A stretch of 64,000 nt of DNA, taken from NCBI RefSeq assembly GCF_004363655.1, contig NZ_SNZH01000002.1, positions 372,001 through 436,000 of the forward strand, written 5' to 3'. The notes beneath the pieces are model-generated. The model saw nothing but the letters and a program-made list of their open reading frames with translations, was not told the DNA's origin and made no database searches. Below are positions 1 through 64,000 of the stretch, piece by piece. Each line of letters opens with the position of its first letter. The stretch's first letter is position 1. The stretch is from Tahibacter aquaticus. GTDB taxonomy: Bacteria; Pseudomonadota; Gammaproteobacteria; Xanthomonadales; Rhodanobacteraceae. Both the position numbers and the translations under genes were made by a program.

Positions 1-1971
1 CGCCGTGGCCGGTGACAGCAGCATCGGCCCCAGGGTGATGGCCAGATCCTTGATCGCCTTGGTCGAATCCTGTGCTACGCCGATATACGTGGCCGAGCCG
101 CCCGCGACCAGGAAGCCGGCCACGGTACAGACCGCGAACAGTACTTCCTTGTCCGCCATCAGCTTCACCACCGGCTGGGAATTGGTGATGGCGATGCCGG
201 CAAACAGGATGATCATCGGCAAGGCCATTTCCGCGACCACGGTGACGGCGACGCCGACCGGGCATACGGCGCTGTCGTAGCTGCCGCCGCGGCCAAGGCC
301 GCCGAAGTACAGTTGTATCGATTGTGCATCCGGTGGCACCGGAATCACGATGCGGGTCGGGTCGGCCGGCAGCGGCACGCCGAACACGGTGCGCACCGGC
401 GGTACCAGTTCGAGGAACTTGGTATTCGGGTCTTGCTGGAAGATCGGGCGCAGGCCGCTGGGAATCTTGTCCGACCAGTCCTTCGGTGCCAGCACCTGGC
501 CCTTGGCATCGCGGTATTGCACGCAGGCCGACAGGTGGCGCAGCCACTCGTTGGTGCAATGCATGACCAGGTTGCCGTTGGCGCTGTCGTCGACGATGGA
601 AAACGCGCGCAAGGTCTTGCCGCCTTCGCCTTTCTCGCCGATGCCGAAGGCGCCGCTGGGCGAGGCGCCAAGCTCCTTGTTGGCCTTGATGGCGAAGGTC
701 AGCGCCGTGCGCAGGTCGTTGAGACGGAAGCTGCCGCTGGCGCTGGCCTTGGTGCCGGCGACCAGGCCGGCGAATTCGGCTTTCAGCGTGACTGGCTTGC
801 CGGCTTCCACCGTGCCTTCGGGCTTGAGGTGCGCTCGTAGCAGGCCTTCCGGATAGGCCGGTGTGGACAGGGTCACGTGGACGCGTCCGGCCAGCAGATC
901 CTGCACCACGGCCGGGCTGAGTGCGGCATCCTTGTCGTTGTTCAGCCAGATATCGCTGGTGTTGTATTCCTTGTTTGCCGGTGCCGGGGCGTAGCTGAGG
1001 TTGGGGTCCATCACCAGGCCGCTGCCTGGCGTGCGGTTGGCCAGCGCCCATTTGTACGGGCCGGCGGCGCTTACCGCTTCGGCCGCGAGCAGGCCTTCCT
1101 GCGCCGGGGCGCTGCCGTCGCTGGCGCGCGCCGCATAGGTCGCCGTGGTCACGCCGTATTGCACGTTCCATTGCTGGCCGCGCAGACGCTCGTCGTCCTT
1201 GGCCAGGCGGATGGCCAGGCCGAGCGGTCCGGGCAGCGCCGCGGCAACGCGCGTGTGCAGGATGCGCGTGTACACCAGGTTGCCCTGCGCATCGCGCAGC
1301 GGCTGGCCGTCGGGACCGACTGCCACCTCGGTCTTCATCCAGCGCTCGCCCAGGCTGCCGATGATTTCGGTCAGCGCGCCGCTGCGGCTCAGGGCGACGG
1401 CGACGCACTGGTTCTTGATGTAGGCCGGTATGTCGAAATCGCCCTTGGTGCCGAGGTTGATCAGCTCCGGATGGGCCAGCAGCAGGGCCTGGGCCGATTC
1501 GAAACTGCCGTGCAGGTTGCTGATGCCTTCGGGCATCCAGTCGCTGTCGCCCTCGGCGGCAAGCTGCGCCGCATACGGCAGCAGCTTCGGATGCACATCC
1601 CAGAGTTTCTGCGCGCTCGCGCGCGACAGCCGTGCCGCCGACTGCACGCCGCTATGCGGCACATGGAAGGCCAGCTGCAGGGTCTGCTCGGCCGGGCGGC
1701 CGTCAATCTCGATGGGCCGTGCCAGTTCGAGCATGGACACCGCGTCGCTGGGCAGGCCGGCTTCCAGATAGTGGGTCAGGTCGCTGTCGGGTATATGGCG
1801 CAGGAAACGCTGCTCCGCGCGCGCCTCGCGCCGCGTATGCGCATCGTGCGGGCGCACGGCGAACGAACGCAGGCCTACATGCAAGACCAGCTCGCTGTCG
1901 GCGGCCACCTGCGGCTGGATGAAATTCAGCAGGTGTTTTTCAGTGGGACGTGATTCCTGCGCGGCGTTCAT
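1..1971 (-). CDS. Large protein of unknown function, membrane-anchored near the visible C-terminal side (partial)
   Basis: An uninterrupted minus-strand frame of 657 codons begins at ATG 1971 and runs off the left edge, so the C-terminus is missing. The start is supported by a GGGGA ribosome-binding site about 6 bases upstream. There is no signal peptide. About 550 residues are soluble, mixed alpha/beta and rich in Ala and Leu. Two hydrophobic stretches then lie close to the window edge (around MALPMIILFAGIAI and VLFAVCTVAGFLVAGG), which look like transmembrane segments. I do not recognise the family and see no catalytic motif. It is transcribed away from the pilin operon across a 529-base spacer. 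That this is coding is likely from the length and codon use; the function is unknown. Confidence 0.75.
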   Translation of the reverse strand, partial: MNAAQESRPTEKHLLNFIQPQVAADSELVLHVGLRSFAVRPHDAHTRREARAEQRFLRHIPDSDLTHYLEAGLPSDAVSMLELARPIEIDGRPAEQTLQLAFHVPHSGVQSAARLSRASAQKLWDVHPKLLPYAAQLAAEGDSDWMPEGISNLHGSFESAQALLLAHPELINLGTKGDFDIPAYIKNQCVAVALSRSGALTEIIGSLGERWMKTEVAVGPDGQPLRDAQGNLVYTRILHTRVAAALPGPLGLAIRLAKDDERLRGQQWNVQYGVTTATYAARASDGSAPAQEGLLAAEAVSAAGPYKWALANRTPGSGLVMDPNLSYAPAPANKEYNTSDIWLNNDKDAALSPAVVQDLLAGRVHVTLSTPAYPEGLLRAHLKPEGTVEAGKPVTLKAEFAGLVAGTKASASGSFRLNDLRTALTFAIKANKELGASPSGAFGIGEKGEGGKTLRAFSIVDDSANGNLVMHCTNEWLRHLSACVQYRDAKGQVLAPKDWSDKIPSGLRPIFQQDPNTKFLELVPPVRTVFGVPLPADPTRIVIPVPPDAQSIQLYFGGLGRGGSYDSAVCPVGVAVTVVAEMALPMIILFAGIAITNSQPVVKLMADKEVLFAVCTVAGFLVAGGSATYIGVAQDSTKAIKDLAITLGPMLLSPATA

Positions 1972-2500
1972 GTGCTTTCCCCGGTAGTGACTCTGTCGAG
2001 ACGGGGGACGGCCGCGCTCCCAGCGCCTTCGCAGCCACTGCAGCACGTCGCCGCCGCGCCGCCAGCGGCGGCGCGCAGATCCCCCTTTGTTCGTTGCGGG
2101 TGGGCCGGCCGGCCGCGCGCTTGCGCGGCCAGGCCGGGCCGTTCCCTGGCGCGGTACCGGCGTGCTGTCGCGCGGCTCACGTCGGTAACGCAGACCAGGT
2201 GCCGACGCATCGGCTTTCCAAAGTGCGGCGTTGTAGACGTTGCTACGGCGTACGTGTCGGTACTGCGATACGCGTGCCTAGCGGAACAGGCGTGCGCGGA
2301 CTATCAGGCGCCTGCGATTCCCCGCCATTCCGGACTGGGTTGGTGTGCGAAAGACCAGCGGCGCTTGTTGCTCGGCCGCTGTCTGGTCGGGCTGTGGCTG
2401 CTGTGGCAGCATCGCCGCCATGCAAGGGGAAGCGTTGCCGGCTGGCCGGCGCAATCCATACCGCCGGACAAGCCTGGATTCCCGCAGGGGGCGACAGGTC
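1972..2500. other. Intergenic region between divergent genes
   Basis: This 529-base, GC-rich stretch separates the minus-strand unknown protein from the plus-strand pilin operon, so it should carry both promoters. Open frames cross it on both strands, but none has a plausible start, composition or family resemblance. I see no convincing promoter box, repeat or RNA gene. Confidence 0.4.
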
Positions 2501-2956
2501 ATGCCCTGGATCATCGTGCTGCTGCTTTCCAGCTTTGCCGTGCAGGCCATGATGATCTGCGTCGAACGCGTGTATTTCCTGGGAGCCTGGCATGCGCCCG
2601 GGCGCACCGCGCAGATCGAGATAGGTCTGCACCGTGCCCTGCATGGCCGCGGCCCTGAGGAAAGCGACCTGCAGGCGCTGCGGCAAAAAGCGTTGTTGTC
2701 AGATGGCAGCTCCCAGGCGATGCAGGCCGAATTGTCAGAACTTCAGGTGCGCAACGGTTCGTTTGACCTGCACCTCGAAACAACGCGTACCCGCGGAAAC
2801 CTGACCTGGCGACTGGTCGAGGCCGACGGCGATGCGACATTGTTCTGGATATGTGGCTATGCGCGGCCGCCGGCCGGCGTCGCCGCGTCCACACTGACCA
2901 ATCTCACCGATGTGCCGCCGCTATGGCTGCCGTCGGTCTGCCGGGATACGCCATGA
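2501..2956 (+). CDS. Pilin-like protein with disulfide C-terminal region
   Basis: A 151-residue protein starting at ATG 2501, preceded by AGGGGG. The frame is open further upstream, but that part is Arg/Cys-rich and unlike a protein, while the chosen start gives a clean hydrophobic N-terminus (MPWIIVLLLSSFAVQAMM). The middle is hydrophilic. The C-terminus (WICGYARPPAG ... LPSVCR) matches the end of the genuine type IV prepilin two genes downstream ([11 protein letters not shown] ... LPSVCR), including the cysteine pair. The N-terminus lacks the Gly-Phe-Thr-x-x-Glu prepilin peptidase site, so it is probably an anchored, divergent pilin-like subunit rather than a normal prepilin. Its stop overlaps the start of the next gene (ATGA). 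Confidence 0.65.
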   Translation: MPWIIVLLLSSFAVQAMMICVERVYFLGAWHAPGRTAQIEIGLHRALHGRGPEESDLQALRQKALLSDGSSQAMQAELSELQVRNGSFDLHLETTRTRGNLTWRLVEADGDATLFWICGYARPPAGVAASTLTNLTDVPPLWLPSVCRDTP

Positions 2957-3870
2957 GTTTGCGAGCCGAGTTTCTTGAGCGCCAATTATTTTTCCTGCAG
3001 CGCAGCGGCCTGGGCCGGGCGGAAGCGCAGGCGCGTCTGCAGCAGGTGCTGCCGGAAAGCGCAACGGCCGTCGCCGCAGCCGCCAGGCCAGAGCCCTTTG
3101 CCGAGTTCCTGCAGGCGTTTCGCGACGAGCTCGGCCCGCATTTCGACGCCGTCGAGCTGGCGGCGCGCGAGTTCCGCAGCGAGTCGGTCAGCGCTTTCCA
3201 GCCGATCTGGCGTTCGCTGCGCGGAACCGCGGTCTATGCCGCGGTGATTACCGCGGTAGCTGCGCTGCTGATTGGCTTCTCTGCTAATTTTGCTCAATTT
3301 AGTTCTGTATACGAATCTTTCGACGCCGATCTGCCGGTGCTTACCGTTGTCATGACGGCGCCGCCCTACCGCAACATTCTGCTGTGGACCATGGCAGGCG
3401 GCGTGCTGTCCCTGTTCTGGGTGTTGCGCCGCCTGCGCAAGGGCGCCGAACTGAGCGGACGCGAAGTCGGTTCGCTGTTCGTGCGGCTGGCCAGCGATCT
3501 CGGCCTGCGGGATTTCTGGCTGGTGCTGGTGCTTGCCCTGGTGCGCGGAGCCACCCGTTCCGGCATGTCTGCCGACGCGGCGCTGCCGGCGGCGCAACGC
3601 ATCGTGGCCCGCTGGACCGGCTTTGCACGTATCGTCGCTGCGCCCGTGGCTGCCCAGCGCGCAGCGCTGCTGGCTGCCCAGCAGCTGGGCACGCTCGATG
3701 CCGAGCTGGCTTATCTCATCGAAGATCGCTGGCGAACGATGCCGCAGCGGGCCGTGGCGCGGGCGGAGCTGTTTTCCCTGCTGGTCAATATCCTGGTGGG
3801 CGTCGCGATCGGCATGCTCGTCATCGCGTTCTACCTGCCCATACTCAAACTTGGCGCCGTCGTCGGATGA
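2953..3870 (+). CDS. GspF/PilC-like inner-membrane protein
   Basis: 305 residues with the topology of the platform protein of type II secretion and type IV pilus systems. There is a soluble helical N-terminal segment, a hydrophobic stretch near residues 97-116, a second near 145-163, a cytoplasmic helical domain, and a strongly hydrophobic C-terminal segment ([23 protein letters not shown]) typical of the T2SSF family. It is shorter than the usual ~400 residues and appears to hold little more than one F domain. Start and stop both overlap the neighbours by ATGA, so the three genes are translationally coupled. No PilB/GspE ATPase or prepilin peptidase is nearby. The family call rests on topology and context. 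Confidence 0.6.
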
Positions 3871-4367
3871 ACCGCATGAAGACCGTTACTCGCCCGCAGC
3901 CGGGTTTCACGCTGATCGAACTCATGATCGTCGTGGCCATCATCGGCATCCTCGCCTCCATCGCCTTGCCGTCGTACCAGGCCTACATCCTGCGCGCGCA
4001 GGTCACCGAGGCCATAACCCTGACCTCGGAGCTGAAAGCGCGCATCCTCGAACACTACCGGGATCGCGGCCGCTTTCCGGCCAGCAATGCGGAAGGCGGC
4101 ATGCCCAGGCCCGAACAGCTGCTCGGCAATTATGTGGACCGCATCGAGGTGGAAGGCGGTGCCCTGCATGCGCGCCTGGGTAACCGCATCAACAGCCGCT
4201 TCGTCGGCAAGGTCGTGACTTTGCGGCCCATCGTCGTGACGGGCAGCCCGTTGAGTCCGGTCTCGTGGATTTGCGGCCATGCGCCGGTGCCCAAAGGCAT
4301 GGAAGCCGTAGGCGAGGACAAGACCACCGTGGACGAAAGCCTCTTGCCGTCGGTCTGCCGCCAATGA
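3867..4367 (+). CDS. Type IV prepilin-like protein
   Basis: 166 residues. A short basic leader ends in Pro-Gly and is followed by the classic class III signal [18 protein letters not shown], with Glu5 of the mature protein. PilD-type peptidase should therefore cleave after the glycine and methylate the new N-terminal Phe. The globular part ends with two cysteines (WICGHA ... PSVCRQ) that should close a C-terminal disulfide loop. The start ATG 3867 overlaps the stop of the GspF-like gene. Sequence and length resemble PilA/PilE-type pilins. The last gene of the mini-operon, it is followed by 336 bases before glnA. Confidence 0.85.
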
Positions 4368-4534
4368 AACGCCAGGCGCCGGATGCCCTGGGCAGCAAAC
4401 GGGCGCGCTGATTCCACAGCCGTCCATCGGCAGCACCGGGATTGGACGGCTGTCGGCTTGCCGGATCCGCGAGTCTTGCCCCCGGTTGCCGGAAAAGCAC
4501 AGCGGGTCTGCACGCAGCGCCGGCGGCGGAAATG

Positions 4535-4584
4535 TTGCCCCATTCTGGTGCTTTCGAGCGTAAATTTGCTCGATCATGGGGCAA
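4535..4584. promoter_or_regulatory. Nested inverted repeats upstream of glnA
   Basis: Arms TTGCCCCAT (4535-4543) and ATGGGGCAA (4576-4584) form a perfect 9-base inverted repeat. An inner TCGAGC/GCTCGA pair lies within it. It sits about 65 bases upstream of the sigma-54 promoter, where enhancer-binding proteins such as NtrC normally bind, but it does not match the NtrC consensus well. It could instead be a transcription stop for the pilin operon. The rest of the 4368-4703 spacer shows no gene. Confidence 0.45.
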
Positions 4585-4646
4585 TTTGATGCGCTCAAAA
4601 TGAATCGAATATTCGCAAGATATTGAAATCGAATGATTTGCTGCAG

Positions 4647-4661
4647 TGGCACAACCCTTGC
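4647..4661 (+). promoter_or_regulatory. Sigma-54 (-24/-12) promoter of glnA
   Basis: TGGCAC, five bases, then TTGC: the GG (4648-4649) and GC (4660-4661) doublets are exactly 12 bases apart, as RpoN promoters require. The predicted transcript start is near 4673, about 30 bases before the glnA ATG at 4704. This fits nitrogen-regulated glnA transcription in proteobacteria. Confidence 0.85.
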
Positions 4662-4703
4662 CATGCATTCCGTGTACTCCACCCCACAGAGGCTCTACCC
4701 GCA

Positions 4704-6113
4704 ATGTCCGCCGACAAGGTTCTCCAGCTCATCAAGGACGAAGGCATCGAATTCGTCGATCTGCGTTTTGCCGACATGCGCGGCACCCAGCATCACGTCA
4801 CCTTCCCGGCCCATGCGATCGACGCAGGCACGTTCGAAGACGGCAAGATGTTCGACGGTTCCTCGATCGCCGGCTGGAAAGGCATCAACGAGTCCGACAT
4901 GGTGCTGCTGCCGGACGCCGATTCGGCCGTGGTCGATCCGTTCTTCGCCCACAAGACCCTGGCTATCAACTGCGACGTGCTGGAACCGAGCACCATGCAG
5001 GCCTATTCGCGCTGCCCGCGCTCCATCGCCAAGCGCGGCGAAGCCTTCCTCAAGTCCACCGGCCTGGCCGACACGGCCTTCTTCGGCCCCGAGCCCGAGT
5101 TCTTCATCTTCGACTCGGTGCGCTGGCAGAACGACATGGGCAAGGTTTTCTACGAGATCGAATCGCAGGAAGCCGCCTGGAGTTCCAAGTACCGCTACGA
5201 AGAAGGCAACTCGGGCCTGCGCCCCGGCGTGAAGGGCGGCTATTTCCCGCTGCCGCCGGTGGATTCGTTCCAGGATCTGCGTGGCGAGATGTGCCTCGCG
5301 CTGGAAGCCCTCGGCCAGGTGGTCGAAGTGCATCACCATGAAGTGGCGAATGCCGGCCAGTGCGAAATCGGCACGCGCTTCAACACCCTGGTGAAGAAGG
5401 CCGACGAGCTGGCCCTGCTCAAGTACGTGATCCGCAATGTCGCGCACAAGAACGGCAAGACCGTCACCTTCATGCCCAAGCCCATCGTCGGCGACAACGG
5501 CTCGGGCATGCACGTGCACCAGTCGCTGGCCAAAGGCGGCCAGAACCTGTTCTCGGGCGATCTGTACGGCGGCCTGTCGCAGACGGCGCTGTACTACATC
5601 GGCGGCATCTTCAAGCATGCCCGCGCGATCAATGCCTTCACCAACTCCACCACCAACAGCTACAAGCGCCTGGTGCCGGGTTTCGAGGCACCGGTGATGC
5701 TGGCCTATTCGGCCCGCAACCGCTCGGCCAGCTGCCGCATCCCGTTCGTCACCAATCCCAAGGGCCGCCGCATCGAGATCCGTTTCCCCGATCCGATGAA
5801 CTCCGGTTACCTGGCTTTCACCGCGCTGATGATGGCTGGCCTCGACGGCATCCTGAACAAGATCGACCCGGGCGCACCGATGGACAAGGATCTGTACGAC
5901 CTGCCGCCGGAAGAAGAGAAGAACATCCCCACCGTCTGCCACAGCCTGGACCAGGCACTGGAAGCGCTGGACAAGGACCGCGACTTCCTCAAGGCCGGCG
6001 GCGTGTTCTCCGACGACTTCATCGATGCCTACATCGAGCTGAAGATGCAGGAAGTGACCAAGTTCCGTGCATCGACGCATCCGCTGGAATACCAGATGTA
6101 TTACGCGATCTGA
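4704..6113 (+). CDS. glnA: Type I glutamine synthetase
   Basis: 469 residues, the normal length of bacterial GSI-beta. It makes glutamine from glutamate, ammonia and ATP as a cytoplasmic dodecamer. Visible signatures are DGSSIAGW near the N-terminus, the ATP-binding region VHQSL, the active-site segment NRSASCRIP, and the adenylylation loop [11 protein letters not shown] with the target tyrosine near residue 398. Adenylylation control by GlnE is therefore expected. The frame is open 27 codons upstream, but ATG 4704 is chosen because it lies downstream of the sigma-54 promoter and gives the family N-terminus ([21 protein letters not shown]). The porin, PII and AmtB genes follow on the same strand. 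Confidence 0.97.
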
Positions 6114-6127
6114 CGTAGTGCTTTAAG

Positions 6128-6155
6128 CCCTTTCCTGCCTGCCGGCAGGAAAGGG
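6128..6155 (+). terminator. Stem-loop after glnA
   Basis: A perfect 12-base stem (CCCTTTCCTGCC / GGCAGGAAAGGG) with a four-base loop starts 15 bases after the glnA stop. There is no clear U-tract, so it could terminate weakly or protect the 3' end. Confidence 0.6.
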
Positions 6156-6172
6156 CGCAGAGGCTTGAAGCC

Positions 6173-6196
6173 CTCCCCCAGGCTCGCTTGGGGGAG
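6173..6196 (+). terminator. Second stem-loop in the glnA-porin spacer
   Basis: CTCCCCCA and TGGGGGAG pair around an 8-base loop; a second hairpin in tandem with the one at 6128. The rest of the 462-base spacer (to 6575) holds no supported gene. It should contain the promoter of the porin-glnK-amtB unit, though I see no second sigma-54 box. Confidence 0.45.
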
Positions 6197-6575
6197 AAAG
6201 TACAGCCGCTTCGGGCTCTATTGCCGGACCAGATCGGCGAACAAGCCGGTCGAAACTGAAAAATCGATAATCGAAAAGGCAGGGCCGCGGGAGTCGCGCC
6301 TGCAGCAAAGGAAACAACGATAGAAAACCACAACTAGAAACATGAAGGCCGCGTTCGCAACGCGGCCGTTCGGGAAGGGCGGTGCAGCGGCTACGCGAAG
6401 CCGGAGTGCCGGCCGCAGGATGCGGCGATCGAGGTCTGTCCACGCCAGCAGCAGCGGGGACGGAACCAAGGGGCGGTAACAGCTCCGTGACACCCGGAGT
6501 GGACCGGCAGGGACTGCCACCGCAGCGTGCCCATGGCGCGGGCGGCTACCCAACTCATCGAACGGGATCACCTTC

Positions 6576-7322
6576 ATGCCTCGCCTACCAGCCACGTTCA
6601 GCGTGGGCGCTATTCTTGCGTCCGCAGCACTTGCCGCCGGCAATGTCCAGGCAGCGACCAGCGGCACGCTGGCCCTGACCAGCGACTATCTGTTCCGCGG
6701 CCTGTCCCAGACCAACCAGAAACCCGCCCTGCAAGGCGGCGTCGAATACGCCCACGACAGCGGCTTCTATGCCGGCGTCTGGGGCAGCAACATCAGCTGG
6801 CTGTCGGATCTTTCCAGCGCGTCCACGCCGGTTTCCAGCAGCGTGGAACTCGACGGCTATGCCGGCTGGCGCGGTGCCGCCGGCGACACGGTCAAGCTCG
6901 ACGCCGGTGTCTATACCTACTACTACCCCGGCGACTATCCGCAGGGTTTCGTGCGGCCGTATACGACGGAAGTGTATTTCGGCATCAGCGCCGGACCGGC
7001 TTCGCTGAAGTACTACCACGCCGTCAGCAACCTGTTCGGCTTCGCCGAGTCGGACGGCTCGGGCTATCTCGATCTCAGCGTCAACTACGAATTCAGCCCG
7101 GGCTGGGTGTTCAACGGACACGCCGGCCGGCAGCGCGTGAAAGGCACTTCCATCGCCTCGTATACCGACTGGAAATTGGGACTTACGCGCAATTTCGACG
7201 GCGGCTGGTCGCTCGCTGCGGCCTATCTGGATACGAATGCCGAACGCGCCGCCTATACCAATGCCTTCGGCAATTTCCTCGGCCGGTCCACCGGCACCCT
7301 GACCCTCACCAAAGCCTTCTAG
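6576..7322 (+). CDS. TorF-family putative outer-membrane porin
   Basis: 248 residues with a Sec signal peptide (cleavage after NVQA) followed by a beta-rich barrel-like sequence. It opens with LTSDYLFRGLSQTNQKPALQGGVEY, the hallmark start of the TorF/gcw_chp family (TIGR02001), and ends in aromatic Phe as outer-membrane barrels do. In xanthomonads a member of this family commonly sits just upstream of glnK-amtB, as here, with only 15 bases to glnK. A role in outer-membrane passage of ammonium or small nitrogen compounds is an inference from that position. Confidence 0.85.
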   Translation: MPRLPATFSVGAILASAALAAGNVQAATSGTLALTSDYLFRGLSQTNQKPALQGGVEYAHDSGFYAGVWGSNISWLSDLSSASTPVSSSVELDGYAGWRGAAGDTVKLDAGVYTYYYPGDYPQGFVRPYTTEVYFGISAGPASLKYYHAVSNLFGFAESDGSGYLDLSVNYEFSPGWVFNGHAGRQRVKGTSIASYTDWKLGLTRNFDGGWSLAAAYLDTNAERAAYTNAFGNFLGRSTGTLTLTKAF

Positions 7323-7676
<354 letters not shown>

Positions 7677-7685
7677 GGGGGAACC

Positions 7686-9098
7686 ATGACTGCTACGAAT
7701 GAACTGCATCTGCGCCTAGGGCTGTGCTCTGCGGCGGCCCTGCTCTGCGGCCTGTTTGCGCCGGAACTGCTGGCCCAGGCCGCGCCCGTGCCGAACAAGG
7801 GCGATACGGCGTGGCTGCTGGTCTGCGCCGCCATCGTCATCTTCATGACCCTGCCCGGACTGGGCTTGTTCTACGGTGGCCTGGTGCGCTCCAAGAACAT
7901 GCTGTCGGTGCTGATGCAATGCGTGCTGGTATTTGCGCTGGTTGCCATATTGTGGACGTTGTACGGCTACAGCCTGGCCTTCACGCCGGGCAATGCGTTC
8001 TTCGGCGGCTGGGACCGGCTGCTGATGAAAGGGCTGACGGCCGAGGCGAATGCGGCGACGTTTTCCAAGGGCGTGGTAGTGCCGGAACTGGGCTATTTCG
8101 CGTTCCAGTGCGCGTTTGCCTGCATTACCTGCGCACTGATCGTCGGCGCGTTCGCCGAACGCATGCGCTTCTCCGCGGTGCTGCTGTTCACCACGATCTG
8201 GTTCACCTTCAGCTATGTGCCTATGGCGCACATGGTCTGGTTCTGGCCCGGCCCGGATGCGTTCACCGACCAGGCCGCAGCGGATGCGGCGACGGCCGCT
8301 TCGGGCTTCCTGTTCAAGCGTGGCGCACTGGATTTCGCCGGCGGCACGGTGGTGCATATCAATGCCGCCGTGGCCGGCCTGGTTGGTGCCTGGATGGTGG
8401 GCAAGCGCCTGGGCCACGGCCACGAGGCGATGCGGCCGCACAATCTGCCGCTGACCATGACCGGCGCGTCCATTCTCTGGGTGGGCTGGTTCGGCTTCAA
8501 CGCGGGCTCGGCGCTGGAGGCCAACGGCACGGCGGCGCTGGCCTTTGCCAACACGCTGATCGCGCCCTGCGCGGCGATCCTGGCCTGGACCCTGGGCGAA
8601 TGGATCGGCAAGGGCAAGCCGTCGATGCTGGGTGCAGCATCGGGTGCCGTCGCCGGCCTGGTCGGCATTACGCCGGCGGCAGGCTTCGTCGGCCTGGGCG
8701 GGGCGATTGCGATCGGCTTTATTGCCGGCCTGGCCTGCCTGTGGGGCGTGACCGGTCTCAAGCGCCTGCTCAAGGCCGACGATGCGCTGGACGTATTCGG
8801 CGTGCACGGCGTCGGCGGCATCGTCGGCGCCCTGCTCACCGGGGTGTTCGCCGCGCCGTCGCTGGGCGGCAGCGGCATCTACGACTATGTGGCGAACAAG
8901 GTCGCCGACGGCTATTCCATCGGCGGCCAGCTGCTGGTGCAGGGCACCAGCGTGCTGGTGACGCTGGTCTGGTCGGGCGTGGTCGCGTTCATTGCCTTCA
9001 AGCTGGCCGACCTCGCCCTGGGCCTGCGCGTGCCGGCGGACGAAGAGCGCGAAGGCCTGGACATCACCTCGCACGACGAGTCGGCTTACGACCGCTGA
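7686..9098 (+). CDS. amtB: Ammonium transporter
   Basis: 470 residues: a cleavable signal peptide (to about residue 31) followed by eleven hydrophobic segments of the Amt/Rh family. Typical landmarks are GLGLFYGGLVRSKN, the twin-histidine pore residues in GGTVVHINAA and FGVHGVGG, and the cytoplasmic tail where GlnK docks. It conducts ammonia across the inner membrane as a trimer. It is co-transcribed with glnK. The inverted REP pair directly after the stop may end the transcript. Confidence 0.95.
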   Translation: MTATNELHLRLGLCSAAALLCGLFAPELLAQAAPVPNKGDTAWLLVCAAIVIFMTLPGLGLFYGGLVRSKNMLSVLMQCVLVFALVAILWTLYGYSLAFTPGNAFFGGWDRLLMKGLTAEANAATFSKGVVVPELGYFAFQCAFACITCALIVGAFAERMRFSAVLLFTTIWFTFSYVPMAHMVWFWPGPDAFTDQAAADAATAASGFLFKRGALDFAGGTVVHINAAVAGLVGAWMVGKRLGHGHEAMRPHNLPLTMTGASILWVGWFGFNAGSALEANGTAALAFANTLIAPCAAILAWTLGEWIGKGKPSMLGAASGAVAGLVGITPAAGFVGLGGAIAIGFIAGLACLWGVTGLKRLLKADDALDVFGVHGVGGIVGALLTGVFAAPSLGGSGIYDYVANKVADGYSIGGQLLVQGTSVLVTLVWSGVVAFIAFKLADLALGLRVPADEEREGLDITSHDESAYDR

Positions 9099-9101
9099 TT
9101 C

Positions 9102-9174
9102 GGCGCAACTCGCGTTGCTCATCGCGCCCTACGAAGGCTTCCCGTAGGGTGCGATGAGCGCAGCGAATTGCACC
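9102..9174. repeat. Inverted pair of GTAG-headed REP elements
   Basis: Two 32-base copies face each other: 9102-9133 (reverse, ending GCGCCCTACG) and 9143-9174 (forward, starting CGTAGGGTGCGATGAG). They differ at about five positions and could fold into one long hairpin. Related copies occur near 25380, 33499 and 44401. The GTAG head and internal hairpin match REP elements mobilised by RAYT transposases. It sits between convergent genes and may also stop transcription from both sides. Confidence 0.8.
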
Positions 9175-9218
9175 GCTGGCGACGGCAGCATCGTTTTGGT
9201 GAAGACAAGCCTATCGCC

Positions 9219-10418
9219 TCAATCCAGCGGAATGCGCCGCAGCATGATCGGCGCGGCACGCTGGCCCTCGCGCAGGCGCAGCTTGGTTTCGTCCCATTTC
9301 CAGATCTGGCTGTTGGCAATGTAGACAAAGCCGTTCGGCGTCAGCGCGCCGGTGGTCGGTTCGTTCAGATCGACGATGGCCGATTCCAGCGTCTCCACGC
9401 GGCTGATGCTGCGGCCGTCGCCGCTCAGGTGGGCTCGCAACACGCGGCCGGCGCCGAAGCCGTTCTGCACGCCGACGAGGTCGTTGCCCTGCAGGTAGAG
9501 CCCGTCGATGCCGCCGATCGCGGCGCTGCGCGGCGCGTCCAGCAGGCCGGCCTGGCCGCTGGCCGCATCGACGCGGCTGATGCCGTTGTAGACCGCGACA
9601 TAGACCGTATTGCGCTCGCTGTCGCAGGCCACGCCGTTGGCGGCGATGACGTGGCCGGGTTCGTCCCACAGGCTCAGCGCGGTGGCGCCGGGCTTGGCAT
9701 ACAGCAGCCGGCTTTCCTGGCTGTCGCTGGCGACGAGGCGGCCGTCGCCAAGCAGGCACAGGTCGTTGAGATAGCCTGCATCCGGTGCCGGCAGGCGCGC
9801 CTGTTCGCGCCCGTCGGCCAGGTTGAGCTTGAGCACGAAGGACTTGTCGCCGGCGTCGCGCCGGTTGGCGGTCGGGTTGACCGCGGCGTACAGCGTTTCG
9901 CCGTCGGCCGCGACGGTCAGGCCCAGCACGATCAGCGGCTCGTCGCTGGACCACAGCCGGGTCATCTTGCCGCGCGGGTCGACGGTATGGATCTGTGCGG
10001 CGTTGTAGCTGCCGATCACGTAGCGCTGGCGCATGCCGTCGTAGGCCAGTCCTTCGGGAATCTGCCCGTCGATATTGACCAGCACCTCGCGCTGGCCGCG
10101 TTCGCGCCGCTGCTGCTGGCGCTGCAGCCTGAGCTTGATGTTGCGGAATTCCTCGCTGGCCTGCAGGCCAGCGAAATCGCGCGGATTGATGCCCAGTTCC
10201 CAGCCGCGCCGGGCCAGCTTGTCCAGCCATTCCAGCGCGACATCGTCGCGGCCTGCATCGGCATTGAAGCGCGCCAGCATATAGGCGAGGTAATGCGCAT
10301 GCGGCTGGTCTTCGTAACGCTTGCCCAGCGCCGTGATGGCGCCGCCATGTTCGGCCGGCTGGGCCTGGGCCATCGCGGCGGCCAGCAGGGCCAGAATCAG
10401 ACAGGTTCGCCGTATCAC
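9219..10418 (-). CDS. Secreted SMP-30/NHL-like beta-propeller protein
   Basis: 399 residues from GTG 10418, chosen because GGAG lies 7 bases upstream and the start gives a clean signal peptide (IRRTCLILALLAAAMAQAQ). The frame continues 27 codons upstream with poor N-termini. After an alpha-helical N-terminal part (~residues 20-100), the remainder shows repeated blade-like strands (IPEGLAYD, YVIGSYN, LNDLCLLGDGRLVASDS, ANGVACD, GGIDGLYLQGNDLVGVQN, TPNGFVYIANSQIWKW). This resembles gluconolactonase/strictosidine-synthase-like propellers. The substrate is unknown and I cannot assign catalytic metal ligands. It converges on amtB across the REP pair. Confidence 0.7.
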   Translation of the reverse strand: MIRRTCLILALLAAAMAQAQPAEHGGAITALGKRYEDQPHAHYLAYMLARFNADAGRDDVALEWLDKLARRGWELGINPRDFAGLQASEEFRNIKLRLQRQQQRRERGQREVLVNIDGQIPEGLAYDGMRQRYVIGSYNAAQIHTVDPRGKMTRLWSSDEPLIVLGLTVAADGETLYAAVNPTANRRDAGDKSFVLKLNLADGREQARLPAPDAGYLNDLCLLGDGRLVASDSQESRLLYAKPGATALSLWDEPGHVIAANGVACDSERNTVYVAVYNGISRVDAASGQAGLLDAPRSAAIGGIDGLYLQGNDLVGVQNGFGAGRVLRAHLSGDGRSISRVETLESAIVDLNEPTTGALTPNGFVYIANSQIWKWDETKLRLREGQRAAPIMLRRIPLD

Positions 10419-10941
10419 GCCTTGCTCCCAGGTTGCCGGCGGCATGCCGCCGTGCGTTGCGGCGCGCACCGGCGTCATGACCGCAGGCCCGCGTCGCATG
10501 CTACCGCGGCGAGTGTCGCGCGCCGGCCGTTGCCGTAGCGAACGCCTGCCGCGGCAGCGCCGCTACAGCCACCCATGTTGCCAGCATTGCGCCTCGCTGT
10601 GCGCCGCCACGCCCGTTCGAAACCGCGGACAAGGATCAGGCCGCTGTGGACGCGCAGGTCGATGCCGCTGGCGGTCTGGCCTGCGGATGCGGCGTTCGAG
10701 GCAGAAGCCGATGGTCGAGGCAGTGGCTGTGGGCAGGCTGAGAGGGCGTTGTGCTATCCGGCGGATAGCCGGGCGTTGAAGAAACCCCGGTGCCTTCGGC
10801 CGCGAGACCCGGCGCAGCAGCATTACGGCGACGAATCGCACCAACGGGTCGCGGCGAAAGACACCGGAATTATTCGACGGAATTTGCGAGCCAGGACACC
10901 TGCGGCCTGCCGCCCACAATGGCCGAGCGGCTGCGCGCGTT
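10419..10941. other. Intergenic region without a supported gene
   Basis: 523 bases between two minus-strand genes. Short open frames cross it on both strands (for example 10563-10919, minus) but are Arg/Pro-rich with no family resemblance. I see no RNA gene or clear terminator. The part near 10419-10500 should carry the promoter of the propeller gene. Confidence 0.35.
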
Positions 10942-11568
10942 TCAGCGCGCAGTCGACAGCACGAAATTGTCGAACGTGGCGCTGGTGCCGGCCAGTTTCT
11001 GGCCGGCCACGACCAGGCCGCTACGGCCGCTGGCGAACTCGGTATCGCGCGCCTGGATGCTGGCTCCGCCCCTGGCCGACAGGCTCAGGCTGTCGCCGCG
11101 GCACTGTACCGTGAGCCGGGTATCGACACTGCCTGCCATGATGCTGCTGATCTTGCCCTGGGCAAGCAGGCTGGTCTGGCCGTTCTTCACCTTCACGATC
11201 GCGAGTACCGCATCGCCGCGCGCCACGAAGGCATAGAAATTCTGGTGATCCTGAAAGCGGCAGGCCAGGCCGCCGGAACCGGCGCCGATGCCGGCATAGA
11301 CGAACAGGTCGGCCTCGATGCGCACATCGCCGTCCCCGGCCTGGCGCGGTGCCGGCACAAAGCCCAGCGTGTTGTCGCTGACCGGCGTCATCTGGTATTT
11401 CCCGCTATCCGTATAGACGGCGAAACCCAGGTCGCTGGAGCGCGTGGCGGCCTTGTTCATCCAGCCGCTGGCGCGGCTGGAGAAATCGTCGCGCAGGATC
11501 TCGGCGGCGAAGGCGGGCAGGGCGGCCGTGGCCAGGCTGAGGGCGAGGGCAAGTGTGCGGATATGCAT
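10942..11568 (-). CDS. Secreted jelly-roll (DUF1080/LamG-like) protein
   Basis: 208 residues from ATG 11568, with GGAGG upstream and a signal peptide (MHIRTLALALSLATAALPAFA). The mature part begins ILRDDFSSRASGWMN and continues with beta-strands such as GDVRIEADLFVY, NFYAFVARGDAVLAIVKV and LTVQCRGDSLSLSARG. It ends VAGQKLAGTSATFDNFVLS. This order (DDF ... W ... YAF ... FDNF) is typical of concanavalin-like domains of the 3-keto-glycoside hydrolase/LamG type. No catalytic residues can be assigned, so it may only bind sugar. It is divergent from the sigma factor gene. Confidence 0.7.
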   Translation of the reverse strand: MHIRTLALALSLATAALPAFAAEILRDDFSSRASGWMNKAATRSSDLGFAVYTDSGKYQMTPVSDNTLGFVPAPRQAGDGDVRIEADLFVYAGIGAGSGGLACRFQDHQNFYAFVARGDAVLAIVKVKNGQTSLLAQGKISSIMAGSVDTRLTVQCRGDSLSLSARGGASIQARDTEFASGRSGLVVAGQKLAGTSATFDNFVLSTAR

Positions 11569-11841
11569 GGGAACCTCCGGTGACGGCACCATGCCGTCCT
11601 GCTGCGCAGTACGCGGAAAGCCGGCGATTTCTCCGCGCGGGCCGTGGCGGAGAATCCGGCGCGGTTTTGCGTATCGCCGGGTATCCCTGTGCGCTCTGTC
11701 GAGTTCCCTGCCATGCACGCCGAAATCCGCCGCATCGCCGTCCGGCTTCGCCACCACGCCGGCACACCGCACGACCCGGCACCGCGCCCGCGCCCCTGTC
11801 TGCGGGTACGCCAGCCCGCTGCCGGCTTATGCTTGGCCCCT

Positions 11842-12414
11842 ATGGACGAACGCGCAGACATCACCGGCTGGATAAGGCATTGGCAGGAAGGCGACGCGCA
11901 GGCGCGCGATCGCGTATTTGCCCAGTTGTACGGCGAGCTCAGACGTCTGGCGGCCGTCGTGCTGCGCAGCGAGTCCGGCCACGACACCTTGCAGCCCACC
12001 GCCCTGCTCAACGATGCGTTGATCAAGCTGATCGAGGCGCGCAAGGCGCCGGCGGCGGAAGATCGCAGCCACTTCGTGCGCATCGTCGCCCGCGCCATGC
12101 GCCAGATCCTGGTCGACCGCGCACGGCGCAAGCTCGCCGACAAGCGCGGCGCCGGCGTAGTGCCGGAATCGCTGGATGCGGGCCTGGAGATTCCGCTCAT
12201 GGCCAATCCGGCCGAGCTGGTCGCCCTGGACGACGCCCTGGCCACGCTGGCCGAGCTTGATCCGCGCGCCGCTGCCGTGGTCGAGCTGCGCGTATTCGCC
12301 GGCCTGACCATCGACGAGGCGGCGCAGGCGCTGGACATCAGTCCTTCTTCGGTCAACCGCGAATGGGCACATGCCTGCGCCTGGCTCAAGAGCGACGTGT
12401 TCGCGCCGGACTGA
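11842..12414 (+). CDS. ECF-type RNA polymerase sigma factor (TIGR02999-like)
   Basis: 190 residues from ATG 11842. The frame is open further upstream, but homologues of this class begin close to this Met. Region 2 is seen around AQLYGELRRLAAVVLRS and FVRIVARAMRQILVDRARRK. Region 4 is the C-terminal helix-turn-helix (LTIDEAAQALDISPSSVNREW). The family is typified by this ALLNDALIKL / RHFVRIAARAMR pattern and is usually paired with receptor Ser/Thr kinases, as here: the kinase gene starts 9 bases after the stop. No ribosome-binding site is evident; TATGCT lies just upstream, so the message might be nearly leaderless. Confidence 0.88.
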   Translation: MDERADITGWIRHWQEGDAQARDRVFAQLYGELRRLAAVVLRSESGHDTLQPTALLNDALIKLIEARKAPAAEDRSHFVRIVARAMRQILVDRARRKLADKRGAGVVPESLDAGLEIPLMANPAELVALDDALATLAELDPRAAAVVELRVFAGLTIDEAAQALDISPSSVNREWAHACAWLKSDVFAPD

Positions 12415-12423
12415 GCCGCCCCC

Positions 12424-14829
12424 ATGGACGCTGCCGAATACCTGCGCCGCAAGCAGCATTTCATCGAACTGCTGGAACTCGATCCGGCCGCGCGCGAACG
12501 CGCGCTGGACGCGCTGGGCGCCGATGATCCCGTCCTGGCCGCGGTGCTGCGGCGCCAGCTCGCCGCCGGCGAGGTCAGCGTTCCGCTGCTCGACAGCACG
12601 CCGCAAAGCCTGGCTACGCCGCCGCAGCTGGCCCACTACCGCCTGCTGCGCGAACTCGGCCGCGGCGGCATGGGCCAGGTCTGGCTGGCCGAGCGCCGCC
12701 TGGGCGAGGCGGCGCAGCGGGTGGCGCTCAAGCAGATCCTGCACGGCCATTGGACGGAGGAAGACCGGCGCCGCTTCGAGCGCGAAATGCGCATCCTTGC
12801 CGCGCTGGACCATCCGCACATAGCACCGCTGGTCGACGCCGGCAGCGACGAACGCGGCGCGCCGTTCCTGGCCACGGCCTACGTCGAGGGTGAACGCCTG
12901 GACCGGCACTGCGAGCTGCACGGCCTCAATCTGGTCGCGCGCGTGCAGCTGGCCTGCCAGCTTGCTGATGCGGTGGCGTATGCGCACAGGCAGTGGGTAG
13001 TGCATCGCGACATCAAGCCGTCGAACATTCTGGTCAGCAGCGACGGCAACGTGCGGCTGCTCGATTTCGGCATTGCCCGGCTGCTGGGCGAAGACGCCAT
13101 CACCGCCAGCGGCTGCAGCCAGCTGACCTTGCGCTACGCCGCGCCGGAACAGCTGCAGGGACGTAGCGACGCCGGTGTCGGCAGTGACATCTATTCGCTC
13201 GGCGCGGTGCTGTATGAGCTGCTGACCGGGCGCTCGCCCTATGGCGAGTTGACCGACGGCAAGGCGCTGGTGGCGGCCATCCTGAGCCACAGCCCGCTGC
13301 CGCCCTCGCGCGTAGGCACGCTGCGCGGCCTCAATCGCGACCTCGACGCGATCTGCCTCAAGGCGCTGCGCAAGGAGCCGCAGCAGCGTTACCTCAGTGC
13401 CGAGGCCCTGCTCGGCGACCTGCAGCGCTGGCTGCGCGGCGAAGCGGTGGAGGCGCGCCGCGGCGAGCGCGGCTACCGCCTGCGCAGCACCCTGCGCCAA
13501 TACTGGCCCTGGCTGACGGCGATGGCGGCGGCGGCGGCGTTTCTTGTTTTCCACCTGTACCGCGTCGAGCAGCAGCTGCAGCAGACCCAGCGCGAGCGCG
13601 ACAAGGCGAAGGCGGCGGCGGCTTATCTCGGGCAGCTGTTCGACGCTGCCAGTCCGTCTGAAACCAAGGCCGGCACGCTGAGCGCGCAGGAGCTGCTGCG
13701 GCGCAGCAGCAAGCGCCTGCTGGAGCAGGGCGACACGATCCACGGCATGGGCGACGCCGCCCGCGGCCACATGCTCAATGCCGCCGCGCGCGTGATGAGC
13801 AAACAGGGCCTGGTGGACGAGGCCGAACCGCTGTACCGCCGCGCGTTGGCACTGTGGCTGAAGAATCCAGCCCCACCCGAGGACGACATTTCCGACGGGC
13901 TGCACGAACTGGGCGCAATCCAGTACGGTCGCGGTGACTATGCCGGCGCGCTGGTACTGGAACAGCAGGCGATCGCGCGGCGCGAGGCCATGGGCGATGC
14001 GGACAGCTACGTGCTCGGTGTGCTGCTGAGCAATGCGGCCGTCTACCGATTGATGTTGGGCGACCGCAAGGGCTCGCGCGCCGACCTGCGACGCGCCGCG
14101 GCCGTGCTCAAGGCCAACCTGCCCGGTTCGCGCGCCAACTACTCCGTCACGCTGAGCAGCCTGGGCATGACCGAGCTGTACCTGGGCAATGCCGAACAGG
14201 GCCGCATTCACCTGCTGGAGGCGCGCGCGCAGGACGCCGAGCTGGTGCCGAAGCGGTTGCCGGGGCGGCTGCAGATCGACCGCGGCATCGCCGCCGGCCT
14301 GCGCGAACTGCGCCGCGACGCCGAGGCCGAGGCGGCCTATGCGCAGGTGCTGGCCGATGCGCGCGCGTTCTACGGCGATACGCACGTGGAAGTCGCGCGC
14401 ATCCAGCATTCGCAATTGCAGCTGCACCTGTTGCGCCAGGACTGGCCGCGGGCGCTGGCGCTGATCGACGAAATCCGGGCGCTGGAGACGCGCCTGCTCG
14501 CGCAGAACAATCCGCGCCTGCTGTCACTGCAGGCCGACCGCGCGCGCATCCATCTGGCGCACGAGCAATGGGCTGAAGCCGAAGCCCTGCTGGCGGCTGT
14601 CGTTGCCGCGCGCGGCAATGCGTTCGCGGTGGAGCATTCCAGCGTCGATGCGGAACGCACCGCCCTGGCCTATGCGCGCTGCCGGCTGCAGCCGGCAGCA
14701 GCGGCGCAGGACGTGCTGGCTCAGGCCGTCGTTGCACTGCGCGAACGGCCGCCGCTGCCGCACGCCTGGCTGGCCCTGGCCGAGGGCTGGCTTGGTGACT
14801 GCAGCCTGCGCGTGGCGTCCGAGCGCTAG
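12424..14829 (+). CDS. Membrane-anchored Ser/Thr protein kinase with TPR sensor region
   Basis: 801 residues. A Hanks-type kinase domain spans about residues 72-340: glycine loop LGRGGMGQVW, catalytic Lys103 (VALKQIL), HRD Asp196 (VVHRDIKPSN), DFG Asp214 and the APE-like YAAPEQL. All key residues are present, so it should be active. One transmembrane segment follows near 360-378 (WLTAMAAAAAFLVFHLY). The rest is a periplasmic helical region of tetratricopeptide-like repeats (LYRRALALWL, LHELGAIQYGRGDYAGALVLEQQAI). Co-transcribed with the ECF factor, it probably relays an envelope signal to it by phosphorylation, as proposed for similar pairs. The target is unknown. Confidence 0.9.
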   Translation: MDAAEYLRRKQHFIELLELDPAARERALDALGADDPVLAAVLRRQLAAGEVSVPLLDSTPQSLATPPQLAHYRLLRELGRGGMGQVWLAERRLGEAAQRVALKQILHGHWTEEDRRRFEREMRILAALDHPHIAPLVDAGSDERGAPFLATAYVEGERLDRHCELHGLNLVARVQLACQLADAVAYAHRQWVVHRDIKPSNILVSSDGNVRLLDFGIARLLGEDAITASGCSQLTLRYAAPEQLQGRSDAGVGSDIYSLGAVLYELLTGRSPYGELTDGKALVAAILSHSPLPPSRVGTLRGLNRDLDAICLKALRKEPQQRYLSAEALLGDLQRWLRGEAVEARRGERGYRLRSTLRQYWPWLTAMAAAAAFLVFHLYRVEQQLQQTQRERDKAKAAAAYLGQLFDAASPSETKAGTLSAQELLRRSSKRLLEQGDTIHGMGDAARGHMLNAAARVMSKQGLVDEAEPLYRRALALWLKNPAPPEDDISDGLHELGAIQYGRGDYAGALVLEQQAIARREAMGDADSYVLGVLLSNAAVYRLMLGDRKGSRADLRRAAAVLKANLPGSRANYSVTLSSLGMTELYLGNAEQGRIHLLEARAQDAELVPKRLPGRLQIDRGIAAGLRELRRDAEAEAAYAQVLADARAFYGDTHVEVARIQHSQLQLHLLRQDWPRALALIDEIRALETRLLAQNNPRLLSLQADRARIHLAHEQWAEAEALLAAVVAARGNAFAVEHSSVDAERTALAYARCRLQPAAAAQDVLAQAVVALRERPPLPHAWLALAEGWLGDCSLRVASER

Positions 14830-15249
14830 CCGAGCCGAGGCCGCGCGGCGCGATCAGGGCAGGCACGCGGGTGCGAAAGCGCCGCCGCGCGGAGGAAACG
14901 CCGCGCGAACGCGTACTGCGGGGAGCGCACTCCTGCGCGCCGCGTGCCGCCGCCATGTCCAGACTGCACTACACCCCACGGCCTTGGCGCCGCTGTTGCC
15001 GCGCGCCGCACCCGGCCGATACCTGCGTGCCCGCCCCGGCTTCGGCGGCGGCCTGCATCGCTGCCGCGCCTGCGCGTAGCGCCGCAGCCGGGGCGGTCGG
15101 TCACCCGAAGCGGCCACATTCACGACAATCTGTAATAAGTTAATAAATGGTAAATGTGCGAAATGGCCTGCACGCCACCGCCGCGAAGAAAACGCCGCTG
15201 CAGCGCGTACTGCGAACTGCGCGCCACCGCGCCCTCGCTAACTTCCACT
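14830..15249. other. Intergenic region with a diverged 45-base duplication
   Basis: 420 bases with no supported gene. 14882-14928 and 15179-15222 share about 80 percent identity in the same order (CGCCGCG, AAACGCCGC, CGCGTACTGCG). An AT-rich island at 15125-15160 (TAATAAGTTAATAAATGG) is the best promoter candidate for the following gene. Confidence 0.4.
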
Positions 15250-16647
15250 ATGAATAGGCCCACCATGCACAAGATCGGATTGCCCCTGGCGCTAACCCTG
15301 GTATCGCTGTTCGGCACCGCCTCCGCCCACGTAGGTCCGGTCGATCCGTCCTTCGGCGATGCGGGCATGCGCAACTACGGCTTCCAGCCGGTCAACAGCA
15401 GCACGCAGCAAGACTACGCCTCGGTGGGCTGCGCGGCCGCAGACGGTACGTTCACCGCCACCGGCATCGCCTCGGGCCAGAACCGCATCGTCACCCTGCG
15501 GCTGCTGCCCAACGGCGAATACGACAAGAGCTTCGGCTTCGAAGGTCGCGTCAGCGTGTCGTTGTCAGGCAGCTACAACGATTTCGTGCCCGGCCTGTGC
15601 CAGCCCGACGGACACATGGTCATGGCGCGCGCCACCACCGGCAACGGCGGCGAGCAGGATCTGCAGATCCTGCGCGTGCTCAAGCACACGGGTCAGCTCG
15701 ACGTGGCCGGTTTTGGCAACAGCGGTCTGGTCCACATCGACCTCGACACCTACTTCCCCGGCCAGCTTGGCTCCCAGGAAATGCCGCTGGGCGTCAATGC
15801 GCTGTCCAATGGCGATATCGCCGTGACGGGCCAGACCCGGCTCACCGACGGCAGTCGCCGCGGTTTCGTCGTCCTGCTCGCATCCACTGGCGCTGTCCGC
15901 GGTGTGCGCGTGTTGGAGTCGGGCGCGTTTGAAAGTGCGAATACCGCCGTCGACGCGCCCGCCGACGGCTCGCCCAACGGGAAAATCTGGGTATTTGGCA
16001 AGGAGTTCGACTACGCCGGCGCCTACCGCGTCACGCTCGACCGGCAGACCCTGCAACCTGTCGGCCCGGTTGCCAAGGCCACCTACAATCCCAGCAGCGT
16101 GGTGGCACTGGGCAGCGGCCGCGCGGTCGACGCCGAGACGGTGGTGATGCCTGCGGCGGTGCAAAGCCCCGTCCCTGGCGTGCGGCCGAGTGCGCTGCTG
16201 TTCGTGTTCCACCGCGATCAGGGTACGTTCGTGGCACTCCCGTCGGCCACGATGGCGGGCGACATCCTGGAGCTGGCGCTAACGCCGGGACACCAGACTG
16301 TGACCGTGCTGCCGGGACGGCGCGTGCTGGTGGCGGCCTCGGCGAAATCCCCCGGTGCGAGGGTGGATGACGGCATCTACCTGGGCATGGCTCGCATCGG
16401 CAGGACGACCGGCGGCAACCGGGTCGAACCTGGCTTCGTCGGCGCCGCCGCGTTGCCCGCTGCGTTCGAGGCGCCATCGCCGTCCTGCTTCGGCTCCGGC
16501 GTTGCCCACAAGGTCTCGCGCCTGACCCTGTGGCTGGGCATGCCGGTGCTGGTCGGCAGCGTCAACCAGACGTGCGCTACCGCCGGCGACGATTACCTGG
16601 TCGCCCGCATCCGCCCGGATTACCTGTTTGCCGACGGCCTGGACTGA
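15250..16647 (+). CDS. Secreted protein with delta-60-like repeats and C-terminal FADGLD
   Basis: 465 residues from ATG 15250; a second ATG at 15265 gives the same signal peptide (MHKIGLPLALTLVSLFGTASA). The mature N-terminus VGPVDPSFGDAGMRNY and the recurring units (NRIVTLRLLPNGEYDKSFG, LQILRVLKHTGQLDVAGFG) match the delta-60 beta-propeller repeat pattern, in which D-x-x-FG ends each unit. The later half is beta-rich without clear motifs. The last residues FADGLD resemble the end of the sugar dehydrogenase at 58441. No enzymatic residues are visible. It is probably extracellular or surface-attached. Confidence 0.7.
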   Translation: MNRPTMHKIGLPLALTLVSLFGTASAHVGPVDPSFGDAGMRNYGFQPVNSSTQQDYASVGCAAADGTFTATGIASGQNRIVTLRLLPNGEYDKSFGFEGRVSVSLSGSYNDFVPGLCQPDGHMVMARATTGNGGEQDLQILRVLKHTGQLDVAGFGNSGLVHIDLDTYFPGQLGSQEMPLGVNALSNGDIAVTGQTRLTDGSRRGFVVLLASTGAVRGVRVLESGAFESANTAVDAPADGSPNGKIWVFGKEFDYAGAYRVTLDRQTLQPVGPVAKATYNPSSVVALGSGRAVDAETVVMPAAVQSPVPGVRPSALLFVFHRDQGTFVALPSATMAGDILELALTPGHQTVTVLPGRRVLVAASAKSPGARVDDGIYLGMARIGRTTGGNRVEPGFVGAAALPAAFEAPSPSCFGSGVAHKVSRLTLWLGMPVLVGSVNQTCATAGDDYLVARIRPDYLFADGLD

Positions 16648-16653
16648 GCCGGT

Positions 16654-17571
16654 CTACACCGCCTGTCCAAACGCGCGCAGCAGGAAGTCGATGAACACGC
16701 GCAGGCGCAGCGGCATGTGGCGCGCGCCGGCGTACAGCAGCGAGAACGGGCGCGAGCGGCCGCCGTAGTCCTGCAGCACTTCGTGCAGGCTGCCGCGGGC
16801 CAGGTCGTCCTCGACGATGAAGCGGTAGGTCTGCAGCAGCCCGGCGCCGTGGCGCACCAGCGTGACGGCGCTGAGCAGCTGTTCGCGTGTATGGATTTGT
16901 CCCGAAGTTTCTACTTCCACATCGACGCCGTCGCGGCGGAACAGCCAGGGTACCGGCTGGCCGCTGCGCGGCAGCAGGAACTGCAGGCAGTCGTGGCCGG
17001 CCAGCGCGTCCGGCGATAGCGGCGTGCCGGCGCGGGCGAAGTAGCCGGGCGTGGCCACGACCACCAGTTCCGCGTCGATCAACTTGCGCGCCACCAGGCT
17101 GGAGTCGGGCTGGGCGCGGCCGCGCACGGCCAGGTCGTAGCCTTCGGCCAGCAGATCCACGTTGCGGTCGCTGAGCTGCAGATCCAGCTGCACCTCCGGA
17201 TGCTGGGCGCGGAACTGCGGCAGCAGCGGCAGGATGCGGTAGTGGCCCAGCGGCGTGGGCAGGCTGATGCGCAAGGTGCCGGACGCCTTTTGCTGCTGGC
17301 CGCTGAGTTCGCGCTCGGCCTCGGCCAGCTGGTTGAGCGCCTGGCGGCACTGCAGGAAATAGGCCCGGCCGTCGTCGGTCAGGCGCACCTGGCGCGTGGT
17401 GCGGGAAAACAGGCGCACACCCAGGCGCTGTTCCAGCCGGCTGATGGCGCGGCTGACCGCCGCTGGCGTGAGGCCCGCCCTGGCTGCGGCGGCGGTAAAG
17501 CTGGATTGCTCAGCAGTCAGGCAGAACAGCTCGATGCTGCCGAGCATGAGATCGTCGAATTGCCGGCTCAT
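16654..17571 (-). CDS. LysR-family transcriptional regulator
   Basis: 305 residues. The N-terminal winged helix-turn-helix (ELFCLTAEQSSFTAAAARAGLTPAAVSRAISRLE, residues ~14-47) is followed by the RLFSRTTRQVRLTDDG wing. The C-terminal part is a periplasmic-binding-protein-like effector domain with the usual GTLRISLP start and the DLAVRGRAQPDSSLVARKL segment of the subgroup acting on oxidoreductase genes. It is divergent from the nitronate monooxygenase gene across 233 bases, which suggests it regulates that gene and itself. Confidence 0.92.
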   Translation of the reverse strand: MSRQFDDLMLGSIELFCLTAEQSSFTAAAARAGLTPAAVSRAISRLEQRLGVRLFSRTTRQVRLTDDGRAYFLQCRQALNQLAEAERELSGQQQKASGTLRISLPTPLGHYRILPLLPQFRAQHPEVQLDLQLSDRNVDLLAEGYDLAVRGRAQPDSSLVARKLIDAELVVVATPGYFARAGTPLSPDALAGHDCLQFLLPRSGQPVPWLFRRDGVDVEVETSGQIHTREQLLSAVTLVRHGAGLLQTYRFIVEDDLARGSLHEVLQDYGGRSRPFSLLYAGARHMPLRLRVFIDFLLRAFGQAV

Positions 17572-17804
17572 TGCTTACATCAGGTAATGAATGAATTGAA
17601 TGATGCGGGATTACTTCGCCGGGCGCATGCAATTACTGTCGTGTACGCACTCGGCAGCGGCAGCTAGCCTTGTGCACCGCCTGCAGCGATGCAGCACGGG
17701 TCGTGCGGCAGGCCAGCGATTGCCACCGCCGGCGTGCTGTCGGGCGTGGGATTGTTTGGCGGTCCAGGTGGGTTTTCCGAATCTGTCCTAGCAGGAGCAA
17801 GCCC

Positions 17805-18923
17805 ATGAACATGTGGAAACGTAGCGAACTGATGCGTCGGCTGGATCTGTCCCTGCCGCTGGTCCAGGGGCCGTTCGGCGGCGGGCTGTCGTCGGTGGAT
17901 CTGGCCGTGGCGGTCAGCGAGGCGGGTGGCCTGGGCTCCTTCGGCGTGCATCATCTGGAAGCCGCGGCGATCACTGCGGTAGCCGCCGATATCCGCGCCC
18001 GCAGCGCGCGGCCGTTTGCCCTGAATCTGTGGATTCCCCACGACGGCAGCGACGAGGCTCACGCCGATGCGGCGCAATTTGCCGCCTACCTCGCGCCGCT
18101 GGCGCCGTATTTCGCCGAACTGGGCCTGCCCCTGCCCACGCCGCCGGCGCGCTATGCGCCGCCCTATGCGCAGCAGATCGACGCGGTGCTGGCGGCGCGG
18201 CCGGCGGTTTTCAGTTTCGTCTACGGCATACCGGCCGCCGATGTGCTGGCGCGCTGCCGCGAGCTGGACATTTTCACGCTGGGTGCGGCGACGACACCGG
18301 CCGAGGCGCTGGCCCTGGTCCAGGCCGGTGTCGACGGCGTCGTCGCCACGGGCTTCGAGGCCGGCGGCCACCGCGTGTCGTTCCTGCGTCCGGCCGAGGA
18401 TTGCCTGACCGGCACCCTGGCCCTGCTGCCCCAGGTCGCCGACGCAGTGGCCGCGCCGGTCGTGGCCGCCGGCGGCATTGCCGACGGCCGCGGTATCGCT
18501 GCCGCGCTGGCACTGGGCGCGCAGGCAGTGCAGATCGGCACGGGCTTCCTGGCTTGCCGCGAGTCGGGCACGCATGATCTGCACAGGCGCCGCCTGCTCG
18601 GCGAAGACGCTGGCGATACCGCGCTCACCCGCGCCTTCAGCGGCCGGCTTGCGCGTGGCCTGCGCAATCGCTTCATGCACGAGATCGGCGCAGCGGCGAC
18701 TGCGCCCTATCCAATCCAGGGCTGGCTCAGCGGCCGCCTGCGCGCCGCCGCCATCGCCCAGGGCCGCGGTGACCTGATGTCGCTGTGGAGCGGACAGTCC
18801 GCACCCCTGCTCAGCCGCGGCGAACCCCTGGCGGCGGCGGACTACATCGCGCGGCTGATGAGCCAGGCGCAACAGGCGATAGCCCGCCTGGGAAGCCTGG
18901 CCGGCCGGCAGGAGCAAGAGTGA
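17805..18923 (+). CDS. Nitronate monooxygenase (2-nitropropane dioxygenase-like)
   Basis: 372 residues from ATG 17805, with GCAGGAG upstream. It is a TIM-barrel flavoprotein: the FMN site is marked by LVQGPFGGGLSSVDLAVAVSEAGGLGSFG, VDGVVATGFEAGGHR and VVAAGGIADGRGIAAALALGAQAVQIGTGF. These, in this order, define the NMO family that oxidises alkyl nitronates such as propionate 3-nitronate. The His within EAGGHR matches the proposed catalytic base. It is flanked by the divergent LysR gene, a typical arrangement for a detoxification gene. The exact substrate is not determinable. Confidence 0.88.
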   Translation: MNMWKRSELMRRLDLSLPLVQGPFGGGLSSVDLAVAVSEAGGLGSFGVHHLEAAAITAVAADIRARSARPFALNLWIPHDGSDEAHADAAQFAAYLAPLAPYFAELGLPLPTPPARYAPPYAQQIDAVLAARPAVFSFVYGIPAADVLARCRELDIFTLGAATTPAEALALVQAGVDGVVATGFEAGGHRVSFLRPAEDCLTGTLALLPQVADAVAAPVVAAGGIADGRGIAAALALGAQAVQIGTGFLACRESGTHDLHRRRLLGEDAGDTALTRAFSGRLARGLRNRFMHEIGAAATAPYPIQGWLSGRLRAAAIAQGRGDLMSLWSGQSAPLLSRGEPLAAADYIARLMSQAQQAIARLGSLAGRQEQE

Positions 18924-19132
18924 GAAAGTAGCAAAAGTCCCAAACGCCACGCCCAGCGCCGCGGCGTTCTTCACGCCCGCCTAACGCGGCTGCGGCCGCC
19001 GGCGAATTCGCGCCGCAACAGCGCACTTGCCGTTGCGCGGCGATTGCGCATAAGTTCTGTCTTCAGCGGTTCGTGGCAGCGCGCGGCAGCGCTTGCCCTG
19101 GGGGCAGGGGAACGGACCGGACGGAGGAATTC

Positions 19133-19930
19133 ATGGCGCAATTGGGCAGCCTGGTATGTGTGGGCCTGGGCATGACGCTGGGCTCGCACCTGAGCCCGCT
19201 CGCGCGCAGTCATATCGAACAGGCCGACGTGGTGTTTGCCGGCGTTTCCGACGGCGTCGTCGAGCTGTGGCTGCAGCGACTGCATGCGGATGTGCGCAGC
19301 CTGCAGCCGTATTACCGCGAAGGCCAGTCGCGCCTGCACACCTACGAGCAGATGGTCGAGGCGATGCTGGCCGAAGTGCGCCAGGGCAAGCGTGTGGTCG
19401 GTGCCTTCTACGGCCATCCCGGCGTGTTCGCGCTGCCGCCGCATCGCGCCATCGAACGGGCGCGAGCGGAAGGGTTTGCCGCGCACATGGAGCCGGGCAT
19501 TTCCGCCGAGGACTGCCTCTACGCCGATCTGGGCATCGACCCCGGCCGCGTCGGCTGCCAGCATTTCGAAGCCAGCCAGCTGATGTTCTACCGCCGCCGC
19601 CTGGATACCTCGGCCTATCTGGTGCTGTGGCAGGTCGGCATTGCCGGCGACCAGTCGCTGGCGCGCTTTTCCACGCCGGCGGTATACCGCGAGATTCTGG
19701 TCGATGTGCTGGCGCAGGATTACCCGCGCACGCATCCGGCTGTCATCTACAAGGTGGCCACGCTGCCTATCCACACTCCGCGCATCGAGCACACCACGCT
19801 GCAGGGGCTGGTAGCGGCCGAGATCGATCTGCACGCCACCGTGGTGCTGCCGCCGGCACGCGAGCTGGAACCCAACCGCGAGGTGCGCGAGCGCCTGCGC
19901 CAGCTCGATCGCGACATCGGCTACGCATGA
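19133..19930 (+). CDS. Borosin-type peptide backbone alpha-N-methyltransferase (SonM-like)
   Basis: 265 residues from ATG 19133 with a strong GGAGG. It has a tetrapyrrole-methylase-fold SAM domain but not a haem-pathway signature. It follows split-borosin methyltransferases: GSLVCVGLGM at the start, LARSHIEQADVVF, then Tyr60/61, Arg67 and Tyr71 in the QSRLHTYEQM region, Tyr93 in FYGHPGVFA, and MEPGISAEDCLYADLGIDPG plus FEASQLMF. The Tyr/Arg/Tyr/Tyr set corresponds to catalytic residues described for fungal OphMA and Shewanella SonM (from memory). These enzymes methylate backbone amides of a separate precursor, which here is encoded two genes downstream. There is no fused precursor, so it is the split type. 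It overlaps the GNAT gene by four bases. Confidence 0.9.
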   Translation: MAQLGSLVCVGLGMTLGSHLSPLARSHIEQADVVFAGVSDGVVELWLQRLHADVRSLQPYYREGQSRLHTYEQMVEAMLAEVRQGKRVVGAFYGHPGVFALPPHRAIERARAEGFAAHMEPGISAEDCLYADLGIDPGRVGCQHFEASQLMFYRRRLDTSAYLVLWQVGIAGDQSLARFSTPAVYREILVDVLAQDYPRTHPAVIYKVATLPIHTPRIEHTTLQGLVAAEIDLHATVVLPPARELEPNREVRERLRQLDRDIGYA

Positions 19931-20496
19931 ATGCCGTTGCTGCCAGCGCTGCGTTCGAGACCGAGCGCCTGCGCGTGCGCAGCCTCTGCGCGGCCGACGA
20001 AGCGCTGTATTGCAGCCTGTATACCGATGCGCGGCTGATGCGCCATATCGGTCCGCCGCTGGATGCGCCGCAGGCGCGGCGCAGTTTCCGCGCTGCCGTG
20101 TCGGCCGCGGCGCGGCAGCCGCCGCGACACGTGTATTTCAGCCTGTACGACCGGCAGCACGACCACGCGCTCGGTGTCTGCGCCGTGCGTGACATCGACC
20201 TGGAACACAAGCGCGCGGAAATAGGGCTCATGCTGCGGCGCGAAGCGCATGCCAGCGGCATCGCGCGCGAAGGACTGCAGGCGGTGATGGCCTGGAGCTT
20301 TCGCGAACTGCCTATCGATCAGCTGTATGGGCAGACCGATTCTGCCAACCTCGCCGCCTGTCGTGCGGCGCGGCGGGCGGGTTTTTCTGCGCAAGCGGGA
20401 GGCGATACCGGAGGGGCCGCGGCATCGTCTTGCATGTTCCTGTTCAACAGGCCAGTTTCCCGTAACCGTAGCAGCACCAGCCAGTCAAAGGAGTAG
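19927..20496 (+). CDS. GNAT-family acetyltransferase in the borosin operon
   Basis: 189 residues from ATG 19927, overlapping the methyltransferase stop (ATGA). The N-terminus FETERLRVRSLCAADEALYCSLYTDARLM and the central strand-helix (IGLMLRREAHASGIAREGLQAVMAWSF) match RimJ/RimL-type GNAT acetyltransferases, with the acetyl-CoA loop at RREAHASGIA. The C-terminal YGQTDSANLAACRAARRAGF fits motif B of the fold. Its place between methyltransferase and precursor suggests it acetylates the N-methylated peptide or a fragment of it. That is inference; it might instead act on an unrelated small molecule. Confidence 0.8.
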   Translation: MNAVAASAAFETERLRVRSLCAADEALYCSLYTDARLMRHIGPPLDAPQARRSFRAAVSAAARQPPRHVYFSLYDRQHDHALGVCAVRDIDLEHKRAEIGLMLRREAHASGIAREGLQAVMAWSFRELPIDQLYGQTDSANLAACRAARRAGFSAQAGGDTGGAAASSCMFLFNRPVSRNRSSTSQSKE

Positions 20497-20498
20497 TG

Positions 20499-20921
20499 AT
20501 GTCCAACGTCATCGAGTTCCTGGAAAAGATGGGTCGCGAAGCGAAACTGCGGCATGCCTCGACTGCCGAACTGGCAGCCGCGCTGAGCCAGCAGGCCGTG
20601 GACCCCGAGCTTCACGCCGCCATCCTGGCCGGCGACCAGCGCCGCCTGGAAGCCGTGCTGGGCGCACGCACCAACGTGGTCTGCGGCATGGCGCCGGCCG
20701 AAGAAGAAGCGCCGAGCAAGGACAAGGACAAGGAAGAGGAAGAAATCCGCTTCGCCGCCGTGTCTGGCGGCGACAAGGATGAAGAAGAAATCCGTTGCGT
20801 CGCCACGCTTGGCGGTGACAAGGACGAGGAAGAAATCCGCCTCGCCGCTGCGTTCGGCGGCGACAAGGACGAGGAAGAAATCCGTTTCGCCGCGCCGGCT
20901 GGCCGTGTTGCCGCAGCCTGA
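20499..20921 (+). CDS. Split borosin precursor peptide with four core repeats
   Basis: 140 residues from ATG 20499, behind AAAGGAG and 2 bases after the GNAT stop; a GTG one codon earlier is less likely. Residues 1-67 resemble the borosin-binding domain of SonA-type precursors: a helical leader (FLEKMGREAKLRHASTAEL), then VDPELHAAILAGDQRRLEAVLGA and VVCGMAPAEEE. Residues 77-136 are four 15-residue repeats with spacer DKDEEE followed by a short hydrophobic core: IRFAAVSGG (83-91), IRCVATLGG (98-106), IRLAAAFGG (113-121) and IRFAAPAG (128-135). The cores vary while the spacers are almost fixed, as in multi-core RiPP precursors. Backbone N-methylation in the hydrophobic cores is predicted. Confidence 0.88.
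   Translation: MSNVIEFLEKMGREAKLRHASTAELAAALSQQAVDPELHAAILAGDQRRLEAVLGARTNVVCGMAPAEEEAPSKDKDKEEEEIRFAAVSGGDKDEEEIRCVATLGGDKDEEEIRLAAAFGGDKDEEEIRFAAPAGRVAAA
20727..20906 (+). repeat. Four 45-base tandem repeats inside the borosin precursor
   Basis: In-frame units of exactly 45 bases encode the spacer-core blocks at residues 77-91, 92-106, 107-121 and 122-136. The spacer bases are nearly invariant (GACAAGGA, then GAGGAAGAAATCCG) and differences concentrate in the core codons. This points to duplication followed by diversification of the cores. Confidence 0.9.
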
Positions 20922-22767
20922 GCAGCGCCGCGACGCCGACACGGTCGCCGGCCGCTTGCGGTCGCGGATCCGGGTCGGCGTCGCGGCCTTGGTGGCATTG
21001 CTGCTGGCCACTGCAGTCATCGCCTTGCAACCCGGCGAGCTGGATAACCGCCTGCGCGAAGCCGACGCGCTGAAGAGTTCCAACTACGCGCGCTTCGCCG
21101 CCATGCTGGGCGAGATGGACGCCGCGGACCAGCCGCTCAGTCCGGCCCAGCGCCAATACCTGAACTATCTGAAGGCCTGGGAGCGCGGCTATGCCGGCGA
21201 CTACGAGGCCGCGATTCCGCTGTACAAATCGGTCATCGCCGAATCCGACGACTCGGTGCTGCAGTTTCGCGCCACCGCCAGTCTGGTCAGCAACCTAACC
21301 ATCGCGCGGCGCTACCTGGAGGCCTATACCTACCTGGACCTGCTGGTCGAGCGCATGCCGCAGACCACCGACCTGCTGGCGCGCGAACAAGGCCTGCACG
21401 CCGCGGCCCTGCTCAACAACCAGGCCGGCCAGTACGAACTGGGGCTGGATTTCAGCACGCGCCTGCTGCACGAACGCATGGGCCTGCGCGGCGAATGCAT
21501 CGCGCGCGAGCTGCGCGTGGAATCGCTGTACAAGTCCAAGCGGCTGGAACCGGATGGCGAAGACGTCAGCTTCGCCATCGAAGCCTGCCAACGCCACGGC
21601 GAGGCGGTGTTCGCCAGCATCGTGCGCAGCTTCCAGGCGCATGCCTTCATCGACAAGGCACGTTACCGCGAAGCCAGGGATGTGCTGGAGAGCAACTACG
21701 AGGAAGTGCAGAAAACCCGCTATCTGCGCATCATTTCCGAGTTCGACGTGCTGCTGGCCGAATCGTACTGGCAGCTGGGCGACCTGCCGCGCGCGCGCAA
21801 CTACGCCCTGCGTGCGATCGACAAGCGCCTGCCCAAGGAAGTGACCGATTCGCTGGTGGCGGCCTACCGCCTGCTCTACCGCATCTCGCTGCAGCAGAAC
21901 GACACCAAGTCCGCACTGGCCTACCACGAAAAATACGCCGAGGCGGACAAGCAGAATTTCGACGACATCAGCGCGCGTTCGCTCGCCTACCAGATGGCGC
22001 GCCACCAGGCCACCGCGACCAAGCTGCAGATCGAGGCGCTGAACAAGCAGAACCAGGTGCTGCAGCTGGAACAGCAGCTCGGCGCCAAGGCCGTGGAAAC
22101 CAGCCGCCTGTACATCGCCCTGCTCATCGCCGTGCTGCTGATGCTCGTGTTGTGGGCGTTCTATACCAAGCGCCGCCAGCTGTATTTCCGCCGGCTGTCG
22201 CAGCGCGATGGCCTGACCCAGATCGCCAACCGGCCGCATTTCCTCGAAGCCTCGGCCCGTGCGCTGGACGAATGCCGCCGGGCCGGCGGCGAAGCTGCCG
22301 TAATCCTGTTCGACCTGGATCACTTCAAGGTGATCAACGATCGCCACGGCCATGCGGCCGGCGACCACGTGCTGCGCAAGGTGACGGCTGCCTGCCGCAC
22401 CTACCTCAGGCCGGAGCAGTACTTCGGCCGCATCGGCGGCGAGGAATTCGCCATTCTGCTGATCGGCTACGACGAGGCCAGGGCCGTGGCCCTGGCCGAA
22501 CAGTTGCGCCGTGCCGTGACTGCAGCCAATGCCGACGGCGCGTTCGGCGAATTCAGCGTATCGGCCAGTTTCGGCGTCACTTCCACGCGCAAGGCCGGCC
22601 ACGAGCTGCGCCAGCTGCTGGCCTGCGCCGACGCGGCGCTGTACCAGGCCAAGCTCGACGGGCGCGACCGCGTGGCAACCTTCGACGGCTCGCCTGCCAC
22701 CGTCGCTGCGACGCCGCTGCATGCGCAGCGCGACCGTCTGCTGGGTAGCGTCACGCCGCTGAGTTGA
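20905..22767 (+). CDS. Membrane TPR-GGDEF diguanylate cyclase
   Basis: 620 residues if started at GTG 20905, 17 bases before the precursor stop. The frame is open back to 20779, but that part is an out-of-frame reading of the core repeats. A transmembrane segment (residues ~24-41) leads into a periplasmic helical repeat region. A second segment follows near 402-421 (ALLIAVLLMLVLWAF) and then a cytoplasmic GGDEF domain. The active-site motif is GGEEF, and LFDLDHFKVINDRHGH is intact, so it should make cyclic di-GMP. The inhibitory site is degenerate (RPEQ instead of RxxD). Overlap with the precursor suggests translational coupling. Confidence 0.85.
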   Translation: MLPQPEQRRDADTVAGRLRSRIRVGVAALVALLLATAVIALQPGELDNRLREADALKSSNYARFAAMLGEMDAADQPLSPAQRQYLNYLKAWERGYAGDYEAAIPLYKSVIAESDDSVLQFRATASLVSNLTIARRYLEAYTYLDLLVERMPQTTDLLAREQGLHAAALLNNQAGQYELGLDFSTRLLHERMGLRGECIARELRVESLYKSKRLEPDGEDVSFAIEACQRHGEAVFASIVRSFQAHAFIDKARYREARDVLESNYEEVQKTRYLRIISEFDVLLAESYWQLGDLPRARNYALRAIDKRLPKEVTDSLVAAYRLLYRISLQQNDTKSALAYHEKYAEADKQNFDDISARSLAYQMARHQATATKLQIEALNKQNQVLQLEQQLGAKAVETSRLYIALLIAVLLMLVLWAFYTKRRQLYFRRLSQRDGLTQIANRPHFLEASARALDECRRAGGEAAVILFDLDHFKVINDRHGHAAGDHVLRKVTAACRTYLRPEQYFGRIGGEEFAILLIGYDEARAVALAEQLRRAVTAANADGAFGEFSVSASFGVTSTRKAGHELRQLLACADAALYQAKLDGRDRVATFDGSPATVAATPLHAQRDRLLGSVTPLS

Positions 22768-22810
22768 GCGCAACGGTGTAATTGCGCCGCGCAGCCACTA
22801 TGGTGTGCGC

Positions 22811-23635
22811 ATGCACGGCGTCCCCGCCCATTTCGATTGTCCCAGCGACGCGGCCGAGTTCCGCCATGCACCGCATCGCAGCGGCATCGAGCTGTATCGC
22901 GCGCATATCGTGCGCCACGCGTTCGAGCCACATACCCACGCCGCCTTCGGCCTGGGCGCGATCGACGCCGGCGTCGAGCGCTTCCGCTACGCCGGTGCCG
23001 ATCACCTGGCGCCGCCGGACTCGCTGGTGCTGATGAACCCTGACGCCCTGCACACCGGCCGCGCCGAAACCGAAGGCGGCTGGCGCTATCGCATGATCTA
23101 TATCGACGCACCTGTGCTCGACGCCGTCAGCGGCGAGCGCGACTGGTGGTTCGACGCGGCGGTGGTCTGCGATCCGGCGCGCGCACGCCAGACCGGCCGG
23201 CTGCTGCAACGGCTGTGGCAGGCCGAATCGCCGCTGGCTTTCGACAGCCTGCTGGTGGAGCTGCTGGCGCTGCTGCGGCCCCATGCCCAGGTGCCTCGCC
23301 CGCCGGCAGCCCAGGCCATGCCGCGCTTCGCTGCGGTCATCGACTACCTGCATGCCCATCTTGCCGAGCGCGTGACACTGGAGCAGCTGGCCGCCGTGGC
23401 GAAGTTGAGCCCGTTCCATTTCCTGCGCCAGTTCCGCGCCTGCCACCACGCTACGCCGCAGCAGATGCTGATGGCGCTGCGCCTGGAAAAGGCCAAGCGC
23501 CTGCTCGGCCAGGGGCGGGCGCCAGCCGAGGTGGCTGCGGCTACCGGCCTGGCCGACCAGGCCCATCTGACACGCGCCTTTGCCTGGCGTTACGGCGTCA
23601 CGCCGGCGCGCTACCAGCGCCAGTTGCGCGGCTGA
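22811..23635 (+). CDS. AraC-family transcriptional regulator
   Basis: 274 residues from ATG 22811; an in-frame GTG two codons earlier is possible. The N-terminal cupin-like sensor (HRSGIELYRAHIVRHAFEPHTHAAFGLGAIDAG ... LVLMNPDALHTG) is followed by two helix-turn-helix motifs (LEQLAAVAKLSPFHFLRQFRACHHATPQQML and PAEVAAATGLADQAHLTRAFAWRYGVTPARY). The layout matches AraC regulators that control a neighbouring small exporter, and an EamA exporter gene starts 48 bases downstream. Confidence 0.93.
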   Translation: MHGVPAHFDCPSDAAEFRHAPHRSGIELYRAHIVRHAFEPHTHAAFGLGAIDAGVERFRYAGADHLAPPDSLVLMNPDALHTGRAETEGGWRYRMIYIDAPVLDAVSGERDWWFDAAVVCDPARARQTGRLLQRLWQAESPLAFDSLLVELLALLRPHAQVPRPPAAQAMPRFAAVIDYLHAHLAERVTLEQLAAVAKLSPFHFLRQFRACHHATPQQMLMALRLEKAKRLLGQGRAPAEVAAATGLADQAHLTRAFAWRYGVTPARYQRQLRG

Positions 23636-23683
23636 GCAATCTGCTGCAAGACAGCCCAGGCCGCGGCAGCCCATGCTCGCCGC

Positions 23684-24643
23684 ATGTTGATCGGAACCTT
23701 GTACGCACTCATCGCCGGCCTGATGTGGGGCCTGGTCTTCATCGGTCCGCTGCTGCTGCCGGAATATCCGGCGGCCTTGCAGTCGGTCGGCCGCTATCTC
23801 GCCTTCGGCCTGATCGCGCTGCCGCTGGCCTGGCTGGACCGGGCCGAATTGCGCCGCCTGCGCCGCGCCGACTGGATCGAGGCGCTGAAACTCTCGGCGG
23901 TCGGCAACCTGCTGTACTACGTCTGCCTGGCCGCGGCGATCCAGCGTGCCGGCGCTCCGCTGCCGACCATGCTGATCGGCACCTTGCCGGTACTGATTGC
24001 GATCAGCGCCAACCGGCGCAATGCCGGACGCGATGGGCGCCTGCCCTGGCGCCGGCTGGCGCCGTCGCTGCTGCTCATCGCGCTGGGCGTGGCCTGCGTC
24101 AACCAGGTGGAACTGCAGGCGCTGCGCCACGATCCGGCGGCCGATCCCTGGCGTTATCTCGGTGGCGCGGCGCTGGCCCTGGTCGCCGTCGTCTGCTGGA
24201 CCTGGTATCCGCTGCGCAATGCCGACTGGCTGCGCGACCACCCGGGCCGCAGCCCGCGTGCCTGGGCCACCGCGCAGGGCCTGGTCACGCTGCCGCTGGC
24301 ATTGGCCGGGTATCTGCTGCTTTGGTTAATAATGCACATTGGAAACAGTTCCTTTGCCCTGCCGTTCGGGCCGCGTCCCGGCGTGTTCATCGGCCTGATG
24401 CTTGCGATCGGCCTGTTCGCTTCGTGGCTGGGCACCTTGTGCTGGAACCAGGCCAGCCAGCGCCTGCCGACCCTGCTGGCCGGCCAGCTGATCGTGTTCG
24501 AAACCCTGGCTGCACTGGGCTATGCCTTCCTGCTGCGCGGCCGCCTGCCCGAACCGCTGACCGTGGCCGGCATTGCCCTGCTGATTGCCGGCGTGGTCTG
24601 GGCCGTGCGGGTGAAACCCGAACCCATTGCCGCGAGTGCCTGA
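23684..24643 (+). CDS. EamA/DMT-family membrane transporter
   Basis: 319 residues with about ten hydrophobic segments, arranged as two five-helix EamA halves (MLIGTLYALIAGLMWGLVFIG at the start; GYAFLLRGRLPEPLTVAGIALLIAGVVWAV at the end, the characteristic E-P-L-T motif). Proteins of this type export amino acids, metabolites or drugs by exchange. The ATG follows the AraC gene closely, so expression probably depends on that regulator. The substrate cannot be inferred. Confidence 0.9.
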   Translation: MLIGTLYALIAGLMWGLVFIGPLLLPEYPAALQSVGRYLAFGLIALPLAWLDRAELRRLRRADWIEALKLSAVGNLLYYVCLAAAIQRAGAPLPTMLIGTLPVLIAISANRRNAGRDGRLPWRRLAPSLLLIALGVACVNQVELQALRHDPAADPWRYLGGAALALVAVVCWTWYPLRNADWLRDHPGRSPRAWATAQGLVTLPLALAGYLLLWLIMHIGNSSFALPFGPRPGVFIGLMLAIGLFASWLGTLCWNQASQRLPTLLAGQLIVFETLAALGYAFLLRGRLPEPLTVAGIALLIAGVVWAVRVKPEPIAASA

Positions 24644-24841
24644 GCACGGCGGCGCTTGCAGCCAGCAAAACGCTACTCGGAATTTTCCGAGATGCGCGTC
24701 AGCGCTTTCCTGAGGCCAAATCCGCGTTCAGCCGCTAGACTAAGGGCATATCGGAGGTCGACCCCGATTCGCAGCGCCAGCGTACCCGGCCGTGATGGGT
24801 TCGCGCGTCGATGCGCAAAGCAACCGCTGGTGGAGAACCCG

Positions 24842-25099
24842 ATGATCGATGCACGTACCCTGGACGAACTCACCCGCCGCCTTACCGAGTTGATTCCTCC
24901 GGGTGTCAGCAGCGTTGGTTCCGATCTCGCCGACAATTTCAAGGACGTGCTGCGCAGCGGCCTGCGCAAGCTCGATCTGGTAACCCGCGACGAATTCGAC
25001 GTGCAGCGCAGCGTGCTGCTGCGTACCCGCGAAAAAGTCGAAGCCCTGGAAGCGCGCGTGGCGCAGCTGGAACAGCAGCTGCAGTCCGGCAAGACCTGA
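24842..25099 (+). CDS. ubiK: Ubiquinone biosynthesis accessory factor UbiK (YqiC/BMFP family)
   Basis: 85 residues from ATG 24842, with TGGAGAAC upstream. An amphipathic N-terminal helix (LDELTRRLTELIPPG) is followed by a strong trimeric coiled coil (VTRDEFDVQRSVLLRTREKVEALEARVAQLEQQL), the standard UbiK architecture. It helps assemble the UbiJ-containing ubiquinone hydroxylation complex under aerobic conditions. In many gammaproteobacteria it sits beside glnK/amtB and comM. Here it is on the same strand but separated from both by several genes. Confidence 0.93.
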   Translation: MIDARTLDELTRRLTELIPPGVSSVGSDLADNFKDVLRSGLRKLDLVTRDEFDVQRSVLLRTREKVEALEARVAQLEQQLQSGKT

Positions 25100-25379
25100 G
25101 CGCTTGCAGCGACGGCATCGTCGTCGCGGGTAGCCGCAGGCAGCCCAGGTTGTGCTCTGCGCGGCACCGATTCACTACCGAACCCCCGATGGACCCGGCG
25201 CAGGATGCACCGGTCAGGGCAGGCGCGCCCGTAAAGGACTGCAATCGCCATCAGTCACGGACTCCGCCGGCTCCAGATTCGTCTGGCCGCGTGGAAAATG
25301 GCCAGGGATGGCCACCTCTATCTCCACCTCCACCTCCGGGCCAAGGCCTGCCGCTGACTGCAATTCCTCGGGTGTGATT

Positions 25380-25483
25380 CGTAGGGTGCGATGAGCAACG
25401 TGAATTGCACCATCGCCGTCCATCCGCCTGCTGCCCCGTCCCGGACCCTCGCGGCGCAATTCGCGCTGCTCATCGCGCCTACG
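25380..25483. repeat. Inverted REP pair in the gap after ubiK
   Basis: A forward copy at 25380-25411 (CGTAGGGTGCGATGAGCAAC...) and a reverse copy at 25453-25483 (...CATCGCGCCTACG) are separated by 41 bases. The orientation (forward then reverse) is opposite to that of the pairs at 9102, 33499 and 44401. No gene is supported in the rest of the 25100-25624 gap. Confidence 0.75.
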
Positions 25484-25624
25484 TGATTGCGCCATTCCGC
25501 GTACCGGCGGGTTGCGACGCGCGCGCTTTGCCCTCGCCGCGTGCGGCCGCCATCGGGCACACGGGGATTTTCCGCGCCGCTATAGTTCGGCCTCCCGTGA
25601 GCGTGTCCCTGCCGGAGTACGTCT

Positions 25625-26716
25625 GTGTCATTACGCCAGCTGTACCGCCTTGCCGGCCGACTGGCCAGCCTGCTGCTCATGGTAGGCGCAGGCATCGCAT
25701 CAGCCGAGGAGCTGCCGCTGCCGCCGCTCGCGCCCGCCGCCACGACCTACAACCGTGCCCAGGTACTGGACTGGATTTCCCCCGGGCGCTTTGCCGTAGG
25801 GCGCTGGGACGGCACGGTATCGGTGTTCCGCACGCCCGCCGCCGGGGAGTTCGGGCCGATGGCGGAACAGGCCTGGACCCTGCCCGGCGGCCGTGGCATC
25901 GAAATGCTGAGCGCCCTTGATGCGCGCACCTTGGCCATGTCCGACGGTGCGGCGGCCATCGCATTATGGAAAACCGATCGGAAGGGAATTTTCCATCCGT
26001 GGCGGCGCCTGTCCTATGCGGCGTCGTTTGGCAGCGCGAACAGTGGCCTGGCGCTGGGCCAGGGGCCTGGAGGCTGGTTCGCCAGCGGCCACGAAAGCGG
26101 CTACCTGCTGCTGTGGCAGCGGCGCTTGGGCAGCTACACGCTGCGCCATAGCCTGGACCTGCATTCGCCGGTACCGATCGCGGCGCCGCACCCTCTGCGC
26201 AACATCCGCGACCTGGTGCCCTGGCGCGAGGGCCGGCTGGTTGCTGCGTCCGAGGACGGCGATATTGTCGGCATCGACGTGGCCGCCGGCCGCGAAGTAT
26301 TCCGCTGGCGCTACAACCCCGGCGCCCAGCGCGGCATCAACGACCTGGCCATCGCCGGCGACTGGCTGCTGGTGGCCAACTGCGCCGTCGGCGGGACAGA
26401 CCGCAATCTGTGGCTGTTCGACTTGTCCAGCGGCCAGCCGGTGCTCAGCGACGCAATCAACCTGGCGCTGGACCGGCAGCGAGCCCAGGTCTTCAATTTC
26501 GACATCGAACTGATCGCCGGCAGCGCCGGCGTGCTTTTTTTCGCCAGCACCGAGGAAGGCTTGCTGTGGCGCGGCGAGGTTCGCGCCGGCAAGCTGCTGC
26601 CGACCGGCATGAGCCGGATCGCCGATGCCGGCGGCGCGACGATCGACGCTTCGCCCGATGCCGCGCTGCTCGCGGCGGCGGCCTATCAGATCTTCCTGTT
26701 CCGCACCCAGCAATAA
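25625..26716 (+). CDS. Secreted WD40/PQQ-like beta-propeller protein of unknown function
   Basis: 363 residues from GTG 25625, with GGAG 7 bases upstream. A signal peptide ends near IASAEE. The mature part is made of repeating beta-strand blocks with propeller character: [92 protein letters not shown], and a final [19 protein letters not shown]. No active-site residues are evident. It stands alone between REP remnants; the call is to fold only. Confidence 0.65.
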
Positions 26717-26732
26717 GCCGCACTGCCCCTGC

Positions 26733-26762
26733 AGCGGGGCGATGGAGCAGCGAATTGCGCCG
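26733..26762 (+). repeat. Degenerate REP copy
   Basis: AGCGGGGCGATGGAGCAGCG followed by AATTGCGCCG keeps the order of the forward REP (GGGCGCGATGAGCGCAGCG ... AATTGCGCC) but has lost the GTAG head and a few bases. It lies just after the propeller gene. Confidence 0.45.
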
Positions 26763-26835
26763 GACCGCAGTGCGATGGAGTTCGCCAGGCAACGGCCGTT
26801 GTACATTCCGCCCTTATCGTCCGCGCGAGCGCTGC

Positions 26836-27165
26836 ATGGCAAAGACCGGGCTTGTCTATGTGGCCGCAGCGCTGGCCGAGATCGCCGGCTGCTTCGGCTT
26901 CTGGCTATGGCTGCGCCAGGGCAGGTCTGCGCTATGGCTGCTGCCGGCCCTGCTGTCGCTGGCCCTGTTCGCCTGGCTGCTGACCCTGGTCGACAGTGCC
27001 GCCGCCGGCCGCGCCTATGCGGCCTACGGCGGCGTCTATATCGCGGCGTCGCTGGCCTGGCTCTGGGCCGTGGAAGGTGTGCGGCCGGACCGCTGGGATT
27101 GCATCGGCGCAGTCATCTGCCTGATCGGCGCCGCCCTGATGCTGTTGGGGCCGCGGGCAGCGTGA
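26836..27165 (+). CDS. YnfA/UPF0060-family small membrane protein
   Basis: 109 residues from ATG 26836 with four transmembrane helices. Family signatures are clear: the N-terminal [17 protein letters not shown], the central [27 protein letters not shown] and the closing [17 protein letters not shown]. YnfA proteins resemble small multidrug-resistance transporters, but their physiological role is not firmly known. The ribosome-binding site is weak. It is probably monocistronic, converging on the small minus-strand gene at 27224. Confidence 0.92.
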
Positions 27166-27223
27166 CCGGCGGTCGCCGGCAAATACGGGGCTGAGCCGTC
27201 CCGGCCGGCAGAACGGGTAGCGT

Positions 27224-27520
27224 TTAGGACCGGTCGGTCGAATCCAGCGACACCGCCAGGTGGGCCGGCGCCAGCGCCGGCTGCTGCGCCGTCGGCGCGC
27301 CGGACGCCGAGGCAACCACGAGGAAGCAGGCCAGGGCGGCGCCGTAGAGCAGCATCAGTGCGGCCAGGTCGCCACGGTCGGCGCGATAGCGCGGTGCGGC
27401 CAGGCGATCGCTGAAGCCATGTTCCTCGCGCGGCGCGGTCATCGCTGCCGGCGCGTAGTTGTTACGGTCGGCCGGGCCGGTGGAGCGTTCGTTGGTCGCG
27501 GTACGGGTAAGCCGGTCCAT
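27224..27520 (-). CDS. Small single-span membrane protein, unknown
   Basis: 98 residues from ATG 27520, with GGGGAAAAC just upstream. About 48 hydrophilic residues precede one hydrophobic helix (LAALMLLYGAALACFLVVASA), followed by a short Ala/Pro-rich tail. No family is recognised. The good start region, plausible topology and the lack of a better overlapping frame argue that it is real. It is divergent from the large STAND regulator, with a 457-base spacer. Confidence 0.5.
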   Translation of the reverse strand: MDRLTRTATNERSTGPADRNNYAPAAMTAPREEHGFSDRLAAPRYRADRGDLAALMLLYGAALACFLVVASASGAPTAQQPALAPAHLAVSLDSTDRS

Positions 27521-27977
27521 GTGTTTTCCCCAGGCAGTTGGGTGGTGGCGCTGTCCGGCGGGACGGGCGGGTCGGGACCGCCAGTCCCGCTGGGCAGCGC
27601 AACCGCGCTCGGAGTGCGGGAGTTCCGTTCGCGGTACCGGTGCCTTCGGAGCCCCGGTGAAGCGAATCTGCGCCGTCGCAGCGCTGGCCTGCCTTACGGA
27701 AACCTTACGGTTGAAAACCGCGCCAGCATTGGGCCGGCGCGACGGCGGGCAGGTTGGCGTAAGGTTCGCGGCAGGTGGGGTGAGCGAGGGTTTGCCCGCC
27801 GCTGCAGCAGCCTGGCGCGAATCGCTTCACGGCGGCGGGCGAAGTCCGGCCGGCCGGCCAAGCCGTGCGCCGCCGCCTCGCGCGAAGCCGCTGGAGCGGT
27901 TCGCGATACGACAAGGTACTTTTCAACGGCGCGCTCTGTTATACGTTCGCGCCTTTGGGATTCAGCGCATTGGCTTA
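27521..27977. other. Spacer upstream of the STAND regulator with imperfect inverted repeats
   Basis: 457 bases without a supported gene, though the regulator's frame is open through it. GTGAAGCGA near 27656 and TCGCTTCAC near 27823 are inverted, and CGTAAGG/CCTTACG motifs recur between them, suggesting a decayed palindromic element. The last 80 bases (CTGTTATACG) are a plausible promoter region. Confidence 0.35.
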
Positions 27978-30900
27978 ATGACTGCCACCGGCCATTCCAT
28001 CGTGTCGCGTTTCCGTCTGGGCGACTGGATCGTCCTGCCGGACGAGTGCGTGCTGGAGGGACCCGCCGGCAAGGTGACGCTGGAACCCAAGCTGATGAGC
28101 GTGCTGGTGGTGCTGTGCGAGCGCGCCGAGGAAACCGTCAGCGCCGAACAGCTGCTGATCGAATGCTGGCGCGGCACCTTCTATGGCGACAACCCGGTGC
28201 ACAAGTCGATTGCCCAGCTGCGCCGGGCGCTCGGCGACAGCGCAACCGAGCCGCGCTACATCGCCACCATCCGCAAGCGCGGCTACCGCATCGTTGCCAC
28301 CGTCAGCTTTCCGGAACGCTATAGCGGCAACGTCGCCGCCGTGCCGCGCTGGACCAGCGGCAGCCCGTACGTCGGTCTCGGCGCGTTCGGTGCCGACCAT
28401 GCCGCCGTGTTTTTCGGCCGCAGCGGCGCCCAGGCCGACGTGCTGGCACGGCTGCGCGAACGCACCCGGCTGGGGCACGGCTTCCTGCTCATGCTCGGCC
28501 CCAGCGGCAGCGGCAAGAGTTCGCTGATCCACGCCGGCGTGCTGCCGCTGCTGACCCAGCCCGGCGGCTTCGACGGCTTCCAGGCGGTGGCCATCAGCGA
28601 AGTCGACGCCATGCGCGTCGGCAACGACGCCGACGCCGCCCTGGCCGATGCGATGCTGGCCTGGCAGGTCGGGGGCGAAGCGCTGTTCCTGCCGGGCGAG
28701 CGCGATTTCCTCATCGATGCCCTGGCCAGCGGCAGCAGCGCGCTGGCCGCGCTGATCGAGGAACGCCTGCAGCGCCGGCGGATTCCCTACGGCGGCGACC
28801 AGCACGGCATGCTGGTGATCCTGGTCGACCAGCTGGAACGCGTATTCGCCGCCGGGCCGGTGCCGCTGCAGGGCCTGCAGCGGCTGTTCGCCGCGCTGAC
28901 CGACCTGCTTGCCGGCGGCCGTGTCACTGCACTGGCCCTGTGCCGCAATGATTTCTATCCGCGCATTGCCGAGGTGCCGGCCCTGGTTGCGTTGAAAACC
29001 GGCAGCGGCGTTTTCGATCTGGCCTTGCTCAACGCGGGCGAACTGGCGCAGATCGTGCGGGCGCCGGCCGCGGCGGCCGGCCTGCGCTTCGAAGTGGACG
29101 AGGCCACGGCGCTGCGCCTGGACGATGTGCTGCGCGACGACGCCGTGCGCCAGCCGCAGCCGCTGCCGCTACTGCAGCATGCCTTGTTCGAGATCTACCA
29201 GCGGCGCAACGACGCCGGCGTGCTCAGCTTCGAGGCCTACCGCGCCATCGGCGGGTTGGAAGGTGCCCTGGCGCAGCGCGCCGAGGCAACTTTCGCCAGC
29301 CTGCTCCCGGCCGCACAGCGGCGCCTGCCGGCCCTGCTGCGCACCATGGTGGCGCTGGGTCCGGACGATGCGCAGCCGGTCGGCCGGCGCGTCGCCTGGG
29401 CTGCCATCGACGACGCGGATACGCGCGCCCTGGCGCAGGGTTTCGTCGAACAGCGCCTGTTCGTGTCCGACCTGACCGGCGGCGTCGCCGGCTTTGCCGC
29501 CGCGCACGAATCGCTGTTTCGCAACTGGCCGCGCGCGCGCGACTGGGTCGCCGAGAACCGCCGCCTGCTGCTGTCGCGTGCCCGTGTCGCGGCCGCATGC
29601 CGGCGCTGGCGCGACGAAGGCCGCCGGCGCGATTTCCTGCTGCCGCCGGGTACCCAGCTCGACGACGCGCGCCAGCTGCTGGCTGATGCCGATACGCCGC
29701 TGGATGCGGATACGCGGGCTTATGTCGGCGAATCGTCCCTGCGCGCCCAGCGCCAGCGCCGTCTGCGTTTCGCCGCGATCGCCAGCGTCGTCGTGTTCGG
29801 CCTGGCTGCCGGCATTGCCGGCATGCTGGCAGCTCTGGCGCGGGCCGAAGCCGACCAGCGCCGGGTACAGGCGGAAGGCCTGGTCGGTTTCATGCTGGGC
29901 GAACTGACCGAGCGCCTGCGCGCGCTGGGCAAGCTCGACGTACTCGACTCGGTCGGCAACGAAGCCATGCGCTATCTGGTGTCGCTGCCCCGCGACGACG
30001 GCAATGCCACCACCCAGCTGCTGCGCATCCGCGCTTCGCGCCAGATTGGCGAGATCCGCCTGGCCCGCGGCGAAACCACCGCGAACGAGGCGTTCGCGCA
30101 TGCGCGCGACCTGGCCGAGAAACTCGCTGCGCTGGAACCGGACAATGCCGATGCCTGGCTGGAGCTGGGCAATGCGGCGTTCTGGCTGGGCCAGATTCCG
30201 TTCCAGAGCGACGACTACGCCGGTGCCGGCGCGCAGTGGCAGCGCTATGCCGAAGCCGCGCGCCGCCTGGTCGAGCTCAAGCCTGACGACGCGCAGGCGC
30301 TGCTGGAACTTTCCTATGCGCAGAACAACCTCGCCACGCTGGACTTCCGCGGCCGCCGCCTGGATGCGGCGCGCGACCGCTTTGGCGAATCGGCTGCACT
30401 GAAGCGGCGCGTGCTGGCGCAACGGCCCGACGACGAAGGCGTGTCCGCCGACCTGGCCGACACCTTGACCTGGATCGGCAGCGTGGAAGAAGCCGAAACC
30501 GCCATCGCTGCTGCCACACAGCACCATCGCGAAGCACTCGATGCCCTGCAGGCGCTGCGCCAGCGTCATCCCGACGACCAGCGCTGGCGCCATCGCGAAG
30601 CGGTTGCGCGCATGCATGTGGCGCGGCTGGCCCTGGCCCAGGGCCAGGTTGCCGAGGCGGTCGCCGGCTACGAGCAGGCACGCAAGAGCCTGCTCGACCT
30701 GTCCCAGGCCGACCCTAGCAATGCGCTATGGCGCGAGAACGCCGCCCTTGCCGCGATTCATACCGGCACTGCGGTAGAGCTGGCCGGCGATCGTGTCCAT
30801 GCCGCCAGCCTGCAGCGCGCCGGCCTGAGTGAACTGGCCAGCGGCAGCGAACAGGCCACGCCGAGCAGCGATGCCAAACGCCTGCAACTCACCGCGCGTT

Positions 30901-31280
30901 TCCGCCTGGCCCTGCTGCGCCAGGCCGGCGGCGACGCGACCGCGGCGGAAGACCTCGACAACCTGCTGCGCGACCTCGGCGGCGAGTCCGCCGATACCAC
31001 GCTGCATGTCGCGGTGCTCACCGCACGCGCCGAAACCAAGCTGCGCCAGGGCCACGCCGAGGCCGCGCGCAGCGACGCGGAACAGGCGCTGGCATTGCTG
31101 CAGAAGGCGGGTCCGAACGACGAGGCAACGGCACTGGATGCGCGCATGCGCACCCTGGTCCTGCTCGGACGATCTGCCGAGGCACAGAAGCTCGCTAAGC
31201 AACTCGAGACCGCAGGGTTTCGCCATCCGGACCATGTCCGGTTTCTTTCCGATCACCCCTTGGGAGCATCCACGCCATGA
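27978..31280 (+). CDS. Winged-helix / nSTAND NTPase / TPR membrane regulator
   Basis: 1100 residues from ATG 27978; no clear ribosome-binding site. Residues ~10-110 form an OmpR/CadC-type winged helix (KLMSVLVVLCERAEETVSAEQLL ... VHKSIAQLRRALGD ... YIATIRKRGYRIVA). A STAND-type P-loop NTPase follows, with Walker A GPSGSGKSS at 174-182 and a Walker B-like MLVILVDQLERVF. A transmembrane segment lies near 596-620. The remainder is a tetratricopeptide-rich region (WLELGNAAFWLG, LLELSYAQNNLATL). DNA binding is thus on the cytoplasmic side and the TPR part in the periplasm. The target is unknown; the ATGA-coupled gene that follows is the obvious candidate partner. Confidence 0.85.
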   Translation: MTATGHSIVSRFRLGDWIVLPDECVLEGPAGKVTLEPKLMSVLVVLCERAEETVSAEQLLIECWRGTFYGDNPVHKSIAQLRRALGDSATEPRYIATIRKRGYRIVATVSFPERYSGNVAAVPRWTSGSPYVGLGAFGADHAAVFFGRSGAQADVLARLRERTRLGHGFLLMLGPSGSGKSSLIHAGVLPLLTQPGGFDGFQAVAISEVDAMRVGNDADAALADAMLAWQVGGEALFLPGERDFLIDALASGSSALAALIEERLQRRRIPYGGDQHGMLVILVDQLERVFAAGPVPLQGLQRLFAALTDLLAGGRVTALALCRNDFYPRIAEVPALVALKTGSGVFDLALLNAGELAQIVRAPAAAAGLRFEVDEATALRLDDVLRDDAVRQPQPLPLLQHALFEIYQRRNDAGVLSFEAYRAIGGLEGALAQRAEATFASLLPAAQRRLPALLRTMVALGPDDAQPVGRRVAWAAIDDADTRALAQGFVEQRLFVSDLTGGVAGFAAAHESLFRNWPRARDWVAENRRLLLSRARVAAACRRWRDEGRRRDFLLPPGTQLDDARQLLADADTPLDADTRAYVGESSLRAQRQRRLRFAAIASVVVFGLAAGIAGMLAALARAEADQRRVQAEGLVGFMLGELTERLRALGKLDVLDSVGNEAMRYLVSLPRDDGNATTQLLRIRASRQIGEIRLARGETTANEAFAHARDLAEKLAALEPDNADAWLELGNAAFWLGQIPFQSDDYAGAGAQWQRYAEAARRLVELKPDDAQALLELSYAQNNLATLDFRGRRLDAARDRFGESAALKRRVLAQRPDDEGVSADLADTLTWIGSVEEAETAIAAATQHHREALDALQALRQRHPDDQRWRHREAVARMHVARLALAQGQVAEAVAGYEQARKSLLDLSQADPSNALWRENAALAAIHTGTAVELAGDRVHAASLQRAGLSELASGSEQATPSSDAKRLQLTARFRLALLRQAGGDATAAEDLDNLLRDLGGESADTTLHVAVLTARAETKLRQGHAEAARSDAEQALALLQKAGPNDEATALDARMRTLVLLGRSAEAQKLAKQLETAGFRHPDHVRFLSDHPLGASTP

Positions 31281-31669
31281 GCACGAACCCACCGCCGACC
31301 AAAACCGTCACGCTCAACGTCGCGCGCGTCGACAACGGCGGCAACACCGGCGCCGGCAAGTATTTCTATTCCTTCAACGACAACATCATCACCATCGACG
31401 AGCCCGACACGGAGATGACGTTCGAGCTTGGTGCCGACACCGCCAGTACCATCATCGTCACCGGCATGGTCAGCAGCGACTCCTTCAGCCAGCTGGTCAA
31501 CGTCCGGGTGAATGCCGACGGCCGCTCGGTCAGTGTGACCAACAAGAACACCGTCGAATACCTGATCCAGGTCGCCGTGCTGGCCTATGACGAGAAGACC
31601 GGCGAGAGCTTTATCTGCGATCCGCAGGTGATCAATATCCCGCGTCCGCCGGTAGCCGGCGGCAGCTGA
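31277..31669 (+). CDS. Small beta-rich protein coupled to the STAND regulator
   Basis: 130 residues; the ATG overlaps the regulator's stop (ATGA). There is no signal peptide or membrane helix. Almost the whole sequence predicts as beta-strand (TVTLNVARVDNGG, YFYSFNDNIITIDEPDTEMTFELG, VNVRVNADGRSVSVTNKNTVEYLIQVAVLAYDEKTG), ending in VINIPRPP. It is reminiscent of small proteins labelled DP-EP family that I have seen beside similar regulators, but I am not certain of that assignment. It could be a ligand, effector or structural partner of the upstream protein. Confidence 0.65.
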   Translation: MSTNPPPTKTVTLNVARVDNGGNTGAGKYFYSFNDNIITIDEPDTEMTFELGADTASTIIVTGMVSSDSFSQLVNVRVNADGRSVSVTNKNTVEYLIQVAVLAYDEKTGESFICDPQVINIPRPPVAGGS

Positions 31670-31690
31670 GCGGCTGCGCGACTGCTGCAA

Positions 31691-31717
31691 GCCTGGGCGT
31701 GGCGTGCCCGCCCAGGC
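31691..31717 (+). terminator. Hairpin after the STAND operon
   Basis: GCCTGGGCG (31691-31699) pairs perfectly with CGCCCAGGC (31709-31717), 21 bases after the stop. No U-tract follows, so termination would be imperfect or Rho-assisted. Confidence 0.5.
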
Positions 31718-31910
31718 TGCGGCGAGCTGGCCGGTGGCACCAAGGCAACCCTGCGGGTTCCAGCGCATTCAGAACTTTCCGACGCGGTAGCAGGCCATCC
31801 GACGAAGCGCGCTGAACGTACGCGCGCCACCATCGCGGCATGAGCCAGCCCGCGATCCATCGATCCCTGCCCGACGCAACGCGTTGCACATCAGTCAGCG
31901 CAGCCGCTGC

Positions 31911-33416
31911 ATGAGCCTCGCCGTCGTCCATACCCGCGCCCAGGAAGGCGTCGGTGCGCCGCCGGTGACCGTCGAGGTGCACCTGTCCGGCGGCTTGCCC
32001 GGCACCTCGATCGTCGGGCTGCCGGAAACCGCCGTGAAGGAAGCGCGCGACCGCGTACGCGTGGCGATACTCAATACGCGGCTGGAATATCCACGCCAGC
32101 GCGTGACCGTGAACCTGGCGCCGGCGGACCTGCCCAAGGACGGTGGCCGTTTCGATCTGCCCATTGCGCTGGGCATCATGGCGGCTTCGGGACATGTGCC
32201 GCGCGATGCATTGTTGCGTTGTGAATTTTTGGGCGAACTGGCCCTGTCCGGCGAACTGCGGCCGGTCAGCGGCGTGCTGCCGGCCTTGCTGCAGGCTCAG
32301 TCGATCGGGCGCCAGGTGGTGGTGCCGCTGGCGAACATGGCCGAGGCAGCGCTGGTGGAAGACGCCGACGTGCGCGTGGCGACGAGTTTGCTGGAAGTCT
32401 GCGCGCATCTGCGCGGCGCGGCGCCATTGCCCCGGGCGCAGAAGGGCGAGGCGGTTGCCGCGCCGGTATCGCTGGCCGACCTGGCCGACGTGCGCGGCCA
32501 GGCACAGGCGCGACGTGCGCTGGAGATAGCGGCGGCTGGCGCGCACCATCTGCTGTTTGTCGGTCCGCCGGGCACGGGCAAGACCATGCTGGCCAGCCGC
32601 CTGCCGGGCCTGCTGCCGCCGCTGTCGGACCGCGAAGCCCTGGAATCCTGCGCAGTTCGCTCAGTGGCAGGGCAGGGCGTGGATGTGGCGCGCTGGCGCG
32701 AGCGGCCGTTCCGCGCACCGCATCACACGGCATCGGCGGTGGCGCTGGTCGGCGGCGGCTCGGTGCCGCGGCCCGGCGAGATCAGCCTGGCCCATCACGG
32801 CGTGCTGTTCCTGGACGAGCTGACCGAGTTCGACCGGCATGTGCTCGACGTACTGCGCGAGCCGCTGGAAACCGGCCGGATACTGATTTCCCGCGCTGCG
32901 CGCCGGGCGGAATTTCCGGCGAATTTTCAACTGGTGGCGGCAATGAACCCCTGCGCCTGCGGCTATGCCGGCGATCCGCGCGGCAATTGCAGCTGTACGC
33001 CGGACCAGGTGCAGCGCTACCGCGCGCGCGTATCCGGGCCGTTGCTGGACCGGCTGGATCTGCAGCTGGAAGTGCCGCGCGTGCCGCTGGCCGAACTCAA
33101 TGCAATGACGGCAGCGGGCGAGGCCACGGCCAGCGTGGCAGCGCGCGTGGCCGCGGCGCGGGCGCTGCAGCTGGCGCGAGCCGGCAAGAGCAATGCCACA
33201 TTGGCCGCGAGCGAGGTGGAGCGCGATTGCCCGCTGCAGGCGCGCGAACGCGCGTTGCTGGAACGCGCCGTGGATGCACTGGGCCTGTCGGCGCGGGCCT
33301 ATCACCGCCTGTTGCGCGTGGCGCGCACGATCGCCGATCTGGCCCAGGAAACGCAGATCGGCGCGGTACACATGAGCGAAGCGATCCAGTACCGGCGGCT
33401 GGAGCGACGGGGTTGA
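31911..33416 (+). CDS. comM: YifB/ComM family Mg-chelatase-like AAA+ helicase
   Basis: 501 residues from ATG 31911 (MSLAVVHTRA, the usual family start). The N-terminal Lon-like domain (VEVHLSGGLPGTSIVGLPETAVKEARDRVRVAI ... YPRQRVTVNLAPADLPKDGGRFDLPIALG) precedes an AAA+ core with Walker A GPPGTGKT, FRAPHHTASAVALVGGG, and LFLDELTEF. The cysteine cluster NPCACGYAGDPRGNCSC and the C-terminal sensor region are intact. ComM is a hexameric branch-migration helicase that promotes integration of transforming DNA across heterologous stretches. In many relatives it lies beside ubiK and glnK; here about 6.8 kb separates it from ubiK. Confidence 0.95.
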   Translation: MSLAVVHTRAQEGVGAPPVTVEVHLSGGLPGTSIVGLPETAVKEARDRVRVAILNTRLEYPRQRVTVNLAPADLPKDGGRFDLPIALGIMAASGHVPRDALLRCEFLGELALSGELRPVSGVLPALLQAQSIGRQVVVPLANMAEAALVEDADVRVATSLLEVCAHLRGAAPLPRAQKGEAVAAPVSLADLADVRGQAQARRALEIAAAGAHHLLFVGPPGTGKTMLASRLPGLLPPLSDREALESCAVRSVAGQGVDVARWRERPFRAPHHTASAVALVGGGSVPRPGEISLAHHGVLFLDELTEFDRHVLDVLREPLETGRILISRAARRAEFPANFQLVAAMNPCACGYAGDPRGNCSCTPDQVQRYRARVSGPLLDRLDLQLEVPRVPLAELNAMTAAGEATASVAARVAAARALQLARAGKSNATLAASEVERDCPLQARERALLERAVDALGLSARAYHRLLRVARTIADLAQETQIGAVHMSEAIQYRRLERRG

Positions 33417-33498
33417 GGCCGGTTTGCCGCGCTGCGCGAAAGCGGCCGTGGGAATTGCCGCCTGCGCGTGGTGGATTGGTTGAGGCGTGTTTTCGAAC

Positions 33499-33573
33499 GG
33501 CGCGGTTCGTTACGTTCATCGCGTTCTGCCAAAGCGCCAACGTAGGGCGCGATGAGCACCGCGAATTGCGCCG
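33499..33573. repeat. Inverted REP pair between comM and glpD
   Basis: A forward copy (CGTAGGGCGCGATGAGCACC ... GAATTGCGCC, 33541-33573) follows a decayed reverse copy (GGCGCGGTTCG ... TTCATCGCG, 33499-33523). The rest of the 324-base gap shows no gene. Confidence 0.7.
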
Positions 33574-33740
33574 CAAGATGCCTTGACCTCGACGCAAGAT
33601 ACACACCATCGCCCCGACGCGCGTGGCATCGCAACGCCGCCGGAGGCTTCCACGGCGCTTCGCGCCTGCGCGCAAAACCACCGCCGCACCCGGCGGTGCA
33701 CAACGGTAGGATAGCCAGCGTCAGCGCCACGGATGCCGGG

Positions 33741-35261
33741 ATGAACACCAGCCTTGTCCACGACCGCCTGCCGGTTCCTGCCGAATTCGATGTCGACCTG
33801 CTTGTCGTCGGCGGTGGCATCAACGGTGCCGGCATCGCCCGAGACGCGGCCGGGCGTGGCCTGCGCGTACTGCTGTGCGAGCAGGACGACCTGGCTTCGC
33901 ATACCTCTTCGGCCAGCACCAAGCTGATCCACGGCGGCCTGCGCTATCTGGAGTACTACCAGTTCGCCCTGGTGCGCAAATCGCTGCGCGAGCGCGAAGT
34001 ATTGCTGGAGTCGGCGCCGCACCTGATCCATCCGCTGCGTTTCGTGATGCCGCATGCACCGCATCTGCGGCCGGTGTGGATGATCCGGCTGGGGCTGTAT
34101 CTGTACGACCATCTCGCGCGGCGGCGCCATCTGGCCGGGTCGGCCACGCTGGATCTGCGCCGGCATGTCGCCGGCGAGGCGCTGCAGCCGGGATTCCGCC
34201 GCGGCTTCGCCTATTCCGATGGCTGGGTCGACGATGCGCGCCTGGTCGCGCTCGTCGCCAAGGATGCGGCCGAGCGCGGTGCCACGGTGCTGACGCGCAC
34301 GCGTTGCTGCGAACTCCAGCGCGAAAGAGGCGGCTGGCGCGCGCAGCTGCAAGGAGCGCATGCGCGCACGCTCACGGCGCATGCCGTGGTCAACGCGAGC
34401 GGTCCCTGGGTAGCGCAGTTCCTGCAGCAGGTCGCGCAGCGCCCGGCCGCGCACGAAATCCGTCTGGTGCGCGGCAGCCATATCGTGGTGCCGCGCCTGT
34501 TCGCGCACGACTTCGCCTACGTATTCCAGGGCGAAGACCGGCGCATCGTGTTCGCCCTGCCTTACGAAGGCGAGTTCAGCCTGATCGGCACTACCGAAGT
34601 CGATGTTGCCGGCGATCCGGCCGACGTGCATATCGCTGCGGCGGAAGTGGACTATCTCTGCGCCTTGGCCAATCGCTATTTCCAGCGCCAGCTGACAGCG
34701 GCCGACGTCGTATCCAGCTATAGCGGCGTGCGGCCGCTGTTGCGCGACGACGCGGCCAGCGCGTCGGCCGTCACGCGCGACTACGTGCTGGAACTGGATA
34801 GCGAGGTGCCGCTGCTGTCGGTGTTCGGCGGCAAGATCACCACGTTCCGGCGCCTGGCCGAAGAGGCGGTCGATCTGTTGTGCACAAGACTAAATATCTC
34901 TTATCCGGCATGGACGGCACATGCCTGCCTGCCGGGCGGCGATATGGCCGGAGCCGACTTCGACCATTTCGAATACGGCCTGGCGCAGCACTATCCGTGG
35001 CTGGAGGCCGCGCTGCGCCGGCGCTATGCCCGGGCCTATGGCTCGCGCGTGAGCCGGCTGCTGGAGCAGGTACGCAGTGCGGTCGATCTGGGCGAGGAAG
35101 TGTTGCCAGGCCTGTATCAGGTCGAGATCGACTATCTGCGGCGCGAGGAATGGGTGACCTGTGCCGAGGACCTGCTCTGGCGGCGCAGCAAGCTCGGCTT
35201 GCATTTGCCACCGGATGCGGCAGAGCGGCTGGATGCGTGGATGGCGCGAAAGCCAACGTAG
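33741..35261 (+). CDS. glpD: Aerobic glycerol-3-phosphate dehydrogenase
   Basis: 506 residues from ATG 33741 (the frame is open upstream through the REP). The FAD-binding motif LLVVGGGINGAGIARDAAGRG opens the protein. It is followed by the family landmarks SSASTKLIHGGLRYLEYYQFALVRKSLRERE, AHEIRLVRGSHIVVPRLF, FALPYEGEFSLIGTTEVD and SVFGGKITTFRRLAEEAV, and the C-terminal EWVTCAEDLLWRRSKLGL cap. It oxidises sn-glycerol 3-phosphate to dihydroxyacetone phosphate and passes electrons to ubiquinone at the inner membrane. No glpF, glpK or glpR lies nearby. The last codons and the TAG stop lie inside a REP element. Confidence 0.96.
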   Translation: MNTSLVHDRLPVPAEFDVDLLVVGGGINGAGIARDAAGRGLRVLLCEQDDLASHTSSASTKLIHGGLRYLEYYQFALVRKSLREREVLLESAPHLIHPLRFVMPHAPHLRPVWMIRLGLYLYDHLARRRHLAGSATLDLRRHVAGEALQPGFRRGFAYSDGWVDDARLVALVAKDAAERGATVLTRTRCCELQRERGGWRAQLQGAHARTLTAHAVVNASGPWVAQFLQQVAQRPAAHEIRLVRGSHIVVPRLFAHDFAYVFQGEDRRIVFALPYEGEFSLIGTTEVDVAGDPADVHIAAAEVDYLCALANRYFQRQLTAADVVSSYSGVRPLLRDDAASASAVTRDYVLELDSEVPLLSVFGGKITTFRRLAEEAVDLLCTRLNISYPAWTAHACLPGGDMAGADFDHFEYGLAQHYPWLEAALRRRYARAYGSRVSRLLEQVRSAVDLGEEVLPGLYQVEIDYLRREEWVTCAEDLLWRRSKLGLHLPPDAAERLDAWMARKPT

Positions 35262-35443
35262 GCAGGGGTAAGCCGCAGGCGCACCCCCGCATCACGGTGC
35301 TGCACCATCAAAGAACCCATGCCGAAGGAATGCCCGTCGCAACGTAATGCAAGCAAAATGGGTTCCTTCGGCATTGGCCTTTTGTTGCGGGAATACCTCG
35401 ATGTCGGGGTGCGCCTGCGGCTTACCCCAACCTAGGCTTTCGC
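35248..35443. repeat. REPIN-type palindromic element overlapping the glpD stop
   Basis: Two ~44-base arms, 35248-35293 and 35400-35442, are inverted copies (GTAGGCAGGGGTAAGCCGCA / TGCGGCTTACCCCAACCTAG). Each arm can itself form a hairpin (GGGGT ... ACCCC). Inside lies a second inverted pair (ATGCCGAAGGAA at ~35319 and TTCCTTCGGCAT at ~35363). A doublet of inverted GTAGG-headed REPs around a spacer is the definition of a REPIN. Confidence 0.8.
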
Positions 35444-35457
35444 AATCAATGCAAATT

Positions 35458-36591
35458 TCAGTCGCAGGCAGATTTGAGGTTCAGCGCTTTGGCAATATCG
35501 CGCCAGTCGAAGGCGCCGACGGCCTGGTCGTCGTGAACCGCATAGAACACGCCCTGGGCGAAGCGGCGCGTGGCGGCCTGGTGCAGCCAGATGCCATCGG
35601 TATTGGCCACGGTGTCGCCGGCGAAAGCGCCGAGATGGGCCAGGCTGCGGCGGTCGAAGACATGGAACAGCGATCGGTCCTTGAACTGGTCGGTGGCGAT
35701 CCAGTAGCCGCTGCCGTCGGCGCATTGCCATAGCGCTATGCCTTCGGCCTGGGCTTTGAACAGGCCAAGTCCCAGGGTTTTGCCGCGGAATGTGCCGGCC
35801 AGATCGTAGTCGCGCAGGGCCGTGCCGGTGAGTGTGTCTTCCTCGGCGACCAGCAGGCGGTCGTAGGCCGGATCGCCCCACAGCGACTCGGGGATGCGGA
35901 TTGCGCCGGCGCTACCGGTATCGCCCAGCGAGGCGCGCAAGCTTGCCTGCACGCCATCGGCCAGCACGCGCACGTCGTAGCGGCGCAGGCGCCGGTCCAG
36001 TTGCGCCAGTGGCGGCACGATGTCGTCACCGGCGGCGTCCTTGCCGGCCATGTACGCATCGCTGACCAGCACGTCGTAGCCGCCGTCGGGCAGTTTGCGC
36101 AGCCACAGGCCGTAGGGCTGCTGCAGCTCGGCAGTGCCGAAGCTGCCCAGGCTGGTCAATTGCGGCAGGCGCAATACCTGCACGCGGCGGTTGTCGCGCT
36201 CCACCACGAAAACCAGGTCGTCGATGCGGAAGATGCCGTTGGGACGGTCGAACTGGCCGGCTGCAGCGCCAGGCGTGCCAACGCTGCCCTGGGCCTGGCC
36301 GCTGTCGCCGTCGTAGCGCAACAGGCGGCCGCTGGCCTTGGCCGTGGCCAGCAGCAGCGTAGTGCCGTCGGCGGCAGTCCACGCGGCGGGAGAATCCACA
36401 TTGTCGTCCGGCGTGGCTGCGCTGACGAATGCTTCGTGCACGCGCACATGGGCGATGCCAGACGTGGCGAGCAGTGGTTCCACGCCGCTGCGCTGGTCGG
36501 GTTCGCGTGCTTGCGGCTGGTGCGCGCAACCGCTGCCGAGCAGGGCGGCTAGGCCTGCAGCAAGTACGCTGCGGACGATGGAAAAATGCAT
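35458..36591 (-). CDS. Beta-propeller phytase lipoprotein
   Basis: 377 residues from ATG 36591 (GGAATT upstream). A lipoprotein signal ends in the lipobox LGSGC with Cys22 as the lipidated residue. The body fits beta-propeller 3-phytases: VDSPAAWTAADGTTLLLATAKASGRLLRYDGDSG near the start, FDRPNGI, VFVVERDNRRVQVLRLP, LLVAEED, AEGIALWQCADGSGYWIATDQ, and NTDGIWL at the end. These enzymes release phosphate from phytate using calcium. It is divergently paired with a TonB-dependent receptor across a Pho-box-like sequence, an arrangement expected for uptake and use of an organophosphate. Confidence 0.88.
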   Translation of the reverse strand: MHFSIVRSVLAAGLAALLGSGCAHQPQAREPDQRSGVEPLLATSGIAHVRVHEAFVSAATPDDNVDSPAAWTAADGTTLLLATAKASGRLLRYDGDSGQAQGSVGTPGAAAGQFDRPNGIFRIDDLVFVVERDNRRVQVLRLPQLTSLGSFGTAELQQPYGLWLRKLPDGGYDVLVSDAYMAGKDAAGDDIVPPLAQLDRRLRRYDVRVLADGVQASLRASLGDTGSAGAIRIPESLWGDPAYDRLLVAEEDTLTGTALRDYDLAGTFRGKTLGLGLFKAQAEGIALWQCADGSGYWIATDQFKDRSLFHVFDRRSLAHLGAFAGDTVANTDGIWLHQAATRRFAQGVFYAVHDDQAVGAFDWRDIAKALNLKSACD

Positions 36592-36639
36592 CGGAATTCC
36601 CCTGATGGCGACGAAAGACGGCGCTTGTAGCATCGCTGC

Positions 36640-36668
36640 ATGACAGTCGCTTGGCAGCGAGGTGACAT
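36640..36668 (+). promoter_or_regulatory. Pho box candidate (three 11-base-spaced half-sites)
   Basis: ATGACAG (36640), TTGGCAG (36651) and GTGACAT (36662) follow each other at exactly 11-base intervals, the spacing of PhoB half-sites (CTGTCAT on one strand). Another ACTGTCAC lies at about 36683. The site is between the divergent phytase and TonB-receptor starts, so phosphate starvation probably induces both. Confidence 0.75.
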
Positions 36669-36744
36669 CGGCCCTGCCATCGAACTGTCACGGCAACGCC
36701 ACACCACGACCCTACAAAGCCCCTTTTTCCGGGGGATCGCGGCG

Positions 36745-39048
36745 ATGAAGAAGCAGCTGCTGGTAGCGGCGTTGTTGCAGGCCATGAGTGTATGCGCGCA
36801 GGCGGAAACCGAGGCGGCGGTCGCCGCCGGCACTACCGAGTTGGATCGCGTACTGGTCACCGGCGAGATCGCCTACCGCGATCGCGCCGATGCGACCGCG
36901 CCGGTGCTGGTGTATGACCTCGACTATTTCCAGCGTTTCGAGCCACGCACCGTCGGCGACATGCTCAAGCGCGTGCCCAGTGTGGCATTTGTCTCCGATG
37001 TGCTGGAATACGACGGTGCGCGCCTGCGCGGCCTCGATCCGGGCTATACGCAGATTCTGATCAACGGCAAGAAAGTGCCGGGCGGCGGCGACGACCGTTC
37101 CTTCTTTGTCGACCGCATTCCGGCCGAGGTGGTCGAGCGCATCGAGATCGTGCGCAGTGCCAGCGCCAACCGCTCTGGCGATGCCATGGCCGGTGCGATC
37201 AATATCGTGCTGCGCGATGCCTATGAGTTCGATGGCGGCTATGTGCGCGCCGGCATCTCGCATTTCGACGACGGCGAGAACAAGCCGACCGCCGCCGTCG
37301 TGGCCAGCGGCGAATTCGCTGGCGGTCGCGTACTGGCCGGCGTCAGCCACCAGGGCCGCTACAACCCCAAGCAGAAACTGAGCCTGCGCTACGACGGACC
37401 GGGCGGCGATCTGGACAATCGCGAAGAGCAGAGCGATACCCGCGACGGCACCGACGACTCGCTGAATTTCTCCTATGTGCGCGACATTGGCGCGGGCAAG
37501 CTGTCGCTGTCGGGCCTGTACGTGCGCACTGATCGCACCGAGACCGAGCATTCGCTGGAATACAACGACCGGTATAGCGTGTCGCGCGACAACCTGCTGT
37601 CGGTCAATGACCAAGTGGCGAAAATTCGCCAGGACAACTACGCCCTGAAGGGTGACTACGTCATTGCCCACGGCGAGGGCAAGACCGAGCTGGCGTTCAA
37701 TCTCGCGCGCATGAAAGACGACACGCGCAATGTCGAGCAGGAAATCGGCTACGACGATGACGACACGCCGCCCAGCTTCGACGGTTACGAGGGCACGCTG
37801 GAAATCACCGACCTCAAAGACAGCGAATACGGTTTCACTCTGTCGCATGCACGCGCACTGGGTGCGACGCAGATGGAATTCGGCCTGGACTACAGCGCCA
37901 AGGACCGCGATTTCGGCCTGCGCACCAGCGAAGTGGAAACCGACGAGGAAGGCGCACCGCTGCCGCCGTATCTCGAATTCGATGCCGAGCGCAGCACCAT
38001 CGAAGAGCGCCGCGTCGACCCTTACCTGATGTTTTCCGGCAAGGGCACGGCGTTGAGCTGGGAAGCCGGCCTGCGCGTGGAAACCACGCGCAGCCGTGTC
38101 GAAAGCGACGGCGAACGCTGGAGCAAGGACTATTCGGTACCGCTGCCCTCGGCGCATCTTCGCTGGGATCTGGATGCGGCCAACCGCGTGAATTTCTCCG
38201 TCGCCCGCAGCGTACGCCGGCCGAATTTCAATTTCCTGCTGCCCAATCTGCGCGAAGGCGAGTACGGCGACAACGATTTCTTCGGCAATCCGGCGCTGGC
38301 GCAGGAAAAAGCCTGGGGCCTGGACCTGGGCTTCGAACATCGCCTGGGCAAGCGTGGCGTAGTCGGCGTGAACCTTTTCTACCGCGACGTGCGTGACCTG
38401 ATCGAGATCGTCAATACCGGCGCTCCGAGCGAAACCGCGCTGGAGGATTTCGAAGACGAGATCGCCGATTTCCTGGAAGGCCATCCGGGCGCCACGCCAT
38501 CGACGCCGGGCTATCCGCAGCTTGATGCGGACAGCTTCGTCTATTCCGCGGCCAATGTCGGCGACGGCAGCGTCTACGGCGTCGAGTTCGATCTGTCCAC
38601 GCCGCTGACCGCGCTGGGTCTGCCGGATACCGGCGTATTCCTCAACTACTCCTGGCTAGACAGCGAGGTGAAGGATGCATTGGGCAAGCGCCGTTTCAAC
38701 GACCAGGCGCATTCAGTGCTCAATGTCGGCTTTATCCAGGATCTGCCCTCGCTGCAGGCGAATTTCGGCGTGAGCTACCGGCGCCAGGGCCGTGCCTATT
38801 CGCGCCTGCTGGCCGAGGAAGTGGAAACCCGCTATGGCGCTGATCTCGAAGCGTTTGTCGAAAAGCGCTTTGGCACACAATGGTCGATCCGCCTGACCGG
38901 CACCAACCTGCTGGATTCGTCCAAGGACGAAACATTCCACAAGTTCAATACGCTGGGCGAGCAGATAGAACGCGACTACGACGAATACGAACTGGAATCC
39001 GAACAGGCAGGGCCGGTGTATCAGCTGGTGGCGCGCTACGCCTGGTAA
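36745..39048 (+). CDS. TonB-dependent outer-membrane receptor
   Basis: 767 residues from ATG 36745, with GGGGGA upstream. A signal peptide ends near VCAQA. The TonB-box-like stretch ELDRVLVTGE is followed by the plug domain (TVGDMLKRVPSVAFVSD ... VRLRGLDPGYTQILINGKKVPGG-type segment, then IPAEVVERIEIVRSASANRSGDAMAGAINIVLRD). A 22-strand barrel follows, ending in aromatic YAW. Energy from TonB/ExbBD would drive import. The divergent phytase and the Pho box suggest phytate or an inositol phosphate as substrate. That is inference; related receptors for siderophores or sugars look similar. Confidence 0.92.
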   Translation: MKKQLLVAALLQAMSVCAQAETEAAVAAGTTELDRVLVTGEIAYRDRADATAPVLVYDLDYFQRFEPRTVGDMLKRVPSVAFVSDVLEYDGARLRGLDPGYTQILINGKKVPGGGDDRSFFVDRIPAEVVERIEIVRSASANRSGDAMAGAINIVLRDAYEFDGGYVRAGISHFDDGENKPTAAVVASGEFAGGRVLAGVSHQGRYNPKQKLSLRYDGPGGDLDNREEQSDTRDGTDDSLNFSYVRDIGAGKLSLSGLYVRTDRTETEHSLEYNDRYSVSRDNLLSVNDQVAKIRQDNYALKGDYVIAHGEGKTELAFNLARMKDDTRNVEQEIGYDDDDTPPSFDGYEGTLEITDLKDSEYGFTLSHARALGATQMEFGLDYSAKDRDFGLRTSEVETDEEGAPLPPYLEFDAERSTIEERRVDPYLMFSGKGTALSWEAGLRVETTRSRVESDGERWSKDYSVPLPSAHLRWDLDAANRVNFSVARSVRRPNFNFLLPNLREGEYGDNDFFGNPALAQEKAWGLDLGFEHRLGKRGVVGVNLFYRDVRDLIEIVNTGAPSETALEDFEDEIADFLEGHPGATPSTPGYPQLDADSFVYSAANVGDGSVYGVEFDLSTPLTALGLPDTGVFLNYSWLDSEVKDALGKRRFNDQAHSVLNVGFIQDLPSLQANFGVSYRRQGRAYSRLLAEEVETRYGADLEAFVEKRFGTQWSIRLTGTNLLDSSKDETFHKFNTLGEQIERDYDEYELESEQAGPVYQLVARYAW

Positions 39049-39111
39049 TTCGCCGCGCGTTGTGTGGCCGCAGCGCAGATTCTTCCGCGCCACGGCCGCA
39101 GGGCGATGTGG

Positions 39112-40545
39112 TCAGTCGCCGGACTGGCTGTGTTGCCGTGTCAGCCAGGCTGTTGCGGCGGCCAGCGCGGGATCGGCATTGGCATCGGCGGCGGCTGTCG
39201 CTTCGTCAGGCTGCAGCGGACCGCCGAAGACGACACCGTTGCGGTCGATGTCCAGGGCGGTGGTCAACAACAGCAGGCTGCCGTCGGGCAGCGGGTAGCT
39301 GCTGTTGATGCTGGAGCGGCCGGCACTGGCCTGGCCGAACGAACGCGACTGCGGCCGGCCGTGGAAAGCCACGGCAACGGCTTCGCCGGAACTGGCCGTG
39401 CGAGAGCCCAGCAGCACGGCAACGCGGGCTGAGCTGAGGTCTTTGCGCGGGGCGGCGGCCGTATCGTCGATACGGTCTCCCGCGCGCCAGTCGATACTTT
39501 TGCCGTCCGCGAAGCGGGCACCGCCGACGATACCGCTGCCGAGCAGCGGTTTCAGCGCGGCCAGCATCGGCCACATGTTGCCGCCGCCGTTGCTGCGCAG
39601 GTCCAGCACCCAGCCGACGGAGGCCTGCGGTGCAAGGTGTTCGATGTGTGTGGCGATGGCGTTGGCAAAAGCCAGCGATGCCTGGGCTTCGCGGCCAACG
39701 AAGGCGGGCATCTGCACATAGCCGATGCCGCTGCCCAGCGATTTGACCTCAGCGGCGGATGCGGTCTTTGCCGTGCGCGAATGCTCCTGCGCTGCGTCGG
39801 GTGAAATCAGGGCGCTGTGACCGTCGCCGAGCATGCCGAGCAGCTGGCGGATGGGCGCGTGGATCTCAGCTGTGGTGCTGGCGCGATCGGCAGCGGCGAG
39901 CAGGCTGGTGCTTGCCTTGTCCCAATCTACCGTGCCGGACTTCAGCGCATTGGCGCGCACGATCGCTATGGCGGCATCGGCGACTTCGCGTGGCGTGGTC
40001 GTGCTGCGCGCTGGCGTGCTGCTGTCGGTTGCTGTCGAGGCCTGGATGTCCAGGCGCAGCTGCTGCGCCTGGGCACGGCCATTGCCGTTCATGCCCACGC
40101 CGAAAACGATTCTTTGCGCAGCGGCAGGAATACGCAGCGACAGCTGGCGCAATGCCGGTTCCTCCCCGCCGACAATCGGTTTGTCGCCGGAGCTGGCAAA
40201 GGCCAGCGACCGGCCATTGCTGTCGTCGGCGCGCAGCCACAGGCTGGTGCCGCGGGTGCCGGTGTCGGCGCTCAAATGTGCCGACAACACGACCTGGCGG
40301 CCCTGCAGTGTTTGCGCATCGGCGCCATTGAGCGCACCGCCAAACTGCCGCGCGTCGACGTGGCGCGCGCGTATGACGATGTTTGCGCCTGCGGCGGACT
40401 GCACATCGCCGCTGGCGTCCAGCGCAAAATTCGTGTTCATGCCGATGGAGACCCAGGCTTGCAGTGCCAGCGGTGCTGGTGGCTCTGCCACGGCGGGCAG
40501 GCTGGCGATCAGCAAGAACAGGCTTGCCGCAATCGTTGGACGCAT
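39112..40545 (-). CDS. Secreted S41-family peptidase
   Basis: 477 residues from ATG 40545, with GGAGAC upstream. A signal peptide (to about SLPAVAE) precedes a beta-rich N-terminal domain (~20-190) and then the S41 core: GSGIGYVQMPAFVGREA, VGWVLDLRSNGGGNMWPMLAAL, and the nucleophile region VAVLLGSRTASSGEAVAVAF. The usual C-terminal processing protease PDZ domain is not obvious. It resembles tricorn-like or interphotoreceptor-binding-protein-type S41 enzymes common as lone exported proteins. It converges on the TonB-receptor gene with only 63 bases between stops. Confidence 0.85.
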   Translation of the reverse strand: MRPTIAASLFLLIASLPAVAEPPAPLALQAWVSIGMNTNFALDASGDVQSAAGANIVIRARHVDARQFGGALNGADAQTLQGRQVVLSAHLSADTGTRGTSLWLRADDSNGRSLAFASSGDKPIVGGEEPALRQLSLRIPAAAQRIVFGVGMNGNGRAQAQQLRLDIQASTATDSSTPARSTTTPREVADAAIAIVRANALKSGTVDWDKASTSLLAAADRASTTAEIHAPIRQLLGMLGDGHSALISPDAAQEHSRTAKTASAAEVKSLGSGIGYVQMPAFVGREAQASLAFANAIATHIEHLAPQASVGWVLDLRSNGGGNMWPMLAALKPLLGSGIVGGARFADGKSIDWRAGDRIDDTAAAPRKDLSSARVAVLLGSRTASSGEAVAVAFHGRPQSRSFGQASAGRSSINSSYPLPDGSLLLLTTALDIDRNGVVFGGPLQPDEATAAADANADPALAAATAWLTRQHSQSGD

Positions 40546-40824
40546 GGTCGGGTCTCCGGTGTGGTTTTTCGGCTGCCCTGCTGTAATCGGCATTCGGCAG
40601 CGATCGTGCGGGCAGGCATGGCGGCGAGCGAGTTCGGACCGGGCGCTGCTGCGCAAGTTCACACACTATTTGGATAGGAGTGTAAGGGTGAATAAGTGAA
40701 TGAAAATCCGGGGAACTTTTCGGACTGACCGCGGCGTCCCGGGCGCAGGCTGGGGCCAGGAAACTCCGCCACGCGGCGGCGGCCGGCGCTAGACTGCGCA
40801 CCCCTGTCGTTGCCCACCACTGCC

Positions 40825-41559
40825 ATGCGCCGGTCCCGGCTACTCCGCCTGCTGCACACCGTACGTCCTTTCGAACTGGGGTTGGCCCGTGCGCCTTGCG
40901 CCGCCTGCAGTTTCGGCTGGTGTCTGCGCTTGGCGCGCAGCGAGTCAGGTGTGCGCTGTCCGCGTTGCGGCGCCAGTGCGGTGACGCAGTCGCTGGCGGC
41001 GGTGGTGCGTAGTGAAGTGCCCGAACTGGCCCGCTGTGCTGCCTATGAGATGTCGGCGGGCGGGCCGCTGGTCGACTGCCTGCGCCGGCATTGCGCCAGC
41101 CTGGTCACCAGCGAGCTGCTCGATGGTGTTGCACCCGGCCAGACGCGCGACGGCGTGCTGTGCCAGAACATCGAACAGCTGACCTTCGCCGACGCCAGTT
41201 TCGATCTGTGCACGTCGACCGAAGTGTTCGAACATGTGGAAGACGATGCTGCCGGCTTCCGCGAAGTGTTCCGCGTATTGCGCCCAGGCGGTCATTTCGT
41301 CTTCAGCGTACCGCTGTTCGACAGCGCCGCGACTGTCGAGCGCATGGGCTGGCAGGAAGGCCGGCGCGTGGAACTGCTGCCGGCGCAGTATCACGCCGAT
41401 CGCTATCGTGGCGCGGTGATTCTGGTCCAGCGCGACTACGGCAGGGACATTGTCGAACGGCTTGCTGCCGCGGGTTTTGCGCAGGCGCGCATCGTGCGGC
41501 CGCCGATCGCGCTGTTCGGCCATGCGCGGCCGGTACTGCTGGCGCAGCGCCAGGCCTAG
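40825..41559 (+). CDS. SAM-dependent methyltransferase with N-terminal zinc ribbon
   Basis: 244 residues from ATG 40825; no ribosome-binding site is seen, while TAGACT about 30 bases upstream could serve as a -10. Two cysteine pairs in the first 50 residues (CAAC ... CPRC) suggest a zinc ribbon. The rest is a class I methyltransferase of the Methyltransf_11 type: QNIEQLTFADASFDLCTSTEVFEHVEDDAAGFREVFRVLRPGGHFVFSVPL holds the acidic-loop, motif IV and post-motif segments. Motif I (the GxGxG SAM loop) is not obvious, which is unusual and may mean altered SAM binding. The substrate is unknown. Confidence 0.75.
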   Translation: MRRSRLLRLLHTVRPFELGLARAPCAACSFGWCLRLARSESGVRCPRCGASAVTQSLAAVVRSEVPELARCAAYEMSAGGPLVDCLRRHCASLVTSELLDGVAPGQTRDGVLCQNIEQLTFADASFDLCTSTEVFEHVEDDAAGFREVFRVLRPGGHFVFSVPLFDSAATVERMGWQEGRRVELLPAQYHADRYRGAVILVQRDYGRDIVERLAAAGFAQARIVRPPIALFGHARPVLLAQRQA

Positions 41560-41660
41560 GGGTCGCCGAGCCGATGCGCAGCCAGGTCTGGCGGCAGCGG
41601 CGTGCAAGCCGGCGGCGTGCTGCGCATAGAATCGGCCAACGAGTCGCCAGCGGATAATTC

Positions 41661-42629
41661 ATGTCCAGCCAGCCCTGTGTTTCCCGCGCCGATGACGGTG
41701 GCAGCCTGCGCAGCCTGCTGCAGGCGCTGCGCTTGCAGCCGTCGCCGCCGGCGGCACTGGGCCTGGTCGTGGCGACGCAGGGATCGACCTACCGCAAGCC
41801 GGGCGCGCTGGTCTATCTGCCTGCCAACGGCGCGCGCCGGGGCTGGCTGTCGGGCGGCTGTCTGGAAGCCGAGCTGGAGCAGGCGGCGGGCGATGTCATC
41901 GCCGCGGCGCAGGCGCGGCATCTGCGTATCGATACGCGTAGTGACGACGATCTGGTGTTTGGCTCGGCATCGGGCTGCCGCGGCGTGGTCGAGCTGATGC
42001 TGTTTCCCCTGCACGAGCAGGCGCCGCTGCTGGCCGCCTTGCGCACGCTGGATGCGGGCGGAGTCTTGCAACTGGATATTGCGGCGGACGGCGGTGGCAT
42101 TGCGCGCCATGCCGCGCAGCAGTGGCACTGGCCCGGTGCCGGCGTCGCCGCGGTGCCGCGCTGGTCCTTGCGCCTGCGTGCGCCGCCGCGGCTGCTGCTG
42201 CTCGGGGCCGGTCCGGAAACCGCGCCGCTGCTGCGCCTGATGCACTTGCTCGGCTGGCGCGTCGACGTGGTGGAACAGCGTGCGCGCTGGTTTGCACCGC
42301 TGGCGGCGGCGGATGCTCATGTCGAGCGCCTGGCCGATCTGAACGGCGACGCCGTCGTATTCGACGCAGCCGTGGTCATGAGCCATCACTATTCGCGCGA
42401 CAGTGAATATCTGCAATTTTGTGCACAAAGCGCTATTGCCTGGATCGGCCTGCTTGGCCCACCCGCGCGGCGCGACGCATTGCTGGCGGATCTGGCGGGC
42501 GCTGTGCATGCGCAGCTGGCACCGCGGCTGCACGCGCCGGTCGGCCTGCGCCTGGGTGGCGAAGGTCCTGAGGCCATTGCGCTGGCCATAGCCGCCGCCT
42601 TGCAGCAGCACGCAGCGGGCCTGGGCTGA
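41661..42629 (+). CDS. XdhC-family molybdenum cofactor insertion protein
   Basis: 322 residues from ATG 41661. The N-terminal XdhC_CoxI region (LGLVVATQGSTYRKPGALVYLPANGARRGWLSGGCLEAEL) is followed by a Rossmann-like C-terminal domain (RLLLLGAGPETAPLLRLMHLLGWRVDVVEQRARW ... VVMSHHYSRDSEYL). XdhC proteins bind and deliver sulfurated molybdenum cofactor to xanthine-dehydrogenase-type enzymes. No molybdenum hydroxylase gene is in the window. The stop overlaps the next start (TGATG), so the two are coupled. Confidence 0.9.
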   Translation: MSSQPCVSRADDGGSLRSLLQALRLQPSPPAALGLVVATQGSTYRKPGALVYLPANGARRGWLSGGCLEAELEQAAGDVIAAAQARHLRIDTRSDDDLVFGSASGCRGVVELMLFPLHEQAPLLAALRTLDAGGVLQLDIAADGGGIARHAAQQWHWPGAGVAAVPRWSLRLRAPPRLLLLGAGPETAPLLRLMHLLGWRVDVVEQRARWFAPLAAADAHVERLADLNGDAVVFDAAVVMSHHYSRDSEYLQFCAQSAIAWIGLLGPPARRDALLADLAGAVHAQLAPRLHAPVGLRLGGEGPEAIALAIAAALQQHAAGLG

Positions 42630-43219
42630 TGCCGCGCCATGGCGCCATCGTGCTGGCAGCTGGCGCATCGCGCCGGCTGGGCAGGCCAAAGCAGTTGCTG
42701 CAGATCGACGGCGAAACCCTGCTGCATCGCGCGGCGCGCCTGGCGGCAGCGACGGTGCCGCTGGAACTGATCGTGGTACTGGGCCATGAGCCGGAGCTGC
42801 TGCAGGCGGCACTGCATGGCCTGGCACTGCGCAGCGTTGTCGCTGCGGACTGGCATCACGGCATGGGCGCGACGCTGGCAGCCGGGGTCGCCGCGCTGCC
42901 AGCCGATTGCGATGGCGTGCTGGTAATGCTGTGCGATCAGCCCGCGCTGGACCTGGTCCATTTGCAGGCGCTGCTTGCGCGCTGGCGGCAGGCGCCGCAG
43001 CGTGCCGTGGCCAGCGCCTATGCCGGTGTCGTCGGTGTGCCGGCGCTGTTGCCGCGGCACTGGCTGCTGCCGGCTGTGCTGCGCGGCGACGCCGGTGCAC
43101 GCCAGCTGCTGCGGGCGCGGCAGGACCAGGTCGATACCATTGCCAACGAAGGTCTGCAATTCGATGTAGACACGCCCGGCGACATCGGCGGCCGCATCGC
43201 GGACTTATCCTCACCGTGA
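42629..43219 (+). CDS. MocA/MobA-like nucleotidyltransferase
   Basis: 196 residues. The N-terminus IVLAAGASRRLGRPKQLLQIDGETLLHRA carries the NTP-transferase nucleotide-binding loop and metal-binding pattern. VLVMLCDQPALDLVHLQALL is the family's central DQP motif, and FDVDTPGDI ends the fold. With XdhC directly upstream this is most like MocA (molybdopterin cytidylyltransferase), which makes the cytosine dinucleotide cofactor of molybdenum hydroxylases. MobA or another sugar/polyol cytidylyltransferase is less likely. Confidence 0.88.
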   Translation: MPRHGAIVLAAGASRRLGRPKQLLQIDGETLLHRAARLAAATVPLELIVVLGHEPELLQAALHGLALRSVVAADWHHGMGATLAAGVAALPADCDGVLVMLCDQPALDLVHLQALLARWRQAPQRAVASAYAGVVGVPALLPRHWLLPAVLRGDAGARQLLRARQDQVDTIANEGLQFDVDTPGDIGGRIADLSSP

Positions 43220-43393
43220 GCAAAATGGCGGCATTTGCATCGGCCGCAGTCGGGGTTTTGCCGGCGCCGCCCTAGTTGGCAAAAACCCGCGCAAACACGC
43301 TGAAAACGATAAAAACAGCGGCAGACCGTGCCCAAAGTAATACGACTTTTGTCCTATTCTACGAAGCCGAGGGCGACTGGATAATGCCTACCA

Positions 43394-43403
43394 ACCGATC
43401 GGT
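43394..43403. promoter_or_regulatory. Palindromic operator candidate before the TetR gene
   Basis: ACCGATCGGT is a perfect 10-base palindrome 13 bases upstream of the TetR GTG start, a common position for an autoregulatory operator. TTTTGTCC...TATTCT just upstream may be the promoter. Confidence 0.5.
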
Positions 43404-43415
43404 CAGTTAGATTCT

Positions 43416-44057
43416 GTGGTCCCGACCCTGCTGGCATCCGCGTACGAAATTTCCGAGAAATCGGCCCTGACGCGGATTCTGCTCGAAGCCGAGGCGCTGT
43501 TTGCGCAACGTGGTTTCGATGGGGTCTCGATCAACGAGGTCGCACTGGCTGCCGGTGTTTGCAAAGCGAATGTGTTTCATCATTTTGCGACCAAGCAGGA
43601 ACTGTACGAGCGTGTGCTCAGCCAGTCTTGCGAAGCCTTTGCCAGGTCGCTCGATGCGCTGGAACTCAAGGAGCAGGGCCTGGCGGCACGCCTGCGTCGG
43701 CTGATGGATTGGCATAACGCCTTTCTGTATCAGCGGCCGCATGGCACACGGCTGATCTTGCGCGAGTTGACCGGTTCGCCGACGGTGCTTGAATCTAGCC
43801 CGGTGTTTCCGTTGATACAGCACAATTTCGATCGCGTGGTGGCGTTGCTGTCGGAAGTATCGGACGAAATGCGTCCCGGTATCAGTCCTGCAGTTGTTGC
43901 AAAAGTGGTGTTGTCGCTCAACCTGTTCGGTTTCCAGACCGAGCGATTGAACGAAAAATTGGCGGTGAGCGGTGCGTTGGCGATGCGACCGGAACTGCAG
44001 CGACAGTTGCTCGATCTCCTGCTGCATGGTATGCAAGCGCAACAACTGCCACCTTGA
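43416..44057 (+). CDS. TetR/AcrR-family transcriptional regulator
   Basis: 213 residues from GTG 43416, chosen as the first start after the palindrome. The DNA-binding domain is clear: ILLEAEALFAQRGFDGVSINEVALAAGVCKANVFHHFATKQELYERVL. The C-terminal ligand domain is less conserved (RLRRLMDWHNAFLYQRPHGTRLILRELTG). It probably represses itself through the ACCGATCGGT site. No efflux or metabolic partner gene is adjacent: the next 580 bases hold repeats and the terminator of an opposite-strand gene. Confidence 0.92.
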   Translation: MVPTLLASAYEISEKSALTRILLEAEALFAQRGFDGVSINEVALAAGVCKANVFHHFATKQELYERVLSQSCEAFARSLDALELKEQGLAARLRRLMDWHNAFLYQRPHGTRLILRELTGSPTVLESSPVFPLIQHNFDRVVALLSEVSDEMRPGISPAVVAKVVLSLNLFGFQTERLNEKLAVSGALAMRPELQRQLLDLLLHGMQAQQLPP

Positions 44058-44400
44058 TACAAAGCGGCGCAGGGAAGCCCGCCACAGGACTCCCTGGCTG
44101 TCCGTCATGCTCCTTCCTGCCCTCCGTTGCTGGTGGACAGGCCAGGGAAACCAGACCAGCAACACGATGTGCGTAGCGGGCTTGAAACGGATCGCCCTGC
44201 ACCCATCACTGCAACAACCGGGTTCCCCGCCTGCCCCGGTACCGGCTGACTCCCTCCTCCCCCCCCCCGATCACCGGTACCGGGCCAGGCACCTCCTCCG
44301 AGGTGCCGCTGCAATCCCCGTCGATAGACACGCTGCGCAAGGCCTGATGAGGCCATGCGAATGGTGCTGCACGACGCGCAGCGTCACGACACTTGATGAC

Positions 44401-44565
44401 GGGGCAATTCGCGCTTCGCTCATCGCACCCTACGCAACCTGCCCAGTGTCTTGTACTTCATCGCGCCGACGGCTTTGCCGCGACAAGTACGATTCGCCGT
44501 TGCCACCACACCCAACGAAAGCTCCGTGCCCGCGTAGGGCGCGATGAGCGCAAGCGAATTGCGCC
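44401..44565. repeat. Inverted REP pair after the TetR gene
   Basis: The reverse copy GGGGCAATTCGCGCTTCGCT... at 44401-44434 and the forward copy CGTAGGGCGCGATGAGCGCA... at 44533-44565 are separated by 98 bases. The remaining gap (44058-44400) holds no supported gene. Confidence 0.75.
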
Positions 44566-44579
44566 GTCTAGCCGCGCGC

Positions 44580-44607
44580 AAAAAAGGCCCGGCACTGGGG
44601 CCGGGCT
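44580..44607 (-). terminator. Rho-independent terminator of the Ax21-family gene
   Basis: On the minus strand GCCCGGC (paired with GCCGGGC across a 6-base loop) is followed by C and seven U. It lies 30 bases past the stop of the minus-strand outer-membrane protein gene. Confidence 0.85.
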
Positions 44608-44636
44608 CGGAGTGTTGCGCTTGCGCGCAGCGATGA

Positions 44637-45185
44637 TCAGAAGCTCAGGCGCGGACCGATCAGGAACGATTTGTCGTTCTGTGCCACGCGTGCTTCGGCA
44701 ACCAAGCCGAAGTTCTGCGTGAACTTGTACTGGCCGGAAACGCCGAGCGAGCCGTTGCCGTCGACATGGTCGAGCTTTTCGTAACCGACCCAGGCGGCGC
44801 CTTCGAACTTGGGCGACAGCGCCGAACGCACGCCGACGCGGGCGCCATAGCCATCGGTATCCAGGCTGGTGTTCTTCAGGTAGGACACATCGGTGAACAG
44901 ATCGGTGCTGTCGCTGACCGGTGTGTGATAGCCGACGCCGAGGTACCAGGACTTCAGGTCGTCGACCAGCGGGGTATCCACATTGAGCTTGTTCCAGCCG
45001 GCGATCACGTTGAAGTTCGCGCCCAGTTCGCCGGAGCCGCGCACGGCGAGGCCGTTGGCATTGTCGAAATTGTCGGGATTGACGTGGACGTAGTCCGCTT
45101 CCAGCCAGGAGTAGCTCAAGTCGGCCGCCTGCGAAGCGAAGGGCAGGGCAAGCAGGGAAGCAAGCACGAGGGCAGTGCGTTTCAT
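44637..45185 (-). CDS. Ax21-family outer-membrane beta-barrel protein
   Basis: 182 residues with a signal peptide (MKRTALVLASLLALPFASQAA). The mature protein is an eight-strand-like barrel: LSYSWLEADYVHVNPDNFDNANGLAVRGSGELGANFNVIAGWNKL, SWYLGVGYHTPVSDSTDLFTDVSYL, and a C-terminal strand ending in aromatic Phe. Length and pattern match the Ax21 (OmpX/OmpW-like) family of xanthomonads, which was once described as a secreted quorum/immunity factor but is now regarded as an outer-membrane/vesicle protein. The strong terminator and lone position indicate a monocistronic gene. Confidence 0.85.
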   Translation of the reverse strand: MKRTALVLASLLALPFASQAADLSYSWLEADYVHVNPDNFDNANGLAVRGSGELGANFNVIAGWNKLNVDTPLVDDLKSWYLGVGYHTPVSDSTDLFTDVSYLKNTSLDTDGYGARVGVRSALSPKFEGAAWVGYEKLDHVDGNGSLGVSGQYKFTQNFGLVAEARVAQNDKSFLIGPRLSF

Positions 45186-45321
45186 AGTCGTATTCCTGTT
45201 CTTTCAAACTGACGGCTCGATTGCCGTGGCAAGCAAACTGGGGCAGGCGAAAAGCGAAACCAAGTGCAGCGGCCGGAAGGGTTTACGCCGGATTCATCAC
45301 GCTGAATCGATGCGTTGAAAT

Positions 45322-45786
45322 TTAGAGCGAACCTTCAAAAGCCATCTGGCGCCAGGCTTCGAATACGACGACGGCCACGGCGTTGGAGAGGTTCAGGCTG
45401 CGGTTGTCCGGCCGCATCGGCAGGCGCAGGCAGTGCTGCGGCGGCAGCTGGTCGAGCAGGGACTGCGGCAGTCCGCGTGTCTCCGACCCGAAGACGATGG
45501 CATCGTCGGCGGCAAAGCGGATGTCATACGGACTGGTCTTTCCGCGCGTGGACAAGGCGAAGACGCGCGCCGGTGCTGCGGCGGCCAGAAACGCGGCGAA
45601 ATCGTCGTGCACGTTCAGGCTGGCGAATTCGTGATAGTCCAGTCCGGCGCGGCGCAGACGCGCATCGTCGAGATCGAAACCCAGCGGCCGCACCAGATGC
45701 AGGCGTGCGCCGGTATTGGCGCACAAGCGGATCACGTTGCCGGTATTGGGCGGAATTTCCGGCTGATGCAGAACGACATGGAGCAT
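45322..45786 (-). CDS. trmL: tRNA (cytidine/uridine-34 2'-O)-methyltransferase TrmL
   Basis: 154 residues from ATG 45786; the longer frame upstream is not needed, since MLHVVLHQPEIPPNTGNVIRLCANTG is the normal family N-terminus. The knotted SPOUT motifs are all present: PEIPPNTGN, the glycine loop VFGSETRGLP and the trefoil segment MRPDNRSLNLSNAVAVVVFEAWRQ. It methylates the wobble 2'-hydroxyl of tRNA-Leu isoacceptors using SAM. Confidence 0.95.
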   Translation of the reverse strand: MLHVVLHQPEIPPNTGNVIRLCANTGARLHLVRPLGFDLDDARLRRAGLDYHEFASLNVHDDFAAFLAAAAPARVFALSTRGKTSPYDIRFAADDAIVFGSETRGLPQSLLDQLPPQHCLRLPMRPDNRSLNLSNAVAVVVFEAWRQMAFEGSL

Positions 45787-45907
45787 GTGCGGATTATCGC
45801 CGCGCCCACGCCGCCGCGCCAAATTGCCGATGCGATGACAGTTCCGCCGCCTTGCTTGCGTCCTCGGTGGCAAGCGATTGCATCGTGCCATCGAGGAAAT
45901 GCCCTTC

Positions 45908-46402
45908 ATGTTGTTTCGCACTGTTTGTACGTTGTTCGCGCTGGCGCTCGGCGCCGCCAGCGGCATTGCCCATGCCGACGACGAGGCGCAGCGCGCCCGC
46001 GGTCGCGAGATTCTTTTCCAGTCCGGCTGCCACGATTGCCATACGCCGGGCTTTGCCGCCAACGGTGGCGAGGCGCCGGAAGCGGCCTGGCTGGTCGGCG
46101 ACCAGCTCGGCTGGAACGGCCCCTGGGGCACGACCTATCCGACCAATCTGCGTCTGCGCCTCAACGACATGAGCCGCGCGCAATGGCTGGCGTTCGCCAA
46201 GGCGATGAAGGCAAGACCGCCGATGCCGTACTGGGCACTCAACCGCATGAGCGATGCCGATCTCGGCGCCATCTGGCTCGCCGTGCGCGCGCTGGGCAAG
46301 GCGGGTACGCCGGCACCGGCCGCGCTGCCGCCGGGCGTATCGCCGCAGGGTCCGGTGGTGCGTTTTCCGCCGCCGCCGCAGGTGGTCAAGGCTGCGCGCT
46401 GA
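45908..46402 (+). CDS. Periplasmic c-type cytochrome
   Basis: 164 residues from ATG 45908, where GAGGA sits 10 bases upstream; the ATG at 45899 is too close to that site. A signal peptide (to about IAHA) precedes a single haem-binding motif CHDCH (Cys41, Cys44, His45). The likely distal ligand is the Met of PPMPYWALN. The C-terminus is Pro-rich (PPGVSPQGPVVRFPPPPQ). It resembles class I mono-haem cytochromes that serve as electron carriers beside dehydrogenases, but no partner oxidoreductase is adjacent. Confidence 0.85.
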   Translation: MLFRTVCTLFALALGAASGIAHADDEAQRARGREILFQSGCHDCHTPGFAANGGEAPEAAWLVGDQLGWNGPWGTTYPTNLRLRLNDMSRAQWLAFAKAMKARPPMPYWALNRMSDADLGAIWLAVRALGKAGTPAPAALPPGVSPQGPVVRFPPPPQVVKAAR

Positions 46403-46420
46403 AACGCCTGCAGTGCAGCG

Positions 46421-47119
46421 CTACCAGGGCAGTTCCTGGTCCTCGTCGCTGCCGATGAAGCGGCCCGCATCGGCAGCGTCCATGCGCAGGATGCGCTCGA
46501 GCAGGCGCGTGACGGCGTCGGCGATGGCCAGCGGCGCCTGGCTGCCGCCCATGTCGGTCTGCACCCAGCCCGGGTGGAAGCTGGTCACCACGATGCCGTG
46601 CGGCGCGAGTTCGGCGGCGAGCAGGCGCGTGGCCATGTTCAATGCGGCCTTGCTCATGGCATAGCTGGGCGTGCGGAAGGTATCGGTCAGCGCCAGCGAC
46701 GCCATCACGGTGGAGATATTCGCCACGCGGGCGCTGCCTGCAGCGCGCAGCAGCTCGCTGCAGGCCTGGGTGAGCAGCAGCGCGCCACTGGCATTCACGG
46801 CGAAGCTCTGCGCCAGCGACTTGGCGGCGACCTCGCCGTAGCGCTCGCCAGCAATCAGCACGCCGGCGTTGTTGACCAGCAGGTCCAGCGTCCGCGTCAC
46901 CATCTGCGCCTCGTTGACGAAGGCAGCGATCGAACGTTCGCTGCTCACGTCCAGCGGCATCACGTGCAGATGGCCGGGATGCGCGCCGGCCAGTTCGGTC
47001 ATGCGCAAGACATCGGTCTTGCGGCAGCCGGCGATCACGCGCCAGTCGCGTTGTAGCAATTGCTGCACCAGTTCCAGGCCGAGGCCGCGGTTGGCACCGG
47101 TGACGATGGCGACGGACAT
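46421..47119 (-). CDS. Short-chain dehydrogenase/reductase
   Basis: 232 residues from ATG 47119, with GGAGT upstream. Classic SDR signatures are in order: the NAD(P) motif TGANRGLG, VNNAGV, the serine-bearing strand NISTVMAS, and the catalytic YAMSK pair. The closing PGWVQTDMGGSQAPL is typical of the C-factor/sniffer-like subgroup acting on carbonyl compounds. The substrate is unknown. It converges on the cytochrome c gene with an 18-base gap and is divergent from the M16 protease. Confidence 0.92.
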   Translation of the reverse strand: MSVAIVTGANRGLGLELVQQLLQRDWRVIAGCRKTDVLRMTELAGAHPGHLHVMPLDVSSERSIAAFVNEAQMVTRTLDLLVNNAGVLIAGERYGEVAAKSLAQSFAVNASGALLLTQACSELLRAAGSARVANISTVMASLALTDTFRTPSYAMSKAALNMATRLLAAELAPHGIVVTSFHPGWVQTDMGGSQAPLAIADAVTRLLERILRMDAADAGRFIGSDEDQELPW

Positions 47120-47295
47120 GGCGCACTCCTGCAGAGGAATCGCGCTCATGCTGAGGCATGCGCCGCTGCACAGGCAACCTGTTCCGTGCAGCGATGGCGA
47201 ACTTCGCGCCTGCGGCGGGGTCGGCATGCAATTGCATGCCGCGGCCGGCCTCGTTAGCCTCGCGCGGTTCGCTGCACCATTCCTGGAGCCTTTTC

Positions 47296-50028
47296 ATGCG
47301 CAAGACGCTCGCCCTGGCCGTCACCGCCCTGTTTGCCGCCGGCCATGCCTTTGCCGCCGACACGATCGACATTCCCTACGAAAAATTCCAATTGTCCAAC
47401 GGGCTTACCGTGATCGTGCACGAAGACCGCAAGGCGCCCGTGGTTGCGCTGAGCATCTGGTACCACGTCGGTTCCAAGGACGAGAAACCGGGCAAGACCG
47501 GTTTTGCCCATCTGTTCGAGCACCTGATGTTCCAGGGCTCGGAGAACAACAAGGAAGAATTCATCAAGGAAATGGAGCTGGTCGGCGCCACTGATGTGAA
47601 CGGTACCACCGCGTCTGACCGCACCAACTATTTCGAAACCGTGCCGACCACGGCACTGGACATGGCGCTGTGGCTGGAGTCCGACCGCATGGGTCACCTG
47701 CTCGGCGCGATCGATCAGGCACGCCTGGACGAACAGCGCGGCGTGGTGCAGAACGAAAAGCGCCAGGGCGACAACGAGCCGTATGGCCTTGTCTACGAGC
47801 GCATCCTGCGGGCGAGCTACCCGGAAGGTCATCCCTACCGCTGGGAAACCATAGGCTCGATGGAAGATCTCAACGCCGCCAGCCTCGACGACGTGAAGCA
47901 GTGGTTCCGCGACTACTACGGCGCGGCGAATACCACGGTGGTGCTGGCCGGCGACATCGACGCCGCCACGGCCAGGGAAAAAATGCAGAAATACTTCGGC
48001 GCGATCGAATCCGGTCCGCCGGTGGCGCGGCTGGAATCGTGGATCGCGCCGCGCAGCGAATCGACCCGCGACGTGATGCAGGACCGCGTCGCCCAGGTGC
48101 GCATCTACCGCTCCTGGAACGTGCCGCCGCGCAATACCGCCGATCTCACCCACCTGCAGCTGGCCGCGGCGGTACTGGGCGGCGGCAAGACATCGCGCCT
48201 GTACGAACGCCTGGTGTATCGCGAACCGCTGGCCGATTCGGTCGACGTCAGTGTCGATGTGCAGGAACTGTCCAGCCAGTTCGGCCTGGAAGTCGACGTG
48301 AAGCAGGGCGTCGATCCGGCGCGGGTGGAACAGATCATCGCCGAGGAATGGCAGCGCTTCCTCGACAAGGGGCCGACCGAGGAAGAACTCAAGCGGGTCA
48401 AGACCCTGGCCCTGGCCGGCATGGTGCGCAGCCTGGAAAAGGTCGGCGGCCGCGGCAAGGCACGCGTACTGGCCGAAGGACAGGTCTACAACAACGATCC
48501 GGCCTCCTACAAGAAAGGCCTGCAGCGCATGGATGCGGCCACAGTTGCCGATGTACAAAATGCCGCAAAAACCTGGATTGCCCGCGGCGACTACACCCTG
48601 GTGGTCGAGCCGTTCCCTGGCTATAGCGCGGCCAAGCAGGATGCCGACCGCAGCAAGGGCGCACCCAAGGTCGACAGTTTCCCGGCGCTGAGCTTCCCCG
48701 CGCTGGAGCGCGGCAAACTGCGCAATGGCATCGAAGTGGTGCTGGCGCGGCGCAGTTCGCTGCCGGTGGTGCAGCTCAGTCTGCAGTTCGAAGGCGGCTA
48801 TGCCTCGGACCAGGGCCGCAAGCTGGGTACCTCGTCGTTCTCCATGGCCATGCTCGACGAAGGCACGCGCACGCTGGATGCATTGCAGATCGCCAAGCGC
48901 CAGGAAGAACTCGGCGTCGGCATCAGCGCCGGCGCCGGCCTGGATTCGGCCGCCGTGTCGATGGACGCACTGAAGGCCCAGCTCAAGCCGTCGCTGGCGC
49001 TGTTCGCCGACATCGTGCGCAACCCGGCTTTCGCCGACAAGGACATGCAGCGCCTGCGCGGCCAGTGGCTGGCGACGATTGCGCAGGAGCGCACCCAGCC
49101 CACGGCGATCGCGCTGCGTCTGTTGCCGCCGCTGGTCTACGGCCAGGGCCACCCCTACGCGATTCCGCTGACCGGTACTGGCACCATCGAGTCGATCCAG
49201 TCGCTGACCACGCAGGATCTGGCCGACTATCACCGCGACTTCATCCGCCCGGACAACGCCCGCATCATGGTTGCCGGCGATACCACGCTGGAGGAAATCA
49301 CGCGCGAACTCGATGCCGTGCTGGGCGACTGGAAGGCGCCGTCCACGCCGCTGCGCAAGCCGGTGGTGGAGGCAGTGGCCGCGCAGGCCAAGCCGCGCGT
49401 ATTCCTGATGGACCGGCCCGGTTCGCCGCAGTCGCTGATTCTGGCCGGCGCAACAGCGCCGTCATCGCGCGTGCCGAACTATCTGGAAATCCGCACCATG
49501 AACGCGGTCATGGGCGGCAATTTCTCCTCGCGCCTGAACATGAACCTGCGCGAAGACAAGCACTGGTCCTACGGCGTGCAAAGCGTGCTGCCGGCGGCCG
49601 AAGGCCCGCGCATGTTCCTGATGTTCGCGCCGGTGCAGACCGACAAGACCGCCGAGTCGATCGGCGAAATGCTCAAGGAAACGCGCGACGTGAACGGTGC
49701 GCGGCCGCTGACCGCGCTGGAAATCGAGCAGATCCGCGCCGGTGACGTGCGCGAGCTGCCGGGCCGCTTCGAAACCACGGCGGCCGTGCTCGGCGCCGTG
49801 GTCGACATCGTGCGCAACGGTCGCCCCGACGACTACGTGCAGACCTTGAAGGCGCGCATCGAAGGGCAGAAGGACGAGGCCGTGCGTGCCGCGGCCAAGG
49901 AAGTGATACGGCCCGACGCGCTGACCTGGATCGTCGTCGGCGATCTGTCCAAGATCGAAGCCCCGGTACGGGCCTTGAACATCGGCGAGGTGAAAGTGGT
50001 CGACGGCGAAGGCAAGGTGCTGCGGTAA
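47296..50028 (+). CDS. M16-family zinc metallopeptidase (two-domain)
   Basis: 910 residues from ATG 47296, with TGGAG upstream and a signal peptide (to AFAA). The N-terminal half carries the inverted zinc motif in GFAHLFEHLMFQGS (HxxEH) with the downstream glutamate in the DEQRGVVQNEK region. The C-terminal half has the same fold but lacks HxxEH, as is usual for pitrilysin-like proteins whose second half is structural. It probably degrades peptides in the periplasm. A small lipoprotein gene follows 80 bases later on the same strand. Confidence 0.94.
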   Translation: MRKTLALAVTALFAAGHAFAADTIDIPYEKFQLSNGLTVIVHEDRKAPVVALSIWYHVGSKDEKPGKTGFAHLFEHLMFQGSENNKEEFIKEMELVGATDVNGTTASDRTNYFETVPTTALDMALWLESDRMGHLLGAIDQARLDEQRGVVQNEKRQGDNEPYGLVYERILRASYPEGHPYRWETIGSMEDLNAASLDDVKQWFRDYYGAANTTVVLAGDIDAATAREKMQKYFGAIESGPPVARLESWIAPRSESTRDVMQDRVAQVRIYRSWNVPPRNTADLTHLQLAAAVLGGGKTSRLYERLVYREPLADSVDVSVDVQELSSQFGLEVDVKQGVDPARVEQIIAEEWQRFLDKGPTEEELKRVKTLALAGMVRSLEKVGGRGKARVLAEGQVYNNDPASYKKGLQRMDAATVADVQNAAKTWIARGDYTLVVEPFPGYSAAKQDADRSKGAPKVDSFPALSFPALERGKLRNGIEVVLARRSSLPVVQLSLQFEGGYASDQGRKLGTSSFSMAMLDEGTRTLDALQIAKRQEELGVGISAGAGLDSAAVSMDALKAQLKPSLALFADIVRNPAFADKDMQRLRGQWLATIAQERTQPTAIALRLLPPLVYGQGHPYAIPLTGTGTIESIQSLTTQDLADYHRDFIRPDNARIMVAGDTTLEEITRELDAVLGDWKAPSTPLRKPVVEAVAAQAKPRVFLMDRPGSPQSLILAGATAPSSRVPNYLEIRTMNAVMGGNFSSRLNMNLREDKHWSYGVQSVLPAAEGPRMFLMFAPVQTDKTAESIGEMLKETRDVNGARPLTALEIEQIRAGDVRELPGRFETTAAVLGAVVDIVRNGRPDDYVQTLKARIEGQKDEAVRAAAKEVIRPDALTWIVVGDLSKIEAPVRALNIGEVKVVDGEGKVLR

Positions 50029-50108
50029 ATGCAGGCTTCAGCTCGCGGCGGTAAACCTGCTGCCGTGACGCCGCTGCGTGTCATCCCCGCCCCGAGAGAA
50101 CAAGACTC

Positions 50109-50498
50109 ATGAAGACTTCGCTGCTGATGGCTGCAACGCTGGCCCTGCTGGCCGGCTGTACCTGGGTAAAGCTGGAAGAGGGCGGCGGTCGTGTGCGCGT
50201 CGCCTATGACGGTCGCGTCGATGGTTGCGAGAAGGCCGGCGACATCGGCGTGTCGGTCAAGAGCAAGGTGTCGGTGTACGAGCGCAACTCGCTCAAGGTG
50301 AAGGACGAACTGGAAACCCTGGCGCGCAACGAAGCGGCCAGCCTGCCGGCCGATACCGTGGTCGCCCAGGGCGAGCCGCGCGAAGGCAAGCAGTCGTTCA
50401 CAGCCTATCGCTGCGGCACGCGCAGCACGGCAATCCGGCGCGAAGCCGCACCGGCTCCGGCACCCAAGGAAGAAGCGCAGACCTATCCGGTGCGGTGA
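50109..50498 (+). CDS. DUF4156-family lipoprotein
   Basis: 129 residues. The lipoprotein signal ends in LLAGC (lipidated Cys17). The mature part (VKLEEGGGRVRVAYDGRVDGCEKAGDIGVSVKSKV ... TVVAQGEPREGKQSFTAYRC) has two cysteines that could form a disulfide and resembles DUF4156/RcsF-like outer-membrane lipoproteins. The C-terminus is Pro/Ala-rich. A stress-sensing role is conceivable from the family but not shown here. Confidence 0.8.
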   Translation: MKTSLLMAATLALLAGCTWVKLEEGGGRVRVAYDGRVDGCEKAGDIGVSVKSKVSVYERNSLKVKDELETLARNEAASLPADTVVAQGEPREGKQSFTAYRCGTRSTAIRREAAPAPAPKEEAQTYPVR

Positions 50499-50579
50499 AC
50501 GGATGTCCCGCACCTTGCACGGGCGATACGAAGCATGAAGCAGCGGCGGCGCGTCTCACGGCGCGCCGCCGCTGGCGTG

Positions 50580-52637
50580 TTACGGGCAGGGTGCGGTATT
50601 TGCCGCCGTCGTCAGCCGTGCGAGCGCTAGCGGCACTGCGGGTCCGCCGGCCTTGGTCAAGGTGGCTTCGCCGCTGTTGCAGCCCAGCTTCAGGGTCAGG
50701 CTCAGCGCGCCGGGCTGGTTCACCACCGCGGCCGGATCGTAGTTGTCGCCGAATACCGGGCCGGTGACGCTGGCCAGGCTGACCGTGGTACCCGCAGCCA
50801 GGTCGCCTTCGACCACGCCACTGGCCCAGCCGACGAAATCGCTGGAGCCCGGCGCACCGTAGTACATGACCAGGGCGCGGTTGCCGTCGAACTGCTCGAT
50901 ATGGAAGCCCGAACCTGCATGCGCCGGGTCGTACCAGGAGCCGCTGGCCTGGGCCGGTACGGTACCGCTGCTGCCGCAGCCCAGGCCTTTGAGCGCGGTC
51001 AGGCGCGACAGCGGCACGGTCTTGCGGCCCCAGCCCTGCGGGCCTTCCCAGCGCAGCTCGCCGTTGTTGCAGTCGCTGAAGCCGATCCAGAAGCGGCCCC
51101 AGGGTGTAGTCGCATTGGCGGCTGGCGTGCCGTCGGCATTGCTGGGCCGGTAATACGCCGTATCGAACGCGATGCCGCCGGGCACGACCTTGCCGTCGCC
51201 GATCATCCAGGCCTGGCGCTGCGGCGTGCCGGCAGGGGAAAAGGTAAAGAAGTAGACAATGGCACGCCCGCCGGGCAGTACTTCCAGTGCAATGCCTTCG
51301 CCGCTGCGCGAGGGATCGAACCAGCTGCCGTTGAAGCGGCCGTCGACCGTGAGCGGTGCGGCGCGGGGCGGCACACGCGCATCGAACGAGGTCGGCACGT
51401 AGGTGTCGTCGAAGCGGCATTCGCCGTCGCCGCTGACGCTGAGGCAGCCCTGCTGCAGCTGCGCCACGGTCGGCTTGGCACCGCCGTCCTTCCAGCGCTT
51501 GAGCGCCTCCCAGGCGACCAGTCCTTCGCGCTCGGAAAAGCCGCAGTGGCTGGGCGCGGTTTCGCGCACCACGGCGCTGACCAGCTGGTTGGCCGGGGTG
51601 AGCTGGCGCAGCACGTACTGGTGCTGCGGAATCACCAGCTCGTCGCCGCTGGTATGCACAGACAGCACCTTGATGTCGCCGATGTCGCCGCGGTAGTCGG
51701 ACTGCCAGTTGAATTCCACCCGTGCCGCCGGCTGCGGCGTGACGCGGCGGATGCGGCTGTCCAGGTCGGCGTCGGCGTACATCGCGCCGATATTGCCGAA
51801 CGGATTGCGCCCGTCCATCTTGTCGGCGGCGCGCAGCACGTCGCTGAGTACAAAGGTGGAATAGGCGATATTGGTCAGCAGGAACTTCTCGTCCTGGATG
51901 CCGGTGATGCGCTGCAGCCGGGCCAGGCGCTCGCGCATGCCGTTGGTGCGGATGCTCTGCGGCAAGGTGATGCCGGTACAGACCGTGACGCTGAGCAGGG
52001 CGCTGCGCACGTCCGGATCGAGTTCCAGGTTGTCCAGGTCGTCGGGAATGTCGTTGAGGTTGTAGGCCCAGGGGTAGGGCTCGGCACCGGTCTTGAGGCG
52101 GCCGTTGTTCACGTCGGCGCAGACCGTGTCATAGGCCAGGCGCACGTCCAGGCCCGAGTCCCAGGCGCGCGAGGCGGCTACCGGCGGGCACAGCGCGAGC
52201 ACACCCTTGATCAGCGGATTGAGGCTGGTGTCCTCGGCCATCTTCAGGGCGACCAGGCCGCCCATGGAGCCGCCGAACGGAATCAGCTCGCCCGGATCGC
52301 CGACGTCGCGGCGGAAGATCTGCAGCAGTTCCTTGTTCTCGTCGACGGCACGCAACAGTGCCCAGCCGCGCGAGGTAAAGCCCGAGCCGGCGATGGCAAA
52401 GCCCTGCTGCAGCGCGATGTCGCGCAGCGGGCCCAGGCCCGGGTCGTCGTCGGCGGCAAAGTTGAGTCCGTGCTGGTACATGACCAGGCCGTCGCCGGCC
52501 TTCCAGCCATCCGGCACGGCTATCGAGTAGTAGGCGCCCGACGGCGCCTGGCCCTGCAGTTCCCGCACGGCCATCGCCGGCAGCGCCATCAGCAGCGCCG
52601 CCAGTCCCGCAAAAATGCTTCGCATCCCCAGTTTCAT
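50580..52637 (-). CDS. Secreted alpha/beta hydrolase with C-terminal repeat domains
   Basis: 685 residues from ATG 52637, with GAGGGA upstream and a signal peptide (to PAMA). Residues ~25-430 form an alpha/beta-hydrolase: VMYQHGLN oxyanion region, nucleophile in PFGGSMGGLVALK, an acid region around VLSVHTSGDELVIP, and the histidine near APSHCGF. The C-terminal third has two copies of a beta-rich domain opening GSWFDPSRSGEGI and GSWYDPAHAGSGF, each followed by VYFF or VMYY strands, a module frequent in exported xanthomonad proteins. The natural substrate (ester, polyester or peptide) is unknown. Confidence 0.8.
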   Translation of the reverse strand: MKLGMRSIFAGLAALLMALPAMAVRELQGQAPSGAYYSIAVPDGWKAGDGLVMYQHGLNFAADDDPGLGPLRDIALQQGFAIAGSGFTSRGWALLRAVDENKELLQIFRRDVGDPGELIPFGGSMGGLVALKMAEDTSLNPLIKGVLALCPPVAASRAWDSGLDVRLAYDTVCADVNNGRLKTGAEPYPWAYNLNDIPDDLDNLELDPDVRSALLSVTVCTGITLPQSIRTNGMRERLARLQRITGIQDEKFLLTNIAYSTFVLSDVLRAADKMDGRNPFGNIGAMYADADLDSRIRRVTPQPAARVEFNWQSDYRGDIGDIKVLSVHTSGDELVIPQHQYVLRQLTPANQLVSAVVRETAPSHCGFSEREGLVAWEALKRWKDGGAKPTVAQLQQGCLSVSGDGECRFDDTYVPTSFDARVPPRAAPLTVDGRFNGSWFDPSRSGEGIALEVLPGGRAIVYFFTFSPAGTPQRQAWMIGDGKVVPGGIAFDTAYYRPSNADGTPAANATTPWGRFWIGFSDCNNGELRWEGPQGWGRKTVPLSRLTALKGLGCGSSGTVPAQASGSWYDPAHAGSGFHIEQFDGNRALVMYYGAPGSSDFVGWASGVVEGDLAAGTTVSLASVTGPVFGDNYDPAAVVNQPGALSLTLKLGCNSGEATLTKAGGPAVPLALARLTTAANTAPCP

Positions 52638-52982
52638 CGCTATCCCTCGTCGCACAAAAACGCGCTGAACTTAGCCCGCGCAAACTGAACCCCGCGTTTT
52701 GCCGCGGTAGCCTCACTCGGCAACGCAGCGAACGTGCCAGCAGCCGGTTCTGGCTGCACTGCCGGAGTCATCAGGCAGGCAATTGAATTCGTAGAGGTTT
52801 ATTTCAAAGCCTCGCTGCCGTCGAAACCCTTCGCAGGCAGCATCCGGGCAGAGCGCCCGACGCTGCCGTAGGGCTGGCTTGCAGCTTGCAAGCCAGGGAG
52901 CAGGGCGGCACCGGCGCAGGGTCGGTTGCGGCCTCCTTAACAAGGCTTTAGCCTTCGCGGTCACCTCATGCCGGTCCATCCC
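52638..52982. other. Spacer upstream of oleA with a hairpin
   Basis: 345 bases between divergent genes; no gene is supported. A stem CTGGCTTGCA/TGCAAGCCAG with a 3-base loop lies at 52874-52896, about 90 bases before oleA, and could be regulatory. Confidence 0.4.
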
Positions 52983-53999
52983 ATGCTCTTCAAGCACGTC
53001 GCCATCGCCAGCGTTGCTCATATCGACGCGCCCGTCCGCCTGACTTCGGCTGAACTCAACGAGCGGTTGAAACCGACCATCCAGCGCCTTGGCATTCGCG
53101 ACAACATGCTTGAGGACGTCGCCGGCATCCATGCGCGGCGCATCTGGGCCAAGGACACCATGCCGTCGGAAGCAGCCACCGCCGCGGCGCAGAAAGCGCT
53201 GGCCGAGTCGGGCGTGCCGCACGAGAAGATCGGCATCCTGATCAACACCTCGGTCTGCCGCGATTACCTGGAGCCGTCCACGGCCAGCATCGTGCACGGC
53301 AACCTGGGTCTGGCCGATACCTGCCAGAACTTCGACGTCGGCAATGCCTGCCTCGCCTTCCTCAGCGGCATGGACATCGCCGCCCGCATGATCGAGCGCG
53401 GCGACATCGAATACGCGCTGATCGTCGACGGCGAAACCTCCAACCTCATCACCGAGAAGACCATCGAGCGCATGCTCTCGCCGGATATCGACGAGAAGGA
53501 ATTCCGCAGCGAATTCGCCTCGCTGACGCTGGGTTCCGGCGCGGCGGCGATGGTCATGGGCCGGTCCGAACTGCTGCCCGATGGCCACCAGTTCCTCGGT
53601 TCGGTCACGCGTGCGGCGACCGAGTTCTCGCACCTGTGCCGCGGCAATCTCGACCGCATGATCACCGACACGCGCAGCCTGCTGATCGAAGGCCTGAAGC
53701 TGGCCGGCAAGACCTTCCAGGCCGCCCGCGCCGCGCTGGGCTGGGTCATCGACGAGCTGGACGAATTCGTCATCCACCAGATCAGCCGCGTGCACACGGA
53801 AGAATTCTGCCGCCTGCTCGGCATCGATCCGAAGAAGGTGCATGCGATCTTCCCGGAACACGGCAACATCGGCCCGGCCTCGGTGCCCATCGTGCTGTCC
53901 AAGCTCAAGGAAATGGGCCGTCTGCAGAAGGGCAAGCGCATTGCGCTGCTGGGCATAGGCTCGGGCCTGAACTGCTCGATGGCCGAAGTCGTCTGGTAA
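52983..53999 (+). CDS. oleA: OleA, acyl-CoA head-to-head Claisen condensation thiolase
   Basis: 338 residues from ATG 52983 (MLFKHVAIASVAHIDAP); the Met five codons earlier is also open, but the chosen start matches the Xanthomonas OleA length and N-terminus. The thiolase nucleophile is Cys123 in DVGNACLAF. HQISRVHT and EHGNIGPASVPIVLSKL provide the His and Asn of the triad, and VDGET is the family's glutamate segment. It joins two fatty acyl-CoAs to a 2-alkyl-3-ketoacid, the first step of long-chain olefin synthesis. oleB follows 88 bases downstream. Confidence 0.96.
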   Translation: MLFKHVAIASVAHIDAPVRLTSAELNERLKPTIQRLGIRDNMLEDVAGIHARRIWAKDTMPSEAATAAAQKALAESGVPHEKIGILINTSVCRDYLEPSTASIVHGNLGLADTCQNFDVGNACLAFLSGMDIAARMIERGDIEYALIVDGETSNLITEKTIERMLSPDIDEKEFRSEFASLTLGSGAAAMVMGRSELLPDGHQFLGSVTRAATEFSHLCRGNLDRMITDTRSLLIEGLKLAGKTFQAARAALGWVIDELDEFVIHQISRVHTEEFCRLLGIDPKKVHAIFPEHGNIGPASVPIVLSKLKEMGRLQKGKRIALLGIGSGLNCSMAEVVW

Positions 54000-54087
54000 T
54001 GCCTGGCCCGCGCGCTGCCGCTGCAGCGCGCGGCAAAACCGTCGCGTCGGCTATCATCGCGCCCGCCGCGGCCTGGCCGCCTGACGA

Positions 54088-55002
54088 ATGACGACGCCGC
54101 GCATGCGCGTACTTCCTGACTACCCGTTCCGCGGGCTGCGCCATACCCACGGCAACGGCCTGGTCCAGCACTACCTGGACGAAGGCGCCCGCGATGCGCC
54201 GCCGGTGCTGATGCTGCACGGCAATCCTTCCTGGTCGTACTACTGGCGCCGCCTGGTGCTGGGCCTGCGCGACAACTACCGCTGCATCGTGCCCGACCAT
54301 ATCGGCATGGGCCTGTCGGACAAGCCCGACGACAGCCGCTACGCCTATACCTTGCAATCGCGCGTGGACGATCTCGACGCGCTGATCGAACAGCTGGTCC
54401 GCGACGGCGCGCCCGAGCGCGGCTGGACCGTCGTCGTGCACGACTGGGGCGGCATGATCGGCAGCGCCTGGGCCTGCCGCCGGCCCGAGCGCGTGGCGCG
54501 CCTGGTCATCACCAATACCGCCGCGTTTCCCAATCCCAAGGGCCAGCGCCTGCCGGCGACGCTGCGCCTGGGGCGCGATTCGCGCCTGGGCGAATGGCTG
54601 ATCCTGCAGCACAACGCGTTTGCCCGCGGCGCGGCGCGCTGGGGCGTGAAGCGGCCGCTGGCGCCGGACGTGCGCGAAGCGCTGCTGTCGCCGTACGACA
54701 CGCCGCAGAACCGTTTGTCCACGCTGCGCTTTGTGCAGGATATTCCGCTGGGGCCGGCCGATCGCGCCTGGGCGCTGGTCGAGTCGACCGGCGCGCAGCT
54801 GGCGCAGTTCGGCGACCGGCCCATGTTCATCGGCTGGGGCCTGGGTGATTTCGTGTTCGATCGCGCCTTCCTGGCTGAATTCCGCCGCCGCTTCCCCGGC
54901 GCCGAGGCGCACGAATACGCCGATGCCGGCCATTACGTGCTGGAAGACGCGCACGAGCGGCTGGTGCCGGCGATCCGCAACTTCCTGCAGCGCACCGGCT
55001 GA
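54088..55002 (+). CDS. oleB: OleB, beta-lactone decarboxylase (haloalkane-dehalogenase-like)
   Basis: 304 residues. An alpha/beta-hydrolase of the dehalogenase branch: oxyanion motif HGNPSW, nucleophile Asp119 in VVHDWGG, and the catalytic His282 in AGHYVLED. OleB opens the beta-lactone made by OleC and releases carbon dioxide to give a cis-olefin. The place between oleA and oleC on the same strand makes the assignment firm. Confidence 0.93.
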   Translation: MTTPRMRVLPDYPFRGLRHTHGNGLVQHYLDEGARDAPPVLMLHGNPSWSYYWRRLVLGLRDNYRCIVPDHIGMGLSDKPDDSRYAYTLQSRVDDLDALIEQLVRDGAPERGWTVVVHDWGGMIGSAWACRRPERVARLVITNTAAFPNPKGQRLPATLRLGRDSRLGEWLILQHNAFARGAARWGVKRPLAPDVREALLSPYDTPQNRLSTLRFVQDIPLGPADRAWALVESTGAQLAQFGDRPMFIGWGLGDFVFDRAFLAEFRRRFPGAEAHEYADAGHYVLEDAHERLVPAIRNFLQRTG

Positions 55003-55024
55003 GAGCACTGACGAGGGCACGGGC

Positions 55025-55735
55025 ATGAGCGGTTTTTCCGATGGCTGGCGCTGGACCGAACTCGCAGGACTGGCCGTGCTGGCCCTGGTGCTGCTGGTGC
55101 TGTGGCAGATACCCGGCGTCGGCCTGGTGGTCTATCCGTTCCGCCTGTTCGGCACCTTCGTGCACGAGATCAGCCATGGCCTGGCGGCCCTGGCCACCGG
55201 CGGGAATTTCCATCGGTTCACCGTCAGTCCCGACCTGTCTGGCCTGGCCTGGTCGTCCGGCGGCTGGGGCTGGGTCATTTCCAGTGCGGGCTATATCGGC
55301 AGTGCCGTGTTCGGCGGCCTGCTGATCCTGCTCGCCGCGCGCGGTTTCACCTCGCGCGGCCTGCTCATCGCGCTGGGCCTGCTGCTGGCGGCGATGTGCC
55401 TGCTGTTCGTGCGCAACCTCTTCGGCATCGGCACCGGCCTGGGCCTGGCCGCGCTGATGCTGCTGGCCGGCTATCGCCTGCGCCCGCCCTGGAGCGACCT
55501 GCTGCTGCTGGTGCTGGCGCTGCAGCTGGTGCTGGACGGTTTCAACAGTCTGTTCACCCTGTTGCGCCTGTCCGCCGGCAGCAACGTGCAGACCGATGCG
55601 ATGAGCATGGCCCAGGCCACCGGCATCCCGGCGCTGATCTGGACCCTGATCTGGGCAGCCATTTCCGCCGCCATGCTGCTGTTCGCCCTGCGCGCGGCCT
55701 ATCGCAAGCGCGCCGCGCCCGCCGCCGGTGCGTAA
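55025..55735 (+). CDS. M50-family metallopeptidase-like membrane protein in the ole cluster
   Basis: 236 residues with about six hydrophobic helices. The zinc motif HEISH (His47-Glu48-His51) lies in GTFVHEISHGLAALATGG, the hallmark of the peptidase M50B-like family. A second acidic metal ligand (LDGFN, near 175) fits the site-2-protease LDG pattern. Spacing is tight on both sides (22 and 27 bases), so it belongs to the ole transcript. Its contribution to olefin synthesis is unknown; it could process a membrane regulator or simply be co-regulated. Confidence 0.8.
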   Translation: MSGFSDGWRWTELAGLAVLALVLLVLWQIPGVGLVVYPFRLFGTFVHEISHGLAALATGGNFHRFTVSPDLSGLAWSSGGWGWVISSAGYIGSAVFGGLLILLAARGFTSRGLLIALGLLLAAMCLLFVRNLFGIGTGLGLAALMLLAGYRLRPPWSDLLLLVLALQLVLDGFNSLFTLLRLSAGSNVQTDAMSMAQATGIPALIWTLIWAAISAAMLLFALRAAYRKRAAPAAGA

Positions 55736-55762
55736 GCCGGCAGCTGCAGTGGAGCGGGGCGC

Positions 55763-57418
55763 ATGAGCGCGAGCGTGAATATCGCCGATGCCCTGGTCGC
55801 GATGGCGCGGTCGCGTCCCGAAGCGATCGCGCTGCGCGTGCCGCAGGCGCCCGGCCGCGGCAGCGCGCTGCCTGTCTACGCCGAAATTTCCTATGCCGAG
55901 CTGGATGCGGCCAGCGATCGCAGTGCCGCGGCGCTGGCCCTGGCCGGCATCGTCCGCGGCATGAAGACGGCACTGATGGTGCGGCCCGGGCGCGAACTGT
56001 TCGTGCTGATGTTTGCCCTGTTCAAGCTGGGCGCGGTGCCGGTGCTGATCGATCCGGGCATAGACCGGCGTGCCCTGCGCGAATGCCTGGACGAAGCCGC
56101 GCCGGCCGCCTTCATCGGCATTCCGCTGGCGCAGATTGCGCGCATCGTGCTGGGCTGGGCGCGGTGTTCGCTGCGCATCACGGTGACTGTCGGCGGCCGT
56201 CTGGGCTGGGGCGGCCAGCGCCTGGACGACTTGCGTGCCCGCGTCGCCGAAAGCGCCTTCGTGCCCGCGGCCACGCAGGGCGACGAGCTGGCGGCAATCC
56301 TGTTCACCTCCGGCTCTACCGGTGTGCCCAAGGGCGTGGAATACCTGCACCGGCATTTCCTCGCCCAGGTCGACCTGCTGCGCGAAGGCTTCGCCCTGGC
56401 GCCAGGTCTTGTGAACATGCCTACCTTTCCACCTTTTGCCTTGTTCGATCCGGCGTTGGGCTCGACTTCGGTCATTCCCGACATGGACCCGACGCGGCCG
56501 GCCAGCGCCGATCCGCGCAAGCTGGTCGCGACCATCCAGCGCTACGGCGTGGACATGCTGTTCGGTTCGCCGGCGCTGCTGGATACCTTGTCGCGCCATT
56601 GCGAACGCGAAGGCGTGCAGCTGGCTGGGCTGCGCCGGGTGATTTCCGCCGGTGCGCCGGTGGCAACCGCGGTGCTGGCGCGGCTGCGCGGCTGCCTCGA
56701 CGAAGATGCCCAGGTGTTCACGCCCTACGGCGCCACCGAATGCCTGCCGCTGGCCATCATCGAAAGCCGCGAGCTGCTGCAGGACACGCGCGCCCAGACC
56801 GAGCAGGGTGCCGGCACCTGTGTCGGCCGGCCGCTGGCGGCGAACTGCGTGCGCATCATCGAGATCGGCGACGAACCGATTGCGCAGTGGAGCGAGGTGC
56901 GCGAAGTGGCCAGCGGCGTGGTCGGCGAAATCACCGTGGCCGGACCGACCACCACCGAGGCCTATCACGCGCGGCCGCAGGCCACGGCGCTGGCCAAGAT
57001 CCGCGACGGCGAACGCATCGTGCACCGCATGGGCGACGTCGGTTATTTCGATGCGCAGGGCCGGCTGTGGTTCTGCGGGCGCAAGTCGCAGCGCCTGCGC
57101 ACGGCCCAGGGCGAGCGCTATACGGAACAGGCCGAGCCCATCTTCAACGCCATTGCCGGCGTGTATCGCAGTGCCCTGGTCGGTATCGGCGCGCCCGGCA
57201 GCCAGCGCGCCGTGCTGTGTCTCGAACTGGAACCCCAGGCGCGTGACGCGGCCGAGCGCATCGAAGCCGAGGCACGCAACCTGGCTGCCCGTTTCGCCCA
57301 CACTCGGCTGATCGAACATTTTCTGTTCCACCCGAAATTCCCGGTCGATATTCGCCACAACGCCAAGATCGGCCGCGAGAAGCTGGCGCTCTGGGCCGCG
57401 CGGCAGATCGCGCGCTGA
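55763..57418 (+). CDS. oleC: OleC, AMP-dependent beta-lactone synthetase
   Basis: 551 residues. The AMP-binding superfamily core is plain: P-loop LFTSGSTGVPKGVEYLH, adenine motif YGATECLPL and the hinge region GDVGYFDAQGRLWFCGRKSQR. Instead of activating the carboxylate for CoA transfer, OleC adenylates the 2-alkyl-3-hydroxyacid and closes it to a beta-lactone. The long N-terminal region and the C-terminal RHNAKIGREKLALWAA, with the late lysine, match this class. It acts with OleA and OleB in the membrane-associated olefin assembly. Confidence 0.93.
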   Translation: MSASVNIADALVAMARSRPEAIALRVPQAPGRGSALPVYAEISYAELDAASDRSAAALALAGIVRGMKTALMVRPGRELFVLMFALFKLGAVPVLIDPGIDRRALRECLDEAAPAAFIGIPLAQIARIVLGWARCSLRITVTVGGRLGWGGQRLDDLRARVAESAFVPAATQGDELAAILFTSGSTGVPKGVEYLHRHFLAQVDLLREGFALAPGLVNMPTFPPFALFDPALGSTSVIPDMDPTRPASADPRKLVATIQRYGVDMLFGSPALLDTLSRHCEREGVQLAGLRRVISAGAPVATAVLARLRGCLDEDAQVFTPYGATECLPLAIIESRELLQDTRAQTEQGAGTCVGRPLAANCVRIIEIGDEPIAQWSEVREVASGVVGEITVAGPTTTEAYHARPQATALAKIRDGERIVHRMGDVGYFDAQGRLWFCGRKSQRLRTAQGERYTEQAEPIFNAIAGVYRSALVGIGAPGSQRAVLCLELEPQARDAAERIEAEARNLAARFAHTRLIEHFLFHPKFPVDIRHNAKIGREKLALWAARQIAR

Positions 57419-57472
57419 GCGTGTGGCAGGCCGCTCCCTTGTCGTATTCACGCAGTCCAGTCAGGAGTTCCG

Positions 57473-58345
57473 ATGTCTGAGCAAATCCGCGCCGGCTTCG
57501 TCGGCCTAGGTGCCATGGGCTGGTCGATGGCGGCGCATCTGCATCGCCTCGGCCTGCTCGCCGCCGTCGCCAATCGCAGCGCGGCCAAGGCACAGGACTT
57601 CGCCGCGCAGCATGCCGGCGTCGCGGCGGTCACGGCCGACCGCATCGCGCCGCTGTGCAATGTGATCGTGCTGTGCGTGAGCGCCGACGACGATGTGCTC
57701 GGTGTCAGCCGCGCCATCGCCGCGAACGCGCAGGCGGGCACGGTCGTGATCGATCATTCCACCGTGTCCTCGACCACGGCGGTGCAGGCGGCTGAGATCC
57801 TGCGTGCCGCCGGCGGCGATTTTCTCGATGCGCCGGTCTCCGGCGGCGTCGAAGGGGCGAAGAACGGCAAGCTGTCGATCATGCTCGGCGGCGAGGCGGT
57901 AACGCTGCAGCGCGCGCGTCCCGTACTGGATGCCTACGGCGCGCGCATCGGCCACATGGGCCCGGTCGGCGCGGGGCAGAACACCAAGGCGGTCAACCAG
58001 GTGCTGATTGCCGGCATTGCCCAGGCCGTCACGGAAGGCCTGGCCCTGGGCGAGGCGCTGGGCCTGGACCCGGCCACCCTGCTGCCGACCCTGGGCGCCG
58101 GAGCCGCCGGCAACTGGTTCCTGGAAAAACGCGGCGCGACGATGCTGCGCAACGAATTCAGCGTCGGCTTCAAGCTGGCTCTGCTGCACAAAGACCTGCG
58201 CATCGTGCAGGGTCTGGCCGAGGCTGCCGGTACCGACCGCAGCACGATAGAGCGCTCGCTGGCCGATTATGCGCAGCTGATGGCACTGGGCCACGGCGAC
58301 GACGACATCTCCGCGCTGATCCGTTTGAAACGACCGCAGGTCTGA
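57473..58345 (+). CDS. NAD(P)-dependent beta-hydroxyacid dehydrogenase
   Basis: 290 residues from ATG 57473, with AGGAG upstream. The Rossmann motif GFVGLGAMGWSMAAHL, the substrate-binding segment DAPVSGGVEGAKNG (Ser123-Gly124-Gly125) and the catalytic Lys172 in GQNTKAVNQVL mark the 3-hydroxyisobutyrate/beta-hydroxyacid dehydrogenase family. All key residues are intact. It sits where oleD is usually found in ole clusters but is unrelated in fold family to the SDR-type OleD. It may merely be a neighbour, or it may supply the missing reduction. Confidence 0.9.
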   Translation: MSEQIRAGFVGLGAMGWSMAAHLHRLGLLAAVANRSAAKAQDFAAQHAGVAAVTADRIAPLCNVIVLCVSADDDVLGVSRAIAANAQAGTVVIDHSTVSSTTAVQAAEILRAAGGDFLDAPVSGGVEGAKNGKLSIMLGGEAVTLQRARPVLDAYGARIGHMGPVGAGQNTKAVNQVLIAGIAQAVTEGLALGEALGLDPATLLPTLGAGAAGNWFLEKRGATMLRNEFSVGFKLALLHKDLRIVQGLAEAAGTDRSTIERSLADYAQLMALGHGDDDISALIRLKRPQV

Positions 58346-58440
58346 AGCCTTGTGCGCTGTGTCACGGCCGTACCTAAGCGTGCTGGCGCGGGTCGCAGGC
58401 GAGGCGTAAAACGGGGATCTTTGCCGCAAGGGAGATCCTC

Positions 58441-59766
58441 ATGCTTCGCTATCCAGGCTTTATCGCCGCCGCGCTGCTCGCCGCCGGCACGCTGCCGGCG
58501 CTGGCGGCGCCGCCGCCGGACCTCGCCGTCGTACGTGTGCCCGACGCCTCGACCACGTTTTCGAGCGCTGTAGCGGTACGCGCGCCACGCGACGGCAGCA
58601 ACCGCCTGTTCGTGGTGCAGCGCAACGGCACCATCCGCGTGATCAAGAACGGCACGCTGCTGCCCACGCCCTTTCTCACCGTGCCGACCAGCGTGGGCAG
58701 CGAAAGCGGCCTGCTCGGCCTGGCCTTCCATCCGAATTTCGGCAAGGCCAACCTGGCGCACAACACCGAGTTCTACGTGTTCTATACCCGCCCCTCGGCC
58801 GATCCGCAGCTGGGCAACTACGAAGACGAAGCCATCGCGCGCTTCACCGTGCCGACGCCCACCTCCGACGTGGCCACGGCCACCGGCACCATCATCATGC
58901 GCCTGCCCGACCTGCAGGATAACCACAACGGCGGCGATATCCATTTCGGCAGTGATGGATATCTGTACATTTCTTCCGGCGACAGCGGCGCGCAGGGCAA
59001 CCCGCACGGCTTTGCCGAATGCCTGTGGAAGAAGCCGGCCGACAGCAACAAGAACAGCTGTGGCACCAATCCGAACGGTGCGCAGTATTTCCTGCTCGGC
59101 AAGATGCTGCGCATCGACGTGGACAACCGCGGCGGCACGGTCAGCGCCGACATGTGCGGCTCGTCCGGCATCAGCCCGGCGGAATATTCCATCCCGGCCA
59201 GCAATCCGCACGTGGCCACCAGCAATACCTGCGACGAAATCTGGTCGCGCGGCTTCCGCAATCCCTGGCGCTTCAGCTTCGACCGCGCCGACGACCGCAT
59301 GATCATCGGCGACGTCGGCCAGGGCAACTACGAGGAAATCACCGTCAGCGCCGCCGGCGCCGGTGGGCTGGATCACGGCTGGAGCCGTTGCGAAGGCCGT
59401 CATTACGACGACGTTTCCGGCAGCGGTACGACCTGTCCGGCCACGACCGGCACGGTCGCTCCGGTCATCGAATACGACCACACCAGCCGTTGCGCGGTCA
59501 GCGGCGGCTATGTCTTCCGCGGCCCGGTGCGGCGCATGCAGGGCACGTATTTCTACGGCGATTCCTGCAGCAGCAACCTGTGGTGGTCGGAAAGCAGCGG
59601 CGCCACCTGGGATGCCGGCGGCGAGAACGTGATCACCACCCTGGGCAGCGGTTCCATCTACGGCTTCGGCGAAGACGAGGCCGGCTATATCTACATCGTG
59701 CGCTCCAACGGGCAGATCCACCGCCTGGTGTCGGAGTTCATCTTTGCCGACGGCCTGCAGCCTTAA
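58441..59766 (+). CDS. Secreted PQQ-dependent sugar dehydrogenase
   Basis: 441 residues from ATG 58441, with GGGAGA upstream and a signal peptide (to PALAA). A six-blade propeller of the soluble glucose/aldose dehydrogenase type: ESGLLGLAFHPNF, NHNGGDIHFGSDGYLYISSGD (proposed catalytic His), IWSRGFRNPWRFSFDRADD, MIIGDVGQGNYEEI and GSIYGFGEDEAGYIYIV. Six extra cysteines suggest disulfides in an exported protein. It would oxidise sugars with PQQ and calcium, although some homologues do not use PQQ. The C-terminus FADGLQP echoes the protein at 15250. Confidence 0.88.
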   Translation: MLRYPGFIAAALLAAGTLPALAAPPPDLAVVRVPDASTTFSSAVAVRAPRDGSNRLFVVQRNGTIRVIKNGTLLPTPFLTVPTSVGSESGLLGLAFHPNFGKANLAHNTEFYVFYTRPSADPQLGNYEDEAIARFTVPTPTSDVATATGTIIMRLPDLQDNHNGGDIHFGSDGYLYISSGDSGAQGNPHGFAECLWKKPADSNKNSCGTNPNGAQYFLLGKMLRIDVDNRGGTVSADMCGSSGISPAEYSIPASNPHVATSNTCDEIWSRGFRNPWRFSFDRADDRMIIGDVGQGNYEEITVSAAGAGGLDHGWSRCEGRHYDDVSGSGTTCPATTGTVAPVIEYDHTSRCAVSGGYVFRGPVRRMQGTYFYGDSCSSNLWWSESSGATWDAGGENVITTLGSGSIYGFGEDEAGYIYIVRSNGQIHRLVSEFIFADGLQP

Positions 59767-59852
59767 GGAAGGACTGGTCGAGTGTGCAGCGCGCGGCTCT
59801 TGTGCCCGGCCGCTTGTCTCCACAACCCGACCACGCGCTTGCAATTCAAGGC

Positions 59853-59885
59853 TGTGGAGCCCCCTCGAATCAAGGGGGCTCCACA
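59853..59885 (+). terminator. Perfect 13-base hairpin after the sugar dehydrogenase
   Basis: TGTGGAGCCCCCT (59853-59865) and AGGGGGCTCCACA (59873-59885) pair fully around a 7-base loop, 87 bases after the stop. No U-run follows, so it may stop or stabilise the transcript. Confidence 0.6.
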
Positions 59886-59931
59886 GCAAAAGCAAATTTC
59901 GCGTATTCCGAATTTCCTGACAGCGATACAA

Positions 59932-59961
59932 AAAACGGCGGGCCGCGAGGCTCGCCGTTTT
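59932..59961 (-). terminator. Rho-independent terminator of the dsbD-redoxin operon
   Basis: On the minus strand AAAACGGCGAGCC pairs with GGCCCGCCGTTTT (one mismatch) around a 4-base loop and is followed by six T. It begins 10 bases after the redoxin stop. It is A/T-flanked on both sides and may act in both directions. Confidence 0.85.
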
Positions 59962-59970
59962 ATATTGAAA

Positions 59971-60578
<608 letters not shown>

Positions 60579-60582
<4 letters not shown>

Positions 60583-62720
60583 GGCGAGCTCCGTTGGACA
60601 GGTGGGGCGGATGAGCCGGCCGCCGCACGCGCCAGCGCGTCGGCGACCAGGTGGGGAGTCAGCAATTGCGGCAGCACTTCCGGCGCGCCGCCGCCGCGGG
60701 GATAGAGCACATACAGCGGCACGCTGTTGCGCCCGAAACCGGCCAGGTAAGTCGTGATGGCAGCGTCCTGGCTGGTCCAGTCGCCTTTCAGATAGGCAAT
60801 GCCGTCGCGCTGCAGCTGCCGTGCGAACGCCTCCGAGGACAGTGCCACGCGCTCGTTGGCCAGGCAGGTGATGCACCAGGCCGCGGTCATGTTCACCAGC
60901 ACCGGCTTGCCCTCGCGGCGCAGCGCGTCCAGGCCCTGCGCCGACCACGCCGTCCACAGCTTGCCTTGTGCAGACGTGGATTCTGCCTGCGGCTGCAGCA
61001 CCGCCAGCGGACTCAGTGCCAGCAGCAGCAACAGCGCCGTGGCCAGGCGCCGCGGCCAGCTCGGCGCGCGCAGCTGGAAACTGCCGTGCAGCAGCAGCGC
61101 GCCGATCAACACGACCAGGCCCAGCAGCACCAGTGCCGTGCCGTCGGCGCCGGCCTGGCGCATCAGCACCCAGACCAGCCAGACCGCGGTGAGGTAGAGC
61201 GGCCAGGCCATCAGTTGCTTGAAGGTATTCATCCACGCGCCGGGCCGCGGCAGGAAGCGCGCCAGCAGCGGCAGGAAGCTCAACGCGACGATGGGCAAGG
61301 CCAGGCCCAGGCCCAGCGCGGCAAAGATGGCCAGCGCAAGCGCGGGCGGCTGGGTCAATGCATACCCAACTGCCGGGCCCATGAACGGTGCGGTACACGG
61401 CGTGGCGACAATGCAGGCGAGCAGGCCGGTAAAGAACGCCGCGCGGGCGCCGGAGCCTTCGGTCAGCGACTGGCCGACGCCGCCCAGGCGTGCGCCGAGC
61501 ACGAACGCGCCGGACAGGTTCAGCCCCAGTGCCACCATCAGATAGGCCAGCGCCGCCACCAGTACCGGCGACTGCATCTGGAAGCCCCAGCCCAGGTTCT
61601 GCCCGGCGCCGCGCAGGGCGAGCAGCGCCGCTGCCAGGGCGACGAAGCCGGCGACCGTGCCGGCCAGGTAGGCCAGGCCGTCGCGCCGCGCCGCGGCGGG
61701 CGAGTGCAGGCTCTCGACCAGGTTCAAGGCCTTCAGCGACAGCACCGGGAACACGCAGGGCATCAGGTTCAGCGCCGCGCCGCCGAGCAGGGCGAGCAGC
61801 AGGGCGAACCAGGTGCCGATGTCGCTGCCGCCGGCCACACCGGTGGCGGTCAGGCCGGTCCCTGCCGCGGCAGGTGTGGCGGCCGCCGCGGACTGCGGCT
61901 TGGCCGTGACCTGCCAGGCCGTGACCGAATCGCCGTCGCGGCGCACCAGGGCCAGGTCCAGTTGCGCCGGTGCGGCGGTGAAATACTCGCTGCGCGGCGC
62001 GACGATGCGCAGCCCGCCGTCCGCGGCCTCGATGCGCGCGGGCGCATTCGCCAGCACCTGCGGCTGGCGTGCAAACACGTCGAGTCCGGCGGCGGCAGGA
62101 AGGCCGGCGCCGCTGATCTCGACCACGACGCTGTCGCCGTCCATGCGGTAGTGCGCGTTGGCTGCGTCCAGTCTCTGCGGCCGTTGTGCCAGGGCGCGGC
62201 GCAGCAGCCCGGCAGCGGCGGCATCGCCGGTTGCGCTGCCGCCGGCGACGACCGGCAGGCTCAGGCTCAGCTCGGCCTTGCCCGGAATGCACTCTTCCTT
62301 GCACACCAGCCAGTTCGCCAGCACGCGCAAGCTGGCCGTGCTGCCGGCCGCGGCGGCGGGAACCTCGACGGCGACCGGCAGCACGATCTCGCCGGAATAC
62401 CCGAAATTGTATAGGTCGCCAATTTGCAGCCGTTGCGGCGCGGGCCAGTCGATTGCGCCCGCCTGCCAGCCCGCGGGCAAGGTCCATTCCAGCTTGGTGG
62501 CCAGGCCCGTATCGCCGGCGTTGATCCAGTAGGTATGCCATTCCGGTTCGTGCGCCAGGCGCAGGCCCAGCCAGTTCGGCGCGCCGGCAACTAGGGCCGT
62601 ATGTTCGGCCACCAGTTCCAGCGCCAGGTGGTCGGCGCTCGTCGCCTCGGCGCGTGCAGCGGCGCTGGCGCCAATGGCCAGGCCCAGCAGCGCCAGTAGT
62701 CTTGCGAGAAGCCGCACCAT
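60579..62720 (-). CDS. DsbD-family thiol:disulfide transporter
   Basis: 713 residues with a signal peptide. An N-terminal periplasmic beta domain (containing VCKEECIPG) precedes eight transmembrane helices with the two conserved cysteines in NLMPCVFPVLSLK and ATPCTAPFMG. The C-terminal thioredoxin domain has CITC in AAWCITCLANE. This is the ScsB/DsbD layout that moves reducing power from cytoplasmic thioredoxin to the periplasm. The coupled redoxin is its likely acceptor. Confidence 0.9.
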
Positions 62721-62933
62721 GGAATGTCCCGCGGGCCGGAGTAAGTTGCCAGTGAAGCAGACCGCACGTTAGCGCGACGATTACCGGCGCCGTGCGCCCG
62801 CTCGCGACCAGGCGTGGCCCTGGCGCGCCGAGCCGAACCGGCGTTGCCGCGATTGCGCCACAGCGCGCGCGGGCGACAGCGTGCAACGGCCTTTTCCGTC
62901 CCTGCTGCTATCGAAGCGGACCCGGGAACATCC

Positions 62934-64000
62934 ATGCGCGCACTGTTGTATCGCCTCGCCCTGGCCAGCCTGGCCGTCCTGCTGCCGCCGCTGCTGCAGG
63001 CGCAAAGCCAGGATCTGGTCTTCCGCGACCGCTTCGACGCCAGCGACCGTCCCGCCACCCGCGGCGAGGCCGCGCGCTTCCTGACCCAGGCGACGTTCGG
63101 CCCGTCCGACCCGCAGATCGACAGCCTCGCCGCCGGCAGCTATGCCGGCTGGCTGGCGCAGCAGCGCGCCTTGCCGCCCAGCCTGGTGCTGCCATACATG
63201 CGCGCGCAATCCGGCACCACCGATCCGCTGCAGGCAATACCTTTCCACGTGTACAGGCAGGCCTGGTTCGTGCGCGTGCTTGGCGCGCCCGACCAGCTGC
63301 GCCAGCGCGTGGCGTTTGCGCTGAGCGAAATCCTGGTCGTGTCCGAGCGCGGCAACGGGCTGGATAACGATGGCCTGGCCCTGGGCGCCTACTACGACAT
63401 CCTGCTGCGCAATGCGCTGGGCAACTACCGCCAGTTGCTGGAAGAGGTGACCCTGAGCCCGGCCATGGGCCGGTATCTCAGCATGTACCGCAACCGCAAG
63501 CCTGACCCGGCCAACAATATCCAGTCGGACGAGAACTACGCGCGGGAGGTCATGCAGCTGTTCTCCATCGGCCTGGTCAAGCTCAACCGCGACGGTTCGC
63601 CGGTGCTGGCCGGCGGCCAGGCCGTGCCGACCTACGACGGCGACGTGGTGCGCGGCTTCGCCCGCGTCTTCACCGGCTGGGCCTGCCATTGCGGCGCGGG
63701 CCAGCCCTGTCCGGCCGATCCGTTCCCGGTGGAACCGTTCACCTGCAGCACCGAACACGAAATGGTGCCGTACGAGGCCTATCACGACCGCAACGAAAAA
63801 CGCCTGCTCGACGGCGCCGTGCTGCCGGCGGGGCGCGATGCGCGGCCCGAGCTGGAACAGGCGCTGGACCTGTTGTTCAACCATCCCAACGTGGCGCCGT
63901 TCATCGCACGCCAGCTGATCCAGCGCCTGGTCAGCAGCAATCCGTCACCGGCTTACATCGCCCGCGTCGCCGCGGTCTTCGACAACAACGGCCAGGGTGT
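62934..64000 (+). CDS. DUF1800-family exported protein (partial)
   Basis: Starts at ATG 62934 (GGGAAC upstream) and runs off the right edge after 355 codons. A signal peptide ends near LLQAQ. DUF1800 hallmarks: EAARFLTQATFGPSDPQID near the N-terminus, RQRVAFALSEILVVSE, MGRYLSMYRNRKPDP and DENYAREVMQLFSIGLVKLN. The sequence VFRDRFD directly after the signal peptide resembles the FADG motif of other exported proteins here. DUF1800 proteins usually sit next to a DUF1501 partner, which would lie beyond the window. The function is not firmly known. Confidence 0.88.
   Translation, partial: MRALLYRLALASLAVLLPPLLQAQSQDLVFRDRFDASDRPATRGEAARFLTQATFGPSDPQIDSLAAGSYAGWLAQQRALPPSLVLPYMRAQSGTTDPLQAIPFHVYRQAWFVRVLGAPDQLRQRVAFALSEILVVSERGNGLDNDGLALGAYYDILLRNALGNYRQLLEEVTLSPAMGRYLSMYRNRKPDPANNIQSDENYAREVMQLFSIGLVKLNRDGSPVLAGGQAVPTYDGDVVRGFARVFTGWACHCGAGQPCPADPFPVEPFTCSTEHEMVPYEAYHDRNEKRLLDGAVLPAGRDARPELEQALDLLFNHPNVAPFIARQLIQRLVSSNPSPAYIARVAAVFDNNGQG

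Follow-up and report, generated by a model that had tools for sequence, protein, structure and literature searches.

What a split borosin is made for is the question raised by the window, that is, the whole 64,000-nucleotide stretch of DNA analysed here, in which a Tahibacter-like bacterium encodes split borosin genes together with a membrane signalling enzyme. To our knowledge, neither the products nor the function of split borosins were known when SonM and SonA were described. The genes of the locus lie on the same strand in the order methyltransferase, GNAT acetyltransferase, precursor and sensor diguanylate cyclase (Table 1). We read the cluster as a type IV-like split borosin module whose most likely product is a peptide signal sensed by the receptor of the same module, and assign to this reading a probability of about 0.55.

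Table 1. Features of the borosin locus (positions in the window)
Feature	Position	Strand	Evidence
SonM-type alpha-N-methyltransferase, 265 aa	19133..19930	+	SonM best PDB match; Pfam TP_methylase
GNAT acetyltransferase, 189 aa from ATG 19927	19927..20496	+	PF13302, E 3.7e-24
Precursor protein, 140 aa	20499..20921	+	SonA-profile link, model, alignment
Borosin binding domain, precursor residues 1-55, five predicted helices	20499..20663	+	Profile and model
Core-like hydrophobic segment TNVVCGMAPAEEEA, residues 58-71, SonA core position	20670..20711	+	Profile alignment with SonA
Tandem repeat, 45-bp period	20727..20893	+	TRF: 3.7 copies, score 229
TM - predicted periplasmic TPR sensor - TM - GGDEF diguanylate cyclase	20905..22767	+	GGDEF E 1.1e-37, weak TPR matches
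Sensor region of cyclase	21040..22110	+	Sensor-region search of genome
GGDEF domain, RIGGEEF active-site motif	22201..22671	+	Domain match and motif

Methyltransferase, acetyltransferase and precursor

The first-pass annotation had read the first gene as a borosin-type enzyme rather than a haem-pathway methylase on the strength of five motifs, all of which are present in the frame. A PDB search with the enzyme confirms this assignment: SonM comes first (E 5.6e-76), with 130 of 253 aligned residues identical (51%), followed by OphMA-type borosin enzymes at about 1e-49 and weaker, and both are far ahead of the single corrin methylase found under 0.01 (E 1.5e-3). SonM residues R67, Y71, Y93, F99 and W166 are identical in the enzyme and SonM Y58 aligns to Y61 (Y60, next to it, being another tyrosine), so that the enzyme belongs to the SonM/OphMA family and retains its catalytic residues. 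A methylase of corrins or porphyrins devoid of any peptide role would account for the Pfam TP_methylase match and for NCBIfam hits on YabN and on siroheme and cobalamin enzymes, each far under its cut-off; such an identity is ruled out by the sequence and has practically no chance of being correct, given the much better SonM and OphMA matches and the precursor gene next door. A plasmid search returned distant methyltransferases alone, at most 43% identical.

Methyltransferase and precursor are separate proteins, the arrangement that defines a split borosin, and enzyme homology, leader profile and leader fold together give good support to the earlier proposal of a locus of the SonM/SonA kind. 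The protein two genes downstream of the enzyme, beyond the GNAT, had been credited with a helical leader and an acidic, repeated tail, and possesses both. A profile built from 43 precursors detects SonA (residues 1-59) with an E value of 2e-5, and through it the window precursor can be aligned with SonA starting at residue 1. The model of the latter predicts leader helices at residues 2-13, 15-18, 22-31, 36-44 and 47-54, with ten-residue mean pLDDT values of 81-95 over residues 1-60. In a structural comparison of the leader, SonA chains ranked first (TMt 0.78) at an E value of 2.3, which is not significant, so that the fold ranking is suggestive. Profile, model and fold ranking thus point to the same five-helix borosin binding domain. 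In SonA, L63 and I65 are reported to be methylated (PMC8429565), and the window precursor is a putative substrate for backbone N-methylation by the SonM-type enzyme. The sole further match to a precursor in the genome, on contig C14 (E 0.0047), lies inside a 1206-aa open frame and was taken as chance.

The tail of the precursor contains four 15-aa units (EEEEIR-FAAVS-GGDK, DEEEIR-CVATL-GGDK, DEEEIR-LAAAF-GGDK and DEEEIR-FAAPA-GRVA). Its spacers are conserved (pS 0.42, pN 0.025) and the five residues between them variable (pS 0.31, pN 0.41), in a small sample of four units. Judging from these substitutions, the units evolve like those of a multi-core precursor, and a putative multi-core tail is plausible. 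A serious competitor, which we hold to be somewhat short of an even chance, is recent replication slippage in an acidic solubility tail carrying no cores: the precursor family often shows acidic tails, which differ in length, and the EEI(R/V) element of the tail is single in five same-genus relatives and missing from a sixth, none of them showing the repeat. Slippage would sit uneasily with spacer changes that are almost all silent next to five residues per unit that are free to vary, an argument that is weak with four units, and with the separate appearance of repeated core-like units in another locus (L293) and of duplicated cores in three more (L042, L047, L051). In a set of 207 distinct precursor-like ORFs that includes the one of the window, no other precursor has the window's repeat unit and only L293 has a stronger repeat score, with a different unit; the repeat is therefore ruled out as a feature of the whole family.

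The start codon of the GNAT gene overlaps the methyltransferase stop (ATGA). The four-gene order, GNAT included, is kept in 6/6 methyltransferase-bearing relatives of the same genus, a seventh same-genus genome having no methyltransferase. Further afield, the GNAT is found in 13/72 counted loci of named records and 10/23 counted loci from other families of the order, these sets being what remains of 80 and 24 loci after exclusion of 8 and 1 in which less than 2.6 kb lay downstream of the methyltransferase or a gene was cut. In five loci (L253, L296, L297, L300, L302), the GNAT gene is contiguous with that of a pepsin-like peptidase. Pairing with a GNAT is thus no special trait of the window locus. 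The earlier suggestion that a GNAT combined with a multi-core precursor was new loses its first half; the second is plausible from the substitution pattern, against which stands the single or missing tail element of the same-genus relatives.

The sensor cyclase and its association with the precursor

The fourth gene had been overlooked in the first-pass annotation and turns out to accompany the precursor more constantly than any other gene. Its frame could start at GTG 20905, TTG 20908 or TTG 20956, the first two overlapping the end of the precursor gene. Hydrophobic helices precede and follow the TPR region, and with an intact GG(D/E)EF motif and a sensor lying between two membrane helices the product has the make-up of a membrane sensor diguanylate cyclase. 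The model is of high confidence (mean pLDDT 92.5); GGDEF domains fill the best 50 Foldseek matches throughout, which makes the search uninformative for the TPR part. Two sensor cysteines, C177 and C207 (numbered from 20968; about 21496-21498 and 21586-21588), are invariant in 87/87 sensors (66/66 and 21/21), and an N-terminal hydrophobic helix is detected in 40/66 sensors at a strict hydropathy cut and 87/115 at a looser one. The window's genome yields no second sensor-region match at E <= 1e-10.

In 71 of the 72 counted loci of named records, the 2.6 kb downstream of the methyltransferase contain a sensor-GGDEF gene, with the precursor also upstream of the cyclase; in the single exception (L040) the GGDEF is split in two pieces. 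In the separate set of seven class-level loci, four were dropped before counting, their methyltransferase being weaker than 1e-50. Across 196 related genomes, 99 carry both methyltransferase and sensor, 12 the methyltransferase alone, 2 the sensor alone and 83 neither, five genomes with a methyltransferase E value near 1e-4 being scored as lacking it. In the order of Neiella, the sensor-cyclase is present in 19 of 20 fetched loci, hand-picked for identity spread from 77 genomes and not at random, and stands directly behind a precursor in 18. One locus (L287) encodes a SonA orthologue (E 2.4e-38, 71/71 residues), and the cyclase frame starts right after its stop. The methyltransferase-sensor linkage is not universal: six of the seven class-level loci (L144-L150) have neither precursor nor sensor, the remaining one (L146) has both in a different order, and L293 combines methyltransferase and precursor without a sensor.

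A constant regulator beside a biosynthetic cluster is a common arrangement. The gene order would also fit an ordinary secreted product (toxin, metal binder or other) whose production or release, not sensing, is controlled by the cyclase, and the nematocidal omphalotin is one of the fungal borosins (PMC11285071). We regard such a product as unlikely in view of the loci where sensor and methyltransferase are apart. Among the matches listed, 31 sensor genes lie more than 6 kb from a methyltransferase, and 21 of them still follow a precursor directly; 20 of these 21 precursor-sensor pairs have no methyltransferase at all on the fetched locus. For the other ten, also among the matches listed, no precursor was detected directly upstream of nine and one stands behind another sensor. 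In addition, a single methyltransferase can be common to several precursor-sensor pairs (L241, L178, L249).

Co-variation argues in the same direction. Sensors shorter than 575 aa or weaker than 1e-14 were excluded, pairs more than 90% alike were removed (119 to 115), then those whose locus carried no methyltransferase or more than one (115 to 92); a few precursors with a badly placed leader (e.g. L141, L155, L157) were included. Over the 92 pairs, co-variation of precursor core and sensor holds up after control for leader, methyltransferase and GGDEF domain (partial Mantel r 0.375, p 0.001); between core and methyltransferase none is detected when leader and sensor are taken into account (r 0.014, p 0.396). 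A second run gave a similar outcome. The tests used (Mantel and Fisher) ignore the relatedness of the sequences. The value for the core against the GGDEF domain, given leader and sensor, is r 0.015, at odds with a cyclase that merely governs a secreted product. Leader and sensor co-vary more strongly than core and sensor (r 0.579 with methyltransferase and core controlled), and part of the signal is accordingly due to neighbouring genes being inherited together. Core class changes 7 times along the sensor tree and 8 times along that of the methyltransferase, numbers that do not discriminate between the two, a few Cys-type cores being misclassed by the pattern rule.

The strong leader-sensor co-variation would equally suit a folded, methylated precursor acting as an intracellular switch, methyltransferase and leader regulating the cyclase from its cytoplasmic side without any free peptide. 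So would two loci (L251, L252) in which sensor, GGDEF domain and methyltransferase are fused in one ORF, the last joined to the cyclase at its C terminus, on the cytoplasmic side. This arrangement appears quite improbable to us: by predicted topology the co-varying part of the receptor lies across the membrane, and a pepsin-like peptidase gene adjoins that of the methyltransferase in several genomes.

Peptidase and proposed maturation pathway

The peptidase of the window's genome is a pepsin homologue (PF00026) encoded outside the window, on contig C7; in several relatives the gene is the direct neighbour of the methyltransferase. Shewasin A is said to cleave a borosin precursor. Peptidase-bearing genomes all possess the methyltransferase, both among the relatives (14/14) and in Neiella's order (28/28, with seven weak methyltransferase genomes scored as lacking it). 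The count of peptidase-methyltransferase distances in Neiella's order is a lower bound, taken over 41 of the methyltransferase matches listed. A query with the whole PF00026 family was positive in 17 of 197 genomes, counting the window's own, again all with the methyltransferase. In two of these genomes (G019, G053) the PF00026 match is far better than in the others, and these two may be of another kind. No obvious signal peptide was seen, by eye, in precursor or peptidase.

In the pathway that we favour, a peptide signal for the receptor cyclase, the five-helix leader would dock on the SonM-type enzyme and the hydrophobic segment behind it would be N-methylated on backbone amides, perhaps together with the EEEIR-xxxxx-GG units. 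The pepsin-like and probably cytoplasmic peptidase would then trim the precursor, as its co-occurrence with the methyltransferase suggests, and the GNAT, in view of its linkage, would probably add an acetyl group to the precursor or to the peptide once freed. Pairing, co-variation, fusion and topology lead us to infer that a protease-resistant, membrane-permeant peptide would enter the periplasm, bind the TPR sensor and alter c-di-GMP synthesis inside the cell. The putative ligand of the receptor cyclase is thus most likely the methylated, released peptide, which would link split borosins to c-di-GMP. Extended to the family, split borosins would be peptide signals, each precursor being matched by a c-di-GMP-producing receptor of its own with a periplasmic TPR domain, and methyltransferase, GNAT and pepsin-like peptidase would form a maturation machinery common to several pairs, with a multi-unit precursor in the present case; we hold this wider picture tentatively, at just under even odds.

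The recurrence of a receptor-like cyclase behind the precursor, the SonA orthologue included, gives a direct handle on peptide function. If the proposal is correct, bacteria would have in backbone N-methylation a way to produce long-lasting peptide signals, in which their pepsin homologues would play a part.

Comparison with known systems

The closest described system is SonM/SonA of Shewanella oneidensis (PMC8429565; PDB 7LTC), with which the window locus shares separate enzyme and precursor, the level of enzyme identity given above, an N-terminal five-helix leader and the core position; the same kind of sensor-cyclase also follows the SonA orthologue. The window differs in the GNAT between the two genes, the long acidic tail of four repeats and the core sequence. 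The available portion of PMC8429565 does not discuss the cyclase and mentions neither GGDEF nor SO1480. A GGDEF domain is named in the Figure 1 legend of a report on borosin architectures (PMC11395268), so some link between borosins and GGDEF was known to its authors; the two fused loci may be of that kind, whereas the window cyclase is a separate gene.

The peptidase of the window's genome is, like the shewasins of Shewanella, a pepsin homologue, and shewasin D accumulates in the cytoplasm (PMC4814920). In the window's genome it is encoded away from the borosin genes. The RcbA/RcbB system of Vibrio vulnificus differs in that the partner is a TPR protein, and its abstract mentions neither methyltransferase nor modified peptide (PMC12282931). 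In RcbB, a TPR domain represses its own GGDEF enzyme and the product of the neighbouring gene relieves the repression, an earlier example of a GGDEF enzyme controlled through a TPR domain (PMC12282931).

The borosin locus of Tahibacter aquaticus

In the 7.27 Mb genome of Tahibacter aquaticus, the methyltransferase, GNAT, precursor and cyclase genes lie head to tail on the same strand (Table). The GNAT start overlaps the methyltransferase stop, 2 bp separate the GNAT stop from the precursor start, and two of the three start codons of the cyclase frame lie ahead of the precursor stop. The upstream neighbor is a nitronate monooxygenase gene, followed further out by a LysR gene on the opposite strand.

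The first-pass annotation had read the locus as a split borosin, an assignment upheld by both partners: SonM, the split borosin methyltransferase of Shewanella oneidensis, is the top PDB match of the methyltransferase (E 5.6e-76), and a profile of 43 precursors finds its substrate SonA (E 2e-5). OphMA-type enzymes come next to SonM, and a single corrin methylase appears at E 1.5e-3. Short of mass spectrometry, membership of the split borosins is nearly certain. The enzyme shares 130 of 253 aligned residues with SonM, including R67, Y71, Y93, F99 and W166, and Y61 (beside Y60) is aligned to SonM Y58; roles of these six SonM residues are given in PMC8429565. Among the named matches listed, the Tahibacter harae methyltransferase is the most similar (89%).

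The predicted precursor structure comprises five helices within residues 2-54 and a low-confidence tail; Foldseek ranked SonA chains first (TMt 0.78), yet with E above 1. A profile HMM built up from the leader of the window precursor detected an ORF at 109 of the first 110 loci, duplicates between collections included. Aligned through the profile, window and SonA numbering is gapless up to residue 55, so that the SonA core (62-71, methylated at L63 and I65 according to PMC8429565) corresponds to about CGMAPAEEEA. The residues here in relatives typically form a short hydrophobic stretch, in many cases containing Cys, that closes with Pro and acidic residues; many Dyella-type precursors have a PQ-rich motif instead. 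Some Rhodanobacter precursors have a doubled hydrophobic core, e.g. CCMMLPATVCCMMLPG, and several Rhodanobacter loci carry two or more precursors.

The window precursor tail contains four 15-residue units whose spacers (EEEEIR, GGDK) differ almost exclusively by silent changes (pS 0.42, pN 0.025); the five residues between them vary freely (pS 0.31, pN 0.41). This pattern would fit amplification of a functional unit, the four units being few. In five same-genus precursors there is a single EEI(R/V) element and then a short, different tail; the sixth (L113) lacks the element. The repetitive ORF of L293 is a candidate for a different kind of multi-core borosin; no sensor-cyclase was found there within the 13 kb fetched.

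Coordinates of the features discussed (L, loci fetched from related genomes)
Locus	Position	Strand	Feature
Window	19133-22767	+	four genes of the locus
Window	19927-19930	+	ATGA overlap
Window	20905, 20908, 20956	+	cyclase-frame start codons
Window	20921	+	precursor stop
Window	22201-22671	+	cyclase, GGDEF part
L040	6140-7911	+	Arenimonas daejeonensis cyclase in two ORFs; frameshift possible
L051	5898-6287		doubled-core precursor
L042	5944-6210		doubled-core precursor
L047	5731-6213		doubled-core precursor
L219	4805-5248	-	ORF ahead of a sensor for which no precursor was detected; end resembles cut-off leader MSIVIGFLETREAGARLRPAGETAC
L241	2221-14120	+	five sensor-cyclases and three precursors in a row, single methyltransferase
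L251	5138-7711	-	fusion: sensor 39-390, GGDEF 428-594, methyltransferase 599-856
L252	5341-7806	-	fusion: sensor 22-374, GGDEF 410-576, methyltransferase 578-820
L293	5362-6831	-	precursor-like ORF at methyltransferase locus; 10-residue unit x10, mostly DAAIIKGYA[AP]

The sensor-cyclase and its linkage

The window cyclase begins with a hydrophobic helix and a helical region that matches TPR weakly; a second membrane helix then leads to the GGDEF domain, which contains RIGGEEF. The genome has seventeen other matches to it at E <= 1e-20, all from residue 339 onward, i.e. at the GGDEF end, and the sensor region alone has no second match in the genome at 1e-10. A strict hydropathy cut places the N-terminal helix in 40 and the second helix in 65 of 66 sensors; a looser one finds the first helix in 87 of 115, versus 3 of 115 for a control stretch. 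Two sensor cysteines, invariant in 66/66 aligned and 21/21 further sensors, would be consistent with an extracytoplasmic disulfide. Since LRPEQYFGRIGGEEF replaces the family consensus LRxxDxFGRLGGEEF, the usual inhibitory-site aspartate is absent from the window cyclase.

Of the 80 loci of named records, 72 were counted: all 72 have a precursor near the methyltransferase, and 71 have a sensor-cyclase no more than 2.6 kb downstream of it. For other families of the order, 23 of the 24 loci were counted; the sensor is present at all 23 and a precursor was detected at 14. At seven loci with divergent methyltransferases, the downstream rule gives one sensor and two precursors; each of the seven nevertheless has a GGDEF gene and an ORF resembling a precursor, which lie upstream of the methyltransferase in six. 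Six of the seven class-level loci have neither precursor nor sensor (0/3 counted by the downstream rule), and L146 has a precursor, a weak sensor and GGDEF in a different order.

Among 196 related genomes, 99 encode methyltransferase and sensor, 12 the methyltransferase alone, 2 the sensor alone and 83 neither. Of the 150 sensor matches listed, 119 have a listed methyltransferase at most 6 kb away; the other 31 comprise 21 directly behind a precursor, one behind another sensor and nine without detected precursor. The L241 methyltransferase lies just past 6 kb, and the remaining 20 precursor-cyclase pairs (L213-L218, L220-L226, L230-L233, L237-L239) have none on the fetched locus; L213, L214 and L220 share the core LMAVQLPAEEEE. 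Over all loci examined, a precursor is directly upstream of 119/151 sensors. The two sensor-only relatives, G151 (L234) and G169 (L228; genome 77% complete), have no precursor detected beside the sensor. Lysobacterales-like loci (67% identity) occur on contigs labeled Candidatus Eremiobacteraeota (L083) and Rhizobium (L110), which are possibly misbinned.

Peptidase, GNAT and loci of Neiella's order

In Neiella's order, which is not that of Tahibacter, 77 of 295 genomes have a methyltransferase match, 70 of them at E below 1e-20. Twenty loci of our choice were fetched: 19 carry the sensor-cyclase, 18 of these directly behind a precursor. The methyltransferase is downstream of the cyclase in L294 and on the opposite strand in L301, where the precursor match is weak.

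Shewasin A, a pepsin homologue, is said to process a borosin precursor. The window's genome encodes one pepsin homologue (PF00026), outside the window, and the family is absent from 14 control genomes. Homologues occur in 14/196 relatives and 28/295 genomes of Neiella's order, all of which (14/14 and 28/28) have the methyltransferase; in the latter order at least 14 of 29 peptidase genes are within 5 kb of it. The peptidase adjoins the locus in L141-L143, on the opposite strand in L142. A cytoplasmic location is described for shewasin D in PMC4814920.

The window GNAT belongs to PF13302. By position and score it was counted at 13/72 named loci and 10/23 loci of other families; each of the six same-genus relatives with a methyltransferase has it between that gene and the precursor gene. 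The order peptidase-GNAT-methyltransferase-precursor-cyclase is that of L296, L297, L300 and L302, and in Neiella (L253, L109) these five genes are contiguous.

Co-variation and a proposed peptide signal

Co-variation was computed over 92 precursor-sensor pairs from loci with one methyltransferase. With leader, methyltransferase and GGDEF domain removed, the sensor correlates with the core (r 0.375, p 0.001) and the tail (r 0.244, p 0.001); over the same pairs, core and methyltransferase show no correlation when leader and sensor are controlled for (r 0.014, p 0.396). The leader follows the methyltransferase when sensor and core are kept constant (r 0.242, p 0.001); it tracks the sensor more strongly (r 0.579), so shared inheritance of adjoining genes is part of the co-variation. 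Two loci, L251 and L252, encode sensor, GGDEF and methyltransferase in a single ORF with a precursor gene upstream.

From pairing, fusion, co-variation and topology, we propose that the split borosin product is a peptide signal for the adjoining receptor cyclase, a model whose every biochemical step we infer. The sole published trace found of a borosin-GGDEF link is a GGDEF domain that PMC11395268 names in the legend to its Figure 1; no other link to GGDEF, c-di-GMP or TPR was found among the papers searched, including titles and abstracts of borosin papers since 2023, a set without the key papers on types V-X and borosin mining. L287, from Neiella's order, with a methyltransferase 50% identical to the window's, encodes a SonA orthologue (71/71 residues aligned, E 2.4e-38), and the first start codon (TTG) of a cyclase frame with a hydrophobic N terminus immediately follows its stop; a SonA-type system thus has the same neighbor.
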